A program made the position numbers and the translations under genes. Below, piece after piece: positions 1 to 64,000 of a stretch of DNA of 64,000 nucleotides. Below the pieces are notes generated by a model. The model was not told the origin of the DNA and searched no databases. It saw only the letters and a list, made by a program, of their open reading frames with translations. Location of the stretch: the NCBI RefSeq assembly GCF_016656965.1, contig NZ_CP067977.1, positions 1,116,001 through 1,180,000 of the forward strand. Direction: 5' to 3'. Position 1 is the first letter of the stretch; each line of letters opens with the position of its first letter. The stretch comes from Brevundimonas vitisensis (GTDB taxonomy: Bacteria > Pseudomonadota > Alphaproteobacteria > Caulobacterales > Caulobacteraceae).

Positions 1-275
1 ATCACTTCGCGTACATCGTGCAGCGCAGGCCCCACCAGGGCCAGCGTCCGCCCGCTCTCACGCGCCAGCGTATTGATCCAGTGCGCCCCCGCGAACGTCT
101 TGCCCGATCCACGCCCCCCCAGCAGGACCCAGGTCCGCCAGTCCACCTCCGGGATCACCTGATGGGGCAGCAGGACTGTCGTCGCAATGTCGGTCTCCAG
201 CTGGCGGCACGAACGTCCAGCCCGCCACGCGTTTCGCTTCGATAACGGTATGGAGTTCAGCCAGGCACCGCTCAT
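1..275 (-). CDS. Phage/GTA terminase large subunit, 3' end beyond the left edge
   Basis: This is the N-terminal part (about 91 residues) of a DNA-packaging ATPase that would load DNA into phage or gene-transfer-agent heads. The ATG at 273-275 opens a frame that contains the Walker A motif GGRGSGKT at residues 53-60, preceded by WRTWVLLG and followed by FAGAHWINTLARESGRT. This is the typical N-terminal layout of terminase-like DNA-packaging proteins. The start lies inside the upstream gene and in a different frame. Whether this belongs to a GTA or a prophage cannot be decided, because the rest of the cluster is off the edge. Confidence 0.75.
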   Translation of the reverse strand, partial: MSGAWLNSIPLSKRNAWRAGRSCRQLETDIATTVLLPHQVIPEVDWRTWVLLGGRGSGKTFAGAHWINTLARESGRTLALVGPALHDVREV

Positions 276-579
276 GTTCGGCAGACAGTCGCTCGCGCGT
301 GGCGGGGTCTTCGTCACGATGATCTTCGCTCATTCCATCCTCGGGGTCGGCCACGTCGGCGGGGCGCGTGTCGACGACGCCGTCGACCGCCTTCATCGCC
401 CTGGCCATGTTGACGATGGCGCGCGCGTGTTTGTCGGCGGCTGCGATGTCGCCGTCGTTAAGGGGGGCTGTCTTCAGAACGGCCACGGCCCTCAGCGTCT
501 CGGTCTGAAGCACGGTCAGGCCGTCGCCCTTCCAGTCCGCTGCGCCCGTTGTCATGTCCGCTTTTCCCGCCATGCCCAA
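58..579 (-). CDS. Hypothetical protein upstream of the terminase, possible small-terminase (GTA g1-like) protein
   Basis: The frame encodes 173 residues; starts at 579, 573 or 555 are possible. The first ~115 residues are charged and helical-looking (ADKHARAIVNMARAMKAV, ERLSAEHERCLAELHTVIEA). The remaining ~55 residues are Gly/Pro-rich and overlap the terminase frame by about 218 nt, so that tail looks like a by-product of the other frame. Small-terminase genes normally sit just upstream of the large subunit, which is the only basis for the proposed role. No family was recognised. Confidence 0.45.
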   Translation of the reverse strand: MGMAGKADMTTGAADWKGDGLTVLQTETLRAVAVLKTAPLNDGDIAAADKHARAIVNMARAMKAVDGVVDTRPADVADPEDGMSEDHRDEDPATRERLSAEHERCLAELHTVIEAKRVAGWTFVPPAGDRHCDDSPAAPSGDPGGGLADLGPAGGAWIGQDVRGGALDQYAGA

Positions 580-685
580 ACCATAGGGGACCGGCGTCCT
601 CAGGCGGGCCGAAGGCGTCCAGAAAAGTCTTTGTCTCGGGAAATCAGTGGCCTGAACCCCGCTGCGCGCACGTCATTGACCTGCG

Positions 686-705
686 ACCCCGCATCGCTGC
701 GGGGC
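686..705. terminator. GC-rich hairpin after the response-regulator gene
   Basis: CCCCGCA and TGCGGGG form a compact stem just beyond the stop of the response-regulator gene. There is no clear T run on the expected side, so it may be a weak terminator or only an mRNA-stabilising hairpin. Confidence 0.35.
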
Positions 706-718
706 CGGTACCACAGCG

Positions 719-1141
719 TCAGATTTCCAGCACGCGCGCGTCCGGTGCCGCTTCCCGACGGGCCAGCGAACCGGGCTGGGCTGGCTTCAGAACCCGTCGC
801 ACCCGCGCCAGCAGTGCTTCGGGCGCAAAGGGTTTGGCCACATAGCCGACGCAGCCCAGATACATCGCCTCCTTCACGGCGTCGGCGCTGGTATTGGCCG
901 TGACCATGAGCACCGGCGGCATTGCTACCCCCGCCCTGCGCATGGCCTTCAGGACGTCCAGTCCGCTCATCTCCGGCATATGGATATCCAGCAGGACCAG
1001 ATCGACCCGCAGTCGGCGCAGCACCTCCAGGGCGCTGGCTCCCGAGCCGGCCGTGACGATGCCATAGCCAGCCTGACTAATGGAGATGTCCATCATCTCG
1101 CGGATCAAAGGGTCGTCCTCGACGATCAGAAGCGTCGTCAT
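719..1141 (-). CDS. Single-domain response regulator (CheY-like receiver)
   Basis: A 140-residue protein made of one receiver domain. The acidic pocket is E8-D9-D10, the phosphoacceptor is D52 ([13 protein letters not shown]), and the conserved T81 and K103 (VAKPF) are present. There is no output domain, so it must act by protein contact. Its ATG overlaps the TGA of the upstream hybrid kinase by 4 bp, so the two are translationally coupled. It probably receives phosphate from that kinase. The last ~25 residues are a basic tail of unknown use. Confidence 0.85.
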
Positions 1142-3555
1142 ACGCCGTGCCTCACTCCAAACTCCATATCACTCGCCGGGCTCAACTGTCGCCCGATGGC
1201 TGCCACCAGGTCCGCGACCTGGATCGGCTTGGCCACATGGTCGTCCATGCCCGCTTCCAGGCAGGACCTTACATTCTCGGCCTGGACATTGGCCGTCAGG
1301 GCTATGATTGGCACCCGCGCGGCCGCCCCGCCCAGCGCCCGGATCGCCCGCGTCGCCGCCAGGCCATCCATCACCGGCATATGCACATCCATCAGCACCA
1401 GGTCATAGTCCCGGCTGCGAACCGCCTCGACCGCCTCAGCCCCGTCGCTGGCCGTGTCCACCGTCAGACCGAACCCGCCCAGCATGACCGTGACCAGCTC
1501 GCGGTTCGCCGCCGTATCGTCCGCCATCAGCAACCGAGCGCCCGTCGGCATGGCCACGGGCTCGATCTCGGCCAGGTCCGTCCACTCTGCATGGGCCAGG
1601 GGCAGGCTGGCCTCGAACCAGAAGGTCGAACCTTCGCCCGCCTGGCTTTCGGCTCCGATCTCGCCGCCCATCATCTCGATCAGCCGGCGCGAAATCGACA
1701 GTCCCAGACCCGTGCCGCCATAGTTTCGCGTGGTCGAGGCATCGGCCTGGGCAAAGCGCTCGAACAGGGCGTCGATCTTGTCGGCGGCAATGCCGATGCC
1801 ACTGTCGCGCACCTGGGCCTTCAGTCGCCAGCCCTCCGACGTCGCCGCCCCTCCGACCGTCAGGGTGATCTGGCCTTTTGCCGTGAACTTCACCGCGTTC
1901 GACAGGAAGTTCAGCAGAACCTGCCGCAACCGGTTTGCGTCGCCCATCAGGGTTTCGGGCAGGTCGTCGGCCACGGCCACGACCAGGGCCAGACCCTTTT
2001 TGGCGCACTGATCCTCGACGATCGAGGCGGCACTCTCAGCCAGTTCGCGCGGATCGAACGGCTGCGGATCCAGCTCGACCGCGTCCGCCTCCAGCTTGGA
2101 ATAGTCCAGAATGTCGTTGATGACGCTCAACAGCGCCTCGCTGGAGGTCGCGATCCGGTCGGCATACAGCCGCTCGGCCTGCGGCAACGCCTTGCTGGAC
2201 TGCAGCAGGCCCGAAAAGCCGATCACGCTGGTCAGGGGTGTCCGCAGTTCGTGGCTCATATTGGCCAGGAATTCCGACTTCACCCGCGCTCCGGCCTCTG
2301 CCTTGTCGCGAGCCAGGGTCAGCTGCTCTTCCAGCGCCTTGGTATGGGTGATGTCCCGCGTGACATCGTGGAATTCGATGGGTTGCCCATCGGCGTCGCG
2401 CAGCAGCCTGGGGTGGGCCTCGAGCCAGACCAGCGAGCCGTTCTTTCGACGAGCCCGATACGCAATCCGCGCCGAAACCACCTCTGATCCAGCCCTCGAC
2501 AGGGTCTGAAAGGCGTTCAGCACACTCGGCACATCGTCGGGATACAGGAAGTCCGTTACCGGGCGACCGATCAACTCTTCAGGCCGATAGCCGGTCGCGA
2601 CTTCCACCGACGGCGAGACATACCCAAACCGGCCATCCAGACTATAGGTGGCGATGATGTCGGTCGCATTGTCGGCCAGCAAACGGTATCGCGCTTCGCT
2701 TGCCGTGACGGCTGCCTGGGCCTGCACATCCTCCGTGACGTCCTGGAACACACCGAACATGGCCCGAACGCGTCCTGTCCCGTCGGTTTCGCACACGGCC
2801 TTGGCGCGCGTAATTCTTTCCGCTCCATCGGCGCGGATGATGCGAAGTTCGAAGTCGTACCCCTCTCCCGTCGCCAGGGAGTGTTCGATCAGGGCATTCA
2901 ACCGGACCTGATCTTCCGGGTGATAGGCCCCCACCGCGCTGTCCAGAGAAGGATCGAAACTGGCGCGATCCAGGGCGTGAATGCGGTAAACCTCATCCGA
3001 CCAGTTGACCCGGTTCGTGGTCACGTCCCAGCGCCAGTGACCGACCCCGGCCATGCTTTCGGCCAGTTGCAGCATCTGCAGCTGCTCGGCCTGCGTCTGC
3101 TCGACCATCATCTGGTCCACCAGATCGCCACTCAGCGCCGCCAGCCGTTTCAGCGTCACCATCTGATCGGGGGTCAGCCCGTCGCGCGGGACGCGGTCCA
3201 TGACCCCGATGGCCCCCACCGCCACGCCGTCGCGGCGACGGACCGTGGCCCCGGCATAGAAGCGGATCGCCTCAGGCCCCGTCACCATGGGATGACGGCA
3301 GAACCTGGGGTCGTTCAAGGCATCGCCGATCACCAGTACGGCATCGCTGCCCATCTCGACCAACGCCCGTGTCACGCTGACTTCGGTCGGCAATTCCTGA
3401 AGGTCGGTCCCGACGACGGCACAAAAGGCCGTCGTCTGCTCTCCCAGGATCGAAACCAACCCCATCGGGGTGCCCAATGCGGTACAGGCCAGATGGACCA
3501 GCCGGTCCAGTGCACTTTCCGCCGCCTCGCCAGCTTTTGCCGGTCTTGTCGTCAC
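1138..3555 (-). CDS. Hybrid sensor histidine kinase (GAF-PAS-PAS-HisKA-HATPase-REC)
   Basis: About 805 residues from a GTG at 3555, chosen because GGGGAGC lies 5-6 nt upstream; a TTG at 3594 is the alternative. In order, numbered from that TTG, there is a GAF domain (about 30-165), two PAS domains (about 180-295 and 300-420), HisKA with the phospho-His in [11 protein letters not shown] (about 448), a HATPase domain with NAVKF, DSGIGI and GGTGLGLSI, and a C-terminal receiver ([13 protein letters not shown]). No membrane segments are seen, so it is probably a cytosolic sensor. It is coupled to the single receiver gene downstream, suggesting a local phosphorelay. The stimulus is unknown. Confidence 0.85.
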
Positions 3556-3615
3556 GCTACGCTCCCCAACAACTGCTGGGACGATGCACGCCAATCGACA
3601 AAAAAACGTTAGTGC

Positions 3616-4071
3616 TCAACCCATTCCGCGTTCGGCAACCCAGTCCGGTGCCTCAAAGTCCAGCGCGTCCTCCGGCGTCGCCAGCGCCAGTTCCGAGATC
3701 GTCTGCCCCCTCACCGAGACCCCGGCGGAATGCACAGTCTCGGGCGACCCCGACACCAGCGGATGCCAGTCGGCCAGGTCCCTGCCCTCGTGGATCCGGC
3801 GATACCCGCACGACTTGGGCATCCACTCCAGCGCCTCGATGTTCCAGGGCGTCAGCTTGATGCAGTCGGGCACATGCTCGCGTCGGTTGGTATAGTCGGA
3901 ACAGGCGCAGCTGTTCGGATCGAACAGCTTGCAGTGGACCCGCGTCGGGATCACCTCCCCCGTATCTTCGTCCTCGAAACGGATCACGCAGCACAGCCCG
4001 CACCCGTCACACAGGCTCTCCCACTCCTCCCGGGTCATCTCGGTCAGGGATTTGGTTTGCCAGAAAGTCAT
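3616..4071 (-). CDS. YcgN/UPF0260-type cysteine-cluster protein
   Basis: A 151-residue protein beginning MTFWQTKSLTEM; an in-frame upstream ATG would add 12 residues that read from the intergenic repeat and look non-native. The cysteine pattern CDGCGLCC, then CKLFDPNSCACSDY and PDC, matches the YkgJ/YcgN family, thought to bind a metal or Fe-S centre. The C-terminal ADWHPLVSGSPETVHSAG stretch is also typical of YcgN. Biochemical function is unknown. Its start abuts an intergenic repeat. Confidence 0.8.
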   Translation of the reverse strand: MTFWQTKSLTEMTREEWESLCDGCGLCCVIRFEDEDTGEVIPTRVHCKLFDPNSCACSDYTNRREHVPDCIKLTPWNIEALEWMPKSCGYRRIHEGRDLADWHPLVSGSPETVHSAGVSVRGQTISELALATPEDALDFEAPDWVAERGMG

Positions 4072-4075
4072 CCCA

Positions 4076-4130
4076 TCCTCCCCCGTGAAACGGGAGGAGG
4101 GGACCACAAAACGGTGGAGGGGGTGACCCC
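4076..4130. repeat. Intergenic palindromic repeat, left flank of DUF559 gene 1
   Basis: Short palindrome TCCTCCCCCGTgaaACGGGAGGAGG followed by a GGTGGAGGGGGTGACC tail. Near-identical blocks lie at 4588-4639 and, inverted, at 4701-4765, so the small gene at 4240-4587 is enclosed by copies of one repeat type. Confidence 0.75.
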
Positions 4131-4239
4131 AGACTGGGTGTCGGCCTTGGCCCGCGCCGACCCGGATCGCGCATGTTCCTTCTCCCGCTGAAGTAGGTAG
4201 CGGTTGCCGATGGACCAGCGATGACTTGATATCTGAAAC

Positions 4240-4587
4240 ATGAGAGCGCCTGTCCTTACCCAGAAGCGCGCCAAAAGTCTCCGCCGGACGATGACTCCGC
4301 CCGAGACGGCGCTATGGAGCCGACTGCGCCAGCGCCAGCCAGGTCGCCCGGCCTTTCGTCGCCAGCATCCGATCGGCCCCTACATCCTCGACTTCTATTG
4401 CTCGGATCGCCGCCTGGCGATCGAGATCGACGGCATAGCTCACAACGATCAGTCGGATCGCGACGCTCGTCGCGACGTCTGGCTTCGCGACCAAGGCATC
4501 AAGGTCGTCCGCATTCCGGCCGTCGATGTCCTGCGTGACCCAGATGCTGCGGCTGTCTTCGTATGGTCGCTCGTGTCACCTCAATAA
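4240..4587 (+). CDS. DUF559 endonuclease-like protein, copy 1
   Basis: A 115-residue protein of the DUF559 family, related to very-short-patch-repair and PD-(D/E)XK-type folds. Visible hallmarks are MTPPETALWSRLR, the FRRQHPIGPYILDFYC block, the presumed catalytic LAIEIDGIAH with its acidic residues, and the closing IKVVRIPAVDVL. DUF559 proteins are presumed nucleases but substrates are not established. The gene has no partner methylase nearby and sits between copies of an intergenic repeat. It is related to, but clearly diverged from, the copy at 40443-40949. Confidence 0.8.
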   Translation: MRAPVLTQKRAKSLRRTMTPPETALWSRLRQRQPGRPAFRRQHPIGPYILDFYCSDRRLAIEIDGIAHNDQSDRDARRDVWLRDQGIKVVRIPAVDVLRDPDAAAVFVWSLVSPQ

Positions 4588-4765
4588 TCCTCCCCCGTTC
4601 TTCACGGGGGAGGGGGACCGCTTGCGGTGGAGGGGGCGGACGCATTCGCGACGTGTCCTATGGAAACTCCGCCTCAAACCCCCTAGATCAGCCCCGCTTC
4701 CGCCCCCTCCACCCCGTCGGCCAAGCGGCCTCCGCGGTCCCCCTCCCCCGCTTTGCGGTGGAGGA
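4588..4765. repeat. Intergenic palindromic repeats, right flank of DUF559 gene 1
   Basis: Two blocks of the family seen at 4076-4130. The first (4588-4639) is CCTCCCCCGT...ACGGGGGAGGGGGACC with a GGTGGAGGGGGC tail. The second (4701-4765) is in inverted orientation and ends just before the ABC-F start. They fill the gap between the two genes. Confidence 0.75.
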
Positions 4766-4777
4766 TTTAGGTTTCCC

Positions 4778-6673
4778 ATGGCTCCCCGCTCCTCTCCCCG
4801 TCCGCCCCTCGTCGCCCTCAAGGATGTCCGTCTTCAGGACGGGCCCCGCCCCCTGTTCGACGGCGTCGATCTGGCGCTGGAGCCGCGCACCCGCTCCTGC
4901 CTTGTCGGCCGCAACGGCGCGGGCAAGTCCACCCTGATGAAGGTGGTCATGGGTCTGATCGAGCCCGACAGCGGCACCCGCTCCATGCAGGCCGGCGTCC
5001 GGTTCGCCTATGTCCCCCAGGAGCCGCTCATCGCGGGCGACACCCTGCTGGACTACGCCAGCTCCGGCGAGGCCGAGCCCTGGACGGCCGAGGCCTGGCT
5101 GACCACCTTCGGCATGGACCCGCAGAAATCGACCAAGGGCCTCAGCGGGGGCGAGATCCGCCGTGCCGCCCTGGCCAAGGCCTTCGCCGAAGAGCCGGAC
5201 CTACTGCTGCTGGACGAGCCGACCAACCATATGGACATCCTGGCGATCGAGCTGCTGGAAAAGGAAATCATCGACGCCCGCTGCGCCACCCTGATCGTCT
5301 CCCACGACCGCGCCTTCCTGAACCGTGTCACCCAGTCCTGCCATTGGCTGGAAGGCCGCCGGGTCCGCACCCTCAACAAGGGCTTCGACGCCTTTGACGA
5401 ATGGGCCGCCAAGGTCACCGAGGAAGAGGCCGAGTCCCTGCGCCGTCTGAACAAGGCCATCGAGCGCGAGACTTATACCTTCTACCGGTCCATCACGGCG
5501 CAACGCACCCGGAACGAGGGCCGCGCCCGCGCTCTGGAGGCCATGCGCGCCGACCGCGCCGAGCGGGTCAAGGACCTGCCTCGCGACCTTCAGCTGGGCG
5601 TCGATTCCGGCACCACCTCGGGCAAGCTGGTGGCCGACCTGAAAGGCATCAGCCAGCGGTTCGGCGACCGCACCGTCATCAAGCCCTTCACCAGCCGTAT
5701 TATCCGCGGCGACCGCCTGGCCATCGTCGGCCCCAACGGCGCGGGCAAGACGACCCTGGTCAAGATCATGCTGGGCGAACTGACCCCCACCGAGGGCACG
5801 GTGAAACTGGGGGCCAACCTCGAACCCGTCTATCTGGATCAGTCGCGCGAGGGGCTGCGCTCGGACATGACCCTGTGGGATGCCCTGACCCCCGGCGGCG
5901 GGGACAGCATCCTGGTGCGCGGCGTGTCCAAGCACGTCGCCGCCTATGCCAAGGATTTTCTCTTTTCCGAGGCCCAGCTTCGCCAGCCCATCTCCACCCT
6001 GTCGGGCGGAGAGCGCAACCGGCTCCTGCTGGCCCGCGCCCTGGCCAAGCCGGCGAATATGCTGGTGCTCGACGAGCCGACCAATGATCTGGACATGGAC
6101 ACGCTCGACAAGCTGGAAGAGCTGCTGGAATCCTACGACGGCACCCTGATCCTGGTCAGCCACGACCGCGACTTCGTCGATCGCCTGGCCACCTCGACCA
6201 TCGGCATGAACGGCCGTGGCGACATCGTGGAAACCCCCGGCGGCTGGACCGACTTCATTCGCCAGAACCCGGGCTTCCTCAGCGCCTCTGCCTCCTCCGG
6301 CGGAGGGTCGTCGCGCAGCGACGGAGCGGTGGCGACCTCGCAACCCGGCGCCGCCTCGGCTGGCTCCAGCCGCCCAGCGTCGGCTGCGCCTCCGTCGGCG
6401 TCCCCCGCCGGGGAGGCAGCGGCCCGCACCAAGCCCGGAAAGCTCTCCTTCAAGGACACCCACCGCCTCAAGGAACTGGACGCCCTGATCCAGGAGCTTC
6501 CCGCGACCATCGCCGGCCACGAAGCGAGCCTGGCCGACGTCAACTTCTACAGTCGCGACCCTTCCGGCTTCGCCTCCACCATGAAGGCCCTCGAAGCCGC
6601 CCAGTCCAAACTCGCCGCCGCCGAAGAGGAATGGCTGGAGCTGGAGGCAAAACGGGAAGCCTTGGCGGGCTAG
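4778..6673 (+). CDS. ABC-F family ATPase (Uup-like)
   Basis: A 631-residue soluble protein with two ABC cassettes and no membrane segment. Cassette 1 has GRNGAGKST (44-52), LSGGEIRR and LLLLDEPTNH; cassette 2 has GPNGAGKTT, LSGGERNRLLLARAL and MLVLDEPTND. A low-complexity Ser/Pro/Ala linker follows, then a C-terminal charged coiled coil (ALEAAQSKLAAAEEEW). ABC-F proteins work on ribosomes or, for Uup, affect branched DNA intermediates; the C-terminal coiled coil favours a Uup-type member. The ATG at 4778 is chosen because upstream codons read through the repeat. Confidence 0.88.
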   Translation: MAPRSSPRPPLVALKDVRLQDGPRPLFDGVDLALEPRTRSCLVGRNGAGKSTLMKVVMGLIEPDSGTRSMQAGVRFAYVPQEPLIAGDTLLDYASSGEAEPWTAEAWLTTFGMDPQKSTKGLSGGEIRRAALAKAFAEEPDLLLLDEPTNHMDILAIELLEKEIIDARCATLIVSHDRAFLNRVTQSCHWLEGRRVRTLNKGFDAFDEWAAKVTEEEAESLRRLNKAIERETYTFYRSITAQRTRNEGRARALEAMRADRAERVKDLPRDLQLGVDSGTTSGKLVADLKGISQRFGDRTVIKPFTSRIIRGDRLAIVGPNGAGKTTLVKIMLGELTPTEGTVKLGANLEPVYLDQSREGLRSDMTLWDALTPGGGDSILVRGVSKHVAAYAKDFLFSEAQLRQPISTLSGGERNRLLLARALAKPANMLVLDEPTNDLDMDTLDKLEELLESYDGTLILVSHDRDFVDRLATSTIGMNGRGDIVETPGGWTDFIRQNPGFLSASASSGGGSSRSDGAVATSQPGAASAGSSRPASAAPPSASPAGEAAARTKPGKLSFKDTHRLKELDALIQELPATIAGHEASLADVNFYSRDPSGFASTMKALEAAQSKLAAAEEEWLELEAKREALAG

Positions 6674-6764
6674 AGCCGTCTTTCTGCGGGCGGCTCCGCG
6701 TGACGTGCCCGTCCCGCCCGAACCCCGCCTTTCCTTCGCCCGCCCATCGGCTTAGGTTCCGGCC

Positions 6765-7814
6765 ATGCCGCCATCCCCGACTCGCCCCGTTTCCGGCCCT
6801 GCGATCACCAGTCGACGTCTGATCCTGGCGGGCGGCATCGCCACCACCGTGACCGCCCTGGCCGGTTGCGACCGGACGGAGGCCCCCATCGACGAACAGG
6901 GACGGGTGCGTCTGCGCTTCGCCACCGACTGGCGGGCCCAGGCCGAGCATGGCGGCTTCTATCAGGCCCTGGCCACCGGGGCCTATGAGAAGCGAGGCCT
7001 GAACGTCCAGATCGTCCAGGGCGGGCCCGGCGTGAACGTGCCGCAACTGCTGGCCACCGGCAGCGTCGAGCTGGGCATGGGCTCCAACAGCTTTATTCCC
7101 CTGAACCTCGTCGCCGAAGGGGCCCCGGTGAAGGCCGTCGCCGCCTTCTTCCAGAAAGACCCCCAGGTCCTGATCGCCCATCCGGACGAGGCCCTGACCG
7201 GGATCGCCGACCTGGCCGGGCGGCCATTCCTGCTGGCCGATGCCTCGATCACCGCCTTCTGGGTCTGGCTGAAGGCGAAGTACGGCTTCACCGACGATCA
7301 GGTCCGCAAATACACCTTCAACCCCGCCCCCTTCATCGCCGATGAGCGCGCGGTCCAGCAGGGCTATCTGACCAGCGAGCCCTATTCGATCGAACAGGCC
7401 GCCGGGTTCGAGCCGCGCGTCTTCCTGCTGGCCGACGAGGGTTATCCCTCCTATGCGACCATGGTGCTGGCTCCCAATGCCTTTGCCCGCGACAATGCCG
7501 CCGCCCTGCGGTCCTTCATCGCGGCCTCGGCGGAAGGCTGGCGCGACTATATCCACGGCGATGCCAGCGCCGCCGACGCCCTGATCCGCCGCGATAATCC
7601 CGACATGACCCAGGACGTCCTGACCCAGGCCAGGGAAAAGCTGCGCGTCAACGGCATCGTCGATGGCGGAGATGCCGCCCTCTACGGCCTGGGCGCCATG
7701 ACCAACGAGCGCTGGCAGGCCTTCTTCGACGTCACCGCCCAGGCCGGCGTCTATCCCCCCAACCTGAACTGGCGCGACGCCTTCACGACCCAGTACCTGC
7801 CGGGCCGTGGCTGA
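6765..7814 (+). CDS. ABC transporter substrate-binding lipoprotein (NMT1/THI5-like)
   Basis: A 349-residue periplasmic binding protein. SRRLILAGGIATTVTALAGC is a lipoprotein signal with the lipidated Cys at 35. The mature part has the NMT1/SsuA type pattern (LRFATDWRAQAEHGGFYQAL, GGPGVNVPQLLATGSVELGMG, YLTSEPY). This family feeds importers of nitrate, alkylsulfonates, taurine or thiamine pyrimidine precursors. The fold is clear but the ligand is not. No THI-box riboswitch was found upstream. It overlaps the ATPase gene by 8 nt and so starts a three-gene operon. Confidence 0.85.
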   Translation: MPPSPTRPVSGPAITSRRLILAGGIATTVTALAGCDRTEAPIDEQGRVRLRFATDWRAQAEHGGFYQALATGAYEKRGLNVQIVQGGPGVNVPQLLATGSVELGMGSNSFIPLNLVAEGAPVKAVAAFFQKDPQVLIAHPDEALTGIADLAGRPFLLADASITAFWVWLKAKYGFTDDQVRKYTFNPAPFIADERAVQQGYLTSEPYSIEQAAGFEPRVFLLADEGYPSYATMVLAPNAFARDNAAALRSFIAASAEGWRDYIHGDASAADALIRRDNPDMTQDVLTQAREKLRVNGIVDGGDAALYGLGAMTNERWQAFFDVTAQAGVYPPNLNWRDAFTTQYLPGRG

Positions 7815-8559
7815 CACCGCCGCCGCCCTCTCCCACGTCTGCGTTCACTTCCCCGGCAAGGCCCTGGGGCCCATCGACCTCGCCGTTGCGGCTGGAGAGA
7901 TCGTGACCCTGGTCGGGGCGTCGGGGGCCGGGAAGTCGACCACCTTGCGGCTGCTGGCGGGGTTGGAGCGGCCCTCGCAAGGGACGCTGACCCGGGCCGC
8001 CGGACCGGGGCGAACCGGCTTTGTATTTCAGAGCCCCACCCTGATGCCCTGGGCCGATGCGGCCGCCAATGTCGCCCTGCCGCTGGAACTGTCGGGTCTG
8101 GCCCGGGACGCGGCGCGTCAGCGCGCCGTTCAGGCTTTGGCCGATGTCGGTCTGGGCGACCGCAGCGATGCCCGCCCCAATCAGTTGTCCGGCGGCATGG
8201 CCATGCGGGTGTCCCTGGCCCGGGCCCTGGTCACCGCCCCCGACCTGCTGCTGCTGGATGAGCCGTTCGCCGCCCTCGACTCGGTCACCCGCCGTCGCCT
8301 GATCGAGGACATCCATCGGCTGTGGGCCGCCCGCGCCGCACCGCCTGCCATCGTCTTCGTCACCCACGATGTGGAAGAGGCCGTCTATCTGGCCCATCGT
8401 GTCGTGGTGCTGTCCTCCGCAAGCGGCCGCGTGACCGCTGACCTGCCCTGTCCCGGTCTCCTGCCGCGGCCCGATGGCTGGCGCACCGAGGCCGATTATC
8501 GCGCTGCGGTCGAGGCCGTGGCCGGTGCCCTGGAAGCAGCGATGGGAGAGGCGCGATGA
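7807..8559 (+). CDS. ABC transporter ATP-binding protein (nitrate/sulfonate/taurine-type)
   Basis: A 250-residue ATPase starting from a GTG inside the end of the binding-protein gene. It has Walker A GASGAGKST, Q-loop FVFQSPTLMPW, signature LSGGMAMRVSLARAL, Walker B LLLLDEPFAALD and a switch His in VFVTHDVEEAVYL, so all catalytic parts are present. It would power the importer formed with the flanking binding protein and permease. Confidence 0.88.
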   Translation: MADTAAALSHVCVHFPGKALGPIDLAVAAGEIVTLVGASGAGKSTTLRLLAGLERPSQGTLTRAAGPGRTGFVFQSPTLMPWADAAANVALPLELSGLARDAARQRAVQALADVGLGDRSDARPNQLSGGMAMRVSLARALVTAPDLLLLDEPFAALDSVTRRRLIEDIHRLWAARAAPPAIVFVTHDVEEAVYLAHRVVVLSSASGRVTADLPCPGLLPRPDGWRTEADYRAAVEAVAGALEAAMGEAR

Positions 8560-9320
8560 CCCGCGCCCTGCCCCCTCTCCTGCTCACCGCCGTGTTGCTG
8601 ATCGTGTGGGAAATCGCCTGCCGCGCCCTGGCCGTGCCCTCCTATTTTCTGCCGCCGCCCAGCGCCGTCGCAGAGGCGCTGGTCGAGCGGGCACCCGTGC
8701 TGGCAGCGTCAGCGGCCCAGACCTTCCGCATGGCGTTCCAGGCTCTGCTGCTGGCCGGGTCTCTGGGGGGCGGCCTGGCCGTTCTGGTGTCGCTCAGCCG
8801 CCGGGCCGAGCGGGCCGTCGCCCCTTTGGCCGTCACGCTTCAGGTCACCCCCGTCGTTGCGATCGCTCCTCTGGTGCTGATCTGGGTCGGCCTGGACAAT
8901 GCCGATCTGGCCGTCGTGATCCTGGCCGCCGCCGTCGCCTTCTTTCCCTTGTTCTCGGGGGTGCTGACCGGCCTGAAGTCGGCAGACCCGGATCTGGAGC
9001 GATTGTTCGACCTGTATGGAGCCACGCCCCTGCAACGACTGTGGCGGCTGCGGATCCCCTCAGCCTTGCCCTTCGTGCTGGAGGGACTGCGGGTGGCCGT
9101 TGGTCTGGCGGTCATCGGGGCGGTGGTGGCCGAGTTCGTTTCCGGTTCCGGTGCCACCCAGGGGCTCGCCTGGCGCCTGCTGGAAGCCGGCAACCGCCTG
9201 CGCACCGCAGAACTTCTGGCCGCCCTGGTCTGGCTGGCGGTCATGGGACTGGCGCTCAATGCCGCGGTGGCGGCGGTGGAGGGGTGGGTGCGCCGCCGTT
9301 CCGGTCTGGGCGCGCGTTAG
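8556..9320 (+). CDS. ABC transporter permease (nitrate/sulfonate/taurine-type)
   Basis: A 254-residue inner-membrane protein with about six hydrophobic segments. The cytoplasmic coupling loop is visible as LYGATPLQRLWRLRIPSALP. Its ATG overlaps the ATPase stop (ATGA). The full operon of binding protein, ATPase and permease is one of each, as is usual for this transporter class. Confidence 0.88.
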   Translation: MTRALPPLLLTAVLLIVWEIACRALAVPSYFLPPPSAVAEALVERAPVLAASAAQTFRMAFQALLLAGSLGGGLAVLVSLSRRAERAVAPLAVTLQVTPVVAIAPLVLIWVGLDNADLAVVILAAAVAFFPLFSGVLTGLKSADPDLERLFDLYGATPLQRLWRLRIPSALPFVLEGLRVAVGLAVIGAVVAEFVSGSGATQGLAWRLLEAGNRLRTAELLAALVWLAVMGLALNAAVAAVEGWVRRRSGLGAR

Positions 9321-9358
9321 CGGCAGGTTAAGCCCGCCCCGGCTAAGGTACCGCTCTC

Positions 9359-10360
9359 ATGCTGTCACAGCGGGAGTTGTCCTTGCGTCGCGCCCCCCTC
9401 CTCGTCTCCACCCTGGCCGTGTGTGCGGGTCTGGGGATCGGCGCGCCTGCCATGGCCCAGCAACCCCCGGCCCGTGACGGCCAGGGGGCAGGCCTGCGCT
9501 ATTTGTCGTGGTCGGGTCGCCCGGCCCCCACCGTCACCGCTCAGCCTCAGCGAAGCGAAGCCCGCCCCCAGTCCGGCGTCAGCGGGCGCAGCGACCTGCG
9601 CCGTCCCTCGCCCATCATTCCCCACGCCGGCGCCGATGCGGGAACCGGCTCGGCGACGCGCGTGGCCGAAAGCCCCTATCGCCCTGTCACCAGCCCCGCT
9701 CCCCGAACCGGCCTGACGCCCGCTGGAGCGTGGATGGGCGGCCCCCGCTACAGCCAGCCGGCGGTGTCCGATAATCGTCCGGCCGCGATAGAGACGCCGC
9801 CGCCCGCGCCGATGCCTGCACCCGCCCCTGTCTCTGCGCCCGCGCGGCAGGCCCCCGCCCCAGCCCCTGCCCCTGCCCCTGCCCCTGCCCCGCGCTTCAC
9901 CTCGGCTGAGGTGGCGGTGGCTTCGCGCCCGGCGGCTCAGCCCCCGGCCCGAACAGAGACAACGGCGCCGAGCGTCCCCGACCAGCCCGTCGACGACCCC
10001 ATGGCTCCACGTCGCGATGCGCCGATCTTCCGCATCCAGCGCGATGCCGCATCACCCGACACCGTCGCCGGGAACGGCAGCGCGCCCCCCGCCGGATCCG
10101 GCGCCGTCGTCGCCACCTCCGCCAGTCCCGATGCCCCGCGTCAGGGCTCGCGATACTATTCCGTCCACCGTCAAGCCGGTCGCCAGCCCGACCAGATCGC
10201 CATGCCGGAACAGATCTATCTCGATGCCGTGCCTATAGAGCTGGGCGATGCCCCTGCCACCGAGGACCTGGCAGAGCCGCCCGCAGCGCCGCAGATGGCG
10301 CGCAACGCCCAGGGCCGGCTGGTGCCCGTCCCCGCTGCCACGGACTCCGACCTGCCATGA
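9359..10360 (+). CDS. Secreted proline/alanine-rich protein of unknown function
   Basis: A 333-residue protein with a signal peptide ending near APAMAQQ (about residue 31). The rest is disordered-looking and rich in Pro, Ala and Arg, including a PAPAPAPAPAPA run coded by a GCCCCT hexamer repeat around 9855-9890. No domain was recognised. Its stop overlaps the start of the DUF2336 gene (ATGA), so the two are co-translated. It may be periplasmic or surface-associated. Confidence 0.6.
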   Translation: MLSQRELSLRRAPLLVSTLAVCAGLGIGAPAMAQQPPARDGQGAGLRYLSWSGRPAPTVTAQPQRSEARPQSGVSGRSDLRRPSPIIPHAGADAGTGSATRVAESPYRPVTSPAPRTGLTPAGAWMGGPRYSQPAVSDNRPAAIETPPPAPMPAPAPVSAPARQAPAPAPAPAPAPAPRFTSAEVAVASRPAAQPPARTETTAPSVPDQPVDDPMAPRRDAPIFRIQRDAASPDTVAGNGSAPPAGSGAVVATSASPDAPRQGSRYYSVHRQAGRQPDQIAMPEQIYLDAVPIELGDAPATEDLAEPPAAPQMARNAQGRLVPVPAATDSDLP

Positions 10361-11457
10361 GTCAGCCGAACGCCGCGCCGGGCTCGCGTCTGCCCGACCT
10401 GATCGCCCTGGCCAAAAACCCGTCCAGCGAGAACCGGCGGGCCCTGCTGCGCGAACTGACCGATCACTTCTTCGGCCACACCACCCAGACCCCGGCCGAA
10501 CAGGGTCTGTACGGCGTCGTCCTGGCCGAACTGTCGGCGGACATGGAGGTCGCGGTCCGCCGAGAAATGGCCGCCCGCTTTGCCCCTATCGCCGATGCCC
10601 CCGCCGTCCTCATCCGCCGCCTGGCCCTGGACACCGCCGAGGTCGCCGAGCCGGTGCTGCGCCAGTCCCCGGTTCTGACCGATGACGATCTGCTGGGCGT
10701 GGTCCGCACCCGCGGCCAGGATCACATGCGCGCCGTCTCGGCCCGTGCCTCGGTGTCCGAGGCAGTGTCCGAAGCCATCGTCGAACGGGGCGACGACCAG
10801 ACCCTGAACACCCTGCTTCGCAACGATGGGGCCCGCCTGTCGCGCGCAGCCTCCGAGGCGGTGGTGGAACGCGCCAAGGCCAGCCCGAACCTGCACGCCG
10901 CCACGGTCGAGCGCGCCAGCCTGCCGCCCGATCTGCTCAACGACATGTATTTCGTGGTCGAGGCGCGGCTGCGCCAGCAGATCCTCGAACAGAACGCCCG
11001 CCTCGATCCCGCCTTGCTGGAAAGCGCCCTGGCGGCCGGCCGCGCCAAGGTCGCGACCCAGGACGGAGCCCTGCCCGCCGACTATGCCGACTGCCTGGCC
11101 TATGTCGAAGAGCTGAAGGCCGCAGGTCAGCTGACGCCCCAGATGCTGGCCCGCTTCCTGCGCTCGGGTGGCAAGACCTCCTTCCTGATCGCCCTGGCCC
11201 AGTTGTCGGACATCGATTTCCACACCGCCAGCCGGATCGTGGAGCGCCGCGAGCTGGACGCCCTGGCCGTGGTCTGCCGCGCCGCCGACCTGGATCGGGC
11301 GCTGTTCCTGACCTATGCGGTCGTGCTGCTCAACGACGACGGCGATGCCATGGGCAAGGCGCACGCCTATGCCCGCATGTATGCCGAACTGACCCGCGAG
11401 GCGGCCCTGCGCACCCTGCGCTTCTGGCGGATGCGACGCGGCGCGGCGGCGGCCTGA
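10357..11457 (+). CDS. DUF2336 protein 1
   Basis: A 366-residue all-helical protein with HEAT-like repeats: RRALLRELTDHFFG, VRREMAARFAPIADAP, QTLNTLLRNDGARLSRAASEAVVERAK. This matches DUF2336, common in Caulobacterales and Rhizobiales. The family function is not established. It is coupled to the proline-rich gene upstream. A diverged paralogue lies at 12106-13323 on the other strand, beyond the MucR gene. Confidence 0.8.
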   Translation: MSQPNAAPGSRLPDLIALAKNPSSENRRALLRELTDHFFGHTTQTPAEQGLYGVVLAELSADMEVAVRREMAARFAPIADAPAVLIRRLALDTAEVAEPVLRQSPVLTDDDLLGVVRTRGQDHMRAVSARASVSEAVSEAIVERGDDQTLNTLLRNDGARLSRAASEAVVERAKASPNLHAATVERASLPPDLLNDMYFVVEARLRQQILEQNARLDPALLESALAAGRAKVATQDGALPADYADCLAYVEELKAAGQLTPQMLARFLRSGGKTSFLIALAQLSDIDFHTASRIVERRELDALAVVCRAADLDRALFLTYAVVLLNDDGDAMGKAHAYARMYAELTREAALRTLRFWRMRRGAAAA

Positions 11458-11464
11458 ACGAAAA

Positions 11465-11494
11465 ACGCCCGCCCCTGTCACCAGGAGCGGGCGT
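11465..11494. terminator. Bidirectional hairpin between DUF2336 and mucR
   Basis: ACGCCCGC and GCGGGCGT pair perfectly around a short loop. A run of A precedes the stem, giving a T run on the minus strand, so it can end the mucR transcript and perhaps the convergent DUF2336 operon. Confidence 0.7.
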
Positions 11495-11517
11495 CTCTGT
11501 CGATCCCTAGGACCGAG

Positions 11518-11946
11518 TTACTTCTTGGCGCGGCCCGTGGCGGCGGGTTTGCGGCCGCCCTGACCCAGACCCATCTGCTTGGCCAGGTCCGACCGGGCCT
11601 TGGCATAGTTGGGGGCGACCATCGGATAGTCCTTGGCCAGGCCCCACTTGGCCCGATAGTCCTCGGGGCTCATGTTGTACTTGGTACGCAGATGCCGCTT
11701 CAGCGACTTGAATTTGCGACCGTCTTCCAGACAGATCAGATAGTCAGCCGCAATCGACTTGCGGATCGGCACGGCAGGTTCCTTGACCTCGGGCTCCGGC
11801 TCGGGGGCGCCGGTCGAAACCTGCGAAAGGGCAGCGTGAATATTGGCGATCAGCCCAGGCAGGGCATCGGCCGAGACACTGTTGTTGCCGACATAGGCAG
11901 AAACGATGTCTGCGGTCATTTCCAGCAGTTCGGACTTGTCTTCCAT
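11518..11946 (-). CDS. mucR: MucR/Ros family transcriptional regulator
   Basis: A 142-residue protein starting MEDKSELLEMTADIVSAYVG, the standard MucR N-terminus. The DNA-binding end has CLEDGRKFKSLKRHL followed by MSPEDYRAKWGL, diagnostic of MucR/Ros. The Ros-type Cys/His zinc set is incomplete (Cys-x2-Asp, and HLRTKY where HLTTHH is usual), as I recall for Caulobacter MucR. In Caulobacter the MucR proteins repress late cell-cycle promoters together with CtrA/SciP. The C-terminus is a basic Lys/Arg tail. Confidence 0.88.
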   Translation of the reverse strand: MEDKSELLEMTADIVSAYVGNNSVSADALPGLIANIHAALSQVSTGAPEPEPEVKEPAVPIRKSIAADYLICLEDGRKFKSLKRHLRTKYNMSPEDYRAKWGLAKDYPMVAPNYAKARSDLAKQMGLGQGGRKPAATGRAKK

Positions 11947-12105
11947 GGCGGACCTTTGCTTCATCAGAGCGTTTTTATTGATCGAGAATCACGATCATCG
12001 TGCCCGCTCCATAGAAGCGATCCCCGCTAAAAGCAATGCACAGCCCCCGTACAAATACAGTTGCAGCCTATTCAGAATAGGTGACGACAGCTTGGCTGTC
12101 CGTGA

Positions 12106-13323
12106 TCAACGACCGAAGTCTTGGGCCAAGGCCATCATGGCCGCGCGCTCCGGAGCCGAATAATCGTCGGCGGTTTCGTCCTCGCCGTCGCGGATGGCCT
12201 TCATCAGGGCCGGTGTGAGGGCCGATGACAGGGACCAGTTCCAGTAACGCAGCACCGTCTGAGCCCGGTCCACCGCCAGCATTTCATAGGTGATCTGGAC
12301 CCGCTCCCAGTCCGGGTGGGGCGAACCGTCTGCAGCCGTCTCCGGCCGCCGCATCGACCGCCACAGGGCCAGCAGATCGCCGCGTCCCATGCCCGTGGCC
12401 TTGCACAGGATGGCGAGAGGTTCGCCGCCGACATCGCCCATGATCTTGGCCCCCGTCAGCGGCTTCACACCGGCCAGAAAGGCGATCTCGGACGCCACCT
12501 CGCGGTTCAGGCCGTCACGGGCGGCGGTCGCGACCGCCTGTTCCAGACTGTCGAACGGACTCTTGGTGATGGCGGCGCGGTTTCTCTGGCGTCGCTCGAT
12601 GAACTGCAGGGCCTTTCGGGCCACCGGATCGGCCCAGTTCTCGGCCGCCATCATTGGAAAGACGTCTTCGGACACCTCCTGCATCGCCTCGCGCGATACG
12701 GCAAAGCGCTGCAGGATCGTGCGGCGGTCTTCGGCCCCGCACCACCAGAACATCACATAGGCCCCGGACGGGCGCAGTTCCGGGCGTCGCAACAGCCACA
12801 GGCACAGGTGGGTCGACTTTCGGCTCAGGCTGACCACCGACTCGATCCCGACCTGCGACAGGCGGGCCGAGCCGTTGCGCAGCACCGCCTCGATCACCTC
12901 CGGCTCGTTGAACCCGATCAGCGTCTCGGTCACCACCTCGGACAGGCCGCGGCGACTGGCCATCAGAAACCGGTGCTGGGTCGTCGTGTCACGCGCGCAG
13001 GCCACAAGGTCGGCATCGCTCAGCGACGCACACTGATCCAGCAACAGGCCTGCGATCTCGGGATCATCCCTCAGCAGCATCCGCGCCAGGCTGTTGGGCA
13101 GTTCGGCAAGAGGGGCGATCCGCATCGCCACCCGCTTGCGCTCGCGCGGCTCGGCCAGGCGCAGCATTTCGACCAGCAGGTCGCCGGTGACCGCCCGTTC
13201 AAAGGCGTTGATCCGGCTGGCAGGCAGGGAGACGACATCGGCCAGGCGCTTCAACAGCGCATGGCGCGCCCTCAGCCCCGGCTGGGGCTCAGGCGAGGCG
13301 GAAATGGCCGCTGGCTCTGACAT
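12106..13323 (-). CDS. DUF2336 protein 2
   Basis: A 405-residue helical-repeat protein. The core resembles the protein at 10357-11457 (RVAMRIAPLAELPNSLARMLLRDDPEIAG, EAVLRNGSARLSQVGIESVVSLS). The C-terminus resembles a long helix then a disordered tail. It stands alone on the minus strand. The two DUF2336 genes on either side of mucR look like an old duplication with low identity. Function unknown. Confidence 0.75.
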   Translation of the reverse strand: MSEPAAISASPEPQPGLRARHALLKRLADVVSLPASRINAFERAVTGDLLVEMLRLAEPRERKRVAMRIAPLAELPNSLARMLLRDDPEIAGLLLDQCASLSDADLVACARDTTTQHRFLMASRRGLSEVVTETLIGFNEPEVIEAVLRNGSARLSQVGIESVVSLSRKSTHLCLWLLRRPELRPSGAYVMFWWCGAEDRRTILQRFAVSREAMQEVSEDVFPMMAAENWADPVARKALQFIERRQRNRAAITKSPFDSLEQAVATAARDGLNREVASEIAFLAGVKPLTGAKIMGDVGGEPLAILCKATGMGRGDLLALWRSMRRPETAADGSPHPDWERVQITYEMLAVDRAQTVLRYWNWSLSSALTPALMKAIRDGEDETADDYSAPERAAMMALAQDFGR

Positions 13324-13451
13324 GTCGCTGCCAGCATAGGCCCGCGCCGGTTAACCGGGCGTGAGGGCCCCGTCGTCCCGAACGACCTTGACCGTCCGCC
13401 CCGTTTGTCGGCTATCTGGTTTGACTCTGAATATCCCCGGAAAATGCCCTG

Positions 13452-14189
13452 ATGACCGATGCCAAGGACGCCCCTCCGCCTCGTCGGTCGGCCAGGGACG
13501 GTGGCCTTCATGACCTGGCCGAGGACACCATGGGCTTCGGCCTGCTGGAGGTCCGAACGGCCTGGGCCATGCTGGTTCGCCCCCGCCGCAGCCTCGAACT
13601 CTATATGACCCTGGGTCCGACGGCCGACGGGACGCTGGCGCGGCCACTGCGGCTGTATCTGGCGCTCAACGCCATCATGATGCTGATGATGTTCCTGTTC
13701 GGCGGCATGGAGGGCATGTTTGAGGGGGTGCCGCCGGGGGCGATGGAGGCCTTGGCCGACAACGCCGGCAAGACGCTTGAAGAATTCCTGGCTGATGCCG
13801 ATGGCTGGATGAGCCTGGCGATCGTTCCGATTGGGTCGGCCATCTATGCCTTGGTGCTGACACCCTTTCTGCGCTGGTGGGACCCGGACGACCTGGGCTG
13901 GCGCAAAGGTTTCCGGGCCACCTTCGTCTTCCTGAATGTCCTGACGGTCCCCTTCCTGCCCCTGACCCTGCTGATGTTCGATCCGCGCCTCATCGCCTGG
14001 TCGATGCCCATATTCGTCGCCCTGACGATCTATGGCTTCCTGCGGGCCGGGCGCGGGCGGTGGTTCTCGAACTGGGCGATGGGCATCATCAAGGCGATGG
14101 TCCTTGGCCTGGTTATTGTCATCGCCCAGTTCGTCACGTCGGTTCCCTTGCTGGTCATCGGCTTCCTGGGCGGCACCTACGGGGCCTGA
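13452..14189 (+). CDS. Integral membrane protein of unknown function
   Basis: A 245-residue protein with a polar N-terminus and about five hydrophobic segments (LALNAIMMLMMFLFGG, LAIVPIGSAIYALVLTPF, FRATFVFLNVLTVPFLPL, WSMPIFVALTIYGFL, GLVIVIAQFVTSVPLLVI). The arrangement is reminiscent of Yip1/DUF3667-type proteins, but the diagnostic cysteines of DUF3667 are absent. It converges on cysK with only a few bases between. Confidence 0.6.
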   Translation: MTDAKDAPPPRRSARDGGLHDLAEDTMGFGLLEVRTAWAMLVRPRRSLELYMTLGPTADGTLARPLRLYLALNAIMMLMMFLFGGMEGMFEGVPPGAMEALADNAGKTLEEFLADADGWMSLAIVPIGSAIYALVLTPFLRWWDPDDLGWRKGFRATFVFLNVLTVPFLPLTLLMFDPRLIAWSMPIFVALTIYGFLRAGRGRWFSNWAMGIIKAMVLGLVIVIAQFVTSVPLLVIGFLGGTYGA

Positions 14190-14196
14190 CGCCCCG

Positions 14197-15177
14197 TCAC
14201 AGTCCCTCGAACAGTGCCGTCGACAGATAGCGTTCGGCGAAACTCGGGATGATGGCCACGATGGTCTTTCCCGCATTCTCGTCCAGGGCGGCCAGGCGGA
14301 AGGCGGCGGTCAGGGCGGCCCCTGAACTGATGCCCACCGGGATGCCTTCCACCCGTGCCGCGCGCCGCGCCATGGCGAAGCTGTCGTCGTTCGAGACCCG
14401 CTCCACGCCATCGATCACCGAGCGGTCCACGATGGAAGGCACAAAGCCCGCGCCGATCCCCTGGATCTTGTGCGGCCCGGGCTCTCCGCCCGACAGGACC
14501 GGGCTGTCCGTCGGTTCCACGGCGATCATCCGGATGGACGGTTTGCGGGCCTTCAGCGCCTGACCCACGCCCGTGATGGTGCCGCCGGTGCCGACGCCGG
14601 CCACGACGATGTCCACGGCCCCGGCCGTGTCGGCCCAGATTTCCTCGGCCGTGGTCACCCGGTGAATGGCCGGATTGGCCAGGTTGTCGAACTGCGAGGG
14701 ACTGACCGCTCCCGGCGTGCGCTCCTTCAGTTCCTGGGCCATGGCGATAGCGCCCTTCATGCCCTTTTCGGCCGGCGTCAGCACCAGTTCCGCCCCCAGC
14801 AGGGCCAGCATCTTGCGCCGCTCGATCGACATGGATTCCGGCATGACCAGAATGAGCCGATACCCCTTGGCCGCCGCCACAAAGGCCAGGGCAATGCCGG
14901 TGTTGCCGCTGGTGGGCTCGATCAGCACCGTGTCCGGTCCGATGTGACCGGCCTGTTCCAGCGCCTCGACCATGGCCACACCGATCCGGTCCTTGACCGA
15001 GGCGATGGGGTTGAAGAACTCCAGCTTGGCCAGCACCGTCGCCTTCGGCTCCAGCTCGGCCGACAGGCGCGGCAGGCGCACCAGCGGCGTGTCCCCGATC
15101 GTATCCACGATGGAGTCATAGACCTTGCCCCGCCCCGCCTTGGCATGGCGCGAGGGATCATAGGCGGCAATGGACAT
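14197..15177 (-). CDS. cysK: Cysteine synthase A (O-acetylserine sulfhydrylase)
   Basis: A 326-residue PLP enzyme that makes cysteine from O-acetylserine and sulfide. The PLP lysine lies in [11 protein letters not shown], the substrate loop is [10 protein letters not shown], and the glycine-rich phosphate loop is [12 protein letters not shown]. The ATG at 15177 ([12 protein letters not shown]) is preferred to the longer frame because GGGGGAGCTCC upstream offers a ribosome site and the earlier codons are unlike the family. It faces the membrane-protein gene tail to tail. Confidence 0.9.
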
Positions 15178-15410
15178 GGGGGAGCTCCACGAAATCTGGG
15201 GTGGTCCACAAGATAAGCCCTCCGCCACCGATGCAAGGGGCGCGGCAGCCATTTCTCCTGTCAGCGCCTGCCAGCGCAGGTCGCAGCCTACCTGTCCGCC
15301 TTGCCCCCACAGCAGGGGGAAGGCTCGCCTGGGATAACGGCGGAAAACCACCCGATCGCGGCACAGCCGCATCACGGTGACGCTTCGTCGCCTTCACGCC
15401 ACATTTGCAC

Positions 15411-15440
15411 TTGCAATTCGTTCTCAATTAGCAAATGAGA
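15411..15440. promoter_or_regulatory. Fur-box-like operator upstream of the TonB receptor
   Basis: The AT-rich stretch TTGCAATTCGTTCTCAATT is followed by AGCAAATGAGA. Read on the minus strand it contains TTGAGAACGAATTGCAA, which resembles Fur sites before alphaproteobacterial iron-uptake genes. It lies 29-58 nt upstream of the receptor ATG and stands out in GC-rich DNA. Iron regulation is inferred. Confidence 0.55.
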
Positions 15441-15468
15441 GGCGCTCGCAAGTTGATGAGGCCCTCCC

Positions 15469-17592
15469 ATGTCGTTCCGCTCCACCTCCCTCGCCGCCGT
15501 CCTGATGCTCGGCGCGTCTGCTCTGGCCCTGTCGGCCAAGGCCCAGGAGGCGACCCGCGTCGACGATCTGGTGGTCACCGCCTCCGGTTTCGAACAGCGG
15601 ATTGAACAGGCCCCGGCCTCGATCACCCTGATCTCGGGACAGGAGATCCGCAGCCAGCGCGCCGGATCGATCGCCGAAATCCTGGCCGATATCCCGGGCG
15701 TCGACATCGGTGGCGCGGTCGGCAAGACCGGCGGCCTGAACATCAACATCCGGGGCCTGGGGTCGGACTACACGCTGATCCTGATCGACGGCCGCCGCCA
15801 GAATACGGCCGGCAGCGTCACCCCGAACGGCTTTGGCGAGACCTCCACCAGCTTCCTGCCGCCCGTCTCGGCGATCGAGCGGATCGAGGTGGTGCGCGGG
15901 CCGGTCTCGACCCTATATGGGTCCGACGCCATCGGCGGCGTGGTGAACATCATCACCAAGAAGGTCGGCGAAACCTGGCAGGGCACGGTCGCAGCCAATG
16001 CCACCCTGCAGTCGGACGACGAGTTCGGGAATCTGTACGGCGGCGATGTCTATGCCAATGGGCCGCTGGTCTCGGGCCTGCTGGGTCTGGCGGTCAGGGG
16101 CAGCTATCTGACCCGCGAACAGTCCTCTTTGACGTTTGACACCGTCGCGGGCACCCCCGCCCCGGTCACCGGCTTTGGCCGCAGCGCGACCGAGAGCGAG
16201 ATCTGGACCCTCGGCGCGCGCCTCAGCTTCACGCCCCACGCCGACCACGACCTGTGGCTGGACCTCGATGTGGCGCGCCAGTGGTACGACAACGCCAACA
16301 GCCAGCTGGGCACCTCGACCACGGCCGGTGGATACGGCGATGCGCTGGAGTTCAACCGCGACCAGGCGGTCCTGGCGCACGATTGGCGTCTGGGCTTCGG
16401 CGAGCTTCAGAACACCCTGTCCTGGGGCCGCACCGAGACGATCGGCCGGATCATTCCCAATGGTGTTCCAGGCGCCGGCGGTCCGCGCGATCTGGAGACC
16501 GAGAGTCTCATCCTGGACACCAAATTCTCGTCGCAGTTCGGCAACCACACCTATACCCTGGGCGGCCAGTACTGGGACGCCACCATGACCGACGGCGTGG
16601 CCCCGGCCCCGTTCGAGTTCACCCAGTGGGCCCTGTTTGCCGAGGACGAGTGGCGCCTGTCCGACACCCTGGCCCTGACGCTGGGCGGGCGATACGACGA
16701 CCATTCCACCTTTGGCGATCACTTCAGTCCGCGCGCCTATCTGGTGTGGAACGCCACCCCCAACTGGACCATCAAGGGCGGCGTCAGCCAGGGGTTCAAG
16801 ACCCCGCGTCTGGAACAGCTGGCCCCCGGCATCAACGGCTTCGGTCAGCAGGGGCGGCTGCCGCTGCTGGGTTCGCCCGGCCTGCAGCCCGAGACCAGCA
16901 CCGCGACCGAGGTCGCCTTCTTCTATGACAATCGCGATGACTTCCGTGCCAGCCTGACCCTGTTCGACAATCAGTTCGAGGACAAGATCGCCGCCGGTCC
17001 TCCGCTGGTGAACTGTGCCTTCGGGGTGTCGGCGGCCGACTATGCGGCGGGCAACTACAACCAGACCGGATGCACCGACGTCGGCTTCTTCCCCAATGCC
17101 GCCACCTTCGGACAGAGCGTCAACATCGACGAGGCGGTCACGCGCGGGGTCGAGGTCAACGCCCGCTGGGCCTTTGCCGACGCCTGGTCCGTCAGCGGCA
17201 ATTACACCTACACCGACAGCGAGCAGAAGTCGGGGGCCTCTGCCGGCCTGCCTCTGACGGACACGCCGGAGCACATGGTCAATGCGGCCCTGAACTGGCA
17301 GGCGACCGATCGGCTGTCGGCCTGGGTGCGGGGCGAATACCGGTCAGAACGCTATCGCGGCGCAGGCGCCGCTCGCGACGCCCTGGGCGACTACAAGGCC
17401 TATGAGGTCTTCCACCTGGGTGGGGCCTATGACCTGACGGACCGGGTCACGCTGAACGCCGTCGTCTACAATGTCTTCGACAAGGATTTCGTCAGCCTGC
17501 TGCCCTATGGCACCCCGGTCCTCTATGCGCCGGAATACACCAACAATCAGGAGCCGCGCCGTCTGTGGGTCTCTGTGCGGATGGACTTCTGA
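15469..17592 (+). CDS. TonB-dependent outer-membrane receptor
   Basis: A 707-residue protein with a signal peptide (to about residue 25, SAKAQ), a TonB-box-like DDLVVTAS, a plug domain (ASITLISGQEIRSQRAGSIAEIL, VRGPVSTLYGSDAIGGVVNIITKK) and a C-terminal beta barrel ending in Phe. The plug resembles CirA/FepA/BtuB-type receptors. With the Fur-like site upstream, a ferric siderophore or related substrate is most likely; cobalamin or another ligand is not excluded. Confidence 0.88.
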   Translation: MSFRSTSLAAVLMLGASALALSAKAQEATRVDDLVVTASGFEQRIEQAPASITLISGQEIRSQRAGSIAEILADIPGVDIGGAVGKTGGLNINIRGLGSDYTLILIDGRRQNTAGSVTPNGFGETSTSFLPPVSAIERIEVVRGPVSTLYGSDAIGGVVNIITKKVGETWQGTVAANATLQSDDEFGNLYGGDVYANGPLVSGLLGLAVRGSYLTREQSSLTFDTVAGTPAPVTGFGRSATESEIWTLGARLSFTPHADHDLWLDLDVARQWYDNANSQLGTSTTAGGYGDALEFNRDQAVLAHDWRLGFGELQNTLSWGRTETIGRIIPNGVPGAGGPRDLETESLILDTKFSSQFGNHTYTLGGQYWDATMTDGVAPAPFEFTQWALFAEDEWRLSDTLALTLGGRYDDHSTFGDHFSPRAYLVWNATPNWTIKGGVSQGFKTPRLEQLAPGINGFGQQGRLPLLGSPGLQPETSTATEVAFFYDNRDDFRASLTLFDNQFEDKIAAGPPLVNCAFGVSAADYAAGNYNQTGCTDVGFFPNAATFGQSVNIDEAVTRGVEVNARWAFADAWSVSGNYTYTDSEQKSGASAGLPLTDTPEHMVNAALNWQATDRLSAWVRGEYRSERYRGAGAARDALGDYKAYEVFHLGGAYDLTDRVTLNAVVYNVFDKDFVSLLPYGTPVLYAPEYTNNQEPRRLWVSVRMDF

Positions 17593-17726
17593 TTTCCGCA
17601 TGGATTAACCACGATATCGTCCGCACCAGGCGAAATCGAACCAAAATACAGCTAAAACTCGCCATCTTGGCGCAAGCGTTTGCAAGGTGACAGGCCAAGG
17701 CCGATACCGGGATCGCTTCTCGACAC
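17593..17726. other. Non-coding stretch between TonB receptor and tRNA-like sequence
   Basis: No gene is apparent. It holds a lone GATTAACCACGAT motif just after the receptor stop, a possible CtrA half-site that also occurs before fliI. The AT content rises near 17635-17660. Confidence 0.4.
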
Positions 17727-17803
17727 GGCCTGGTGGCGGAGTGGCTACGCGACGGGTGTGCAAACCCGCAAACCCTCCGTTCGACTCGGAGGCCAGGCCT
17801 CCA
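17727..17803 (+). tRNA. tRNA-Cys(GCA)-like sequence with irregular arms
   Basis: A 7-bp acceptor stem pairs GGCCTGG (17727-17733) with CCAGGCC (17793-17799), then an encoded T-CCA end. U8, the A14 and A21 D-loop positions and a TTCGACT T loop are present. The anticodon region reads TGTGCAAA between CGGG and CCCG, giving an 8-nt loop with GCA preceded by U, or a 6-nt loop if one more pair forms. There is also one extra G between T stem and acceptor. The similarity is to tRNA-Cys, but these extra bases suggest a pseudo-tRNA or a frameshifting variant. Confidence 0.5.
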
Positions 17804-17902
17804 GTCTTTGCGCGGCGACAGCACAGCTGTCGCCGCCACTGACATCCGAACATCGCCGTGGTCTAAGCGTGGCCATTCCCATGACCGCCGGTGATTCGAG
17901 CC

Positions 17903-18039
17903 ATGACTGTTCTGCCCCAGACCGACACTGCCCCCACCGCCGACAGGGCGACCTGGATCGCCCCCGTGCTGGATGTCATGCTGGCGACCGAGGCTGAGGC
18001 CAGGCCTTCGATCCATCGGATCCGCTGTTCGCGTCCTGA
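17903..18039 (+). pseudogene. Frameshifted short peptide gene (array member 1)
   Basis: From the ATG at 17903 the frame reads MTVLPQTDTAPTADRATW, then IAPVLDVMLATEAEA, matching the leader pattern of the other peptides in this array (W-x-A-P-x-L-D). The frame then runs on without a stop. Shifting frame right after EAEA gives AFDPSDPLFAS and a stop at 18037-18039, similar in size and style to the other tails. A two-base insertion (or one-base loss) near 18000 is the simplest explanation. Confidence 0.5.
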
Positions 18040-18052
18040 GCCGCCGCCTAGG

Positions 18053-18304
18053 TCAGACTCCGGCCAGAGACCGCAGCATGGTCAGTGCCGCGCCCTGAAG
18101 CCGGGGATCGGTGATCCGCAAATAGGCAAACACCGCATCCTGAACGTCCGGACGCGCAACCGCGTCGATCAGGACCGGCGGAACGGGCAACCGTTCCCTG
18201 GCCCTTGTCGTCGCAAACTGACCCACCTGGCCGTCGGCACCCATCGTCACCGTCCCGCAATGACCCGGCGCACGACGGATCCGTGCCATTCCGGGCGCGA
18301 CCAA
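18053..18304 (-). other. Open frame on the minus strand, possible truncated regulator
   Basis: The C-terminal half (ERLPVPPVLIDAVARPDVQ, then DAVFAYLRITDPRLQGAALTMLRSLAGV) looks like genuine helical protein and faintly like the tail of an XRE-type regulator. The N-terminal half lies in a block that is duplicated at 19420-19510, where the frame is not clearly kept. It may be a gene fragment left at a rearrangement point. No start could be supported. Confidence 0.3.
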
Positions 18305-18591
18305 GGCCGCACCAGGTCCGACTGCATCATGCGGGCCATGGATTTTGACGGGTCGTCAGGCGGAGCCGGACTGCCCCTGTCCCCCATAGCCACCCCAACC
18401 TTCTCGGGCTATCGTTGATCTACCACAGACCCCACCAGATACGGGACGCGATTATGACTGCTGCAGGCCAGGCTGAGCCGATCACCGAAGACACCAAACT
18501 GGCCTGGGTCGCCCCCACGCTGGACGTCTGCACGGCAAGCGAAGCGGAGTTTAATGCTGGTGGCGCTTCGGACGGCCTGGCATTCTCTTGA
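18229..18591. repeat. Duplicated block A, copy 1 (upstream region plus peptide gene 2)
   Basis: The block begins CTGGCCGTCGGCACCCATCG and recurs from 19420 with high similarity, including CATGCGGGCCATGGATTTT and the GCTATC(G/A)TTG stretch before the peptide start. The second copy ends with peptide gene 5. The similarity covers the presumed promoter region and the leader part of the peptide gene, then fades in the tail. Confidence 0.8.
18454..18591 (+). CDS. Short leader/core-like peptide (array member 2)
   Basis: A 45-residue peptide starting MTAAGQAEPITEDTKLAW. The central block KLAWVAPTLDVC is shared almost exactly with members 4 and 5 and is followed by TASEAE. The tail NAGGASDGLAFS differs. 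A conserved leader with a K-x-x-W-x-x-P-x-L core plus a variable Gly/Ser/Asp tail resembles RiPP precursors, especially lasso-type leaders of alphaproteobacteria. No modification genes are nearby, so the role is inferred only. Confidence 0.6.
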   Translation: MTAAGQAEPITEDTKLAWVAPTLDVCTASEAEFNAGGASDGLAFS

Positions 18592-18805
18592 AGCGCCCAC
18601 GCGGGCCCTTCCGATTGGGTCGCATCCAGCGGGCGTCTGCCCCCCCGACCGCGGATTGGGCCCTGGCGTCAACAAGCAAACCGTCTAGCCAACTTCGGCG
18701 ATCTGCATTAAGCGACGCTTCTGTGTGAAAGCTTAGCTGGCTATCGTGTCCTGTCGGCCGACCTCGGTCGCAGGTCTCTGGCAACCCATGCCCGAGGGGA
18801 TCGAA

Positions 18806-18955
18806 ATGAAAACCGAAGTCGAAATCCAGACGGCTGACCGGGTCGCTGAAACCGAAAACCGCCTGCCTTGGACCGCGCCGAAACTCGAGTTCCAACCCGC
18901 AGAGAATGCCGAAGCGGGCTCGTCCGGCACCGGGGATGCCAGCATCTTCTCCTGA
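18806..18955 (+). CDS. Short leader/core-like peptide (array member 3)
   Basis: A 49-residue peptide from the ATG at 18806, preceded by GAGGGGATC as ribosome site. It reads MKTEVEIQTADRVAETENRL, then PWTAPKLEF, a diverged form of the family core, and ends AGSSGTGDASIFS. It is the most divergent intact member and lacks the VC after the core. A perfect hairpin follows the stop. Confidence 0.55.
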   Translation: MKTEVEIQTADRVAETENRLPWTAPKLEFQPAENAEAGSSGTGDASIFS

Positions 18956-18961
18956 TCCCAA

Positions 18962-18994
18962 GCTTTGGGGATGCGGCGCTCGTATCCCCAAAGC
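18962..18994 (+). terminator. Hairpin after array member 3
   Basis: GCTTTGGGGAT and ATCCCCAAAGC form an 11-bp perfect stem with an 11-nt loop right after the stop. There is no strong T run, so it could also stabilise the short mRNA. It implies the peptides are transcribed separately. Confidence 0.6.
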
Positions 18995-19140
18995 CACCGA
19001 GACGACTGACCCCTGGCGGTGACGGCCAAGGTCACGCGGGAGCATCGGCCATGATGCTCCCGTTCGCTCATTTGTCTCGGCCGTCACTCCCTTGGGGGTA
19101 CATCCTTTCGTTAGTTATACCGCCGCGGATGGAACCGGCC

Positions 19141-19275
19141 ATGATTCCGACAGTGCAACCCTCACCGATCCCCGAGACCAAACTTGCTTGGATTGCCCCC
19201 TCGCTGGAGGTCTGTGCGATGGACCAGGCAGAAGTCCAAACCGGCATGGGTGGGGATAGCTATCAAAGCTCCTGA
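19141..19275 (+). CDS. Short leader/core-like peptide (array member 4)
   Basis: A 44-residue peptide from ATG 19141 (an ATG at 19129 would add MEPA). It reads MIPTVQPSPIPETKLAWIAP, then SLEVCAMDQAEV and the tail QTGMGGDSYQSS. The core KLAW-x-AP-x-L-x-VC is shared with members 2 and 5, and the GGDS-containing tail with member 5. The region just after the stop is homologous to that after member 5 and leads into a copy of the fliI promoter. Confidence 0.6.
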   Translation: MIPTVQPSPIPETKLAWIAPSLEVCAMDQAEVQTGMGGDSYQSS

Positions 19276-19300
19276 GGCAGGCCCTTTGCGAACAGGCGTT

Positions 19301-19420
19301 CACGGCGCGTTAACCACGATCGCCCATCCCTGATCCTCAGGTTTCGGGGATGTGGAGTGCACCGTCTGGTCAAGGCCATTGAGGCGATCGCCCCCCTGGT
19401 GGTGACCGGCAAGGTCGCGG
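19301..19420 (+). repeat. Truncated duplicate of the fliI promoter and first codons
   Basis: About 120 nt nearly identical to 19812-19931, including CGGCGCGTTAACCACGATCG, TTTCGGGGATGTGG and the first ~20 codons of fliI (reading [21 protein letters not shown]). The copy breaks off at 19420, where block A copy 2 begins. It is the scar of a tandem duplication. Confidence 0.85.
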
Positions 19421-19789
19421 CTGGCCGTCGGCACCCATCGTCACCGTCCCGAAATGACCCGGCGCACGACTGATCCGTGCCGATCCGGGCTCGGCCGAGG
19501 CCGCATACGATCCGGCTGCATCATGCGGGCCATGGATTTTTACGGGTCGTTAGTCCTGGCCACCGCTTTCTGTCTGTCGCCGATGGTCACCGCCCGCCTG
19601 TTGAGCTATCATTGGTCCCTCAACGACAGGCCCAGTGACGGGAAAGCGACCATGAATACGCCAACAAATACTGCACCGGTCACCGAAGAGGCCAAACTGG
19701 CCTGGGTCGCCCCCACGCTGGACGTCTGCGCGACAGGCGAAGCGGAAGTTATGACCGCTGCCGGTGGGGACTCCACTGGAGGCTCCTGA
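19420..19789. repeat. Duplicated block A, copy 2 (upstream region plus peptide gene 5)
   Basis: Second copy of the 18229-18591 block, joined directly to the broken fliI copy. It carries the same upstream landmarks and ends with peptide gene 5. Confidence 0.8.
19652..19789 (+). CDS. Short leader/core-like peptide (array member 5)
   Basis: A 45-residue peptide with GGGAAAG about 6 nt before the ATG. It reads MNTPTNTAPVTEEAKLAW, then VAPTLDVCATGEAEV and the tail MTAAGGDSTGGS. Leader identity with member 2 is very high (KLAWVAPTLDVC) while the tails differ, as expected when a leader is held by a recognition enzyme. The gene ends 80 nt before the fliI start. Confidence 0.65.
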   Translation: MNTPTNTAPVTEEAKLAWVAPTLDVCATGEAEVMTAAGGDSTGGS

Positions 19790-19811
19790 CCCAGGCAGCC
19801 TGTCGATGAGC

Positions 19812-19869
19812 CTTTACGGCGCGTTAACCACGATCGCCCATCCCTGATCCCAGGTTTCGGGGATGTGGC
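19812..19869 (+). promoter_or_regulatory. fliI upstream region with a CtrA half-site
   Basis: GTTAACCACGAT lies about 40 nt before the fliI GTG and is kept in the upstream duplicate. A single TTAACCA half-site is compatible with CtrA control, but the second TTAA at N7 is missing. Confidence 0.4.
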
Positions 19870-21210
19870 GTGCACAGTCTGGTCAAGGCTATCGAGGCGA
19901 TCGACCCCCTGGTGGTGACCGGCAAGGTCGCGGGGGTCAGCGGTCTGTTGATCGAATCCCGTGGCGGCCTGTCTCGCTTGGCCGTGGGTGCCCGCGCCGA
20001 GATCGGGCGGCGCGGCATGGCCCCCCTGCCCGCCGAGGTCGTAGGCTTTCGCGATGCCAAGGCCCTCTTGATGCCCTTCGGCCCGGTCGAGGGCGTGGCC
20101 CCCGGTACCGATATCCGCATTATCGACCAGGCCGCCGCCGTGCGGCCCACCACGGCCTGGATGGGCCGGATCATCGACGCCTTTGGCACCCCCATCGACG
20201 GCAAGGGCCCCCTGCCGACCGGCCCGGCCGCCTATCCCCTGCGCGCCCCGCCGCCCCCGGCCCATTCGCGCGGCCGGGTGGGTGAAAGGCTCGATCTGGG
20301 CGTCCGGTCCATGGACGTCTTCACCACCACCTGCCGGGGCCAGCGCCTGGGCATCTTCGCCGGATCGGGCGTCGGAAAATCGGTGCTGCTGTCCATGCTG
20401 GCGCGTCAGGCGACGTGCGACGTCGTCGTGGTCGGCCTGATCGGCGAACGGGGCCGGGAGGTGCGCGAATTCGTCGAGGAGACCCTGGGCGAAGAAGGTC
20501 TGCGCCGCGCCGTCGTCATCGTGGCCACCAGCGACGAACCGGCCCTGAAGCGTCGCCAGGCCGCCTATATGACCATGGCGGTCGCCGAATATATGCGGGA
20601 CCAGGATCTGGAAGTCCTGTGCCTGATGGACTCGGTCACCCGCTTTGCCATGGCCCAGCGCGAGATCGGGCTGGCCGCAGGCGAGCCCCCGACCACCAAG
20701 GGATATACCCCCACCGTCTTCACCGAACTGCCCAAGCTGCTGGAACGGGCCGGGCCGGGGCCGGTGCGCCCCGACGGCACCACGGCCGCACCGATCACCG
20801 CCCTGTTCACCGTCCTGGTCGACGGCGGCGACCATGACGAGCCCATCGCCGATGCCGTGCGCGGTATCCTGGATGGCCACATCGTCATGGACCGCAAGAT
20901 CGCCGAACGGGGACGCTTTCCCGCCATCGACGTGCTGAAGTCCGTCAGCCGTACCCTGCCCGGCTGTCAGACCCCGCCCGAGCGTGAACTGAACCGCCGC
21001 GCGCGCCAGTGCCTCAGCGCCTATGCCAATATGGAAGAGCTGATCCGCATCGGCGCTTACCGGACCGGCGCCGACCCGATCGTGGACCGCGCCATCGCCC
21101 TGAACCCCGCCCTCGAAGATTTCCTGGGCCAGGACAAGGACGATCACACGTCTCTTTCCGATTCCTTTACCCGCCTGGAAGCAATCCTGAACCAGGGCAT
21201 GATCCAGTGA
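19870..21210 (+). CDS. fliI: Flagellar export ATPase FliI
   Basis: A 446-residue F1-like ATPase that powers flagellar type III export at the basal body. It has the P-loop [11 protein letters not shown], the Walker B region [23 protein letters not shown], and the [28 protein letters not shown] block typical of FliI. The GTG start at 19870 is supported by MHSLVKAIE in the family style. It is followed 16 nt later by fliJ. Flagellar genes of this type are early, CtrA-dependent genes in Caulobacter. Confidence 0.95.
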
Positions 21211-21226
21211 CCGGAGTTTCCTGACT

Positions 21227-21637
21227 ATGACCGCCTGGGCACAATCGCTGATCCGCATCTCCAACTATGAGGTCGAAACGCTGCAGAAGCGTCTGGCCGA
21301 GATCACGGCACGCCGGGCCAGCACCGAGATGCGGCTGGCGGTGCTGGACGCCGAGGTCGAGATCGAGCGCGAACGCGCCCGCGCCGATGCCGACGCGGCC
21401 ATGCTGCTGCAAAGCTATCTGCACGGCTGGAAGCTGCGCAAAGGCGCGGCCGAGGCCGATCTGACGGTTCTGGACCACGAAGAGGAAGGGGCGCGCGACG
21501 CCCTGACCAGCGCGTTCGAAGAGCTGAAGAAGTTCGAGCATGTCGCCGAACTGACCCGGTTGAACGCCGTCATTGCTGCCGGCAAGCGCGAGACCGCCGC
21601 CTTTGACGAACTGGGACTGCGGCGCCGCGCGGGCTGA
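21227..21637 (+). CDS. fliJ: Flagellar export chaperone FliJ
   Basis: A 136-residue, almost wholly helical, charged coiled-coil protein (LQKRLAEITARRASTEMRLA, FEELKKFEHVAELTRLNAV). Length, position directly after fliI and coiled-coil nature identify FliJ, the stalk-like partner of the FliI ring. Sequence conservation in this family is low, so context is the main evidence. Confidence 0.82.
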   Translation: MTAWAQSLIRISNYEVETLQKRLAEITARRASTEMRLAVLDAEVEIERERARADADAAMLLQSYLHGWKLRKGAAEADLTVLDHEEEGARDALTSAFEELKKFEHVAELTRLNAVIAAGKRETAAFDELGLRRRAG

Positions 21638-21642
21638 AGTCG

Positions 21643-22704
21643 ATGACCACGCGCCGCGCCCTGCTGACCGCCCCTCTTGCATTGGCAGCCTGCGAGCGTT
21701 TCGCCACAGCGGCCCCTGTTCCGGCCGCCATTCCTCCGTTGAAGGCGGCCCCCTTCCCGGTTGGGACGGCGTTCAAGACCGATCACATCGCCGATCCGGC
21801 CTGGGTCGCCCTGGCCCGGACCCACATCTCCCAGCTGACGCCGGAATGGGAGATGAAGATGGAATACATCCTGGCCGATGGACTGGCCCGTCCCCGGTTC
21901 GATGGTCCCGACCGCCTGGCCGCCTGGGCCAAGGCGGAGGGCCTGCCCATGCATGGCCACACCCTGATCTGGTATGCCCAGGGTGAGGAAGCCTTCACCG
22001 GCCTGGACAACGCCGCCTTCGACCGGGCCTTCGACGGCTATATCGCCACGGTGGCCGGCCGCTATCGCGGGATCGCGCGCAGCTGGGACGTGGTCAATGA
22101 GCCGATCCTGGACGACGGCTCGGGCCTGCGCGACTGTCACTGGTCGCGGCGCTATGGCCAGGACGGCTATATCCTGCGGGCCTTTGAAAAGGCCCAGGCC
22201 GCCGATCCCGATGCGATCCTGTTCCTGAACGACTACAATCTGGAAGGCATACCGGCCAAGGGAACGCAGTATCTGAAGCTGGTCGAGCGGCTGCTGAAGG
22301 CGGGATGCCCGCTGCAGGGCCTGGGCACCCAGTCGCATCTGTGGATCGACATGCCCGACGGCGTGATCGCGGCCTTCATCCGTGAACTGGCCCAGTTCGG
22401 CCTGCCCATCCATGTGTCGGAACTGGACGTCACCCTGCGCACCGACAATCCGCTGGATCTGCGCTCGATCGCCGAGCGGATGGCGCGCCAGGTCGATCGC
22501 GTCACCGAACTGGCCGAAGCCTTCGTCGCCCTGCCGGCCGCCCAGCGGTTCGCCTTCACCGTCTGGGGCCTGCGCGACACCGACAGCTGGTATCGCCAGG
22601 GCGAAAAGGACGACGGCAAGGACCGCCCCCTGCCCTTCGACGGCGCCGGAAATGCCAACCCGATGGCGGTGGTCCTGTCACGAGCGTTCAGGGCGGCAAC
22701 CTAG
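21643..22704 (+). CDS. Endo-1,4-beta-xylanase, GH10
   Basis: A 353-residue glycoside hydrolase that cuts xylan. TTRRALLTAPLALAAC is a short Tat-like or lipoprotein signal with a candidate lipidated Cys at 17. GH10 landmarks are MEYILADG, HGHTLIW, the acid/base glutamate in WDVVNEPI, LFLNDYN, and the nucleophile in HVSELDVTL. It begins 6 nt after fliJ, an unrelated function, so co-transcription may be accidental. It suggests plant-material degradation. Confidence 0.92.
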   Translation: MTTRRALLTAPLALAACERFATAAPVPAAIPPLKAAPFPVGTAFKTDHIADPAWVALARTHISQLTPEWEMKMEYILADGLARPRFDGPDRLAAWAKAEGLPMHGHTLIWYAQGEEAFTGLDNAAFDRAFDGYIATVAGRYRGIARSWDVVNEPILDDGSGLRDCHWSRRYGQDGYILRAFEKAQAADPDAILFLNDYNLEGIPAKGTQYLKLVERLLKAGCPLQGLGTQSHLWIDMPDGVIAAFIRELAQFGLPIHVSELDVTLRTDNPLDLRSIAERMARQVDRVTELAEAFVALPAAQRFAFTVWGLRDTDSWYRQGEKDDGKDRPLPFDGAGNANPMAVVLSRAFRAAT

Positions 22705-22716
22705 GCAGGGTGACCC

Positions 22717-23382
22717 ATGAATGTCCTGACCATCCTGCGTTCGGTCGAGGAACTTCTGTATGAGGTCATGGCCTAGCTGCTGTGCTATCCGCTGACCCTG
22801 TGGAAGACGCTGCGGCGCCCGCTTCAGACGATGGCCTATTCGGACCGCGAGCAGAAGGACAAACCGGACAAGCAGTATCTGGAAACGCTGAGCCCGCCGC
22901 TGTTTCTGGTGCTCAGCATTCTGCTGGCCCATGGCGCTGCCTTTGCGTTCGGACTGGAGGTGTCGAGCGCCAGATCGGAGATCGCGCAATACGTCGTCCA
23001 TAACGAGCAGGCATTACTTGCGCTTCGGGCGCTGATTTTCGGCCTGCCTGGACTGGTCTTTGCCTGGCTGGTCCTGCGGCTGACGGGCAAGCGGATTGAT
23101 CGCGAAGGCCTGCGTACGCCCTTCTTTGCTCAATGCTATCTGTCGGGCGCGACGGCCATTCTGGTCAGCCTGGGCTTTCTGGGCATCCGCCACCCCAGTG
23201 AGGCGGCGACCTTGGCGGGCACCGCCGTGATCCTGGGCACCACGGTCTGGTATCTGGGGGTTCAGTGGGCCTGGTTGCGCCGTGAAGCGACCCTGAGGCC
23301 CCTGCCTGCATTCGCCCTGACGATCGTGGCCTTCACCGGATCGATGGCCCTGGCCGGGGCGGCAGGCGCCTTGTTGAGCTGA
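22717..23382 (+). pseudogene. Inner-membrane protein gene with an in-frame amber stop
   Basis: The frame opens MNVLTILRSVEELLYEVMA, meets TAG at 22774-22776, then continues LLCYPLTLWKTLRRPLQTMAYSDRE and about 180 more residues with four to five membrane segments (PPLFLVLSILLAHGAAFAF, ALIFGLPGLVFAWLVL and others). The reading on both sides fits one protein, and the position most likely held Trp (TGG to TAG). A shorter 183-residue product could start at the ATG at 22831. Function unknown. Confidence 0.7.
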
Positions 23383-23444
23383 GACTGAGCGCGAGCAGAT
23401 CGCTGCCGACGTAGCCGCCACCGGGCCGTCCATGCCCCATGCAA

Positions 23445-23472
23445 AACGCCCGCCGGTTTCCCGGCGGGCGTT
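23445..23472. terminator. Bidirectional terminator between membrane gene and ctrA
   Basis: AACGCCCGCCGG and CCGGCGGGCGTT pair perfectly across a 4-nt loop. It lies between two convergent genes and has A-rich sequence on its left, favouring termination of the ctrA transcript. Confidence 0.75.
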
Positions 23473-23499
23473 GGGTCGCTTCTTCCCTGAAGTCGTGTC

Positions 23500-24204
23500 T
23501 TAGGCGGCGGCGCTCTGAGCGGCACCTTCCGACGGGTCGCGCAGGACATAGCCGCGTCCCCAGACGGTCTCGATGTAGTGTTTGCCGCCGGCGGCCGTGG
23601 CCAGCTTCTTGCGCAGCTTGCAGATGAAGACGTCGATGATCTTCAGCTCGGGCTCGTCCATGCCGCCGTACAGGTGGTTCAGGAACATTTCCTTGGTCAG
23701 GGTCGTGCCCTTGCGGAGCGAGAGCAGCTCCAGCATCTGATATTCCTTGCCGGTCAGGTGGACACGGTGACCGTTCACCTCGACCGTCTTGCCGTCCAGG
23801 TTCACCGAGATCTCGCCGGTGGTGATGATGGCCTGGGCGTGACCCTTGGAGCGACGGACCACGGCGTGGGTGCGCGCGATCAGCTCGTCCTTGTGGAAGG
23901 GCTTGGTCATATAGTCGTCGGCACCGCCGCCGAAGGTCTTGACCTTGGTCTCGATCTCGCTGGATCCCGACAGGATCATGACCGGCGTATTGACCTTGCC
24001 GACGCGCAGCTGGCGCAAGACTTCCAGGCCGTTCATGTCGGGCAGGTTCAGGTCGAGCAGGATAAGGTCGTAGTCATAGATCTTGCCCAGATCGATGCCT
24101 TCTTCGCCCAGGTCCGTCGTATAGACGTTGAAGCCCTCGGACTTGAGCATCAGCTCAATGCTCTGGGCGGTCGCGTGATCGTCTTCAATCAACAGAACGC
24201 GCAT
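23500..24204 (-). CDS. ctrA: Cell-cycle master response regulator CtrA
   Basis: A 234-residue OmpR-type regulator. The start [11 protein letters not shown] places the phosphoacceptor at D51 ([13 protein letters not shown]), as in Caulobacter CtrA. The C-terminal winged helix has the CtrA-specific [16 protein letters not shown] and [16 protein letters not shown] block ([21 protein letters not shown]). CtrA represses replication initiation and activates flagellar, division and other genes by binding TTAA-N7-TTAA sites. The C-terminal Ala-rich end resembles the ClpXP-recognised tail of CtrA. Confidence 0.96.
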
Positions 24205-24273
24205 CAACGCCCCTCCAAGGCAAAGCTTAAATCTGATGGCCCCACATAGGCTGCGGGTAACCTTGTTCGGACG

Positions 24274-24303
24274 TTAACCGCGCAAAACCTTAAGAACGGT
24301 TAA
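24274..24303. promoter_or_regulatory. Cluster of CtrA half-sites upstream of ctrA
   Basis: TTAA occurs at 24274, 24290 and 24300, with GTTAACC and GGTTAACG contexts. The last two are separated by 6 nt rather than the usual 7, and the first two by 12. The cluster fits autoregulation of ctrA, known in Caulobacter, but the spacing is not canonical. Confidence 0.5.
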
Positions 24304-24383
24304 CGCCGACCCCGATGCGAATCGTAGGCTGATTTGCGAATCGCCGTCGAGAGTCCACGAGTCAAGCGAGGCGGTTTTTTCGC

Positions 24384-24680
24384 AGTGTCTCAGTTTGAAA
24401 TCATGAGCCCCAGTCCGAGCAGGTAACCTGCTGCTTCGAGCGCAAGAGCGATCAGAACGTGAGCGATATAGATCGGCACTATTCCAAACCACGAACCCTG
24501 CGGAATGGCGCGTCGGGCCTGCCACAGTTGAAGGGCAGCTATCAGAGCCGCGATTGTCACAGCCGCAATGATCGCGACCAAAGAGGGCATTTGAGCGAGG
24601 GCGATAAAGAACCCGGCCACTGCGGTCTGCAACTTGAGTAGCAGCATGAGTCCAACACGCAGTTTTTAAACTGAGACACT
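24384..24680. mobile_element. 297-bp unit with 13-bp terminal inverted repeats around a small membrane gene
   Basis: AGTGTCTCAGTTT at 24384-24396 and AAACTGAGACACT at 24668-24680 are perfect inverted repeats. They enclose one small gene whose stop codon lies inside the left repeat. No target-site duplication and no transposase were seen. The structure suggests a MITE-like cassette but a regulatory role for the repeats is possible. Confidence 0.45.
24390..24647 (-). CDS. Small membrane protein inside the inverted-repeat unit
   Basis: An 85-residue hydrophobic protein with two or three membrane segments (FFIALAQMPSLVAIIAAVTI, FGIVPIYIAHVLIALALEAA). Its TGA lies in the left inverted repeat and its ATG is about 20 nt inside the right one. 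No family was recognised. The match of gene ends to repeat ends suggests the gene moves with the unit. Confidence 0.5.
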   Translation of the reverse strand: MLLLKLQTAVAGFFIALAQMPSLVAIIAAVTIAALIAALQLWQARRAIPQGSWFGIVPIYIAHVLIALALEAAGYLLGLGLMISN

Positions 24681-24717
24681 ACCGGCTGTCGGCGACCAAC
24701 CGCTGGGTCCTAGGCTG

Positions 24718-25110
24718 TCAGCTGGGCGGCAGCTGATAGGGGTTTTCGACCGACACCGCCTGCCCCGGTTTCAGGCCCAGTTCGTCGAAGGTCCAGACCA
24801 GTTCGACGCCCCCGACCTGGGGCGAGGTGCAGTCGTCGGGCTTGACCCGGCGCAGGGTGATGATCGCCCGGCCCACGCGCTGCTGGACCACCGGGATCAG
24901 GTCATCCTTCACCGTACAGCCGTTGGAGCTGACCCAGAACACCGCCTGATCGTTGGCGACGGCGGCCGCATGCAGGGGCTCGACCTGACCGGGTGCAGGC
25001 GCGACCGACATCGAACGGCCCATCAGACGATCAGGCAGCAGCCCGCACCCCGCCAGCGCAGCGCTGGCCGCAGCGACAACGATGATCAAGGCGCGACGAG
25101 TGGTGCGCAC
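24718..25110 (-). CDS. Putative lipoprotein of unknown function
   Basis: A 130-residue protein starting at a GTG (VRTTRRALIIVV) with a lipobox AALAGC. The mature part contains two Cys (SNGCTVKDDL, KPDDCTSP) and no recognised domain. A longer start at 25149 would bury the signal peptide, so the GTG is preferred. Confidence 0.65.
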   Translation of the reverse strand: MRTTRRALIIVVAAASAALAGCGLLPDRLMGRSMSVAPAPGQVEPLHAAAVANDQAVFWVSSNGCTVKDDLIPVVQQRVGRAIITLRRVKPDDCTSPQVGGVELVWTFDELGLKPGQAVSVENPYQLPPS

Positions 25111-25196
25111 GGGCGTCCCTCCAGATGACCCGTGCGCAGTGTCCCCCAATTCGCCGAAAACCGCACCTGTTTCCTTTAGGGAAAGAACCGATCCGA

Positions 25197-27029
25197 TCAG
25201 GCTTGCGCCGCAACCCAGTCGTTGATGACGCCTTCCAGCACCTTCAGCGGCACCCCGCCGGCCGCCAGGCCGACGTCATGGAAGCCCTTGATGTCGAACC
25301 GGTCGCCCAGGGTCGCTTTGGCCTGTTCGCGCAGACGCACCCATTCCGAATGGCCGACCTTGTAGCTGGAGGCCTGGCCCGGCCAGACGGCATAGCGCTC
25401 GACCTCGGTCGTGACGGCGCTTTCCTGGTCGCCCAGGGTCTCGACCATATAGCGGATGCCCTGTTCGCGGCTCCAGCGCTTGTAGTGCAGGCCGGAATCC
25501 ACGACCAGGCGCGCGGCGCGGAACATCAGGGACTGAATGGCCCCGATCTGGCCCCAGGGGTCGTTGGCATACATGCCGATCTCGTCGGCCAGCTGCTCGG
25601 AATACAGGCCCCAGCCCTCGGTATAGGCCGAGAAGCCCAGCACCTTCATCAGGATCGGCGCGTCGGGATTTTCCTGCTGCAGGGCGATCTGGAAGTGATG
25701 GCCCGGCACCGCCTCGTGATAGGTCAGGGTCGGCAGGGTGAATTTCGGCCATTCGGCCGTGTCGCGCAGGTTGATGTAATAGGCGCCGGGCCGCGAGCCA
25801 TCCAGCGCCGGGCCCTGATAGTAGCCGCCGGGCGCGCCGGCCTCGATGTCCTTGGGCACCCGCCGGATGTCGCAGGCCGATTTCGGCAGGCGGCCGAAAT
25901 ATTCCGGCATCCGGGCCATGCAGGCATCCATCTGCACGTTCAGGTCGGCGATCAGCTGTTCCTTGGCCTCGTCCGTATTGGAATAGACCTGACCCGGCAG
26001 GTTCGCGATCGAGGCGATGCGCTGGCCCACCGTGCCCTCGGTCAGGCCCTGGGCCCGCAGCAGGACATCGGCGCGCGCCGACAGTTCGGCCACCTGTTCC
26101 AGGCCCATCTGGTGGACCTCTTCGCCGGTCATGTCGGTGGTGGTGAAGAATTTCAGCCCATAGCCATAATAGCGGTCTCCGCCCTCCAGACGCCACACCC
26201 CGGCATCGTGGGTGGCATTGGGACGCTGGGCCGCCAGGGTGTCGCGCTGACGCTTCAGGGCCGGCAGGACCGTTTCATTGACGATGGCGAGCGCGCGTCC
26301 GGCCCAGTCGCCCTCCAGCCCCTTGTCCGCCGCCCGGCGCGCAACCGAGGTCACCAGGGTCATTCCGGCGGGATCGGCGTTCAGCATGGCGTCCATCTGG
26401 ACCGTCGTCTTGTCGATGACGAAGTCCGGCGGCACGGCCCCGGCCGCGAAATCGGCCAGCATCCGCTCGGTCTCCTGGTCGAACGCCGTGCCCATGGCCG
26501 ACAGACGCGACAGATAGGCCTCAGCATCCTCGGCGGTCTCGATCGTGTGCTGGCTGTCCAGGAAATCGGGCAGGGAGCGATAGGCCCCGCTCAGCTGGCT
26601 GACCGTATAGGGCGAGGGGAACAGACCGCCGCCATAGGGAAAGGCCTGCCCTTCCTGGGCGGTGTCACCGAAGAATTTGACCGAGTCGTAGTGGATCTTC
26701 GACGCGCTGGAGAGGGTGGAGCGGTCGATGGCGTTCAGCTCGGCCATCAGGCCGTTGAACTCGATCTTGTCCGCCTCGATCTTGGCCAGCGACCGATCGT
26801 CCAGACGCGACTTCATCACCGCTGCCGGGCCCTTGTCGAGACCCAGGCTGGTCAGGGTTTCAGGCGAGGTCATCAGCATCTGGCGGACGATCTTGTCCAT
26901 CACCGCCGTCAGAGCCGCATCACCGGACGATGCGGTGGCGGCCGGCGCCGTCTGGGCCAGGGCCTGACCCGAGGCGGCAAAGCTGGAGGCGGCGATGGAA
27001 ACGGCGAGGAAACGGCGGCGGTCGAACAT
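25197..27029 (-). CDS. DUF885 family protein, likely secreted zinc metallopeptidase-like
   Basis: A 610-residue protein with a Tat-like signal (FDRRRFLAVSIAAS, cleavage near AQTAP). The DUF885 hallmark LTYHEAVPGHHFQIAL carries the presumed metal ligands, with EGWGLYSEQLADEIG further on as second conserved block. DUF885 proteins resemble thermolysin-clan peptidases, but substrates are rarely known. It is a single gene between the lipoprotein and cckA. Confidence 0.85.
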   Translation of the reverse strand: MFDRRRFLAVSIAASSFAASGQALAQTAPAATASSGDAALTAVMDKIVRQMLMTSPETLTSLGLDKGPAAVMKSRLDDRSLAKIEADKIEFNGLMAELNAIDRSTLSSASKIHYDSVKFFGDTAQEGQAFPYGGGLFPSPYTVSQLSGAYRSLPDFLDSQHTIETAEDAEAYLSRLSAMGTAFDQETERMLADFAAGAVPPDFVIDKTTVQMDAMLNADPAGMTLVTSVARRAADKGLEGDWAGRALAIVNETVLPALKRQRDTLAAQRPNATHDAGVWRLEGGDRYYGYGLKFFTTTDMTGEEVHQMGLEQVAELSARADVLLRAQGLTEGTVGQRIASIANLPGQVYSNTDEAKEQLIADLNVQMDACMARMPEYFGRLPKSACDIRRVPKDIEAGAPGGYYQGPALDGSRPGAYYINLRDTAEWPKFTLPTLTYHEAVPGHHFQIALQQENPDAPILMKVLGFSAYTEGWGLYSEQLADEIGMYANDPWGQIGAIQSLMFRAARLVVDSGLHYKRWSREQGIRYMVETLGDQESAVTTEVERYAVWPGQASSYKVGHSEWVRLREQAKATLGDRFDIKGFHDVGLAAGGVPLKVLEGVINDWVAAQA

Positions 27030-27145
27030 GAAATGAGAACTCCTGATCAGCCGTCATCGAAGCGCGGCCGTCGTTGATTGGCAAGTTACCGATCCGTCAG
27101 AGGCCAATGTCCGCTCCCCTCCGCAGCATGGGAGGAAACTCAACT

Positions 27146-27215
27146 CTCCTCTCCATCGCCCGGCGATGGGGAGGTGGCGCGGCGGCCACTGGGCCGCCGT
27201 GACGGAGGGGGCGAC
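27146..27215. repeat. Intergenic repeat, left of the DUF559 remnant
   Basis: CTCCTCTCCATCGCCCGGCG followed by ATGGGGAGGTGGCGCGGCGG, CCGCCGTGACGGAGGGGGCG. Same family as 34335-34400, 40531-40590 and 41034-41097. Confidence 0.8.
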
Positions 27216-27367
27216 CCTGGCGGAAGACGCTCCAGCGCCGTCCTGCCGATGAAGTCGAGGACATGGGGAAGTTCGTCCCTGACGTCTCGCGCGGTGATGC
27301 GGATCACGCGGATGTTGCGCGTCGCCAGCCCCGCCGATCGCCGCCGGTCCAGTTCGGCCCGTGGATG

Positions 27368-27417
27368 CGCCGTGCCACCTCCCCATGCCAAGTCATGGGG
27401 AGGAGAAATCAGGCTCA
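27368..27417. repeat. Intergenic repeat, right of the DUF559 remnant
   Basis: The 44 bases at 27374-27417 are identical to 40988-41031: a CCTCCCCATGC/GCATGGGGAGG-type palindrome plus an AGAAATCAGGCTCA tail. It ends at the cckA stop region. Confidence 0.85.
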
Positions 27418-29517
27418 GGCCGTGCGCAGCTGCTGCTTGACCCGCTCGGCCAGGGTCTTGATGTCCAGCGGCTTGGGCAGGAAGGACACGCCCGCCTCGT
27501 CCTGCAACAGATCCGAGAAGTCGCTTTCGGCATATCCGGAGATGAACATCACCGGGGCATCCCCCAGGAAGGGCCGCGCCTTCTTCAGCAGAGAGGGACC
27601 GTCCAGCCCAGGCATGATCACGTCAGAGATCAGCATATCGATCCGGCCCGCCCATTCTTCGGCCAGGACCAGGGCCTCCTCGCCGTCACCGGCTTCAATC
27701 ACCTCATAGCCGCGCTGACGCAGCAGGCGGGCTGCGATCTTGCGAACCGCCGGTTCATCCTCGACGAACAGGATGCGCCCGGCCCCGGACAGGTCGCGCG
27801 GGGCCTTGATCTTGACCTCGACCGGGGCGACCTCGGCCAGCTCGGCCTCTGCGGCTGCCGGCAGGAAGATGCGGAACACCGCCCCGCCCGTTTCGGCATT
27901 GGTCACCCCGATATGACCGCCGGCCTGCTGCACGATGCCATAGACGGTGGCCAAGCCCATGCCGGTGCCCTCGTTCACCGCCTTGGTCGTGAAGAAGGGC
28001 TCGAAGATCTTGTCCAGCAGCTCGGGCGGCACGCCCGGCCCGGTGTCGGCGACCTCGATCAAGGCCACTTCGATATCGACCGGGGCGTCCATCCAGCCCT
28101 GGCTGCGGGCCTCGTCGGGCGACAGGCGGCGCGTGCGGATGGTGACGACGCCCGCCCCCGGCTCGACCACGCCGCGCATCGCGTCGCGGGCATTGACGGC
28201 CAGATTCATCACCGCCGTTTCCAGCTGGCTCTTGTCCGCCAGCACGACCGGCAGATCGCGGCCATAGTCGGTTTCCAGCCGCACGTCCTCGCGCAGCAGG
28301 CGACGCAGCAGCACGGCGAACTCGCCCACCAGTTCGCCCAGGTCCAGCCGTTCGCGCCGCACGGTCGACTTGCGCGAAAAGGCCAGCAGCTTGCGGACAA
28401 GGTCGGCGGCGCGGATCGCCGTCTGGCGGATCTCGTTCAGCCCGTCATAGGAGGGGTCGCCCACCGGATGCCGTTCCAGAAGGTCCGACAGCTGCAGCTG
28501 GATGGTGGTCAGAAGGTTGTTGAAGTCGTGCGCCACCCCGCCCGCCAGCTGGCCCACGGCCTGCATCTTCTGGGCCTGGAACAGCTGCACCTCCATCGAC
28601 TTCTGCGAGGACACGTCGAACAGCCATATCCGCCGGGCCTCGCCCTCGGGCGCGACATACAGGTGCAGCATCCGGTCGGGATGGGCGCGGGCCACCAGTT
28701 CAATCGGGCCGGACGACCCGGCCGCCAGCTTGGTTCGCGCCTCGGTGACGCCGCCCGGCTCGAACAGATGGCCAAAGGCCGCGTCGCGAGAATGGGCCGG
28801 GCCGGTCAGGGCCCCCAGGGCCGCATTGGGCGCTTCCACCCGCCCGGCGAACAGGTCGGCATGGGCGATGACGCAGGACCCGAACGGCGCCCCCGCCGCC
28901 ATGGCCCGGCCATCAGCGCCGGACGACGGGCTTACCACCGGGGCGGACGGCACCACGGCCACCTCGACCTCGGGCGCGGCGCGGACCAGAAACCGGCCCT
29001 CGCCCGCCTGTCCGATCAGGACCTCGATCTCGCGCTCGCCCACGGTGACGATGGCGCGCCCCTGCTGACCCTGCCGCGCCTGGGCAAAGGCCATGTAGAG
29101 CGCCTGGCCCGACCGTCCGGCCGAGGCGGATTTGGGCAGGGCCACGGTCGCGCCGTTCTGCTCGGCCCAGGCCGCATTGAAGGCCAGCACCTGACCCGAG
29201 GCCCAGACCAGGGCCGCCGGTTCGGACAGGGCGTCCAGCATCTCGACCGCTGTATCGCCGCTGGGCGCACGGGCCGTCTCATTCCGGTTGAAGGCGAACA
29301 GGCCGATCAGGGCCACGGCCCCGGCGGCGAAGATCAGGATGAAGCCCGGCGCGCTGAACGGCTCGGCCCGAAACGCCGGATAGGCCATGGCCGCCACGAC
29401 CACCACCATGCCGCACACCATGGCGACCAGCAACGGATCGATGAACGGCCGGGTCGTCGGCGAGGGATGCGATGTCTGCGAGACCGCCGCCTCGGCTGTC
29501 GTTTGGGCCAGGGCCAT
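27415..29517 (-). CDS. cckA: Cell-cycle hybrid histidine kinase CckA
   Basis: A 700-residue membrane kinase with two N-terminal membrane segments (LLVAMVCGMVVVVAAMAYPA, GFILIFAAGAVALIGLFAF), PAS-like regions, the HisKA block GGVAHDFNNLLTTIQ, HATPase motifs (NLAVNARDAM, ADTGPGVP, GTGMGLATVYGIV) and a C-terminal receiver (MLISDVIMPGLDG). The tail GYAESDFSDLLQDEAG is highly typical of CckA. In Caulobacter CckA passes phosphate through ChpT to CtrA and CpdR. ctrA lies 3 kb downstream on the same strand. Confidence 0.95.
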   Translation of the reverse strand: MALAQTTAEAAVSQTSHPSPTTRPFIDPLLVAMVCGMVVVVAAMAYPAFRAEPFSAPGFILIFAAGAVALIGLFAFNRNETARAPSGDTAVEMLDALSEPAALVWASGQVLAFNAAWAEQNGATVALPKSASAGRSGQALYMAFAQARQGQQGRAIVTVGEREIEVLIGQAGEGRFLVRAAPEVEVAVVPSAPVVSPSSGADGRAMAAGAPFGSCVIAHADLFAGRVEAPNAALGALTGPAHSRDAAFGHLFEPGGVTEARTKLAAGSSGPIELVARAHPDRMLHLYVAPEGEARRIWLFDVSSQKSMEVQLFQAQKMQAVGQLAGGVAHDFNNLLTTIQLQLSDLLERHPVGDPSYDGLNEIRQTAIRAADLVRKLLAFSRKSTVRRERLDLGELVGEFAVLLRRLLREDVRLETDYGRDLPVVLADKSQLETAVMNLAVNARDAMRGVVEPGAGVVTIRTRRLSPDEARSQGWMDAPVDIEVALIEVADTGPGVPPELLDKIFEPFFTTKAVNEGTGMGLATVYGIVQQAGGHIGVTNAETGGAVFRIFLPAAAEAELAEVAPVEVKIKAPRDLSGAGRILFVEDEPAVRKIAARLLRQRGYEVIEAGDGEEALVLAEEWAGRIDMLISDVIMPGLDGPSLLKKARPFLGDAPVMFISGYAESDFSDLLQDEAGVSFLPKPLDIKTLAERVKQQLRTA

Positions 29518-29643
29518 GGGACCTCACGCGCGAATCAGAGTTCGGATGATACGCCACATTTGGCACAGGTGCCCGGCACGACGAACCTCGACAGGCCAAG
29601 CGGCTGACGGCAGGCTCTGCCCCGTGCAAGCCGGGGATGTTCG

Positions 29644-32103
29644 ATGACCATCAGCAAGACCGAAGCCTTGATTGCCGCCCGCATCGCCCTGGGCGAAGTC
29701 GCGGCGCTGGGTGGCGGGGACGCCGGCCCGACCGTCGATGCCGGTTTTCTGCGCCGACTGCTGCTGGGCCTTCCCTTCCCGGCCGCCGACCATGAGGCGG
29801 TCGCCGACCAGCATCCTGGCTATCCGATCCCCGCCGGAGAGGCACCCGTTCCGATCGCCGCGCCCGGCCTGCGGATATCCGGTGCCATCATTCGCGGCGT
29901 CCTGGACCTGTCGGACTGCATCGGACACGGCGGTCAGGGCCTGCCGGCCCTGGCGCTGGAGCATTGCCGGCTGGAAGGCGACGGCGGCGTCGATCCGGAT
30001 GCTGTCGATGTGCGATTAAGCCTGGATGTGTCCCACGCCCGGCTGGCGCGATTGTCGCTGCGTGGCTCCCAGGCCGGATACATCCGTGGCCGCGAAGTCT
30101 CGATCGACGGCCCCCTGGACCTGGGCGGACTTGCTCCCCTGAACGAAGCGGCTCCGACATCACCCACCGATGATGATCTGTCGACTGTCCGGGCATGGTT
30201 CGATCGGGTGGCAGAGGCCGCCAGAGCCGAGCCCGCTTCCGTGCGCGAAGGCAAGGGCGCGCTCTTCCACGACACCGAACCCCTGCCCGGCCTGATCAGC
30301 CTCGCCGCCTGGCCTTCGGCGTCGGGCGATCACTGTTGGCTGGAGCTGACCGGGGCGCGCATTGCCGGCCGGATTACGCTGGATGACGCCAGGTTGAGGG
30401 CTCCGGCCCCGCGCGATCCAGCGATGGTGGCCAGGGTCGGCCCCCGGTTTGCCCTGGGCCTGATGGAGGCCGAGGTCGGTGGGGGATGCGTCGCCCTCGG
30501 ACCCTGCTCGATCGCGGGCGGGATCGATCTGGTCTCGGCCCGCATCCAGGGAGAGCTGAACCTGCGCGGCAGTCGGGTGAGCGAGGGCGAAGGCCCGGCC
30601 CTGTCGGCACGCAATGCCTCGATCGTCGGCGGAATCATCCTGGACCGGGCGCTTCTGACGGGGTCGACCGACCTGAACGATGCCCGCCTGGGGGCCAACC
30701 TTGACCTGCGCGGCACAGGGCTGAACGGCCGGGGCAAGATCGCGGTCACGGCCCGGAACACCCGGATAGAGGGCGACATCGTCCTGACCGACGGTGCCTG
30801 CATCCTGGGCTCAATCAGTTTGCACGGGGCCAGCGCGAACTTCCTGCACCTGTCCAGGGCGCGCCTGGCCGGGGACACGACCCTGGTGGCGCGACACGCG
30901 CGGTTCGACCAGATCGAACTGCTGGGCGATTGCGTGCTGATCGGCGGGGCCAGCTTCGTCAATGCCGAGGTGCGCTCGGACATCATCGTCACCCATGCCA
31001 TCGTTCTGGGGAACCGGGGCCAGGCCGCGCTCGATCTGGAAGGGGTCCGCATCGGCGCCAATCTGGGCCTCCACGATCAGGTCGTGCTGAACCGTGCGCT
31101 GAACCTGAAAAGCGTCGCCACGGGCGACCAGATGCTGCTTCAGGACGTGACCCTCATCGGCGGTGGCGTGATCGCAGCCAATGGCGTGAAGGTCGGCTCC
31201 AGCCTGCGCCTTCGCAAGCTGCACGGGGCGACCGCCTTGGACCTGTCGGATGCGTCATGCGCCATCCTGGACGACGACCCTTCCGCCTATGGCAGCGGAC
31301 GGCTCGGTCTCAACGGGCTGACCTATCAGCGTCTGGCACGGGCCAGTTTCACCGGTCGCTGCGTCGATGACCGCGCGGCCTGGCTGAGCGGCTTCAGGCC
31401 CGAAACGGACCGCGAAACGGCGATCAGTCCGCAGCCCTACCATCACCTGGCACGCGTGCTTGCGGGACAGGGCCAAGTCGATGATGCGCGCGATATCCAG
31501 GTGCTGCTGGCCGATCGCCGCCGCGCGGCCGGCAAGCCCCTGATTTGGTCCGAAGGCTGGCTGACCGGCCTTGGCCGCTGGACCCTGCATCTATCGACGG
31601 GCCTGTTCGGCAAGCTGTTCGGATACGGGCTGAAGCCGACCCGCGCGGTGACGACCCTGGCCGTGGCCCTCGTGGCGGGCTGGGCCTTCTTCGGCTGGGC
31701 GAACTGGCGCGGGGCCATGGTGATCGACCAGCAGGCCGTCGCCTCCATCGCCCAGGCCGGGCGCGTCGGTGCCCCGGCGCCTACCGACGACGAAATGGTC
31801 CAGAACATCCCCTGTGGCGATGCCGTCAGGCCCTCACTCTATGCGCTGGACGTCTTCATTCCCCTGGTCGACCTGTTGCAGGAGACCGAGTGCGAGATCG
31901 GCGAGGCCGAGGGGACGGCGCGGGCCATGCCGCTGTTCCAGGGGATCACGATCGGGTCGGGCGAGGCCGCTCGCACCCTGTTCGGCGAGATCGAGGTCTA
32001 TCGCTTTGCCAAGGCCTTCTATGCCCTGGCCGGGTGGCTGATCCTGTCGCTGTCGATCCTGACCTTCTCCGGCGTCATGCAGCGCTCCGGAGAGACCGGC
32101 TAG
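29644..32103 (+). CDS. Large repeat-rich protein with C-terminal membrane anchor
   Basis: An 819-residue protein. Residues ~75-570 have repeated A/V-x-L-x-L-x-G-x-x-I/V blocks (LRISGAIIRGVLDLSDC, LDLGGL, ARIAGRITLDDARL, IQGELNLRGSRV, GANLDLRGTGL), as in pentapeptide-like or left-handed beta-helix proteins. The C-terminal part has membrane segments (TTLAVALVAGWAFFGWAN, ALAGWLILSLSILTFSGVM) around a polar loop with two Cys. Similar architectures are annotated only as membrane-associated proteins. Function is unknown. Confidence 0.65.
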   Translation: MTISKTEALIAARIALGEVAALGGGDAGPTVDAGFLRRLLLGLPFPAADHEAVADQHPGYPIPAGEAPVPIAAPGLRISGAIIRGVLDLSDCIGHGGQGLPALALEHCRLEGDGGVDPDAVDVRLSLDVSHARLARLSLRGSQAGYIRGREVSIDGPLDLGGLAPLNEAAPTSPTDDDLSTVRAWFDRVAEAARAEPASVREGKGALFHDTEPLPGLISLAAWPSASGDHCWLELTGARIAGRITLDDARLRAPAPRDPAMVARVGPRFALGLMEAEVGGGCVALGPCSIAGGIDLVSARIQGELNLRGSRVSEGEGPALSARNASIVGGIILDRALLTGSTDLNDARLGANLDLRGTGLNGRGKIAVTARNTRIEGDIVLTDGACILGSISLHGASANFLHLSRARLAGDTTLVARHARFDQIELLGDCVLIGGASFVNAEVRSDIIVTHAIVLGNRGQAALDLEGVRIGANLGLHDQVVLNRALNLKSVATGDQMLLQDVTLIGGGVIAANGVKVGSSLRLRKLHGATALDLSDASCAILDDDPSAYGSGRLGLNGLTYQRLARASFTGRCVDDRAAWLSGFRPETDRETAISPQPYHHLARVLAGQGQVDDARDIQVLLADRRRAAGKPLIWSEGWLTGLGRWTLHLSTGLFGKLFGYGLKPTRAVTTLAVALVAGWAFFGWANWRGAMVIDQQAVASIAQAGRVGAPAPTDDEMVQNIPCGDAVRPSLYALDVFIPLVDLLQETECEIGEAEGTARAMPLFQGITIGSGEAARTLFGEIEVYRFAKAFYALAGWLILSLSILTFSGVMQRSGETG

Positions 32104-33176
32104 CGCCGTTTCCGCTTCTGCATGACGAAGCCGATCACCTTGGCGGCGGCGTCGAAATGTTCGCGCGGGATGGTCTCGTCGATGTCGACGGCGGCATAGA
32201 GGGCGCGGGCCAGGGGCACGTTCTCGACCACCGGCACGTCGTGCTCGCGCGCGACCTCGCGGATGCGCAGGGCCAGGGCGTCCACCCCCTTGGCCACGCA
32301 GACGGGGGCGGCGTCGCCCTGGTCCGGCTCATAGCGCAGGGCCACCGAATAGTGGGTCGGGTTGGTCACGATCACCGTGGCCGTGGGCACGTTCTGCATC
32401 ATCCGCTGGCGGCTGCGCTGCATGCGGATCTGCTTCAGCTTGGCCTTGATGTGCGGGTCGCCCTCGGACTGTTTGTAGTCTTCCTTGACCTCTTCCTTGG
32501 TCATCTTCATCCGCTCGTTGAAGCGGTATTTCTGCCAGAGGAAATCGCCCGCCGCCGTCAGCCCCAGGAACACCAGGGCAGAGGCCATCAGGGCCACGAC
32601 CAGATCCCGCGCGAACGGCAGAATGGACGCCGGGCTCATGGCCGCCAGGTTCTCCAGCTCGCGCGCATGGGGGCTGAGCACGCCCCAGCAGATGGCGCAG
32701 ACAGCGATCAGCTTCAGCAGAGTCTTCAGGAACTGGAACAGGCCGTCGGGTCCGAAGATGCGCTTGAACCCGGCGGCAGGGCTGATCTTTTCCCAGCTCG
32801 GCTTCATCTTCTCGCCCGAGAAGATCAGGCCCGACTGCGCCAGATGTCCGCCCGCCCCGCCGACGATCACCGCCGCCATCAGGGCGGCCATGAAGGGGGC
32901 GACGGCCCACAGGGCCTGGGCCCCGATCTCGACCCCCGCCCCCGCATCCAGTCCGCCCAGCATGGCGTGGGGCGAGGCGATGAAGGGCAGAAGGGCCTCG
33001 GCCATCGACCCGGCGAACCAGCCGCCCATCATCAGGAGCACCGCCGCAGCCCCCATCAGCGACAGGGCAGAGCCGACGTCTGCCGACTTGGCGACGTCGC
33101 CTTTCTTTCGCGCCTCCTCGAGTTTTCGCGGGGTCGCCTCTTCTGTCTTGGAGTCGGGATCGGGCTTGTCAGCCAC
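32100..33176 (-). CDS. flhB: Flagellar export switch protein FlhB
   Basis: A 358-residue inner-membrane protein of the flagellar type III export gate. The GTG start gives VADKPDPDSKTEEATPRKLE, the classic FlhB opening. Four hydrophobic segments precede the cytoplasmic part, which has the self-cleaving NPTH site (VTNPTHYSVAL). Cleavage there switches export from rod/hook to filament subunits. It overlaps the end of fliR by 8 nt, in the order fliQ-fliR-flhB. Confidence 0.94.
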   Translation of the reverse strand: MADKPDPDSKTEEATPRKLEEARKKGDVAKSADVGSALSLMGAAAVLLMMGGWFAGSMAEALLPFIASPHAMLGGLDAGAGVEIGAQALWAVAPFMAALMAAVIVGGAGGHLAQSGLIFSGEKMKPSWEKISPAAGFKRIFGPDGLFQFLKTLLKLIAVCAICWGVLSPHARELENLAAMSPASILPFARDLVVALMASALVFLGLTAAGDFLWQKYRFNERMKMTKEEVKEDYKQSEGDPHIKAKLKQIRMQRSRQRMMQNVPTATVIVTNPTHYSVALRYEPDQGDAAPVCVAKGVDALALRIREVAREHDVPVVENVPLARALYAAVDIDETIPREHFDAAAKVIGFVMQKRKRR

Positions 33177-33939
33177 CCGCGCCTCCCACGAAGATCCGGG
33201 CCAGGGCGCGATAGCGGTCGATGAAGACCGTGCCCAGAACCCCCAGCGACAGAGCAAAAACCGACAGGCCCAGGATAACGCTGAGCGGGGCGGCGGCGAA
33301 GAAGACCTGGAACGACGGCATGACCCGCCCGACCAGTCCGGACGCCAGGTTGAAGATGATGGCGAACACGATGACCGGCGCCGACAGCTGAACCCCCAGC
33401 ATAAAGCTGTCGCCCAGGGTGCGGATGGCCAGGCTGGCGAAGTCCGCGGTCACCAGCGGCCGGGCCGGGGCGATCAGGTCATAGGACCCCACCAGGCCGG
33501 CGATGAACAGGTGATGGGTGTCGGTGGCAAAGATCAGCGTCGTGCCCAGAAGCATCAGAAAGGCCGCGATGGTCGTGCCGGGCTGGGCCTGAAGCGGATT
33601 GGCCGTCTGGGCGAAGCTCAGCGTGGTCTGCAACGAGACGATCTCACCGGCCGTGGCCAGGGCCGTGGTGAAGGCGCGAAGCACCGCCCCGATGGCCAGG
33701 CCCACGATCACCTCGCGCAGCACCCATCCGACCATGCCGCCGACCGTGGCGGGCAAGGCCGGCAGCGCGCCCTGAACGACCGGCCACAGGGCCAGGGACA
33801 CCACCAGTGCCAGCGAGAGGCGGATGCGCGGCGGCACATAGCTTTCGCCGACGCCGGGGATCAGCATCAGGATGGCCCCGATCCGGGCGAAGATCAGTCC
33901 CCCCGCCCAGACCTGTTCGGCGGTGGCGTAGCCGTCCAC
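33169..33939 (-). CDS. fliR: Flagellar export gate protein FliR
   Basis: A 256-residue protein with about six membrane segments, opening MDGYATAEQVWAGGLIFARI. The RIGAILMLIPGVGE and HHLFIAGLVGSYD blocks are typical of FliR. It is directly preceded by fliQ (no gap) and overlaps flhB. Confidence 0.93.
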   Translation of the reverse strand: MDGYATAEQVWAGGLIFARIGAILMLIPGVGESYVPPRIRLSLALVVSLALWPVVQGALPALPATVGGMVGWVLREVIVGLAIGAVLRAFTTALATAGEIVSLQTTLSFAQTANPLQAQPGTTIAAFLMLLGTTLIFATDTHHLFIAGLVGSYDLIAPARPLVTADFASLAIRTLGDSFMLGVQLSAPVIVFAIIFNLASGLVGRVMPSFQVFFAAAPLSVILGLSVFALSLGVLGTVFIDRYRALARIFVGGAGG

Positions 33940-34203
33940 CTACATGCCCGCTATTCGGGCCGCGATCTCGCGCATGAAACCGCCCAGCAAGGCCCCCATC
34001 AGCGGCAGGAACAGCAGCAGGGACACGAAGATGGCGATGATCTTGGGCGCATAGACCAGGGTCTGTTCCTGAATCTGGGTCAGGGCCTGGAACAGGCCGA
34101 TGCCGACACCGACCACCAGCCCGACCACCAGCACGGGCAGGCACAGCTGGATCGTCAGCCAGACGGCGTCGCGCCCCACATCCAGAACTTCCGCGCCGTT
34201 CAT
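33940..34203 (-). CDS. fliQ: Flagellar export gate protein FliQ
   Basis: An 87-residue protein with two membrane hairpin segments. VWLTIQLCLPVLVVGLVVG and QALTQIQEQTLVYAPKI are strongly conserved FliQ blocks. The ATG at 34203 has AAAGGAG about 7 nt upstream; a GTG 6 nt earlier is too close to that site. Confidence 0.93.
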   Translation of the reverse strand: MNGAEVLDVGRDAVWLTIQLCLPVLVVGLVVGVGIGLFQALTQIQEQTLVYAPKIIAIFVSLLLFLPLMGALLGGFMREIAARIAGM

Positions 34204-34302
34204 GAACACTCCTTTGGGCCTGCCGGCCCCCGATCGGGGTCGAGGGCCTGCTTGAGGCCGGACCGGAACGCCGAAACTGGGCAGAAAATGCCGGGAGCGT
34301 GG

Positions 34303-34317
34303 TTAACGAGGCGTTAG
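34303..34317 (-). promoter_or_regulatory. CtrA-like box before fliQ-fliR-flhB
   Basis: TTAACGAGGCGTTAG gives TTAA-N7-TTAG, the correct spacing for CtrA, about 100 nt upstream of fliQ. In Caulobacter the fliQR operon is an early CtrA-activated operon. Confidence 0.6.
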
Positions 34318-34334
34318 GACGCCAGGATTCAGCG

Positions 34335-34515
34335 TCTCCTCCCCATGCCGAGGCATGGGGAGGTGGCACGGTGCAGCTTCGCGCCGTGACGGAGGGGGAG
34401 AGACGGTGGCTGAGGCAAGAACTCTGACTTCGATTTTTTTCCGCCCGTGTCGCCCCCTCCGTCACGGCGGCCTGGGGCCGCCGCGCCACTTCCCCATCTG
34501 CGATGGGGAGGAGAA
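34335..34515. repeat. Inverted pair of intergenic repeats with no gene between
   Basis: 34335-34400 carries CTCCCCATGCC/GGCATGGGGAG and CGCCGTGACGGAGGGGGAG. 34451-34515 carries the inverse (CCCCCTCCGTCACGGCGG ... CCCATCTGCGATGGGGAGGAG). About 50 nt, including a T run, separates them. This is the same family that surrounds the DUF559 genes but here is empty. Confidence 0.8.
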
Positions 34516-34570
34516 AAGCGCCCACACCGGCCCCTGACTTGCAGGAACAGGCGCAAAGGAGGCCAAAGCC

Positions 34571-35722
34571 ATGGTCTGGAGCGCGATTTCGACCCGAAAC
34601 GAGACATCCCCCATCGCCCGTGGCGGTTGGCTGGACGCCCTGCGTTTCATTGTGGCCGCGATGATCATCCTGCACCACTTCCAGGCGGCGGGCCCCGTGC
34701 CCCTGGCCGAGGCGTGGCATCCGGTGTTCGAGCGGGGCGGCTTCCTGCTGACCAACTTCTTCATCATCGACAGCGGCTATGTGCTGATGCGGGTCTATGC
34801 GGCCTCCTTGCAGAGGGGGACGATGTCGCCGGGCGACTTCGTGCTGAAGCGCGTACTGCGGGTCTATCCGGCCCATCTGATCATGGGTCTTTCGCTGGTG
34901 GCCCTGGTTCTGGTCAGCTCGGCCCTGGGGGTTGCGCCGCGCAATCCGGAATGGTTCGCCTGGGATCAGCTGCCCGCGCAGCTGGCGCTGGTGCAGTCGT
35001 TCGGCATCTATGGCGGACTGGGCTGGAATGCCCCCGCCTGGTCGATCTCGGCCCTGATCGGCTGCTATCTGGCCTTTCCGTGGATCCTGCGCGGCCTGGT
35101 CCGGGTCGGGCCCTGGACCGTGCTGGCCCTGGGGGTCGGCCTCTATCTGGTCGCCAATGAGCTGACCTGGGCCCTGCTGGACCTGCCCGTCTATCAGATG
35201 CCGATGAAATACGGCTTCATCCGCGCCCTGCCGCTGTTCTTCCTGGGCATGGCCCTGGCCGGGTTCGCCCAGAAAGTCTGGATCAATCCGAAGCTGGCCG
35301 GCTGGGCCTTCGTCGCCGCCACGATCGGCCTGGGCGTCGCCCAGTGGTTCGACAAGAATGCGCTGATCTCGCTGGCCTGTATCTCGGTCATCATCCTGGC
35401 GGCGGGGGCCATTCCGGTGCTGCGCCCGTCCAAGCTGGTCGAGAAGATCGCCCTGGTGTCCTTTTCGATGTTCATCACCAATGAGGTGGTCCGCATCGCC
35501 TGGTTCGGCGTGGCCAACGTCGCCATTGCCCGGCTGAATCTGAGCGAGCCGGTGCAATGGGCCCTGTGGGGCGCGGGCGTCGCGGCGGCCTTCGTCTTCG
35601 CCTTTGCCTTCCACTTCCTGATCGACAACCCGATCCAGAACCGCATCAAGGCCTGGATGAAGTCCCGCCGCAAAGGCCGCCCGGCCCCGGCCATCGGACC
35701 GGTGGTGTCGCTGGAGGGGTGA
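34571..35722 (+). CDS. Acyltransferase 3 family membrane protein (OafA/YrhL-like)
   Basis: A 383-residue protein with about ten membrane segments. The N-terminal LDALRFIVAAMIILHHF has the catalytic-type Arg and His of this family, and FFIIDSGYVLMRVY is the next conserved block. Such enzymes O-acylate polysaccharides, lipids or glycans of the envelope. The target is unknown. The C-terminus ends in a basic cytoplasmic tail. Confidence 0.85.
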   Translation: MVWSAISTRNETSPIARGGWLDALRFIVAAMIILHHFQAAGPVPLAEAWHPVFERGGFLLTNFFIIDSGYVLMRVYAASLQRGTMSPGDFVLKRVLRVYPAHLIMGLSLVALVLVSSALGVAPRNPEWFAWDQLPAQLALVQSFGIYGGLGWNAPAWSISALIGCYLAFPWILRGLVRVGPWTVLALGVGLYLVANELTWALLDLPVYQMPMKYGFIRALPLFFLGMALAGFAQKVWINPKLAGWAFVAATIGLGVAQWFDKNALISLACISVIILAAGAIPVLRPSKLVEKIALVSFSMFITNEVVRIAWFGVANVAIARLNLSEPVQWALWGAGVAAAFVFAFAFHFLIDNPIQNRIKAWMKSRRKGRPAPAIGPVVSLEG

Positions 35723-35726
35723 AGCG

Positions 35727-36116
35727 CTACAGGCCTTCGATCAGGTGAAGGAGATTCCCGTCCGGATCCTTGAACCAGGCCAGTTTCACTTCACCCGCCT
35801 CATGCACGCCGTCTTTCCATTCCATGTCGGGAAGGTCGTAACGCTCGAACACGACCCCTTTAGCGGTCAGTTCATCGACCACAGCGCGCAAGTCGCCGTC
35901 CATGGCGAAGGTCACGGCATTGGCCTGGTTGGTGCCTGCGAATTCCGACCGATAGACGGTCAGGATCGTCGCTCCGGTGCGAAAGACCAGAACACCTTCC
36001 ATGCCCGCGCTGCCGCCGTCGGCCATTTCCAGTCCCAGCATGTCGCCGTAGAAGCGACGCGCGCGTTCGATATCGGTGACGGCGACGATGGCGGATGAGT
36101 TGCGATCTCTCAGCAT
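35727..36116 (-). CDS. VOC/glyoxalase-bleomycin-resistance-like protein
   Basis: A 129-residue single-module VOC protein. It reads AIVAVTDIERARRFYGDMLG, FRTGATILTVYRSE and ends VKLAWFKDPDGNLLHLIE, typical for the fold and its metal ligands (the final Glu in LLHLIE). Substrate unknown. It may use Fe, Mn or no metal. Confidence 0.85.
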   Translation of the reverse strand: MLRDRNSSAIVAVTDIERARRFYGDMLGLEMADGGSAGMEGVLVFRTGATILTVYRSEFAGTNQANAVTFAMDGDLRAVVDELTAKGVVFERYDLPDMEWKDGVHEAGEVKLAWFKDPDGNLLHLIEGL

Positions 36117-36178
36117 GTGGTCCTCCGGCTTTCAGGCCAAAGGACGAAAGACGACGATCCGTTCCGACATGGCGGATC

Positions 36179-36240
36179 AGATCGGCATCCCAATGACCTC
36201 CTGATAGGATCACCTGGTCGCGCTCGGCGATCGGAATGTC
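36179..36240. repeat. Duplicated 3' end of fliE
   Basis: About 62 nt nearly match 37680-37742, the last ~20 codons of fliE (shared AGATCGGCATCC, CTCCTGATAGG, ATCACCTGGTCGCGC, CGGCGATC), with a 6-nt gap and a few changes. Both copies lie in the same orientation and bracket the amidohydrolase gene. Confidence 0.85.
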
Positions 36241-36254
36241 CCTAAGCCAAGAAA

Positions 36255-37574
36255 TCAACCGCTACAGCGACCTTCATCGGACACCTCGACCCGGCCGCCC
36301 TTCATAACGAAGTGGGCGTCCCTCAAAGGGGCCAGGCTCAGGGTTGGATCACCTTCGACGGCTATCAGGTCAGCCCAGGCCCGCGAGCGCACCACGCCCA
36401 GGCCATCATCGCCCAGCATTCTACCGGCTTCCCAGGTGGCGGTCTGCAGCGCTTGCGCCGGGGTGAGCCCCGCCTCGACATAGCCGTCCAGCGTAGCTCG
36501 CGAGCCTGCCCCCCGACCGGGTCCATAGGGCATGTAGAGGTCGGAGCCCAAAGCGATGGGCACCCCCGCCCGATGCGCGCGCATCAGCCGGTCACGACCG
36601 ACCTGAAGATGGCGCTCGATCTCTTCCGGTGGCGGACGTTGTGGCCATGTGCTGGTGAACTCGATCGCCATGTCCAGGGAAGGGTCGGTCGGCACCAGCC
36701 AGACGCCCTTTTCGGCCATCAACTGCAAAGTGTCGTCCGAGATATCATAGGCGTGCTCGATCGAAGTCACGCCCGCCTCGACCGCCTCGCGAATGGCGGC
36801 GTCCGAGGTCGCATGGGCGGCGACGGGAATGCCATGACGCCTTGCCTCCGACACGATCGCCTCCAACTCTGCCACCGACAGCCGAGTACGTTGCGGGGTG
36901 GCTTCGGGATAGACCTTGATGACTCTCGCCCCCGCCGCGACGGCTTCACGCACGGCCACCCGCGCATCATCCACGCCGCTGATGATCCGGTATTCACCGG
37001 CGACCAGATGATGGGGATCGGCGGGAAGGGGCTCTAGCTGTCCGCCTTGGGGGGCCAAGCCTGGGCCCGAGCCATAGACACGCGGTCCACGAATGACGCC
37101 CTCGCCAATGGCAGCGGCCAGCTGCAGGTCCAGAAAGCGCCCCGAGTTGCCGAGGTCGCGCACGGTGGTGAAACCGGCTTCCAGATAGTCCACCGCTCGG
37201 CTCGACGCCGAAAGGGCGCGGCGCACGTCGCCCACTACGCCATGGTCACGTGCCGCCACGTCCGACAGCCCCTCGCCCTGGGCCTGCTCGACCAGAACAT
37301 GCGTATGCCCGTCGATAAGCCCCGGCAGAACCGAGCAGCGCGACAAATTCAGGATTTCCGCCCCGTCCGGCACACTCAGGCCCTGGCCCACTTCGGCGAT
37401 CCTTCCACCTCGGATCAGAATGTCGCGCGGCCCCACCATTCGGCCTGTCTGCGAGTCGAACAGATTGCCAGCCCGCACCAGGACGACGGATTGCGGAGAT
37501 CTGTCTTGAGCCTGAGCGGCAACAGGCACACCCACGGCCAGAAGGGCGGCGGCGCAGACAACTGCGGATTTCAT
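36255..37574 (-). CDS. Secreted amidohydrolase-family enzyme
   Basis: A 439-residue protein with a signal peptide (MKSAVVCAAALLAVGVPVAA, cleavage near AQAQD). Metal-ligand motifs of the amidohydrolase superfamily are present: GLIDGHTHV, a Lys in ARVIKVYPEA, PVAAHATSD, SIEHAYDI and ALGSDLYMPYG. It resembles imidazolonepropionase-like and Xaa-Pro dipeptidase-type members. Substrate cannot be fixed. The gene is bracketed by copies of the fliE end, indicating insertion next to the flagellar operon. Confidence 0.85.
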   Translation of the reverse strand: MKSAVVCAAALLAVGVPVAAQAQDRSPQSVVLVRAGNLFDSQTGRMVGPRDILIRGGRIAEVGQGLSVPDGAEILNLSRCSVLPGLIDGHTHVLVEQAQGEGLSDVAARDHGVVGDVRRALSASSRAVDYLEAGFTTVRDLGNSGRFLDLQLAAAIGEGVIRGPRVYGSGPGLAPQGGQLEPLPADPHHLVAGEYRIISGVDDARVAVREAVAAGARVIKVYPEATPQRTRLSVAELEAIVSEARRHGIPVAAHATSDAAIREAVEAGVTSIEHAYDISDDTLQLMAEKGVWLVPTDPSLDMAIEFTSTWPQRPPPEEIERHLQVGRDRLMRAHRAGVPIALGSDLYMPYGPGRGAGSRATLDGYVEAGLTPAQALQTATWEAGRMLGDDGLGVVRSRAWADLIAVEGDPTLSLAPLRDAHFVMKGGRVEVSDEGRCSG

Positions 37575-37677
37575 GAGGGACTCCCGAACGTCCGCGGCCC
37601 GATGCCGCGCAGTCAAGAGGATGCGGATTAGACCGATAGATGCGTCCCGGGTCGTTAAATTCTGTCCATGCGAGGCC

Positions 37678-37983
37678 TTAGATCGGCATCCGCATGATCT
37701 CCTGATAGGCCTGGATCACCTGGTCGCGCACGGCGATCACGGTTTCCAGCGAGGCCTCGGCGGAGCTGACGGCGGTGACCACGTCGATCAGGCTGCCCTG
37801 GCCCTGGACGGCCATGTTCATCTGGGTTTCAGCCGCGCGGGTCTGCTGGGTCGTGTCGTTCATGACCGACTGCAGCAGCTCGCCGAAGCCCGGCCCCTGA
37901 GCGCCGCCCACGCCGCCGGTCGGCCCGGCCGCGCCTGCACCCTGTATCGCCTGATAGGCCTTGACCGCCGCCATCGGATTCAT
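37678..37983 (-). CDS. fliE: Flagellar hook-basal body protein FliE
   Basis: A 101-residue protein ending TVIAVRDQVIQAYQEIMRMPI, the diagnostic FliE C-terminus. FliE connects the MS ring to the rod. It follows flgB-flgC in the same operon, with 11 nt after flgC. Confidence 0.92.
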   Translation of the reverse strand: MNPMAAVKAYQAIQGAGAAGPTGGVGGAQGPGFGELLQSVMNDTTQQTRAAETQMNMAVQGQGSLIDVVTAVSSAEASLETVIAVRDQVIQAYQEIMRMPI

Positions 37984-37994
37984 GGTTCAGACCC

Positions 37995-38414
37995 TCAGCG
38001 TTTCAGGATGTCGAGGGTGCGCTGCTCCATCGCGCGCGCCGTCTCGATCACGTTCAGGTTCGCCTCATAGGCCCGCTGCGCCTCGCGCATGTCCATGGCC
38101 TCGATCAGGGTGTCGACATTGGGCCGCATCACATAGCCCTCGGCATTGGCCGCCGGATGCGAAGGGTCGTACTCCATGCGGAAATCCTTCTGGTCCGGGC
38201 GGACCTCGGCCAGCACCACCCCGGTCGCGCCGTCGACATTGGCCGACTGGAACACCGGCACCTGCCGACGATAGGGGGTACCGCCCGCCGTCTGGGCGGT
38301 GGATTCGGCATTGGCGATGTTCTCGGCGATCACGCGCATGCGCGACTGCTGCGCCTTCAGGCCCGAGGCCGCGACGGCCATGGCGCTGTTTCGGGGGGTG
38401 ACGGGATCGCTCAT
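37995..38414 (-). CDS. flgC: Flagellar rod protein FlgC
   Basis: A 139-residue rod subunit. It has the N-terminal rod signature NSAMAVAASGLKAQQSRMRV, AENIANAEST, and the C-terminal NVDTLIEAMDMREAQRAYEANLNVIE. It is exported by the type III system and forms the proximal rod with FlgB. Confidence 0.94.
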   Translation of the reverse strand: MSDPVTPRNSAMAVAASGLKAQQSRMRVIAENIANAESTAQTAGGTPYRRQVPVFQSANVDGATGVVLAEVRPDQKDFRMEYDPSHPAANAEGYVMRPNVDTLIEAMDMREAQRAYEANLNVIETARAMEQRTLDILKR

Positions 38415-38433
38415 CGGGTCAGCCTTCTATCGA

Positions 38434-38838
38434 TCATCGGCCGGGGGGCTTGGCGGCCATCCGCAGCATGGCCAGCGACTTCTGATACAGGCCGATCGCG
38501 GCGTCATAGGCCATGCGGCTCTCGGCCATCTTCAGCATCTGTTCCTCGACCACCACGGCATTGCCATCCAGGGTCGTCTCGGAATCGGGCGAGGCTTCGG
38601 ACGTATAGCGGGTCGCCGCCGGGCCCGCCGACGACAGGTGGCGGGCAGAAGTCCGCGCCATGGTCAGCCCGCCGGCGTTCAGCGTCGAGGCGAAATCGCC
38701 GGGGGCTTTCAGGTCGCGGGCGACATAGCCGGGTGTGTCCGCATTGGCCACGTTCTGGGCGATCACCCGCTGGCGCTCGTCCAGCCAGGTCAGGCGGCCG
38801 GTGATGGATTTCAGCAGAGGCAGGTCGGCGACGCCCAT
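38434..38838 (-). CDS. flgB: Flagellar rod protein FlgB
   Basis: A 134-residue rod subunit. QRVIAQNVANADTPGYVARD is the characteristic rod-protein motif and EEQMLKMAESRMAYDAAIGLYQ the C-terminal helix. First gene of flgB-flgC-fliE, with a CtrA-like box cluster upstream. Confidence 0.94.
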   Translation of the reverse strand: MGVADLPLLKSITGRLTWLDERQRVIAQNVANADTPGYVARDLKAPGDFASTLNAGGLTMARTSARHLSSAGPAATRYTSEASPDSETTLDGNAVVVEEQMLKMAESRMAYDAAIGLYQKSLAMLRMAAKPPGR

Positions 38839-38889
38839 GTCGGGGTCCTTCCCTAGGATGGCGGTAGGCTGAATTTGCCGCCTGCATGG

Positions 38890-38933
38890 TTAACAGCCGG
38901 TTATTTCAACGACCCGTTAACCACGATGGTTAA
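38890..38933. promoter_or_regulatory. CtrA-like boxes in the flgB / fliO divergent promoter
   Basis: TTAACAGCCGGTTAT (TTAA-N7-TTAT) starts at 38890, and the palindrome TTAACCACGATGGTTAA lies at 38917-38933. Both sit between divergent flagellar operons, matching CtrA-controlled early flagellar promoters in Caulobacter. Confidence 0.6.
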
Positions 38934-38965
38934 GGCTCCGCGCTCGAAGCCTCCGGAATGCCCCC

Positions 38966-39238
38966 ATGAATCTGCTCGATCTCGCCCGCGCGATCTTCGC
39001 CCTGGCCTTTACGCTGGGCATCATCGGCCTGGCCGCCTGGGCCGCGCGCCGCTATGCGCCCCAGCTGCTGGCCAAGCTCAGCGCCGAGCGCGGCGAACGT
39101 CGCCTGACCGTGGTCGAGACCCTGGTCCTGGATCCGGCGCGCCGCCTGGTCCTGGTGCGTGTCGACGATGAGGAGCGGCTGATCCTGCTGGGCGAAGGCC
39201 GCGAGCTGATTGAACCGCGCGGGCCCGCCAAGTCATGA
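38966..39238 (+). CDS. fliO: Flagellar biosynthesis protein FliO-like
   Basis: A 90-residue protein with one N-terminal membrane segment (ARAIFALAFTLGIIGLAAWAA) and a short cytoplasmic beta-type domain (RRLTVVETLVLDPARRLVLV, then RVDDEERLILLG), the FliO pattern. Its stop overlaps the fliP start (ATGA). FliO helps assemble the FliP ring. Confidence 0.85.
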   Translation: MNLLDLARAIFALAFTLGIIGLAAWAARRYAPQLLAKLSAERGERRLTVVETLVLDPARRLVLVRVDDEERLILLGEGRELIEPRGPAKS

Positions 39239-40050
39239 CGATCTTCGCCCTGCCCAGCCGCGCGGAACTGATCCGCGCGCTCAAGCTCTCGGCCCTGACC
39301 ACCCTGCTTTGCCTGATCTGGCCGGTGGCGGCCCTCGCCCAGGATGCCGCCCAGGCCGCCCAGCAGGGCGCCGCCATCAATGTCGATCTGGGCGACGGGG
39401 CGGGCCTGACCCAGCGGGTGGTGCAGCTGGTCGGGCTGATGACCGTGCTGTCCCTGGCCCCGTCCATCGTCATCATGACCACAAGTTTCGTGCGGATCGT
39501 GGTGGTGCTCAGCCTGCTGCGGACGGCCCTGGGCATGCAGCAGTCGCCGCCGAATGCGGTTCTGGTGTCCCTGGCCCTGTTCCTGTCGGCCATCGTCATG
39601 GCTCCGACCTGGCAGGACGCCTATGATTCGGGCATCCGGCCGCTGATGGATCAGCAGATGGAACTGCCCCAGGCGTTCGATGCCGCGGCCGATCCGGTGA
39701 AAACCTTCATGCTGGCCCAGGTGGACCCCGGCGACCTGGCCCTGTTCACCCGACTGTCCGAGATCGAGGCCCCGACGGCGGCGGCCGACCTGCCCCTGCG
39801 GGTCATCACCCCGGCCTTCATGATCAGCGAGCTGAAGACCGCTTTTGAGATCGGATTTCTTCTTTTTGTTCCGTTCCTTGTGATCGATCTGGTGGTCGCC
39901 AGCGTGCTGATGTCCATGGGCATGATGATGCTGCCGCCGGTGGTCATTTCCCTGCCGTTCAAGCTGATCTTCTTCGTGCTGGTCGACGGGTGGAGACTGG
40001 TGGCTGGCAGCCTTGTCGAAAGCTTTCAGAGGGCATCCGGCGGGGGATAA
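39235..40050 (+). CDS. fliP: Flagellar export gate protein FliP
   Basis: A 271-residue membrane protein with a cleavable signal (WPVAALAQD). SIVIMTTSFVRIVVVLSLLR, GMQQSPPNAVL and the C-terminal MGMMMLPPVVISLPFKLIFF are unmistakable FliP blocks. It forms the core of the export gate with FliQ and FliR. Confidence 0.95.
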   Translation: MTIFALPSRAELIRALKLSALTTLLCLIWPVAALAQDAAQAAQQGAAINVDLGDGAGLTQRVVQLVGLMTVLSLAPSIVIMTTSFVRIVVVLSLLRTALGMQQSPPNAVLVSLALFLSAIVMAPTWQDAYDSGIRPLMDQQMELPQAFDAAADPVKTFMLAQVDPGDLALFTRLSEIEAPTAAADLPLRVITPAFMISELKTAFEIGFLLFVPFLVIDLVVASVLMSMGMMMLPPVVISLPFKLIFFVLVDGWRLVAGSLVESFQRASGGG

Positions 40051-40167
40051 ATCCCCGCCCTCACTGCGATTCAGCATGGGTGACGCTTGCCAAGCCCCCC
40101 GAAAAGCGTGTTGATCCCCCGGTCTTCGCCCTGAATCGGGCGAGTTACCATCGGGAAACGACCCATA

Positions 40168-40446
40168 ATGACCACTCAAGCTGAACTCATCGCCGCTGTC
40201 GCCAAGGACGCCGGTGTTTCGCAGGCCGACGCCGGCAAGGTGCTGACCGCGATCGTCGAAAACATCCACGCCAGCCTGAAGTCGGGCGGCGACGTGCGTA
40301 TCTCGAACCTGGGCGTGTTCGACACGGCTGACCGCGCCGCTCGTGAAGGCCGCAACCCGGCCACCGGCGAGACCATCAAGATCGCCGCCTCCAAGGCTGT
40401 CCGCTTCCGGGTGTCCAAGCCCCTGAAGGACGCCGTGAACGGCTAA
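40168..40446 (+). CDS. hup: HU family DNA-binding protein
   Basis: A 92-residue histone-like protein. It has the dimerising helices and the minor-groove arm with GRNPATGETIKIAASKAVRF. HU bends DNA and organises the nucleoid. A strong hairpin follows the stop. Confidence 0.93.
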   Translation: MTTQAELIAAVAKDAGVSQADAGKVLTAIVENIHASLKSGGDVRISNLGVFDTADRAAREGRNPATGETIKIAASKAVRFRVSKPLKDAVNG

Positions 40447-40949
40447 GGATCCCTCGCCGGTCCACTGGATCGCGAATGATCGAAAGAGGGGCGGGAATCG
40501 CGACGCGGTTCCCGCCCTTTTTCAATTCCCCTCCCCACACCGTGGGGAGCTGGCACGGCGGCCGCTCGGCCGCCGTGACGGAGGGGGCGATCCTGGCGAA
40601 GACGCTCCAGCGCCGTCCTGCCGATGAAGTCGAGGACATGGGGAAGTTCGTCCCGGACGTCTCGCGCCGCGATGCGCACCACGCGGATGTTACGTGTGGC
40701 CAACCAGACCGATCGCCGCCGGTCCAGTTCGGCCCGCTCCGGGTCTTGATGGCTGGCCCCGTCCACCTCGACCGCGAGCATCGCCTCGGCGCAGAAGAAG
40801 TCCAGAATGAAGGGGCCGATCGGGTGCTGTCGCCGAAAGCGAAGGCCTTCGAGCCCGCGCCCCCTCAGCGCCACCCACAGACGGGCCTCGGGTGGGGTCA
40901 GGGCCTTACGGAAGGTCTTTGCGCGTTCGTAGCTCTTGCCATCCGGCAC
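40443..40949 (-). CDS. DUF559 endonuclease-like protein, copy 2
   Basis: About 168 residues from a GTG at 40949 (VPDGKSYERAKTFRKALTPP). Key blocks are FRRQHPIGPFILDFFC, LAVEVDGASHQDPE, RSVWLATRNIRVVRIAARDV and PHVLDFIGRTALERL. An open frame continues upstream into repeat sequence and downstream through another repeat to the HU stop, so the real ends are uncertain; the conserved domain lies within about 40600-40949. The presumed nuclease gene is enclosed by repeat copies. Confidence 0.78.
   Translation of the reverse strand: MPDGKSYERAKTFRKALTPPEARLWVALRGRGLEGLRFRRQHPIGPFILDFFCAEAMLAVEVDGASHQDPERAELDRRRSVWLATRNIRVVRIAARDVRDELPHVLDFIGRTALERLRQDRPLRHGGRAAAVPAPHGVGRGIEKGREPRRDSRPSFDHSRSSGPARDP
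40489..40522 (+). terminator. Terminator of the HU gene
   Basis: GGGCGGGAA and TTCCCGCCC pair, followed by a T run. It lies 43 nt after the HU stop and inside the doubtful tail of the DUF559 frame, which argues that the tail is not real coding sequence. Confidence 0.85.
40531..40590. repeat. Intergenic repeat, left of DUF559 copy 2
   Basis: CTCCCCACAccgTGGGGAG-type palindrome plus GGCGGCCGCTCGGCCGCCGT and GACGGAGGGGGCGA. Closely matches 41034-41097 in the same orientation. Confidence 0.85.
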
Positions 40950-40954
40950 CGGGT

Positions 40955-41097
40955 CACCCCCTCCGTCACGGCGCGAAGATGCGCCGCGCCACCTCCCCAT
41001 GCCAAGTCATGGGGAGGAGAAATCAGGCTCACCTCTCCTCCCCACACTGTGGGGAGGTGGCGCGGCGGCCGCTCGGCCGCCGTGACGGAGGGGGCGA
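40955..41097. repeat. Two intergenic repeats, right of DUF559 copy 2
   Basis: 40955-41031 is inverted (CACCCCCTCCGTCACGGCGC ... CCCCATGCCAAGTCATGGGG) and its 44-base end is identical to 27374-27417. 41034-41097 is direct (CTCCTCCCCACACTGTGGGG, AGGTGGCGCGGCGGCCGC). They fill the space to glcB. Confidence 0.85.
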
Positions 41098-41114
41098 CGC
41101 GGGCTGCGGAACGG

Positions 41115-43211
41115 TCAGCCCTTAACCTTCTGGCGGAAGGCATGCAGCAGCGGTTCGGTATAGCCGTTCGGTTGCTCCACCCCCTGGAACACCAGGGCGC
41201 GCGCGGCCTGGAAGGCCAGGCTGGCCTCGGGGTTGGGGGCCATGGGCCGATAGAGGGGGTCACCCGCGTTCTGGCCGTCCACCTTGGCCGCCATCCTCAG
41301 CAGGGCCGCGTCGACCTGTTCGGGGGTGCAGACCCCGTGCAGTAGCCAGTTGGCCATGTGCTGCGACGAAATCCGCAACGTGGCCCGGTCCTCCATCAGG
41401 CCGACGTCATGGATGTCCGGCACCTTGGAACAGCCGACGCCCTGATCGATCCAGCGCACGACATAGCCGAGGATGCCCTGGGCATTGTTGTCCAGCTCAT
41501 CGGCCACATCCTGTTCGGACCAGTTGGCACCGGTTGCCAGCGGCGGGGTCAGCAGATCGGTCAGACCGGGCACGGGCTGTTTCGCCACCGTCTCGCGCAC
41601 GGCGAAGACATCGACGGCGTGATAGTGCAGGGCATGCAGGGTCGCCGCCGTCGGCGACGGGGTCCAGGCGGTGTTGGCCCCTGTCTTCGGATGGGCCAGC
41701 TTCTGCTCCAGCATATCGGCCATGCGGTCCGGGGCCGCCCACATCCCCTTGCCGATCTGCGCCTTGCCGGACAGGCCGCAGGCCAAGCCGATGGCGACGT
41801 TCCGCGCCTCATAGGCGGCGATCCAGGCGCTGCCCTTGACCTCGGCCTTTCGGATCATCGGACCGGCCTGCATGGCCGTGTGAATCTCGTCGCCCGTCCG
41901 GTCCAGGAAGCCGGTGTTGATGAAGACGATCCGGTCGCGCACCGCATGGATACAGGCGGCCAGATTGGCGCTGGTCCGGCGCTCCTCGTCCATCACCCCG
42001 ACCTTGATCGTGTGACGGGCCAGTCCCAGCAGGTCCTCGACCGCATCGAACAGGGCATTGGTCAGGGCCGCCTCGTCCGGCCCGTGCATCTTGGGTTTGA
42101 CGATATAGATCGAGCCTGCCCGGCTGTTCCGGAACCGGCCGAGACCCTTGAGGTCGTGCAGGCCGATCAGGCTGGTGACGACGGCATCCAGGATTCCCTC
42201 GGGCGCTTCGCTGCCGTCAGCTAGCCGGATGGCCGGATTGGTCATCAGATGGCCGACGTTGCGCACGAACAGCAGCGACCGCCCCGGCAGGGTCACGGTC
42301 GATCCCTCCGGCGTGGTGAAGACGCGATCCTCTTCCAGCGTGCGGGTCTGGGTCTTGCCGCCCTTGGCAAAGGCTGCCGACAGGTCGCCCTTCATCAGGC
42401 CCAGCCAGTTGCGATAGGCCGCCACCTTGTCCTGGGCATCCACCGCCGCGACCGAGTCTTCCAGATCGACGATGGTCGTCAGGGCCGCTTCCAGCACGAC
42501 ATCGGCGATCCCTGCCGGATCGGTCGCTCCGATCGGGTGGCCGGTGTCGAACACGACCTCGATATGCAGGCCGTTGTGACGGAACAGGCGCGAGCGCTCA
42601 CCCTGGCCGACATATTGTTCCGGGTGCCGCAGGGCGATGCCCTGGCTGACGTCCGACAGATCCGCCCAGGACCCGGCCGCCAGCGGCACCGCCTGATCCA
42701 GGAAGGCCTTGGCTCGCGCCACCACGCGCTGGCCCCGCGCCGCGTCATAGGGTCCGGCCGGCGGCAGATCGCCCAGGGCGTCGGTGCCATACAGGGCGTC
42801 ATAAAGACTGCCCCAGCGCGCATTGGCGGCATTCAGCACGAACCGGGCATTCAGAACCGGCACGACCAGCTGCGGTCCGGCCAGGCGGGCGATCTCGTCA
42901 TCAACGCCGTCTGTGCCGACCGAGAAGGGCGACGGCTCGGGCACCAGATAGCCGATCTCCGTCAGAAAGGCCTCGGTCGCCGCCGGGTCATGCGGCTGGC
43001 CTCGGCGCGCGCGGTACCAGGCGTCGATCCGGCCCTGAAGATCGTCACGCACCGCCAGAAGCCGGCGATTCTCTGGCACGAACCGGTCCAGGATCGCGGC
43101 GAACCCATCCCAGAAGGCCGCCGTCTCGATGCCCAGTCCCGGCAGGGCCTCATCCTCGATGAAGGCGGCCAGTTCCTGTTCGACCTGCAACCCGGCCCGC
43201 GTCGTCATCAT
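41115..43211 (-). CDS. glcB: Malate synthase G
   Basis: A 698-residue enzyme that condenses glyoxylate with acetyl-CoA to malate in the glyoxylate bypass. MSG landmarks include [74 protein letters not shown] and [19 protein letters not shown]. Length fits the G form (about 720), not the shorter A form. It stands alone; isocitrate lyase is not in the window. Confidence 0.95.
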
Positions 43212-43304
43212 GGCTCATCTCTCCCCAAGCCAGCCCAGAAGCCGACCCCAGGCCGACGCTGTAACATTCCGTGATGACCCGAGGGAAGTCGAGAGGGATT
43301 GCGC

Positions 43305-43712
43305 CTATGTCTGCTGTCTTTGGTCGAAGGCCAGCCGCGCGGCCTCGATCCGTTCCAGATGGGTTTCGGCCCAGGTCCAGACGCCGCAGAAGGCTTCGGC
43401 CAGCGTCAGGCCCATATCCGTCAGCTGATAGTCGACCCGGGGCGGGATCACCGGGTGCACGGTCCGGATCACCAGTCCATCGCGCTCCATCTGACGCAGG
43501 GTCTGGGTCAGCATCTTCTGACTGATCCCGCCGACTTCCTTGCCCAGGCGGGAAAACCTCAGCGGGCCATGCTCGGTCAGAGCCTCCAGGATCAGCATGG
43601 TCCATTTGTCGGCCACCCGGCCGATGACCTGATTGACCAAGGCCTCCACGCGCGGATCGGCTGGCAGGCCGGTGTCGGGATGCGCAATTCGTGCGGGCGA
43701 AACAGCCGTCAT
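43305..43712 (-). CDS. HxlR family transcriptional regulator
   Basis: A 135-residue winged-helix protein. KWTMLILEALTEHGPLRFSR, GGISQKMLTQTLRQMERDGL and VPPRVDYQLTDMG-type blocks (PRVDYQLTDMGLTLAEAF) define HxlR. It is divergent from the SDR gene, which it probably regulates. Such regulators often sense reactive carbonyls or quinones through Cys, but this one has a Cys only near the C-terminus (FCGVW). Confidence 0.9.
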   Translation of the reverse strand: MTAVSPARIAHPDTGLPADPRVEALVNQVIGRVADKWTMLILEALTEHGPLRFSRLGKEVGGISQKMLTQTLRQMERDGLVIRTVHPVIPPRVDYQLTDMGLTLAEAFCGVWTWAETHLERIEAARLAFDQRQQT

Positions 43713-43732
43713 ATCAATATCTCACCAAGCGG

Positions 43733-43787
43733 TAAGTATGGCAGTTTTCGGCGCCTACTTTCCATAAGAGAGTGGTTCTCATACTTG
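43733..43787. promoter_or_regulatory. Inverted repeat in the HxlR / SDR divergent promoter
   Basis: TAAGTATG at 43733-43740 and CATACTTG at 43780-43787 face each other in the intergenic region. It is a candidate operator for the HxlR protein, based on position and symmetry only. Confidence 0.4.
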
Positions 43788-43830
43788 GCTCTCGGCGCCG
43801 ATGCACGCGCCGCGAAACAAGGAGAGCCTC

Positions 43831-44583
43831 ATGAACATCACCGGCAACACCGTATTGATCACCGGCGGCGGGACCGGCATCGGCCGGGCCCTGGCCGAGG
43901 CCCTGCATGATCGCGGCAATCAGGTCATCATCACCGGCCGCCGCGAAGGCCCTCTGCGCGAGGTCGCGGCCGCCCGCCCCGGCATGGCCTGGGCCACCCT
44001 GGATGTGGCAGACCCGCAGGCCATCAAGGATTTCGCCGCCCAGGTCGTTCGCGACCATCCCGGCCTGAACGTCGTCATCAACAATGCCGGCATCATGCTG
44101 GTTGAAGACCTGAAGGCCGAACCCTTCGACATGGATGTGGTCGATGCGACGATCACCACCAATCTCTTTGGTCCCATCCGGCTGACAGCGGCCCTGCTGC
44201 CCCATCTGCGTGCCCAGCCCAGTTCGACGGTCATGACCGTGACCTCGGGCCTGGCCTTCATCCCGCTGACGATCACGCCGACCTATAATGCGACCAAGGC
44301 GGCGATCCATTCCTGGACCGAGTCGCTGCGTCACCAGATGCAGGGCACCTCGGTCGAGGTGCTGGAACTGGCCCCGCCGGCGGTGGCCACCGACCTGATG
44401 CCGGGTCACGCGCAGAACCCCAACTCCATGCCCCTGGCCGACTATACCCAGGAGGTCATCGGCCTGATCGAGCGGGGCGATACCCCGCGCGGCGAGATCC
44501 TGGTCGAGCGGGTCAAGCCGCTGCGCTTTGCCGAGGTCCAGGGCTATCCGGCGATGTTCGAACGCCTGAACGGCACGCACTAG
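43831..44583 (+). CDS. Short-chain dehydrogenase/reductase (DltE-like)
   Basis: A 250-residue Rossmann enzyme. TGGGTGIGRAL binds NAD(P), NNAGIML and the YNATK active-site motif are present. The ATG at 43831 is preceded by CAAGGAGAGCC; an upstream ATG at 43801 is less likely. The divergent HxlR regulator suggests inducible expression. Substrate unknown. Confidence 0.9.
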   Translation: MNITGNTVLITGGGTGIGRALAEALHDRGNQVIITGRREGPLREVAAARPGMAWATLDVADPQAIKDFAAQVVRDHPGLNVVINNAGIMLVEDLKAEPFDMDVVDATITTNLFGPIRLTAALLPHLRAQPSSTVMTVTSGLAFIPLTITPTYNATKAAIHSWTESLRHQMQGTSVEVLELAPPAVATDLMPGHAQNPNSMPLADYTQEVIGLIERGDTPRGEILVERVKPLRFAEVQGYPAMFERLNGTH

Positions 44584-44600
44584 GTTCAATCGACATTCCA

Positions 44601-44734
44601 TCCGTCATTCCGGGGCTTGGCGTAGCCAAGAACCCGAAACCCAGGGGTCGGTCACAGGCCCCGAAGATGCACGTGACGTTCGCTATGTCCTCCTGGGTTC
44701 CGGGTTCGCTCTACGAGCGCCCCTGAATGACGGG
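44601..44734. repeat. About 130-bp intergenic repeat with CCGTCATTC ends, copy 1
   Basis: Ends are CCGTCATTC and GAATGACGG. Internal landmarks are GGGGCTTGGCGTAGCCAAGA, CCTGGGTTCCGGGTTCGCTC. An inverted copy lies at 50932-51059. It differs from the CCTCCCC repeat family. Confidence 0.8.
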
Positions 44735-45114
44735 ATTTGAGAAGAGGGAACGCCCAAGGCGCTGCATGTCGATTGAGGCTGGACGAGCGGCGGAATCCAC
44801 ACGGCGGCGGGCGAGCGCCTGCCGTCGTGCCCGTCCGCCTTGACTTTACCGCATTCGACGCCCATTTGCGCTGCGTCGCACAATTGCGATCCCCGGTGCG
44901 CTCCAGCGCGTGTGGGTCTTCCCCTCCCCAGGACGAAGACCTGACTGTAGCAGCGGCCGGCCCTCAAAATCATTACGCTGCCCGGACACGCGGGGTGGCG
45001 CCCGATCAAGCCCGCGACCGCCACTCTGGCGATCCGTCGGGATTGGCGGCGCGCGGCCCTTCTGGCGATGAGCCACGGCTGATGCGTGTCGCCGCACGCG
45101 AAAGAACACTCCGA
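44735..45114. other. Non-coding region upstream of rhlE
   Basis: About 380 nt with no convincing gene. Open frames here lack family features. It probably holds the rhlE promoter and a long 5' leader, as is common for cold-inducible helicases, but no specific element was identified. Confidence 0.4.
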
Positions 45115-46605
45115 GTGAGCAACAAGACATTCGAATCCATGGGCCTGAACAAGGCCCTGCTGCAGGCCCTCGCCACCGAGGGCTATACGACCCCCACCCC
45201 GATCCAGGCTCAGGCCATCCCCTCGGTCATGACCGGCAAGGACCTTCTGGGCATCGCCCAGACCGGCACCGGCAAGACGGCGGCCTTCGCCCTGCCGATC
45301 CTGCACCGCCTGGCCGAGAACCGCACGGTTCCGGCCCCGCGCACCACCCGCTGCCTGATCCTGTCGCCGACGCGCGAACTGGCCAGCCAGATCGCCGACA
45401 GCTTCAAGGCCTATGGCCGCCACCTGGGCTTCAAGGTCGCGGTGGTGTTCGGCGGCGTGAAATACGGCCCCCAGGAACGCGCCCTGCAAAACGGACTGGA
45501 TGTGCTGGTCGCCACCCCCGGCCGCCTGCTGGACCATCTGCAGCAGAAGACGCTGGACCTGTCCTCGACCGAGATATTCGTGCTCGATGAGGCGGACCAG
45601 ATGCTGGACCTGGGCTTCGTCAAGCCGATCCGCCAGATCGTCAGCCGCATCCCGGCCAAGCGCCAGAACCTGTTCTTCTCGGCCACCATGCCGACCGAGA
45701 TCGGCAAGCTGGCGGGCGAACTGCTGAAGGAGCCGGTCAAGGTCCAGGTCACGCCGCAGTCGACCACGGTCGAACGCATCAAACAGTCGGTGATCTGGGT
45801 CGAACAGGGCCGCAAGCGCGCCCTGCTGACCGAACTCTTCAGCGACCCCACCTTCACCCGCTGCCTGGTGTTCACCAAGACCAAGCACGGCGCCGACAAG
45901 GTCGCGGCCTATCTGGAGGCTGGCGGCGTCGAGGCCGGGGCCATTCACGGCAACAAGAGCCAGTCCCAGCGCGAGCGCGCCCTGGAAGCCTTCAAGAAGG
46001 GCAAGCTGCGCGTTCTGGTCGCCACCGATATCGCGGCGCGCGGCATCGACGTGGACGGCGTCTCGCACGTCGTCAACTTCGAACTGCCCTTCGTGCCCGA
46101 GGCCTATGTCCACCGCATCGGCCGCACGGCGCGCGCGGGGGCTGACGGCTCGGCCATCAGCTTTGTCGCCGGCGACGAGATGAAGCTGCTGCGCGACATC
46201 GAAAAGGTCACCCGTCAGAAGATCCCGGCGATCGACCGCCGCAACGACAAGGCCCTTGGTCTGCTGGATCAGTCGATCATGGCCTCTGGCGTCGCGTCCA
46301 AGGCCACCCTGCCCGAGCGTGAGGGCCGGTCTGGAAAAGAGGGCGGACGCGGCGGACGCCGGAATCCGCATCGCGACGGCATCCGTCCCGAGGGCGGCGG
46401 CCAGCCGCATCGGCAGCGCAAGTCGGCACCGGGCCGTGAGGCGCGTCCGGCACCGGAGCGGACCTATGACCCCATGGCCGGCGAACGTCCTCGCGTGACC
46501 AACAACGACCCGCGCAAGGTCGAGGCCGCCAAGCCCGAGGGCCAGATCGCCCGCCGCCGCCGCCGTCCCTCGAACGGCGGCAAGGGCTTCGCCGCCAAGG
46601 CCTGA
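45115..46605 (+). CDS. rhlE: DEAD-box RNA helicase (RhlE-like)
   Basis: A 496-residue ATP-dependent RNA helicase. Motifs are the Q motif (TPTPIQAQAIP), AQTGTGKT, PTRELASQI, DEAD, SAT, ARGIDVDGV and HRIGRTAR. The C-terminal ~120 residues are basic and Gly/Arg-rich. The GTG at 45115 (VSNKTFESMGL) is preferred; ATG at 45139 would drop the start of the FxxMGL motif. Such proteins act in rRNA maturation and RNA decay. Confidence 0.9.
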   Translation: MSNKTFESMGLNKALLQALATEGYTTPTPIQAQAIPSVMTGKDLLGIAQTGTGKTAAFALPILHRLAENRTVPAPRTTRCLILSPTRELASQIADSFKAYGRHLGFKVAVVFGGVKYGPQERALQNGLDVLVATPGRLLDHLQQKTLDLSSTEIFVLDEADQMLDLGFVKPIRQIVSRIPAKRQNLFFSATMPTEIGKLAGELLKEPVKVQVTPQSTTVERIKQSVIWVEQGRKRALLTELFSDPTFTRCLVFTKTKHGADKVAAYLEAGGVEAGAIHGNKSQSQRERALEAFKKGKLRVLVATDIAARGIDVDGVSHVVNFELPFVPEAYVHRIGRTARAGADGSAISFVAGDEMKLLRDIEKVTRQKIPAIDRRNDKALGLLDQSIMASGVASKATLPEREGRSGKEGGRGGRRNPHRDGIRPEGGGQPHRQRKSAPGREARPAPERTYDPMAGERPRVTNNDPRKVEAAKPEGQIARRRRRPSNGGKGFAAKA

Positions 46606-46630
46606 GGTCAGCGATTGCCGAAGACGATGA

Positions 46631-46659
46631 AGGCGGGCTCCACCGGGCCCGCCTTTTTT
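46631..46659. terminator. Terminator of rhlE
   Basis: GGCGGGC and GCCCGCC form the stem, followed by TTTTTT. It lies between rhlE and the convergent cinA-like gene. Confidence 0.88.
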
Positions 46660-46663
46660 GCGG

Positions 46664-47419
46664 TCAGTCGATCAAGGCCGCCGCGATTCCCGCCGCCTCC
46701 AGGGCCAGCATCAGGTCGGCCACCGCGCCGTTCAGAAGCGCCAAGTCCTGGCCGCGCACCACCAGGTTCGTGCCGATCTCTCCGCTGGTGCCTGCGCCGA
46801 ACGGATAGCTGCCGAAACTCAGAGCCCGGTTCGCGTCGGCTGCAGCCCGCAGGATGTCGGCCACCGTCCCCTCGCCCACCCCGGTCACCCGGATCGTGCG
46901 GGCATGGACCACCGCCCCGGTGCGCAGGCGCGGAGCCACGTCCTCCAGCATGGCGGTCATGATCTTGGGCACGCCGGCCATGACAAAGACATTGCCGATC
47001 TGGAAGCCCGGCGCATCGGTCACCGGGTTGGCGATCAGTATGCCGCCCTCGGGTATGCGCGCCATGCGCCGCCGCGCCGCGTTGAACTCGTCGCCATAGC
47101 GCCGCTCGAGTATGGCCAGGGCCTGCGGATGTTCCCGCAAAGGCACCCCCATGGCCTCAGCCACGCAGTCGGCGGTGATATCGTCATGCGTCGGGCCGAT
47201 GCCGCCGGTGGTGAAGACATAGTCGTGGGACGACCGCAGGGCATTCAACGCCTGGGTGATCTGTTCGGGACGATCGCCCACCGTCCGGGCCTCCTCCAGG
47301 ACGATCCCCAGCGCGCCCAGAAACCGGGCGATGGTGTTCAGATTGGTGTCCTGCGTGCGCCCTGACAGGATTTCATCCCCGATGATCAGGACGGCGGCGG
47401 TCGGAGAGGTCTGGGTCAT
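46664..47419 (-). CDS. CinA-like molybdopterin-binding domain protein
   Basis: A 251-residue protein. AVLIIGDEILSGRTQDTN and DYVFTTGGIGPTHDDITADC are the conserved blocks of the MoCF-binding/CinA N-terminal domain. The C-terminal CinA deamidase domain is missing, so it is the short form. Such proteins are linked to ADP-ribose or nucleotide salvage; the exact role here is open. Confidence 0.88.
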   Translation of the reverse strand: MTQTSPTAAVLIIGDEILSGRTQDTNLNTIARFLGALGIVLEEARTVGDRPEQITQALNALRSSHDYVFTTGGIGPTHDDITADCVAEAMGVPLREHPQALAILERRYGDEFNAARRRMARIPEGGILIANPVTDAPGFQIGNVFVMAGVPKIMTAMLEDVAPRLRTGAVVHARTIRVTGVGEGTVADILRAAADANRALSFGSYPFGAGTSGEIGTNLVVRGQDLALLNGAVADLMLALEAAGIAAALID

Positions 47420-47539
47420 GATCCGCTCCTACATCGGCCCACCGGTTCTCGCCACGGCCCCCGTCGCGCCATCTTGAGGTTTCATGCTAGGCTCGCCATC
47501 TGATGCCGAAGGGCGATCCGCCTGCACCTTGAGCCTGTG

Positions 47540-48361
47540 ATGTACGAAACGCCCGACCTTCAGACCGATACCTTGGTTCGCACCAGCGAAATCCGCGTGC
47601 ATGCGCCCGAGGATTTCGACGGCATGCGCGCCGCCGGTCGCCTGGTGGCCGAGGCGCTGGACATGATCGGCGAGTTCGTCGTGCCGGGCGTCACGACCGG
47701 CGAGCTGGACGACCGCATCCGCCAGTTCACCCTGGACCGCGGGGCCCTGCCGGCCTGCCTGGGGTACAAGGGCTATTCAAAGACCATCTGCACCTCGATC
47801 AACCATGTCGTCTGCCACGGCATTCCCGGCGACCGGGTGTTGAAGGACGGCGACATCGTCAACATCGACCACACCGTCATCGTCGACGGCTGGCATGGCG
47901 ACTCCAGCCGCATGTATGCGGTCGGCAACATCAATGCCCGCGCCCGCAAGCTGATCGAGGTCACCTATGACGGGCTGGAGGCGGGCCTGGCGCAGATCAA
48001 GCCCGGCAATACCTTTGGCGACATCGGCTATGCCATCCAGCGCGTGGTCGAAGAGGCGCGGATGAGCGTGGTGCGCGACTTCTGCGGTCACGGCATCGGC
48101 CGCATCTTCCACGACAGCCCCAACGTTCTGCACTATGGCCGCCGGGGCGAGGGCGCGGTGCTGAAACCGGGCATGTTCTTCACCGTCGAGCCGATGGTGA
48201 ACCTGGGCAAGCCGCATGTGAAGGTCCTGTCCGACGGCTGGACCGCCGTGACCCGCGACAAGTCCCTGTCCGCCCAGTGCGAGCACTCGGTCGGCGTCAC
48301 CGAGGACGGCGTCGAACTGTTCTCCGCCAGCCCGGCGGGTCTGTTCAGGCCGAAATTCTAG
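47540..48361 (+). CDS. map: Methionine aminopeptidase, type I
   Basis: A 273-residue enzyme that removes the initiator Met. Metal ligands are seen in DGDIVNIDHTV (Asp), DSSRMYAVG (Asp), CGHGIGRIFHDSP (His), FTVEPMVN (Glu) and AQCEHSVGV (Glu). There is an N-terminal extension of ~25 residues. A GTG directly before the ATG could also serve as start. radC follows. Confidence 0.95.
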   Translation: MYETPDLQTDTLVRTSEIRVHAPEDFDGMRAAGRLVAEALDMIGEFVVPGVTTGELDDRIRQFTLDRGALPACLGYKGYSKTICTSINHVVCHGIPGDRVLKDGDIVNIDHTVIVDGWHGDSSRMYAVGNINARARKLIEVTYDGLEAGLAQIKPGNTFGDIGYAIQRVVEEARMSVVRDFCGHGIGRIFHDSPNVLHYGRRGEGAVLKPGMFFTVEPMVNLGKPHVKVLSDGWTAVTRDKSLSAQCEHSVGVTEDGVELFSASPAGLFRPKF

Positions 48362-48395
48362 TTTAACGTCGCCCTGTTCAGGGGGGAGACGAGCG

Positions 48396-49121
48396 CTGGA
48401 TCAGCCAGAGACCAAAGCCAGGACGCCCCACCACGCCGGTCATCGCGAACGCCTGCGCGAGCGGGCGCGAGGGGCGGGGATCCATCACCTGCCGGATTAT
48501 GAACTGCTGGAGCTGTTCCTGTTCCGCAGCCAGCCGCAGGGCGACGTCAAGCCGATCGCCAAGGCCCTCTTGCAGCGGTTCGGCTCGCTGGCCGCCGTCC
48601 TGGCCGCCTCGGTCGAGGATCTGATGACGGTCAAGGCCGAGGACAGCCGGGGCCGGGCCAAGGGCATCGGGGCCGAGACCGCCCTGGACATCGCCGCCCT
48701 GCACGAGGTCGCTCGCCGCGTGGCCAAGGAAGAGGCCAATAAGCGCACCGTCATCTCGTCCTGGACGGCCCTGCTGGCCTATGTCCGGCTGTCGCTGCAG
48801 CACGAGCCACGCGAGCAGTTCCGCGTGCTGTATCTGGACAAGAAGAACCAGCTGATCCTGGACGAGGTTCAGAACCGGGGCACGGTCGACCACGCCCCGG
48901 TCTATCCGCGCGAGGTCGTGCGCCGGGCGCTGGAACTGTCGGCCAGCGCCATGATCATCGTGCACAACCATCCGTCCGGCGATCCGACGCCCTCGCGCGC
49001 TGACATCGAGATGACGAAACAGGTCGTCCAGGCTGCCCGGTCGCTGAGCCTGGAGGTTCACGACCATCTGATCGTGGGGCGCGAGGGCGTGGCCAGCTTT
49101 AAGCAACTGGGCCTGATGTGA
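48396..49121 (+). CDS. radC: DNA repair protein RadC family, probable CTG start
   Basis: The conserved protein extends upstream of the first ATG (48570): HRERLRERARGAGIHHLPDY, ELLELFLFRSQPQGDVKPIA form the N-terminal helix-hairpin-helix part. The only sensible start is CTG at 48396, 7 nt after GGGGGGAG, giving 241 residues. The C-terminal JAMM/MPN motif is complete (HNHPSGDPTPSRADIE). RadC proteins are JAB-domain proteins with unclear roles. The stop overlaps the acetyltransferase start. Confidence 0.85.
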   Translation: MDQPETKARTPHHAGHRERLRERARGAGIHHLPDYELLELFLFRSQPQGDVKPIAKALLQRFGSLAAVLAASVEDLMTVKAEDSRGRAKGIGAETALDIAALHEVARRVAKEEANKRTVISSWTALLAYVRLSLQHEPREQFRVLYLDKKNQLILDEVQNRGTVDHAPVYPREVVRRALELSASAMIIVHNHPSGDPTPSRADIEMTKQVVQAARSLSLEVHDHLIVGREGVASFKQLGLM

Positions 49122-49648
49122 CCCTGCTGACCACCGACCGGCTGAGCCTGTCGCCTGTCGCTCCGGCCGATTATGACGACCTGTGCGGCCTGTTCGGCGA
49201 CCCGGCATTCACCCGCCACATCATGGGCCGGGCGCTGAATGGCGAGGAGGTCTGGTCCCGCCTGCTGCGCGACCTGGGCCACTGGCAGGTGCTGAACTTT
49301 GGCAACTGGTCGATCCGTTCGCGGAGCGACGGCACCTATGTCGGCCAGGTCGGGGTGCTGGACTATCGCCGCCATATCGACCCGCCGCTGGATTCGCCCG
49401 AACTGGGTTGGGGGCTGGCCACTGCCCATCAAGGACACGGCTATGGGCTTGAGGCCGTGTCGGCAGTGCTGGCCTGGACCGATGCCCGCCTGACCGCGCC
49501 CCGCACCGTCTGCATGATCGCCCCGGACAATGTGCGCTCAAAGGCTCTGGCCGAGCGTGCCGGCTATCGACCCTTTGCCCACACCGACTATGCCGCTCGC
49601 CCGGTCGTCCTGATGGAGCGGCCCCGGCGAGCCCCGCCCGGGCCGTAG
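49118..49648 (+). CDS. GNAT acetyltransferase (RimJ/RimL-like)
   Basis: A 176-residue GNAT-fold protein starting at a GTG that overlaps the radC stop. TDRLSLSPVAPADYDDL and GWGLATAHQGHGYGLEAVSA (acetyl-CoA loop) identify it. N-terminal or small-molecule acetylation is typical; the target is unknown. Confidence 0.85.
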   Translation: MTLLTTDRLSLSPVAPADYDDLCGLFGDPAFTRHIMGRALNGEEVWSRLLRDLGHWQVLNFGNWSIRSRSDGTYVGQVGVLDYRRHIDPPLDSPELGWGLATAHQGHGYGLEAVSAVLAWTDARLTAPRTVCMIAPDNVRSKALAERAGYRPFAHTDYAARPVVLMERPRRAPPGP

Positions 49649-49709
49649 CCAGCCATTAAGGTTTACGCGCCACACTGTCCGGTGAAGAAGCCGGAGACCC
49701 GACGCCGCC

Positions 49710-49952
49710 ATGCCGATGCCCGCCGATGCCCTGCATGCCTGCCTGGCCGAGGCCTTTCCTGACGCCGAGATCGTGATCGACGATCTGGCCGGCGACGGAG
49801 ACCACTATCGCGCGCGCATCGTCTCGACCGCCTTCATCGGCCTGAACCGCGTGAAACAGCACCAACTGGTCTATGCCGCGCTCAAGGGGCGGATGGGCGG
49901 CGAGCTGCACGCCCTGGCCCTTGAGACCTCCGTTCCTGCTTCGGGAGGCTGA
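49710..49952 (+). CDS. bolA: BolA family protein
   Basis: An 80-residue protein. DGDHYRARIVSTAFIGLNRV, then KQHQLVYAALKGRMGGELHA is the full BolA domain, with the conserved His of the Fe-S/glutaredoxin interaction. BolA proteins pair with monothiol glutaredoxins; grxD lies 1.5 kb downstream. Confidence 0.93.
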   Translation: MPMPADALHACLAEAFPDAEIVIDDLAGDGDHYRARIVSTAFIGLNRVKQHQLVYAALKGRMGGELHALALETSVPASGG

Positions 49953-49956
49953 TCCC

Positions 49957-50886
49957 ATGCGTTATCGCCCCTTTGGACGCAGCGGTGCGGCCGTCTCGGC
50001 GGTCACGCTCAGCCTCAATCTGCAAGCCCTTGCGCGGGGCCCCGATTTCGCACGCGAGCTGATCTATTCGGCCCTGGAAGCGGGCATCAACAGCTATCAC
50101 CTGGAGACCGCCGATCCGGTTCTGGCCGAAATCGTCGGTGGTGCGCTCAGCCATATCGACCGCAAGCTGGTCTATGTCACCCTGGCCCTGGGGGCCGGTG
50201 ACGGCCGCCGGGGATCGCAGCGCGATTTCTCGGCTGAGGGCATGACCGGGGCGATCGACCGGGCACTGCATGTGTCGGGCCTGCGCTGGATCGACGTGGC
50301 CCTGCTGGACGAGCCGGGCGAGCACGAATTGCCGCAATCCTCGCTGACCGCCTTGAAGGCCCTGCGCGCGACCGAGCGTGTCCGCCTGCTGGGCATCCAG
50401 GGCGACAGCGAAGTCATGGACGCCTATGTCTCGACCGGCGCCTTCGATGTCCTGGCCACCAGTTTTCACGTCAACTCGCCCTGGCAGGTCCGTTCGAGAA
50501 TCCGCACGGCGCGCGAACAGGACATGGCCATCTTCGCGGGCGGCTATTTCCCGGACTCGCTGGACTCCGAACGAAAGGCCGCCGTCGCCCACGTTGAGCC
50601 GAAGAAGAAGGGGCTGTTCGGCTTCGTCCGCGACCCGAAGGCCCGTCCCGCATCCGATCCGCTCAGCGGCGCGGGCACCTTCGCCTTCCTGCACCGCACG
50701 GCCAACTGGACGGCCGAGCAGATCTGCCTCGCCTACGCCCTGACCGACCCGTCGGTGTCCAGCGTGCTGATCAAGGCCAATGACCCCGAACGGCTGAACC
50801 TGCTGGCGATGGTGCCCGAGCGCGACATGCCCCCCGGCGTCTCCGCCCAGCTGGAAATGGCCCGCGTCGCCACCGCTGCGGCCTAG
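49957..50886 (+). CDS. Aldo/keto reductase-like protein
   Basis: A 309-residue TIM-barrel protein beginning MRYRPFGRSGAAVSAVTL. The barrel pattern is kept (LVYVTLALG, RWIDVALLDEPG, VRLLGIQGDS, TDPSVSSVLIKANDPE), but the catalytic Tyr motif at the second-to-third strand is not obvious (NSYHLETADPVL). It may therefore be a non-reductase paralogue. It starts 4 nt after bolA. Confidence 0.75.
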   Translation: MRYRPFGRSGAAVSAVTLSLNLQALARGPDFARELIYSALEAGINSYHLETADPVLAEIVGGALSHIDRKLVYVTLALGAGDGRRGSQRDFSAEGMTGAIDRALHVSGLRWIDVALLDEPGEHELPQSSLTALKALRATERVRLLGIQGDSEVMDAYVSTGAFDVLATSFHVNSPWQVRSRIRTAREQDMAIFAGGYFPDSLDSERKAAVAHVEPKKKGLFGFVRDPKARPASDPLSGAGTFAFLHRTANWTAEQICLAYALTDPSVSSVLIKANDPERLNLLAMVPERDMPPGVSAQLEMARVATAAA

Positions 50887-50931
50887 GTCTCAGCCACAGT
50901 CATCATTTCGCGCCTTAGTCGTATATCACCG

Positions 50932-51059
50932 TCATTCCAGGGCGCTCGCAGAGCGAACCCGGAACCCAGGAGTGCACGTCAAACGGCAAATCCGTCATGG
51001 GCCCGTGAAAGACCCCTGGGTTCCGGGTTCTTGGCTACGCCAAGCCCCGGAATGACGGA
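50932..51059. repeat. About 130-bp intergenic repeat with CCGTCATTC ends, copy 2
   Basis: Inverted copy of 44601-44734, with matching internal landmarks (GAGCGAACCCGGAACCCAGG, TTGGCTACGCCAAGCCCCGG) and AATGACGG end. It is followed 10 nt later by a GIY-YIG gene. Confidence 0.8.
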
Positions 51060-51068
51060 GGGAATGTG

Positions 51069-51371
51069 ATGGTCGGGAAAGACTCGTTCATCGCTGTCTA
51101 CATGATGGCCAGTCGACGAAACGGCACGATCTACACCGGGGTGACCAGCGCCTTGCCGGCTCGCGTTTGACAACACAGGACCGGCAGCCTGAAGGGCTTC
51201 ACGACGGAGTATGGCTGCAAGACCCTGGTCTGGTTCGAACAGCACGACACGATGCTGTCTGCCATCATTCGGGAAAAGAGCATCAAGAAGTGGCGTCGCG
51301 GCTGGAAGTTGGCCTTGATCGAAGCAGAGAACCCTCAATGGCTTGATCTTGCCGCTGACTGGTTCGAATAA
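51069..51371 (+). pseudogene. GIY-YIG nuclease-like gene with an in-frame stop
   Basis: The frame reads FIAVYMMASRRNGTIYTGVT, then SALPARV, a TGA at 51168-51170, then QHRTGSLKGFTTEYGCKTLV and continues to a TAA at 51369. Residues match the small GIY-YIG family (UPF0213/YhbQ-like), where Trp usually stands at the stop position (RVWQH). One TGG-to-TGA change thus breaks the gene. It is flanked by the CCGTCATTC repeat on the left and a related fragment at 51375. Confidence 0.8.
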
Positions 51372-51502
51372 CTCGCCGCCGTCATTCCGAGATAACGCAA
51401 CGGAACCTGAAATGGCGATCGCTCCGAAAGCCGTCACCGTCCACCACCCTTGACCGGGGCCCTCCCCGTCCCTAGCTGACGGCCTGAACGAAAGGCCTCC
51501 CC

Positions 51503-51856
51503 ATGACCGACACCGCCGCCGATCCCGTCCAGGCATTCATCGCCGACACCGTGTCCCAGCATGACGTCGTGCTGTTCATGAAGGGCACGCCCGATGCGCC
51601 GCGCTGCGGTTTCTCCTCCCTGGCAGTCCAGATCCTGGACCATGTCGGCGCGTCCTTCGTCGGCGTGGACGTGCTGCAGGACGAGGCTCTGCGCGAAGGC
51701 GTCAAGCAGTTCACCGACTGGCCGACCATCCCCCAGCTTTATGTGAAGGGTGAGTTCGTCGGCGGCTCCGACATCGTGCGCGAGATGTTCAACGCCGGAG
51801 AGCTGCAGGCTCTGATGGCCGAAAAGGGCGTCGCCCTGGGCCAAGTCGACGCCTGA
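51503..51856 (+). CDS. grxD: Monothiol glutaredoxin Grx4-type
   Basis: A 117-residue protein. VVLFMKGTPDAPRCGFSS has the CGFS active site, and WPTIPQLYVKGEFVGGSDI the glutathione-binding region. It carries and transfers [2Fe-2S] clusters, commonly with BolA. It overlaps the thioesterase by one base. Confidence 0.95.
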   Translation: MTDTAADPVQAFIADTVSQHDVVLFMKGTPDAPRCGFSSLAVQILDHVGASFVGVDVLQDEALREGVKQFTDWPTIPQLYVKGEFVGGSDIVREMFNAGELQALMAEKGVALGQVDA

Positions 51857-52284
51857 TGGCCCGGGCCCAGCTTCAGCCGCGCGAGGATCGCGAGATCTTC
51901 GTCCTGCCGCTGGACATCCGGCCCGAGCACATCGACGCGAACGGCCACGTCAACAATGTCGTCTATGTCGGCTGGCTGCAGGATGCTGGCACGGCCCACT
52001 GGAATGCGCGCTTCGACGAGGCCACGCGCACCAAATGGTCCTGGGTCGGCGTCCGGCACGAGATCGACTATCTGCGTCCCCTGATGCCCGACGCAACGGG
52101 TGTCGTGGCCCGCACCTGGGTCGGCGATCCGCAGGGACCGCGATTCAACCGCTATGTCCGCATCGAGGACGGCGAAGGTCGCCTGTGCGCTCAGGGCGTG
52201 ACGGAATGGGTCCTGGTCGATGCCCAGACCATGCGTCCCCACCGCATCCCCGCCGACATGCTGCCGACCTTCGCCCGGCGGTGA
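51856..52284 (+). CDS. Hot-dog acyl-CoA thioesterase-like protein
   Basis: A 142-residue protein. PEHIDANGHVNNVVYVGWLQ is the 4-hydroxybenzoyl-CoA thioesterase-type motif with its conserved Asp and Asn. It hydrolyses some acyl-CoA thioester; the substrate is unknown. Start ATG overlaps the grxD stop (TGATGG). Confidence 0.88.
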   Translation: MARAQLQPREDREIFVLPLDIRPEHIDANGHVNNVVYVGWLQDAGTAHWNARFDEATRTKWSWVGVRHEIDYLRPLMPDATGVVARTWVGDPQGPRFNRYVRIEDGEGRLCAQGVTEWVLVDAQTMRPHRIPADMLPTFARR

Positions 52285-52460
52285 TGTTCCGGCGCCGACC
52301 CGCGCGCCGAAGGCCTCAGCCATCCTAGCCATCCCCCACAAAAGTTCAGCCGCGCTGGGCCCTACGACCGATTCCGACGCTTGCTAGGATATATTTCCTA
52401 TCGTGGCCGACATCATCGAACACGATGGCGGCCTGGATCGATTGAGGGAGCGTTCTGAAG

Positions 52461-52862
52461 ATGACTAAAGCCTATGTCGTGCCGGTGATGGAGGCCGACC
52501 GGATCAGGGCCGGGCTGGCCTTGCAGCTGGTGGCCGCCTCGACCGGCATTGCGGCCGAGACGATGACGGGGCGGGACCGGTTGCCCCCCATTGCCTGTCG
52601 CGCCCGCTGGCTGGCCATGTATCTGGCGCACATTACCTTTGGCTGGCCGCTGGAGCGGGTCGCCCATGCCTTTGGGGTGAACCGGGCCACCGCCAGCACC
52701 GCCTGCCGCTGGATCGAGGACGAACGGGACCGGCCCGTGCTGGACGCCCTGCTGGACCGGCTGGAGGACTGTGTGCGCCTTATCGTCGATGCGGGCGGGC
52801 TGGACCTTGATCAGGCGCTGGGCAACCGGGCACCCGCACGGGCAATGGGAGCACGGGCATGA
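52461..52862 (+). CDS. DnaA domain-IV-like helix-turn-helix protein (HdaB-like candidate)
   Basis: A 133-residue protein. CRARWLAMYLAHITFGWPLE and RVAHAFGVNRATASTACRWIED resemble the DNA-binding domain IV of DnaA, without the AAA+ part. A DnaA-related protein, HdaB, that counters the HdaA/RIDA shut-off of DnaA has been reported in Alphaproteobacteria; this protein is a possible match by size and resemblance, from memory. It is coupled (ATGA) to the DUF6456 gene. Confidence 0.6.
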   Translation: MTKAYVVPVMEADRIRAGLALQLVAASTGIAAETMTGRDRLPPIACRARWLAMYLAHITFGWPLERVAHAFGVNRATASTACRWIEDERDRPVLDALLDRLEDCVRLIVDAGGLDLDQALGNRAPARAMGARA

Positions 52863-53572
52863 CCGGCCGCCTGCAACGGGCGCGGGCCCTGTTGGCCCGG
52901 CCGGATGCCTGGATCGGGGCAGAGGCGAGCGGCGGCTATGCCATCCGGCTGGCCCCGACACGCCGGGCGCGGATCAATCTGCTGCTGGATGAAGCCCTGT
53001 TCCGCGCCCTGATCGAACAGCCCGGCCTGCGTGCGCGGACCGCAGGCGGCTGGACCCTGCGCCGCGAGCCTGCGTCCGCGAACACCCCGTCGCCCGGCCG
53101 GCCCGGCGTTATCGACGGCACCCGCCCCCTGATGCAGCCCGATGGCAGGGTCGCGCTTCACCCCGCCAATCTGGGCGAGACGCCGATCGCCTGGCTGGCG
53201 CGCCGCCGCGACGCCCAGGGTCGTCCCTGGCTCACCCCGGCCCAGGTCGCCGCGGGCGAACGGCTGACGCGAGAGGCCGAGGCGGCCCTGTCCGGCCCGT
53301 CCCTGACCATGCGCTGGGACGCCCTGCCCCGAGCGGGCGGCGGGTCGTCAGCCCGGGTGGAACCGGGCGACCGCGCCCTGTCCGCAGGCCGCCGCGTCGC
53401 CCGCGCCCTGGACGCCTGCGGCCCCCGGCTGCGCGGGATCTTCCAGCAGGTCTGTATCCAGGGTTCGGCCCTCAGCCTGGCCGAGCGCGAACTGGGTCTG
53501 GGCCGCCGCCGGGGCAAAATCCTTCTGCAGCAAGGGCTTCAGGCCCTGGCCGACCATTACCGCATCGGGTGA
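52859..53572 (+). CDS. DUF6456 protein
   Basis: A 237-residue protein. The C-terminal half has GETPIAWLARRRDAQGRPWL and TPAQVAAGERLTREAE, then a helical region IFQQVCIQGSALSLAERELG, which fits DUF6456. An HTH-like end (RELGLGRRRGKILLQQGLQAL) suggests DNA binding. Function unknown; the coupling with the DnaA-like gene hints at a joint role. Confidence 0.75.
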   Translation: MTGRLQRARALLARPDAWIGAEASGGYAIRLAPTRRARINLLLDEALFRALIEQPGLRARTAGGWTLRREPASANTPSPGRPGVIDGTRPLMQPDGRVALHPANLGETPIAWLARRRDAQGRPWLTPAQVAAGERLTREAEAALSGPSLTMRWDALPRAGGGSSARVEPGDRALSAGRRVARALDACGPRLRGIFQQVCIQGSALSLAERELGLGRRRGKILLQQGLQALADHYRIG

Positions 53573-53585
53573 AGGTGCCCGGTGC

Positions 53586-54014
53586 CTATCCCGCCGCGAG
53601 GGCCGCGTCGCGAATGCGGCCGACCATGGCATTCAGGCCGTTGGCTCTCTGGCGGGTCAGGGCTTGGGGCAGGCCCAGCCGGTCCAGGGCCGCGCGCGCG
53701 TCAAAGGCCAGGATTTCAGCCGCCGTCCGCCCCGAATACAGCATCAGCAGCAGGGCGACATTGCCCTTTGAAATCGCGCTGTCGCTGTCGGCGGCGAACC
53801 ACAACCGGTCGCCGGACGGGTGCACGGCCAGCCAGACCTGGGCCGCGCAGCCGGGCACCTTGTTCGCCTCGGTGCGGTCCGCATCGGACAGCGGCGAAAG
53901 GCTCTTGCCCAGATCGATGACGTATTCGATCCGCCCTTCCCAGTCGCCCAGCAGGTCGAACTCCTCCTCCAGCTGCGACAGGGTATCTTCAAGGCTCAGG
54001 GGCGGCGGCGTCAT
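53586..54014 (-). CDS. sufE: SufE family cysteine-desulfurase activator
   Basis: A 142-residue protein from MTPPPLSLEDTL. EFDLLGDWEGRIEYVIDLGK and NKVPGCAAQVWL carry the SufE signature, with the sulfur-accepting Cys in VPGCAAQVW. It passes sulfur from SufS during Fe-S cluster assembly. It is divergent from the kinase gene. Confidence 0.93.
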   Translation of the reverse strand: MTPPPLSLEDTLSQLEEEFDLLGDWEGRIEYVIDLGKSLSPLSDADRTEANKVPGCAAQVWLAVHPSGDRLWFAADSDSAISKGNVALLLMLYSGRTAAEILAFDARAALDRLGLPQALTRQRANGLNAMVGRIRDAALAAG

Positions 54015-54172
54015 GAGCGGGGGATAGGCCCCGCCACGCCAGGCAGCAAGTCGGTCGTTTGCCACAGTCGCCTCGCGCGGGAGCGCCCTCGCCCCCTTTC
54101 CCCTGCGGCGCTAGGCTGAAAGGCTTCTCTCGAATCTCCCCTACGAGAGGCGCTGTCAGGATTTCGAGCCAC

Positions 54173-55846
54173 GTGACCACGCCTGTGCGTCCAGACCCCA
54201 TGCCGGAGGCCCGCGATCTGCCGGGCATCGCGGCCTGGCACGCCGGATGGGCCGTGGCCGCGGCCTTGGCGGCGCTGTGCGGGCGCTGGCTGGGTCAGGG
54301 GGTCGACGGACCGGTCTTCTTCGGAATTCTGACCATGGCCGTGCCGGGCCTGGGCGGTCTGACCCTGCTGTGGCGTGATGGCGTGGCGCAACGGGCACTG
54401 GTGCTGGGCCTGTGGGGACTGGCCGCCATCGTCTGCTCCATGCTGGCGGGCGGCATGACCGGATCCCTGGCCGGGTTCGCCTTCCTGCCGATGGCAGCGG
54501 GCCTGGCGTTCGGCACCCATCGACTGATCCAGGGCGGTGTTCTGATGAGCGGCCTGGCCGTTCTGGCCGGACTGATCGCGGTCTGGGTCGCGGGGCCCAG
54601 TGAGGGGCATTTCGATCTGGCGGCCCTGTCCGCCCTGATGACTCTGGCTGCCTTTGCCGTCGCGCTTCGCCTGTCATGGCGGGGCCGTGAAAGAACCCTG
54701 TCCGAGGCGCAGGGCGCGATGCAGCGGGTCGAGGCCATCCTGTCGTCCCAGCCGGGACTGACCCTGACCATGGATCCGTCGGGGCGCCCTCTGGCCGCCT
54801 ATGGCACGCCCCCCGCGGCCCTGCCGGTCGATCCCCTGTTCGCCCAGGGCCTGATCGCCGCTGTCCATGCGCCGGACCGCCCCGCCGTCCTGTCGGCGAT
54901 CGAGCGGGCCCTGTCGGGCACCGATGCCCAGGTCCGCTTCGCACCTCGCACGGCCCTCGACCGCCGCGTCACCCTGATCCTGCGCCGCCTTGATGAGCCG
55001 CAGGGCCTGCGTCTGATCGTTCAGGCCTTCGACGCCACGGCGCAATATGCCCGCGAAGTCGCGCTGGACACCGCCCGGGCCGATGCCGTGGCGCGCGAGG
55101 CGGGCAAGACCCGGTTCATGGCCAATATGAGCCACGAACTGCGGACCCCTCTGAATGCCGTCCTGGGCTTTGCCGACATCATGCGCCAGCGGCTGTTTGG
55201 TCCTCTGCCCGATCGCTATGGCGACTATGCCACCTCGATCCATGAGGCGGGCGGCCATCTGCTGGATCTGATCAACGACGTGCTCGACGTGTCCAAGATC
55301 GAGGCCGACCGCTACGACCTGACGTTGGAGCCCTTTGATGCGCGTGAGGTCATTTCGGCGGCCGTGACCTTGGTTCGCCTGTCGGCCGAGGACAAGGGCC
55401 TGGCCCTGGCCGGGGTTCTGCCGGCCGAGCCCCTGCCCGTCGTCGCCGACCGCCGCGCCCTGAAGCAGATCACGCTGAACCTGTTGTCCAATGCCGTGAA
55501 GTTCACCCCGGCGGGCGGTTCGGTCACGGTCACGGCCGAGGCCATCGGCCCCTATCTGGAGATCGTCGTGGCCGACACCGGCGTCGGCGTGGCGCCCGAG
55601 GACCTGAAACGTCTGGGCCGTCCGTTCGAACAGGCCGGCGGCGCCGATCAGCGCGCCATGGGCACTGGCCTTGGTCTGTCGCTGGTCCGGGCTCTTGCCG
55701 AACTGCATGGCGGGCGAATGTCCCTGGACAGCACCCTGGGCGAGGGGACCGCCGTCACCGTGCGTCTGCCTGTGGCCCATGTGGCCCGCCCCGCCCCACC
55801 CGAGGGCGGGGCCGAGGTCATCGCCCTGCGCGACCCTGCACGCTAG
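54173..55846 (+). CDS. divJ: DivJ-like membrane sensor histidine kinase
   Basis: About 557 residues from a GTG at 54173 (ATG at 54200 also possible). Six or so membrane segments precede a PAS-like region. The HisKA block [20 protein letters not shown], then DIMRQRLFGPLPDRYGDYAT and INDVLDVSKIEADRYDL closely follows Caulobacter DivJ. HATPase motifs [18 protein letters not shown] and GTGLGLSLVRAL are complete. No receiver. DivJ phosphorylates DivK, acting upstream of CckA-CtrA. Identification as DivJ is by resemblance and size; PleC-type kinases are alternatives. Confidence 0.7.
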   Translation: MTTPVRPDPMPEARDLPGIAAWHAGWAVAAALAALCGRWLGQGVDGPVFFGILTMAVPGLGGLTLLWRDGVAQRALVLGLWGLAAIVCSMLAGGMTGSLAGFAFLPMAAGLAFGTHRLIQGGVLMSGLAVLAGLIAVWVAGPSEGHFDLAALSALMTLAAFAVALRLSWRGRERTLSEAQGAMQRVEAILSSQPGLTLTMDPSGRPLAAYGTPPAALPVDPLFAQGLIAAVHAPDRPAVLSAIERALSGTDAQVRFAPRTALDRRVTLILRRLDEPQGLRLIVQAFDATAQYAREVALDTARADAVAREAGKTRFMANMSHELRTPLNAVLGFADIMRQRLFGPLPDRYGDYATSIHEAGGHLLDLINDVLDVSKIEADRYDLTLEPFDAREVISAAVTLVRLSAEDKGLALAGVLPAEPLPVVADRRALKQITLNLLSNAVKFTPAGGSVTVTAEAIGPYLEIVVADTGVGVAPEDLKRLGRPFEQAGGADQRAMGTGLGLSLVRALAELHGGRMSLDSTLGEGTAVTVRLPVAHVARPAPPEGGAEVIALRDPAR

Positions 55847-56703
55847 ATCGGCCCCATCGCCAGAAAGGCGCGGGCGGCGGCGAAATCACCGACTTCGAAC
55901 ACTGCGCGGGCCACGCTGTCGTCGCGGAACACGAACTCCACGACGAAGGTCTCGCGCGGGTCCAGAGGCTCCAGGGCCTGCGCCAGGGCGGCAGGAAAAC
56001 GCCAGGTCTCGCCGGCCTTGGCGCCCGGACGCAGCAGGGCCGGATCGGCCGGCGCCTGTCCGCTGGACCAGATGGCCCGGCGAAGCCCGGCAGGCGGCAG
56101 GCCACCGTCCCGTCCCACCCAGGCGCGAGGGCTCAGGGCCGGATCACGCATCACGACGCGCACGGCGCGCGGGCGCGGACGACCCACGAAGCTGACGGTG
56201 ACGCTCGGTCCGGCCTGCGGGCCCGTGGGATAGCCGAAGGTGACGGGCGACGCCCCGGTGATGCCGTCCTGCTTCAGCGCCCATGTGGGGCTGTCATAGA
56301 CGGATCGGCTGGCCAGCCAGTCGGCGCGCGCGCCTGGAAAGGTCATGCGCGGCATACGCGACCACCCGGCGAAGGCGTGATCTACCCGCCCGCGCACAAC
56401 GGCCAGATCGGGATCGGCGCAGGACACGGACGCAGCCCGGCTGCGCGCACGGGCGGCCGCCGCCGACAGGTCGCGATCGGACCCGCCACCCCGCAAGGCC
56501 GCGCCCCGCGCCTGCCGCGTCGCCGCCGTCAGGGCTGCGGCCACGCCCGGTGTGAACAGCCGGCATTTCTGATGTGCCGCCAGCACGAAGCTGCGCTCGT
56601 AAAAGGTCTGGGATGCATCGGCCCAGGCATTGAGCGGCGTCATGGCCAGGGCCAGCGCCGCGACGCAGGCTTTGGCGGTTCTCGAGTTCGGGCCTATCCT
56701 CAT
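55843..56703 (-). CDS. Periplasmic protein of unknown function
   Basis: A 286-residue protein with a signal peptide (CVAALALAMTPLNAWADA). There is one Cys near the start of the mature part (HQKCRLF) and another in SVSCADPD. No domain was recognised. It converges with the kinase gene, overlapping by 4 nt. Confidence 0.6.
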   Translation of the reverse strand: MRIGPNSRTAKACVAALALAMTPLNAWADASQTFYERSFVLAAHQKCRLFTPGVAAALTAATRQARGAALRGGGSDRDLSAAAARARSRAASVSCADPDLAVVRGRVDHAFAGWSRMPRMTFPGARADWLASRSVYDSPTWALKQDGITGASPVTFGYPTGPQAGPSVTVSFVGRPRPRAVRVVMRDPALSPRAWVGRDGGLPPAGLRRAIWSSGQAPADPALLRPGAKAGETWRFPAALAQALEPLDPRETFVVEFVFRDDSVARAVFEVGDFAAARAFLAMGPI

Positions 56704-56759
56704 GAGGCCGACCCTAGAGCCTTCGCCTTGTGGTCCGGTTTCCGAGCAGGGTTACCCAT

Positions 56760-57092
56760 TTGCTTCTGTCGACCGACCTGTGGGTGTCTGCCCTGATCCG
56801 CCGTGCCGAGCTGGCGGGAGCCTATGCGACGGTCGTGCGCCGGGGCGATGCCCGCGCAGGCAGTGTCATCGTCAAGGCGTTCGACACCTCCAGCCGCCGC
56901 GCCCGCCTCTATGTCGAGGCCACCGGCCCGGACGGCGATCGCCTGTGGATGCAGCCGGTCGAGAGCGAGGCCGAACACGAGCTGGACGCCTATGTCGCCC
57001 GTCAGCACGGCTATGACCCCGATCTATGGGTCGTCGAAATCGAAGACCGTCAGGGCCGCCACTTCCTGACCGAGACGGTAGCGGGCGAGTAA
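56760..57092 (+). CDS. DUF1491 protein
   Basis: About 110 residues from a TTG at 56760 (reading LLLSTDLWVSALIRRAELAG); a GTG at 56730 gives 120. The block VRRGDARAGSVIVKAF and the tail DPDLWVVEIEDRQGRHFLTE match DUF1491, an alphaproteobacterial family of unknown function. Confidence 0.8.
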   Translation: MLLSTDLWVSALIRRAELAGAYATVVRRGDARAGSVIVKAFDTSSRRARLYVEATGPDGDRLWMQPVESEAEHELDAYVARQHGYDPDLWVVEIEDRQGRHFLTETVAGE

Positions 57093-57188
57093 GGATTGAG
57101 GGCTGATGGCTGCGCTGCGGACCGCCCTAGCTCCCTTGGCCCGGCGCTGCCGCGGCATACTCTCGGTCACCATCACTTAACCCCGTTC

Positions 57189-57647
57189 GTGAACGCCACT
57201 GAAAACCCCCCGCGCTACGGTCCATGGACGGACGAGGTTGCGTTCGGGTTTGGTGAGTGCGTCTCGATGCTGTTTCTTCTCAACGACGTGGTGTTCGACC
57301 TGGATGAGACCTGCCCGGTCACACCCGGCGACGCGCGCCGGTTCGAGAAGCTGGGCTTCGACTATGTCCTGGAACTGGGTTGCGAGCTGTTCGCCGAGGA
57401 CCCGCTGCTGCACCGCACCGACCCAGACCGTGCGCGCCGCCTGGCCTGGCTGATCCACGACCGGGACGGTGACATCAACGCCGCCCTGTTCGCCGCCCCG
57501 GCCGTCGGCTGTGCGCCCGAGCTGGTCGAGCCGCGCTTCTGTGCCCTGCCCCCCGCCGTGATCCGCCAGCTGAGCGCCAAGGCCAGCAAGGGCCGCCTCG
57601 ACGCCGTCACCGCCGACCGCGCCGTCTGGAACCGCATGGCGGCCTGA
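57189..57647 (+). CDS. Hypothetical protein
   Basis: A 152-residue soluble protein from a GTG at 57189 (VNATENPPRYGPWTDEVAFG). It has conserved-looking blocks LLNDVVFDLDETCPVTPGDA, then RRFEKLGFDYVLELG. No domain was recognised. An upstream ATG (57096) would add ~31 residues of poor quality. Confidence 0.6.
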   Translation: MNATENPPRYGPWTDEVAFGFGECVSMLFLLNDVVFDLDETCPVTPGDARRFEKLGFDYVLELGCELFAEDPLLHRTDPDRARRLAWLIHDRDGDINAALFAAPAVGCAPELVEPRFCALPPAVIRQLSAKASKGRLDAVTADRAVWNRMAA

Positions 57648-57718
57648 GGCCGTCGCCTTTCCACAACCACTGGCATCGACTATCAAAGCTCAGGTTGTCC
57701 TGGGGGGAGGTCGCGGCC

Positions 57719-59302
57719 ATGGGTTTTCGTGCATCGCGGTTCCGCAGCTTGGCGCTGGCGGTTCTGGCCGTCATTTCATTCAGCACGCTGCTGGGTGTCA
57801 CCTCAGCGCAGGCCCAATGGCTGAAGGCTGAAAGCCGCAACTTCATCGTCTATTCCGACGGCAACGAGCGGGCACTGCGCGAATACGTCCAGGATCTGGA
57901 AACCTTCGACTGGGTGTTGCGCGTCTGGACCGGACGTCCGGTTGAGGAAGCTGCCGCACGCAGGCTGCCCATCTATCTGCTGAGCGGCAGAAGCGACATG
58001 CGGCAGGTCTTTCCTACGATCTCGGACACGGTGGCTGGTGTCTATGTTCCCTCAACCGAGGACGTGTTCGCCGTCGCGCTACGCGGCGAGGAGGACGACT
58101 ATGTTTTTCACGAATATGCCCACCATTTCTTCCTGCAGAATTTCTCGGGCGTAACCTTTCCGAGCTGGCTCAGCGAGGGCCTGGCCGAATACTACATGAC
58201 CGTCGAAATCCGACCGGGAAGCATCCAGTTGGGCAGTCACAACCCCTGGCGCGCATCGTCCCTGTTCCAGGGTCCATGGCCTCCCCTCGAAGACCTGCTG
58301 AGCAAGCGCATGGGCCAGATTCGGAGAGCGGATCATCAGGCCAACTATTATTCGGTTGCCTGGCTCCTGACCCACTGGTTCCTCAGCGACGAGACGCGGC
58401 GTCCATGGCTGGACGTCTATCTGGCCGATGTGCGGTCGGGCGGCGACCCGGCCGAGGCGATGGAGCGGGCCACAGGACAGAACCTGAACCAGCTGACCCA
58501 GACGTTGCGGACCTACGCCCGGGGCGGCATCCGGTTTTCGCGCATCGACAACATCGCCCCCCAGGTCGAGATCACGGTCACCCGCCTGCCTCGTTCGGCC
58601 GACGACCTGCTGCTGCTGGGCCAGCGGATCAAGATCGGTGTGGCCGAGGATCAGATCGACAACACCCTGGCCATGGTACGCCGTGCCGCCGCCCGTCATC
58701 CGGGCGATCCCCTCGCGCTGCTGGTGCTGGGCCACGCCGAACTGCACATGGGTGATCCGGTCGAGGGCGAGCGGCTTCTGGTGCAGCTGCTGGAAATCGA
58801 GCCCCAGAATGTTGAGGCGCTGCAATTCATGGCCAGTGCCCGGATGATGCAGGCGGAGGAACGGCCCGACGACGCCCGGGTCCTGTTGAACCAGGCGCGC
58901 GGTTTCCTGGCGCGGGCCTATGCCGTGGATCCCGACAACTATCTGACGCTCTATCACAATGCCAAGTCGCGCGAGGGTGCTGCCACCTATCCCAACGACA
59001 ACGATCTGGAGACGTGGATACAGGCCTTTACCCTGGCCCCTCAGTTGCCAGCCGTCCGCCTGGGCTTTGCTGCGGCCCTGATCCAGGCCGATCAGCGCGA
59101 GGCCGCCATCGCCCTTCTGACCCCTCTGGCCAATGCGCCCCACGGCGGGGATGCCGCCGACATCGCCCTGGCGCTCATCGAGACCGCCCGCAGCGGGGGT
59201 GAGGCTCCCCCGCCCGAAGCGCTGGAAGCGCCCGTCGAACCGGACATGCCACCGCCCGGTCCGAGCGAAGAGCCGGCCTCGCCTGACACACCAACCCCGT
59301 AG
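57719..59302 (+). CDS. Secreted putative metallopeptidase with TPR-like C-terminal region
   Basis: About 527 residues with a signal peptide (LALAVLAVISFSTLLGVTSA, cleavage near AQAQ). It contains HEYAHHFF (about residue 130), an HExxH-type zinc motif in the peptidase-MA style, followed by WLSEGLAEYYM with a candidate third ligand Glu. The C-terminal half holds TPR-like helical repeats (PGDPLALLVLGHAELHMGD) and a Pro-rich end. It may bind or process envelope proteins. The ATG at 57719 places the signal peptide correctly. Confidence 0.75.
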   Translation: MGFRASRFRSLALAVLAVISFSTLLGVTSAQAQWLKAESRNFIVYSDGNERALREYVQDLETFDWVLRVWTGRPVEEAAARRLPIYLLSGRSDMRQVFPTISDTVAGVYVPSTEDVFAVALRGEEDDYVFHEYAHHFFLQNFSGVTFPSWLSEGLAEYYMTVEIRPGSIQLGSHNPWRASSLFQGPWPPLEDLLSKRMGQIRRADHQANYYSVAWLLTHWFLSDETRRPWLDVYLADVRSGGDPAEAMERATGQNLNQLTQTLRTYARGGIRFSRIDNIAPQVEITVTRLPRSADDLLLLGQRIKIGVAEDQIDNTLAMVRRAAARHPGDPLALLVLGHAELHMGDPVEGERLLVQLLEIEPQNVEALQFMASARMMQAEERPDDARVLLNQARGFLARAYAVDPDNYLTLYHNAKSREGAATYPNDNDLETWIQAFTLAPQLPAVRLGFAAALIQADQREAAIALLTPLANAPHGGDAADIALALIETARSGGEAPPPEALEAPVEPDMPPPGPSEEPASPDTPTP

Positions 59303-59377
59303 GCCCGGCTTTTTCTTTCCCTGCCCGTCTGCCCCGGCCATCATCAGGCGTCGTGTCGATGAACCGGAGAGATGCCA

Positions 59378-59749
59378 ATGCAGTATGCCGTGCTTTGCTA
59401 CGACCGCGAGGACGTGGTCAGCGCCTGGTCCAAGGCCGAGGACGAAGCCGTGATGGCTCGGCTGGGCGCGGTTCAGGAAAGGCTGGCGGCCCAGGGCCGG
59501 ATGGGGCCCGTTGCGCGGCTGTTGCCGACCACCGCCGCCACGACGGTGCGAAAGGGGGCCGAGCCGCTGATCCTGGACGGACCGTTCGCCGAGACCAAGG
59601 AACAGCTGCTGGGCTTCTATATCATCGACTGCGAGGATCTGGAGGCCGCGGTCGCGGTGGCCAAGGACCTGGCGCAGGCCAGTGGCTCGGCCGGCGCCTA
59701 TGAGCTGCGGCCCGTCGGCTATTTCAGGGACTGGAAGGCGGCGGAGTGA
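59378..59749 (+). CDS. YCII-related (DGPF) protein
   Basis: A 123-residue protein. It begins MQYAVLCYDRED and has LILDGPFAETKEQLLGFYII, the DGPF block of YCII-like proteins. Partner genes of this kind nearly always accompany ECF42-type sigma factors, as here. The function of DGPF proteins is unknown. Confidence 0.9.
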   Translation: MQYAVLCYDREDVVSAWSKAEDEAVMARLGAVQERLAAQGRMGPVARLLPTTAATTVRKGAEPLILDGPFAETKEQLLGFYIIDCEDLEAAVAVAKDLAQASGSAGAYELRPVGYFRDWKAAE

Positions 59750-61002
59750 CCGATCCGGCCTGGATCGACGCCGCCCTGGTCGCGGCACGGCCCAGGGCGG
59801 TCGGGGCCCTGTTGCGCTATTTCCGCGAGCTGGACCTGGCGGAGGAAGCCTTTCAGGACGCCTGTCTGAAGGCGTTGCAGAGCTGGCCGGTCAAGGGTCC
59901 GCCCCGCGATCCGGCCGCCTGGCTGATCTTCGTTGGCCGCAATGCCGGGGTCGACGGGCTTCGGCGGCGCGGCCGGCAGACGGCCCTGCCGGACGAGGCA
60001 GCCCTGTCCGATCTGGACGATGTCGAGACACCGCTGGCCGAGCGGCTGGACGGGGCCGACTATCGCGACGACGTACTGCGGCTGATGTTCGTCTGCTGCC
60101 ATCCCGACCTGCCGGCGACCCAGCAGATCGCCCTGGCCTTGAGGATCGTGTCGGGTTTGTCCGTGCGGCGGATCGCCAGGGCGTTTCTGGTCGGAGAGGC
60201 GGCGATGGAACAGCGGATCACCCGCGCCAAGGCCCGCGTCGCCGCCGCCGGACTGCCGTTCGATACCCCGGGCCCCCTCGAGCGGGCCGAGCGGCTGGGG
60301 GTCGTCCTGGCCATGGTCTATCTGGTCTTCAACGAGGGATATTCGGCCCCCGGCGGCCCCGATGCGGACTGCGACGACCGGGCCGGTCTGGCGGGCGAGG
60401 CCATCCGCCTGGGCCGATTGCTGCTGCGCCTGTTCCCGTCAGAGCCGGAGGTGATGGGCCTGACATCCCTGATGCTGTTGCAGCAGGCGAGGGCTGGGGC
60501 ACGGTTTGCGGACGATGGTGCCGTGATCCTGCTGGACGATCAGGACCGGTCGCGCTGGGACCGCACGGCCATCGCAGAGGGCCTGGCCTTGATGGACAAG
60601 GCGCTGCGTCACCTGCGGCCCGGCCCCTATCAGGTTCAGGCCGCCATCGCGGGCCTGCATGCCCGCGCGGCCTCGGCCGAGGCCACCGACTGGACCGGGA
60701 TCGAGCGGCTTTATGCGACGCTGGAAATCATGCAGCCCTCGCCCGTCGTCACCCTGAACCGTGCCGTGGCGGTGATGAAGGCGCGCGGACCGCAGGAGGC
60801 CCTGGCCATGATCGAACCGCTGGGCGATCGCCTCAGCGGCTATTTCTATTTCTTCGGCCTGAAGGGGACGCTGCTGGCACAGCTGGGCCGCGCCAGGGAC
60901 GCCCGCGCCGCCTACGATCAGGCCATCGCCCTGGCCGACACGCCTGCCCAGGCCGCCCATATCCGCGACCAGATCGACGGACTGCGGGCCGCAGAGCCCT
61001 AG
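59746..61002 (+). CDS. ECF42-type RNA polymerase sigma factor
   Basis: A 418-residue protein starting at a GTG overlapping the YCII stop. Sigma-2 (DLAEEAFQDACLKALQSWPV) and sigma-4 (LRIVSGLSVRRIARAFLV) regions are followed by a long C-terminal helical TPR-like domain, defining ECF42. These sigma factors lack a classical anti-sigma partner and work with DGPF genes. The trigger is unknown. Confidence 0.9.
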   Translation: MTDPAWIDAALVAARPRAVGALLRYFRELDLAEEAFQDACLKALQSWPVKGPPRDPAAWLIFVGRNAGVDGLRRRGRQTALPDEAALSDLDDVETPLAERLDGADYRDDVLRLMFVCCHPDLPATQQIALALRIVSGLSVRRIARAFLVGEAAMEQRITRAKARVAAAGLPFDTPGPLERAERLGVVLAMVYLVFNEGYSAPGGPDADCDDRAGLAGEAIRLGRLLLRLFPSEPEVMGLTSLMLLQQARAGARFADDGAVILLDDQDRSRWDRTAIAEGLALMDKALRHLRPGPYQVQAAIAGLHARAASAEATDWTGIERLYATLEIMQPSPVVTLNRAVAVMKARGPQEALAMIEPLGDRLSGYFYFFGLKGTLLAQLGRARDARAAYDQAIALADTPAQAAHIRDQIDGLRAAEP

Positions 61003-61139
61003 ATCAAGGCGTTGAAGATGACGTGCACGGCATAGGCGGTGCCGAAGATGAAGGCGAAGCCGGCCGCCAGATAGACGGCGGGATGCAGTTTCCCGCCGCG
61101 GCGGGCGGGGGCATGGGGCAGGTGATGCAGCATGGCCAT
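60999..61139 (-). CDS. Small single-pass membrane protein
   Basis: A 46-residue protein starting MAMLHHLPHAPARRGGKLHP, then one membrane segment (VYLAAGFAFIFGTAYAVHVI). AAGGAGC precedes the ATG at good spacing. It is tail-to-tail with the sigma factor, their stop codons overlapping. No family was recognised. The strong ribosome site and clear topology support it. Confidence 0.6.
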   Translation of the reverse strand: MAMLHHLPHAPARRGGKLHPAVYLAAGFAFIFGTAYAVHVIFNALI

Positions 61140-61291
61140 GGGCTTGCTCCTTGTCGTTTCCTCGTGGCGGCCGGCTCGTGTCCGGACGTCTCACACCACC
61201 AGACTGTACCCATAACCCTGTGCTGTGAAGGGGTATTCACCAAAGGGTGAGACCGTGACTTTCGACGCCCCGCGCGCTACCTCCCGCCGCC

Positions 61292-62950
61292 ATGTCCAAG
61301 CTCACCCTGAACGAGGAGGCCCTGCGCCGCAGGACCTTCGCCATCATCGCCCACCCCGACGCCGGCAAGACGACCCTGACCGAGCATATCCTGCTGGCGG
61401 GCGGTGCCATCCGCGCGGCCGGAGCCGTGCGTGCGCGGGGCGAGAACCGGCGCACCCAGTCCGACTGGATGAAGATAGAAAAGGAGCGCGGCATCTCGGT
61501 CAGCGCCTCGGTCATGACGTTCGAACACGCCGGGGCCGACGGCGTCGCAAAGATGTTCAACCTTCTGGACACGCCGGGGCACGAGGACTTCTCGGAAGAC
61601 ACCTATCGCACCCTGACGGCCGCCGACTGCGCCATCATGGTCCTGGACGCCGCCAAGGGGATCGAGCCGCAGACACTGAAGCTGTTCGAGGTCTGCCGCC
61701 TGCGCGACATTCCGATCATCACCTTCATCAACAAGCTGGACCGCGAGGCCCAGGATCCGATGGCCCTGCTGGACGAGATCGCGTCCAAGCTGCAGCTGGA
61801 CCCCGCCCCGATCTGGTGGCCGGCCCAGAGCGGCAACCGCCTGCGCGGCATGGTCCAGATGGGCACCGGCCTGTTCCAACCTTATGCCCGCAAGCCCGCC
61901 GGGTCGGCAGAGGATGTGCCCCATCCCGACGCCCTACCCCTGTCCGAGGCCCAGAGCTATTTCGAAGAAGGCGAACACGCCGAACTGATGGAGGCGGCCG
62001 AGCTGGTCGAGGGCGGCTATCCGGCCTTTGATCGCCAGGCCTTCCTGGAAGGGCATATGACGCCGGTGCTGTGGGGCTCGGCCCTGCGCCATTTCGGTAT
62101 CGACGAACTGCTGGCCGCCATCGGTGACTGGGCCCCGCCGCCCAAGATCATGAAGGCGCTGAAGGCCGCCCCCGCCGGGACCCGAAACGCCGCCGAGCCC
62201 GTGCCCACCACCATCGCCCCCGGCACGGACGAGGTCACCGGCTTCGTCTTCAAGGTCCAGGCCAATATGGACCCCAACCACCGCGACCGCATCGCCATGT
62301 TCCGCATGGCCAGCGGGTCGTTCAAGCGCGGCATGAAGCTCAAGGTCCAGAACACCGGCAAGCAGCTCTCGGTGAACGCCCCGATCATGTTCTTCGCCAG
62401 CGACCGCGAACTGGCCGAGGACGCCTATGCCGGCGACGTGATCGGCATTCCGAACCACGGCGTGCTGCGGGTCGGCGACAGCCTGTCCGAAAGCGGCATG
62501 ATCCGCTTCGCGGGCCTGCCGAACTTCGCGCCCGAGATTCTGCAGCGTGTCCGGGTCAAGGATCCGCTGAAGGCCAAACATCTGAAAAAGGCCCTGGACG
62601 GCCTGGCCGAAGAGGGCGTGACCCAGCTGTTCCGCCCCGAACTGGGCAGCGACTTCATCGTCGGGGCCGTGGGTCAGCTGCAGTTCGAAGTCATGGCCGA
62701 CCGCCTGGGCGAGGAATACGGCCTGGAGGTGATCTTCGAGCCCAGCCCCTTCGCCGAGGCCCGCTGGATCGCCCCCACCGCCGACGCGACAAAGGCGGAT
62801 GTCGAGGACTTCATGTCCAAATACCGCGGCCAGATGGCAACCGACATCGACGACGACCCCGTCTTCCTGGCCAAGTCCAGCTGGGAAACCGGCTACGTCG
62901 GCGAACGCTTCCCGAAGGTGGCATTCACGAAGACGAAGGAGCGGGGCTGA
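61292..62950 (+). CDS. prfC: Peptide chain release factor 3
   Basis: A 552-residue GTPase that recycles RF1/RF2. G1 AHPDAGKTTLTEH, the KERGISVSASVM switch region, DTPGHEDFSEDTYRTL (G3) and TFINKLDRE (G4) identify RF3. Domains 2 and 3 follow with the RF3-typical VGAVGQLQFEVMADRL. A hairpin follows the stop. Confidence 0.95.
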   Translation: MSKLTLNEEALRRRTFAIIAHPDAGKTTLTEHILLAGGAIRAAGAVRARGENRRTQSDWMKIEKERGISVSASVMTFEHAGADGVAKMFNLLDTPGHEDFSEDTYRTLTAADCAIMVLDAAKGIEPQTLKLFEVCRLRDIPIITFINKLDREAQDPMALLDEIASKLQLDPAPIWWPAQSGNRLRGMVQMGTGLFQPYARKPAGSAEDVPHPDALPLSEAQSYFEEGEHAELMEAAELVEGGYPAFDRQAFLEGHMTPVLWGSALRHFGIDELLAAIGDWAPPPKIMKALKAAPAGTRNAAEPVPTTIAPGTDEVTGFVFKVQANMDPNHRDRIAMFRMASGSFKRGMKLKVQNTGKQLSVNAPIMFFASDRELAEDAYAGDVIGIPNHGVLRVGDSLSESGMIRFAGLPNFAPEILQRVRVKDPLKAKHLKKALDGLAEEGVTQLFRPELGSDFIVGAVGQLQFEVMADRLGEEYGLEVIFEPSPFAEARWIAPTADATKADVEDFMSKYRGQMATDIDDDPVFLAKSSWETGYVGERFPKVAFTKTKERG

Positions 62951-62959
62951 GCCCCGCTC
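62939..62959. terminator. Bidirectional terminator between prfC and the flavin reductase
   Basis: GAGCGGGGC and GCCCCGCTC form a 9-bp stem with TGA of prfC in the loop. It lies between convergent genes. No long T run. Confidence 0.6.
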
Positions 62960-62969
62960 CTGAGATCCA

Positions 62970-64000
62970 TCAGGCCTTGGTCTCGGCCAGGGTCGGATAG
63001 TCCGTGTAGCCCTTCGCGCCGCCGCCGTAGAAGGTGTCCTTGTCCGGGGCGTTCAGCTCGGCGCCGGTGCGCCAGCGTTCGACCAGGTCGGGGTTGGCCA
63101 GGACGGGGACGCCGATGCTGACCAGGTCAGCGCGGCCTTCGGTCATCGCCTTTTCAGCCAGCTCGCGGGTCAGGCCGCCGTTCAGCATCAGCGGGCCGCC
63201 GAAGGCCTCGCGCATCTGAGCGGCCAGTTGCGGGGCGCCGCCCTTGATCGACATGGGCGTGCCCGGCTCGCCCTCGATCAGGTGCAGATAGGCCAGGCCG
63301 AACGGCTTCAGCGCCGCCGCCACGTGGAGGAAGATGGGTGCGGGGTCGGAGTCCATCGTGTCATTGGCTCCGTTCGAGGGCGACAGGCGGACGCCCACCC
63401 GGCCTGCACCCCAGACCTCCACGACGGCGGCGACCACTTCCAGCAGGAAGCGGGCCCGGTTCTCGACCGAACCGCCGTACTGGTCGTCACGCTGGTTGGC
63501 ACCGTCCTTCAGGAACTGGTCGATCAGATAACCATTGGCCGCATGGACCTCGACCCCGTCGAAGCCGGCCTTCTTCGCCATTTCGGCGGCGTGGACATAG
63601 TCGGCGACGACGCCCTGGATTTCATCGACCGTCAGGGCGCGAGGCGTTTCGAACGGGGTCATGCTGAAGTCGGGCTTCATCGCCTCGCCCTTGGCCGCGA
63701 TGGCCGACGGCGCAACGCCCGGACCGCCGTCGGGCTGATAGGCGGACACCGACACCCGGCCGACGTGCCACAGCTGGGCCACCATCAGACCGCCCTTGGC
63801 GTGGACCGCCTCGGTGATCGGTTTCCAGCCCTCGACCTGGGCATCGGTGAAAATGCCGGGCGTAGCGGGATAGCCCTGGCCCTGGCGGCTGATCTGGGTC
63901 GCTTCGGAAATGATCAGGCCGGTGGAGGCGCGCTGGCTGTAATATTCGATCGCCAGAGGCGTCGGCACCTCGCCCTCGACCGCGCGGCTGCGGGTCAGGG
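62970..64000 (-). CDS. Old Yellow Enzyme family alkene reductase, 5' end beyond the right edge
   Basis: The visible part (about 342 residues) lacks only the N-terminus. The FMN/substrate blocks LTRSRAVEGEVPTPLAIEYY, QLWHVGRVS, GFDGVEVHAANGYLIDQFL and NQRDDQYGGSVENR identify an OYE/NemA-type NADPH flavoprotein that reduces activated double bonds or nitro groups. The residue pair VHAAN (His/Asn) is the substrate-binding pair. Confidence 0.93.
   Translation of the reverse strand, partial: LTRSRAVEGEVPTPLAIEYYSQRASTGLIISEATQISRQGQGYPATPGIFTDAQVEGWKPITEAVHAKGGLMVAQLWHVGRVSVSAYQPDGGPGVAPSAIAAKGEAMKPDFSMTPFETPRALTVDEIQGVVADYVHAAEMAKKAGFDGVEVHAANGYLIDQFLKDGANQRDDQYGGSVENRARFLLEVVAAVVEVWGAGRVGVRLSPSNGANDTMDSDPAPIFLHVAAALKPFGLAYLHLIEGEPGTPMSIKGGAPQLAAQMREAFGGPLMLNGGLTRELAEKAMTEGRADLVSIGVPVLANPDLVERWRTGAELNAPDKDTFYGGGAKGYTDYPTLAETKA

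Follow-up and report, generated by a model that had tools for sequence, protein, structure and literature searches.

A tandem array of putative orphan precursor genes for a kinase-containing lasso-type RiPP pathway in Brevundimonas vitisensis

Results

The window that we analysed is a 64 kb stretch of the Brevundimonas vitisensis chromosome, and its positions 17903-19789 hold four intact genes of 44-49 aa and one broken copy, adjoined by flagellar genes (Table 1). The preliminary description had claimed four intact genes and a frameshifted copy, and our reading agrees: the copy at 17903 gives a partial profile match (C1:1133903-1134010, E 6.9e-8), and its core is lost because the frame continues to 18418, with no stop after a short core. 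The motif KLAW[VI]AP[TS]L[DE]VC, also claimed, is present in three of the intact copies; the fourth reads RLPWTAPKLEF. A phage or curated small-protein family was rejected as an identity of the array peptides, since PHROGs, Pfam and NCBIfam gave no match for them at E<=1. The TonB receptor encoded upstream was considered as a partner and showed no link; siderophore-receptor models matched it, all below cut-off among the 25 matches listed.

Table 1. Features of the array and of one related gene in an enzyme cluster (window positions, or C1 coordinates where so marked).
Feature	Position	Strand	Remarks
Broken precursor copy	17903..18010	+	leader kept (W-I-A-P-V-L ... A-E), core gone
Upstream half of duplicated unit	18227..18359	+	second copy 19421-19553, 89% identical
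Precursor 1	18454..18591	+	45 aa; predicted core FNAGGASDGLAFS
Precursor 2	18806..18955	+	49 aa, or 55 aa with upstream ATG; predicted core AGSSGTGDASIFS
Precursor 3	19141..19275	+	44 aa, or 48 aa with upstream ATG; predicted core VQTGMGGDSYQSS
Truncated copy of the neighbouring FliI-type ATPase gene (5' end)	19338..19420	+	source 19851-19933, 94%; 19/21 residues
Precursor 4	19652..19789	+	45 aa; predicted core VMTAAGGDSTGGS
Family gene	C1:1,013,964-1,014,104	-	adjoins RRE, kinase, sulfotransferase and cyclase-like genes

All four intact copies read W-x-A-P-x-L-x7-A-E, followed by exactly 13 residues, of which the eighth is Asp and the final one Ser. Thus the tails, which had been described as variable, do differ in core sequence but are not free in length, ring residue or end. 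The W-x-A-P-x-L part corresponds to the RRE-recognition motif YxxPxL with W replacing Y; its predicted position is -15 to -10, and the Thr(-2) precursor of the same genome also has it at -15. The Asp8 of the inferred register falls within core positions 7-9, where Asp or Glu is found in 44 of 44 peptides (the 31 and the 13 described below). Several properties count against the lasso-type reading that we favour: Thr(-2), usual but not universal in lasso leaders, is replaced by Ala(-2) in all four peptides, and the predicted first core residue is Val in two and Phe in one, a small residue (Gly, Ala, Ser, Cys or Asn) being found in only one, as Ala. A further such point is that the Bradymonadales precursors carry the YxxPxL motif at -17 to -12 according to the available text of PMC10368454; a cleavage two residues later, which would give this spacing of -17, was rejected, because the array Asp would then be residue 6, outside 7-9, and because relatives with Thr(-2) would have their Thr displaced.

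The ring Asp lies at core position 8 in 28, at 9 in two and at 7 in one of 31 distinct precursors, and the last residue is Ser in 31/31, a count that is partly circular because most of these rows were found with profiles including the Asp and Ser columns. Homologues identical or near-identical to members from the genome under study (P0001-P0004, P0008, P0012, P0014, P0015, P0018-P0020) and the precursors of genomes G078 and G082 were left out of the 31. Thr(-2) appears in the same register in 4/31 family members and in 7/13 more distant ones, and Asn1 in 10/31 members and in none of the array peptides.

A 401-base query over the upstream half of the duplicated unit (18200-18600) had two matches in the entire genome at E<=0.01, namely itself and the second copy, and the fliI fragment between the precursor genes is a scar of the tandem duplication of the array, which would have grown by carrying along this piece of fliI. 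Genes 1 and 4 have 17/23 leader residues in common and only 2/13 core residues. The same trend is seen between the gene at 1.014 Mb and P0007 (28/34 leader, 3/13 core). The cores thus diverged more than the leaders, so that one enzyme set would give several products. pN exceeds pS in the cores of 6/21 gene pairs (one tie), and in the closest pair the leader has pN > pS as well. The array was found in none of the fliI loci of 10 relatives, 1.5 kb upstream included; it is therefore not conserved there, and an ancient origin of the array at this locus was rejected. It can be regarded as a natural experiment in core diversification after tandem duplication, with the ring residue and the terminal Ser kept constant.

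One might argue that such short genes, two of them in duplicated DNA, are chance open frames or a repeated piece of non-coding DNA. A grammar composed after the peptides were seen (W..P.[LIVM]x7[AT]x, seven residues, D, 4-9 residues, S, stop) matches four times in the window, always within the array, compared with 0 matches in 100 first-order Markov resamples; genes in foreign genomes, unseen at that time, are a less biased check, though these came from profiles that include the columns of the grammar. Core length, Asp8 and Ser are moreover constant in genes 1 and 4 despite their different cores, and relatives are located in enzyme clusters, which makes chance scarcely credible.

The genome encodes three RREs of the PqqD family and three B2 peptidases, and none of these genes lies inside the window, as the preliminary description had observed for the neighbourhood of the array. 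The whole-genome search that it recommended found the RRE, peptidase, cyclase-like and HprK-like kinase genes, the last two kinds in the same clusters. Besides the array there are seven more family genes, and the preliminary guess of orphan lasso-like precursors served from elsewhere is largely right, given enzyme clusters with family genes on the same chromosome. Four of the seven lie within a split lasso-type cluster at C1:1,007,950-1,020,633, which ends about 113 kb upstream of the array, is the nearest cluster found, and encodes an RRE, an HprK-like kinase, a sulfotransferase, a cyclase-like protein, an ABC transporter, an NTP_transf_5 protein and a B2 peptidase. Of these four, one is the gene at C1:1,013,964-1,014,104, and three directly follow B2 in locus L022. 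One gene in a second cluster is canonical, with Thr(-2), Gly1 and Asp8 (T-A, then GFPGVGGD) in the same register as the array, and a pair is found at 2.853 Mb.

The motifs P-loop, His and DD are present in the kinase, Cys/His in B2 and the PP-loop in the cyclase. The HprK-like protein of the 1.008-1.020 Mb cluster scores above the Pfam cut-off, and the lasso-cyclase-like proteins reach at best 6.8e-63 and 213 bits with NF033535, below its cut-off of 525. B1 (RRE), B2 and cyclase-like genes coexist in one genome, the cyclase-like proteins scoring under the model cut-off. The terminal Ser of all four array peptides and the HprK-like pathway kinase agree with the kinase-tailored lasso group. The one RRE that was scanned has the lasso PqqD model as its best NCBIfam match, below the cut-off of that model, and PQQ biosynthesis was rejected as the role of the PqqD-like genes, as the three RREs adjoin cyclase-like, B2 or kinase-like genes. 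No residue clearly separated the RREs of Ala(-2) systems from those of Thr(-2) systems in an alignment of six sequences.

Which cluster would serve the array is suggested by the leaders. Those of the array are identical to the leaders of the 1.008-1.020 Mb cluster at 6-11/18 positions (BLOSUM 35-65), to those of the 2.853 Mb pair at 5-9/18 (BLOSUM 20-41) and to that of the Thr(-2) precursor at 2-4/18 (BLOSUM 8-22), with ranges that partly overlap. Since its four precursors have the same A-E context and leaders most similar to those of the array, the 1.008-1.020 Mb cluster is, judged from sequence, most likely the machinery for the array peptides. It is unlikely that another cluster of the same pathway type does this work. 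The one at about C1:2.957-2.962 Mb could be such a cluster: it has RRE, kinase-like (match below the Pfam cut-off), sulfotransferase, cyclase-like and B2 genes, and motif scans of this locus (L005) found no local family gene. The leader similarity to the 1.008-1.020 Mb cluster speaks against it, in a comparison that covered the other precursor groups.

The distance to the enzymes could also mean that the array genes are decaying satellites, duplicates stranded away from their cluster and no longer made or processed; one of the five copies is broken, and a promoter scan gave a single weak sigma-70-like site where 0.4 would be expected. However, the other four copies, whose cores differ greatly, retain W, P, Asp8, a length of 13 residues and the terminal Ser, and so do P0005, P0006, P0009 and P0010, database relatives that have 26-28/32 leader and 4-11/13 core residues in common with gene 4. 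Decay is therefore improbable in our opinion.

The profile search proposed in the preliminary description revealed family genes in other genomes. A confident precursor (E<=1e-3) is present in 5 of 131 genus genomes, and all five are among the eight with PF05402 (the PqqD-family RRE). Excluding the genome under study, 4/4 precursor genomes fall among 7/130 with PF05402 (hypergeometric 3e-6, treating genomes as independent, with the G035 and G078 precursors near-identical). The association is weaker (4/8 with PF05402, 2e-4) when all eight foreign matches at E<=0.01 are counted, because four weak-match genomes then enter; the weak genus matches at E 0.003-0.005 (G020, G072, G101, G110 and a second one in G082) are outside the confident count. 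A first, narrow profile had matched seven foreign genus genomes at E<=0.01, of which only G073, the best (2.1e-4), has PF05402; the matches at E 0.0016-0.008 in G015, G020, G029, G037, G121 and G124 were taken as chance. The scan of genome contigs with this profile also gave one weak locus of 17 residues in Alcaligenes faecalis.

In these relatives Ala(-2) precursors adjoin RRE/kinase-type enzyme genes. G035 has, on one strand and in this order, kinase, RRE, Ala(-2) precursor, cyclase-like, ABC and B2 genes, and G073 has kinase, RRE, Ala(-2) precursor, ABC and B2 genes in a scan of these gene types; a second precursor of G073 lies about 125 kb from its RRE. Five points go beyond the preliminary description: the fixed frame with Asp8 and terminal Ser, a register that would give an 8-residue ring, the connection to a kinase, the duplication in tandem, and the occurrence of the family in other genomes.

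Discussion

Our analysis makes it probable that the array is a bank of orphan (satellite) precursor genes belonging to a lasso-type RiPP pathway with split B and a kinase. The stand-alone RRE (PqqD-like B1) would bind the W-x-A-P-x-L part of the leader, and the HprK-like kinase would phosphorylate the Ser that invariably ends the precursor. The B2 transglutaminase-like peptidase would cut after Ala-Glu, placing W at -15, and the cyclase would link the N-terminus thus freed with the Asp8 side chain, forming a ring of 8 residues and leaving a 5-residue tail that may be threaded through it. The ABC transporter would export the product, which the sulfotransferase and NTP_transf_5 proteins of the cluster may tailor further. 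The array peptides are thus supported as lasso-like precursors, in line with the initial guess, and their product and lasso fold are putative.

The odds that we give to this reading and to its rivals overlap, because two of the rivals alter one step only. In addition to the choice of another cluster, the same RRE and kinase substrates may end as another RiPP product, e.g. linear phosphopeptides or unthreaded branched rings. Ala(-2), a residue 1 that is not small in three of four peptides, cores of only 13 residues and the presence of sulfotransferase and NTP_transf_5 proteins point in that direction. The acidic residue (Asp or Glu) within core 7-9 of every family peptide counted, the lasso-cyclase-like proteins in the clusters (below the NF033535 cut-off) and the shared register of the Thr(-2)/Gly1 relatives argue for lassos instead, and we regard a non-lasso product as possible, though rather unlikely.

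Several known systems resemble parts of the proposed pathway. In paeninodin-type systems a kinase phosphorylates the C-terminal Ser of the precursor, according to the available text of PMC9266682 and PMC5067487, and this type (PadeA/PadeK; SyanA/SyanK from Sphingobium yanoikuyae) shares with the pathway of our family the split B1/B2, the cyclase, the transporter, the HprK-like kinase and the C-terminal Ser, as far as these sources describe it. The array peptides differ in having Ala(-2)-Glu(-1), cores of 13 residues and no enzyme genes beside them. Their four sequences have no match to the NF033524 model (lasso_PadeA_fam) at E<=1, and of six precursors compared with it (four from the array, one from L022, one from G035) only that of G035 matches, with E 0.059 and 13.1 bits against a cut-off of 27. 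Bradymonas BsfA has a YxxPxL-type motif, an Asp8 ring, split B, a kinase (BsfK) and a nucleotidyltransferase (BsfN) as in the pathway of our family, and its lasso leader lacks Thr(-2), as the array leaders do (PMC10368454, available part). Unlike the array it has Ile(-2), Gly1, a C-terminal Asp, phosphorylation at Ser3 and the more distant motif position; in the Ile(-2) system tested there, change to Ala or Thr abolished leader removal. PMC12670498 names Gly, Cys, Ser, Ala and now Asn as first residues of lasso peptides, with Val and Phe not among them. Metanodin with its Asn1 is a precedent for a first ring residue outside Gly, Ala, Ser and Cys, its gene was missed by automatic annotation, and it differs from the array in its kept Thr(-2) and longer core (PMC12670498). 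Caulosegnins I-III of Caulobacter segnis are made from several precursors by one enzyme set, with precursors encoded inside the cluster rather than in an orphan array (PMC13352647, available part). Our literature search, covering titles and abstract openings, found no orphan lasso precursor array described.

Genome mining for lasso precursors looks beside the enzymes and usually expects Thr(-2); the array fails both expectations and is therefore easily missed. Should its cores be matured in trans, the enzymes accept very short cores and first residues of unusual variety, which would be useful for peptide libraries. The prochlorosins offer a parallel for one enzyme set with many unlinked precursors, kept leaders and changing cores, although they are lanthipeptides, made by another enzyme class, with leader and chemistry unrelated to the array. 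We tentatively suggest, as somewhat less than an even chance, that the lasso-type pathway is a general-purpose maturation system acting in trans on a dispersed, tandem-duplicating orphan library, in which short cores diversify and leaders are kept. The demands of such a system might be relaxed to an Ala-Glu cut, almost any first residue, Asp or Glu near position 8 and a terminal Ser, a proposal that we hold with similar caution. If true, it would parallel the prochlorosin libraries. Dispersal recurs in G073 and in other families.

Beyond the order, 13 family peptides were found at 12 of 14 foreign places among the matches listed, seven with Thr(-2) and six with Ala(-2), in one register; they have D8 in ten, E8 in two and D9 in one, and 13/13 end in Ser. 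The pattern search gave no peptide at places L091 and L098, four extra pattern matches in other frames of L088 and L094 were judged to be chance, and a G154 peptide with Thr(-2) and a final Ser (L050, E 0.01) is outside the count. The order- and class-level searches scored at most 19 and at most 18 candidates per genome, and their counts are lower bounds. Nine of the 14 precursor places listed in five genomes of other families are separated from the closest PF05402 match by at least 18 kb or lie on a contig that has no such match. The remaining five have one within 5 kb, and thus dispersal is not universal; as these five genomes have 2-18 PF05402 matches each, several pathways may share the work.

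The probable precursor array and its fixed frame

The array of short peptide genes very likely operates like a lasso-peptide system. The preliminary description had interpreted these genes as orphan lasso-type precursors served by enzymes elsewhere in the genome, and this reading is supported and has been sharpened. The observation behind it was confirmed as well: four intact genes and one broken copy lie between the genes of a TonB-dependent receptor and a FliI-type ATPase, and three genes have the described KLAW[VI]AP[TS]L[DE]VC in common. Two usual lasso features were examined in the array: Thr at position -2 is absent, and a small residue 1 is lacking in three of the four peptides (Val, Val and Phe; the other has Ala). 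Because of this, and because the product is a predicted one, the array is not classed as a proven lasso peptide.

The Ala-Glu pair of the array peptides is formed by the eighth and ninth residues past the Leu of W-x-A-P-x-L. When the four peptides are aligned on this pair, exactly 13 residues remain in each; the eighth of them is always Asp and the last always Ser, and the other core positions vary. A frame grammar composed after the peptides had been seen (leader motif, Asp, terminal Ser) had no match outside the array in 64 kb and none in 100 Markov resamples. Just upstream of the array, ARAGORN reported an odd tRNA-like match with a two-base anticodon (window 17727-17803), which could represent a tRNA gene of degenerate or unusual form and might serve as a site of integration.

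Features of the array and of the related loci. C1, contig NZ_CP067977.1 (the whole genome, 2.98 Mb), of which the window is 1,116,001-1,180,000; L004 and L005, stretches of the same genome. Precursor places are from profile searches at E<=0.01.
Feature	Position	Strand	Remark
TonB-dependent receptor gene	window 15469-17592		flanks array
Precursor array	window 17903-19789	+	four intact places, one broken copy
FliI-type ATPase gene	window 19870-21210		flanks array on other side
Gene after FliI-type ATPase gene			FliJ match, sub-threshold
Precursor	C1:1,013,964	-	within L004
Three precursors	C1:1,019,990-1,020,630
Two precursors	C1:2,853,163-2,853,635
Precursor	C1:2,953,992	-	within second cluster
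Sulfotransferase gene	L004:9134-9973		PF00685; in lasso-type cluster
Sulfotransferase gene	L005:12362-13210		PF00685; in lasso-type cluster

Family members and enzyme clusters in the genome

The precursor family occupies 12 places in the genome, which was also searched with a narrower profile. Near the 1.014 Mb precursor lie a PqqD-family leader-binding protein (RRE, PF05402), an HprK-like kinase (PF07475), a sulfotransferase (PF00685) and a homologue of asparagine synthase that resembles lasso cyclases. The three 1.020 Mb precursors come directly after genes for ABC transporter, NTP_transf_5 and transglutaminase-like B2 peptidase (PF13471) proteins. We counted C1:1,007,950-1,020,633 as a single cluster, the middle of which holds tail-collar proteins and a GNAT gene. 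Here consecutive phage-tail-collar-like ORFs (L004:12013-15994, C1:1,012,012-1,015,993) surround one opposite-strand precursor; PF07484 was confirmed in both proteins scanned.

The precursor of the second cluster, W-I-E-P-E-V-x7-T-A/G-F-P-G-V-G-G-D (slash before residue 1), has the canonical Thr(-2), Gly1 and Asp8, spaced from the Trp just as in the array, and thus the register is anchored within the genome itself. Beyond this cluster is a third group with RRE, kinase-like, sulfotransferase, cyclase-like and B2 genes, beside which a scan of L005 found no precursor. Together, L005:1984-14190 (C1:2,949,983-2,962,189) comprises two adjoining lasso-type clusters. They contain three HprK-like kinases, of which one exceeds the Pfam cut-off, as well as two 2OG-Fe(II) oxygenases, one sulfotransferase and two B2 genes, and just one precursor was detected in them. 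Literature titles and abstract openings that were searched describe no sulfated lasso peptide. Two more orphan precursors of the same frame, with the putative ring Asp at 8 and 7, lie in a further stretch (L023:4164-5291, C1:2,853,163-2,854,290), and the following gene resembles an aspartyl/asparaginyl hydroxylase in its sequence.

Occurrence in other genomes

Precursors at E<=1e-3 were found in 5/131 genomes of the genus and PF05402 in 8/131, all five being among the eight. With the own genome left out, 4/4 precursor genomes fall among the 7/130 with PF05402 (hypergeometric 3e-6), and 4/8 do so when all eight foreign matches at E<=0.01 are counted (2e-4); both figures are too favourable, since the genomes are related and the precursors of two of them, G035 and G078, are near-identical. 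An earlier, narrower profile gave seven foreign matches at E<=0.01, with PF05402 only in the genome of the best one, G073. B2-type domains alone are common (72/131), and their presence is of little information. G035 encodes, in this order on one strand, kinase, RRE, Ala-Glu-type precursor, cyclase-like protein, ABC transporter and B2; the order in G073 is kinase, RRE, Ala-Glu-type precursor, ABC transporter and B2, with a second precursor ~125 kb from the RRE. In the first cluster of the own genome the kinase exceeds the Pfam cut-off. The G035 kinase has no Pfam kinase match; that of G073 has one below the cut-off, and it carries P-loop, His and DD motifs.

Across the class, with no more than 18 candidates scored per genome, at least 6/385 genomes (own included) have matches at E<=1e-3. 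Twelve of the 14 foreign places read yielded 13 family peptides, which in one register carry Thr(-2) in seven and Ala(-2) in six, Asp8 in ten, Glu8 in two and Asp9 in one, and all end in Ser. Exchange of Asp for Glu alone is what is predicted for a ring-forming acid. Five of the 14 places are within 5 kb of a PF05402 match; for the other nine, the nearest one is at least 18 kb distant or their contig carries none. The five foreign class genomes hold 2 to 18 PF05402 matches each. The RRE-rich genome G535, from another family of the class, has 18 of them, and its five precursor-family matches are spread over five contigs.

Proposed pathway

By analogy to paeninodin-type systems, as outlined in PMC9266682 and PMC5067487, the RRE would take up the leader, the kinase would modify the C-terminal Ser ahead of cleavage, B2 would take off the leader and the cyclase would close the ring. 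Two features of the array speak against this pathway: Ala(-2), a residue that was not tolerated when it was put into an Ile(-2) system (PMC10368454), and Val or Phe as core residue 1. However, Ala(-2) precursors adjoin the enzymes in the own and other genomes, the same paper mentions predicted Ala(-2) lasso precursors, citing Kretsch 2023, and metanodin is described as a lasso peptide with Asn1 (PMC12670498).

Evolution of the array

Genes 1 and 4 share 17/23 leader residues and 2/13 core residues (leader pN 0.12, pS 0.06; core pN 0.58, pS 0.26), and the 1.014 Mb gene shares 28/34 and 3/13, respectively, with the database homologue P0007. This suggests diversification or replacement of the cores; selection is not proven by it, because the core has few sites, core pN exceeds pS in only 6/21 gene pairs and, in the closest pair, leader pN exceeds pS as well. 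None of ten relatives' fliI loci has a family gene within 1.5 kb upstream of fliI. Between genes 3 and 4 lies a truncated duplicate of the fliI 5' end (83 nt, 94%), and an array unit is present in two copies ~1.2 kb apart, of which the first 133 nt are 89% identical and the next 131 nt, which cover the gene, 75%. Judged from these repeats, the array is expanded through local tandem duplication beside fliI. Across the genome, a 401-base query spanning the unit had no match besides these two copies.
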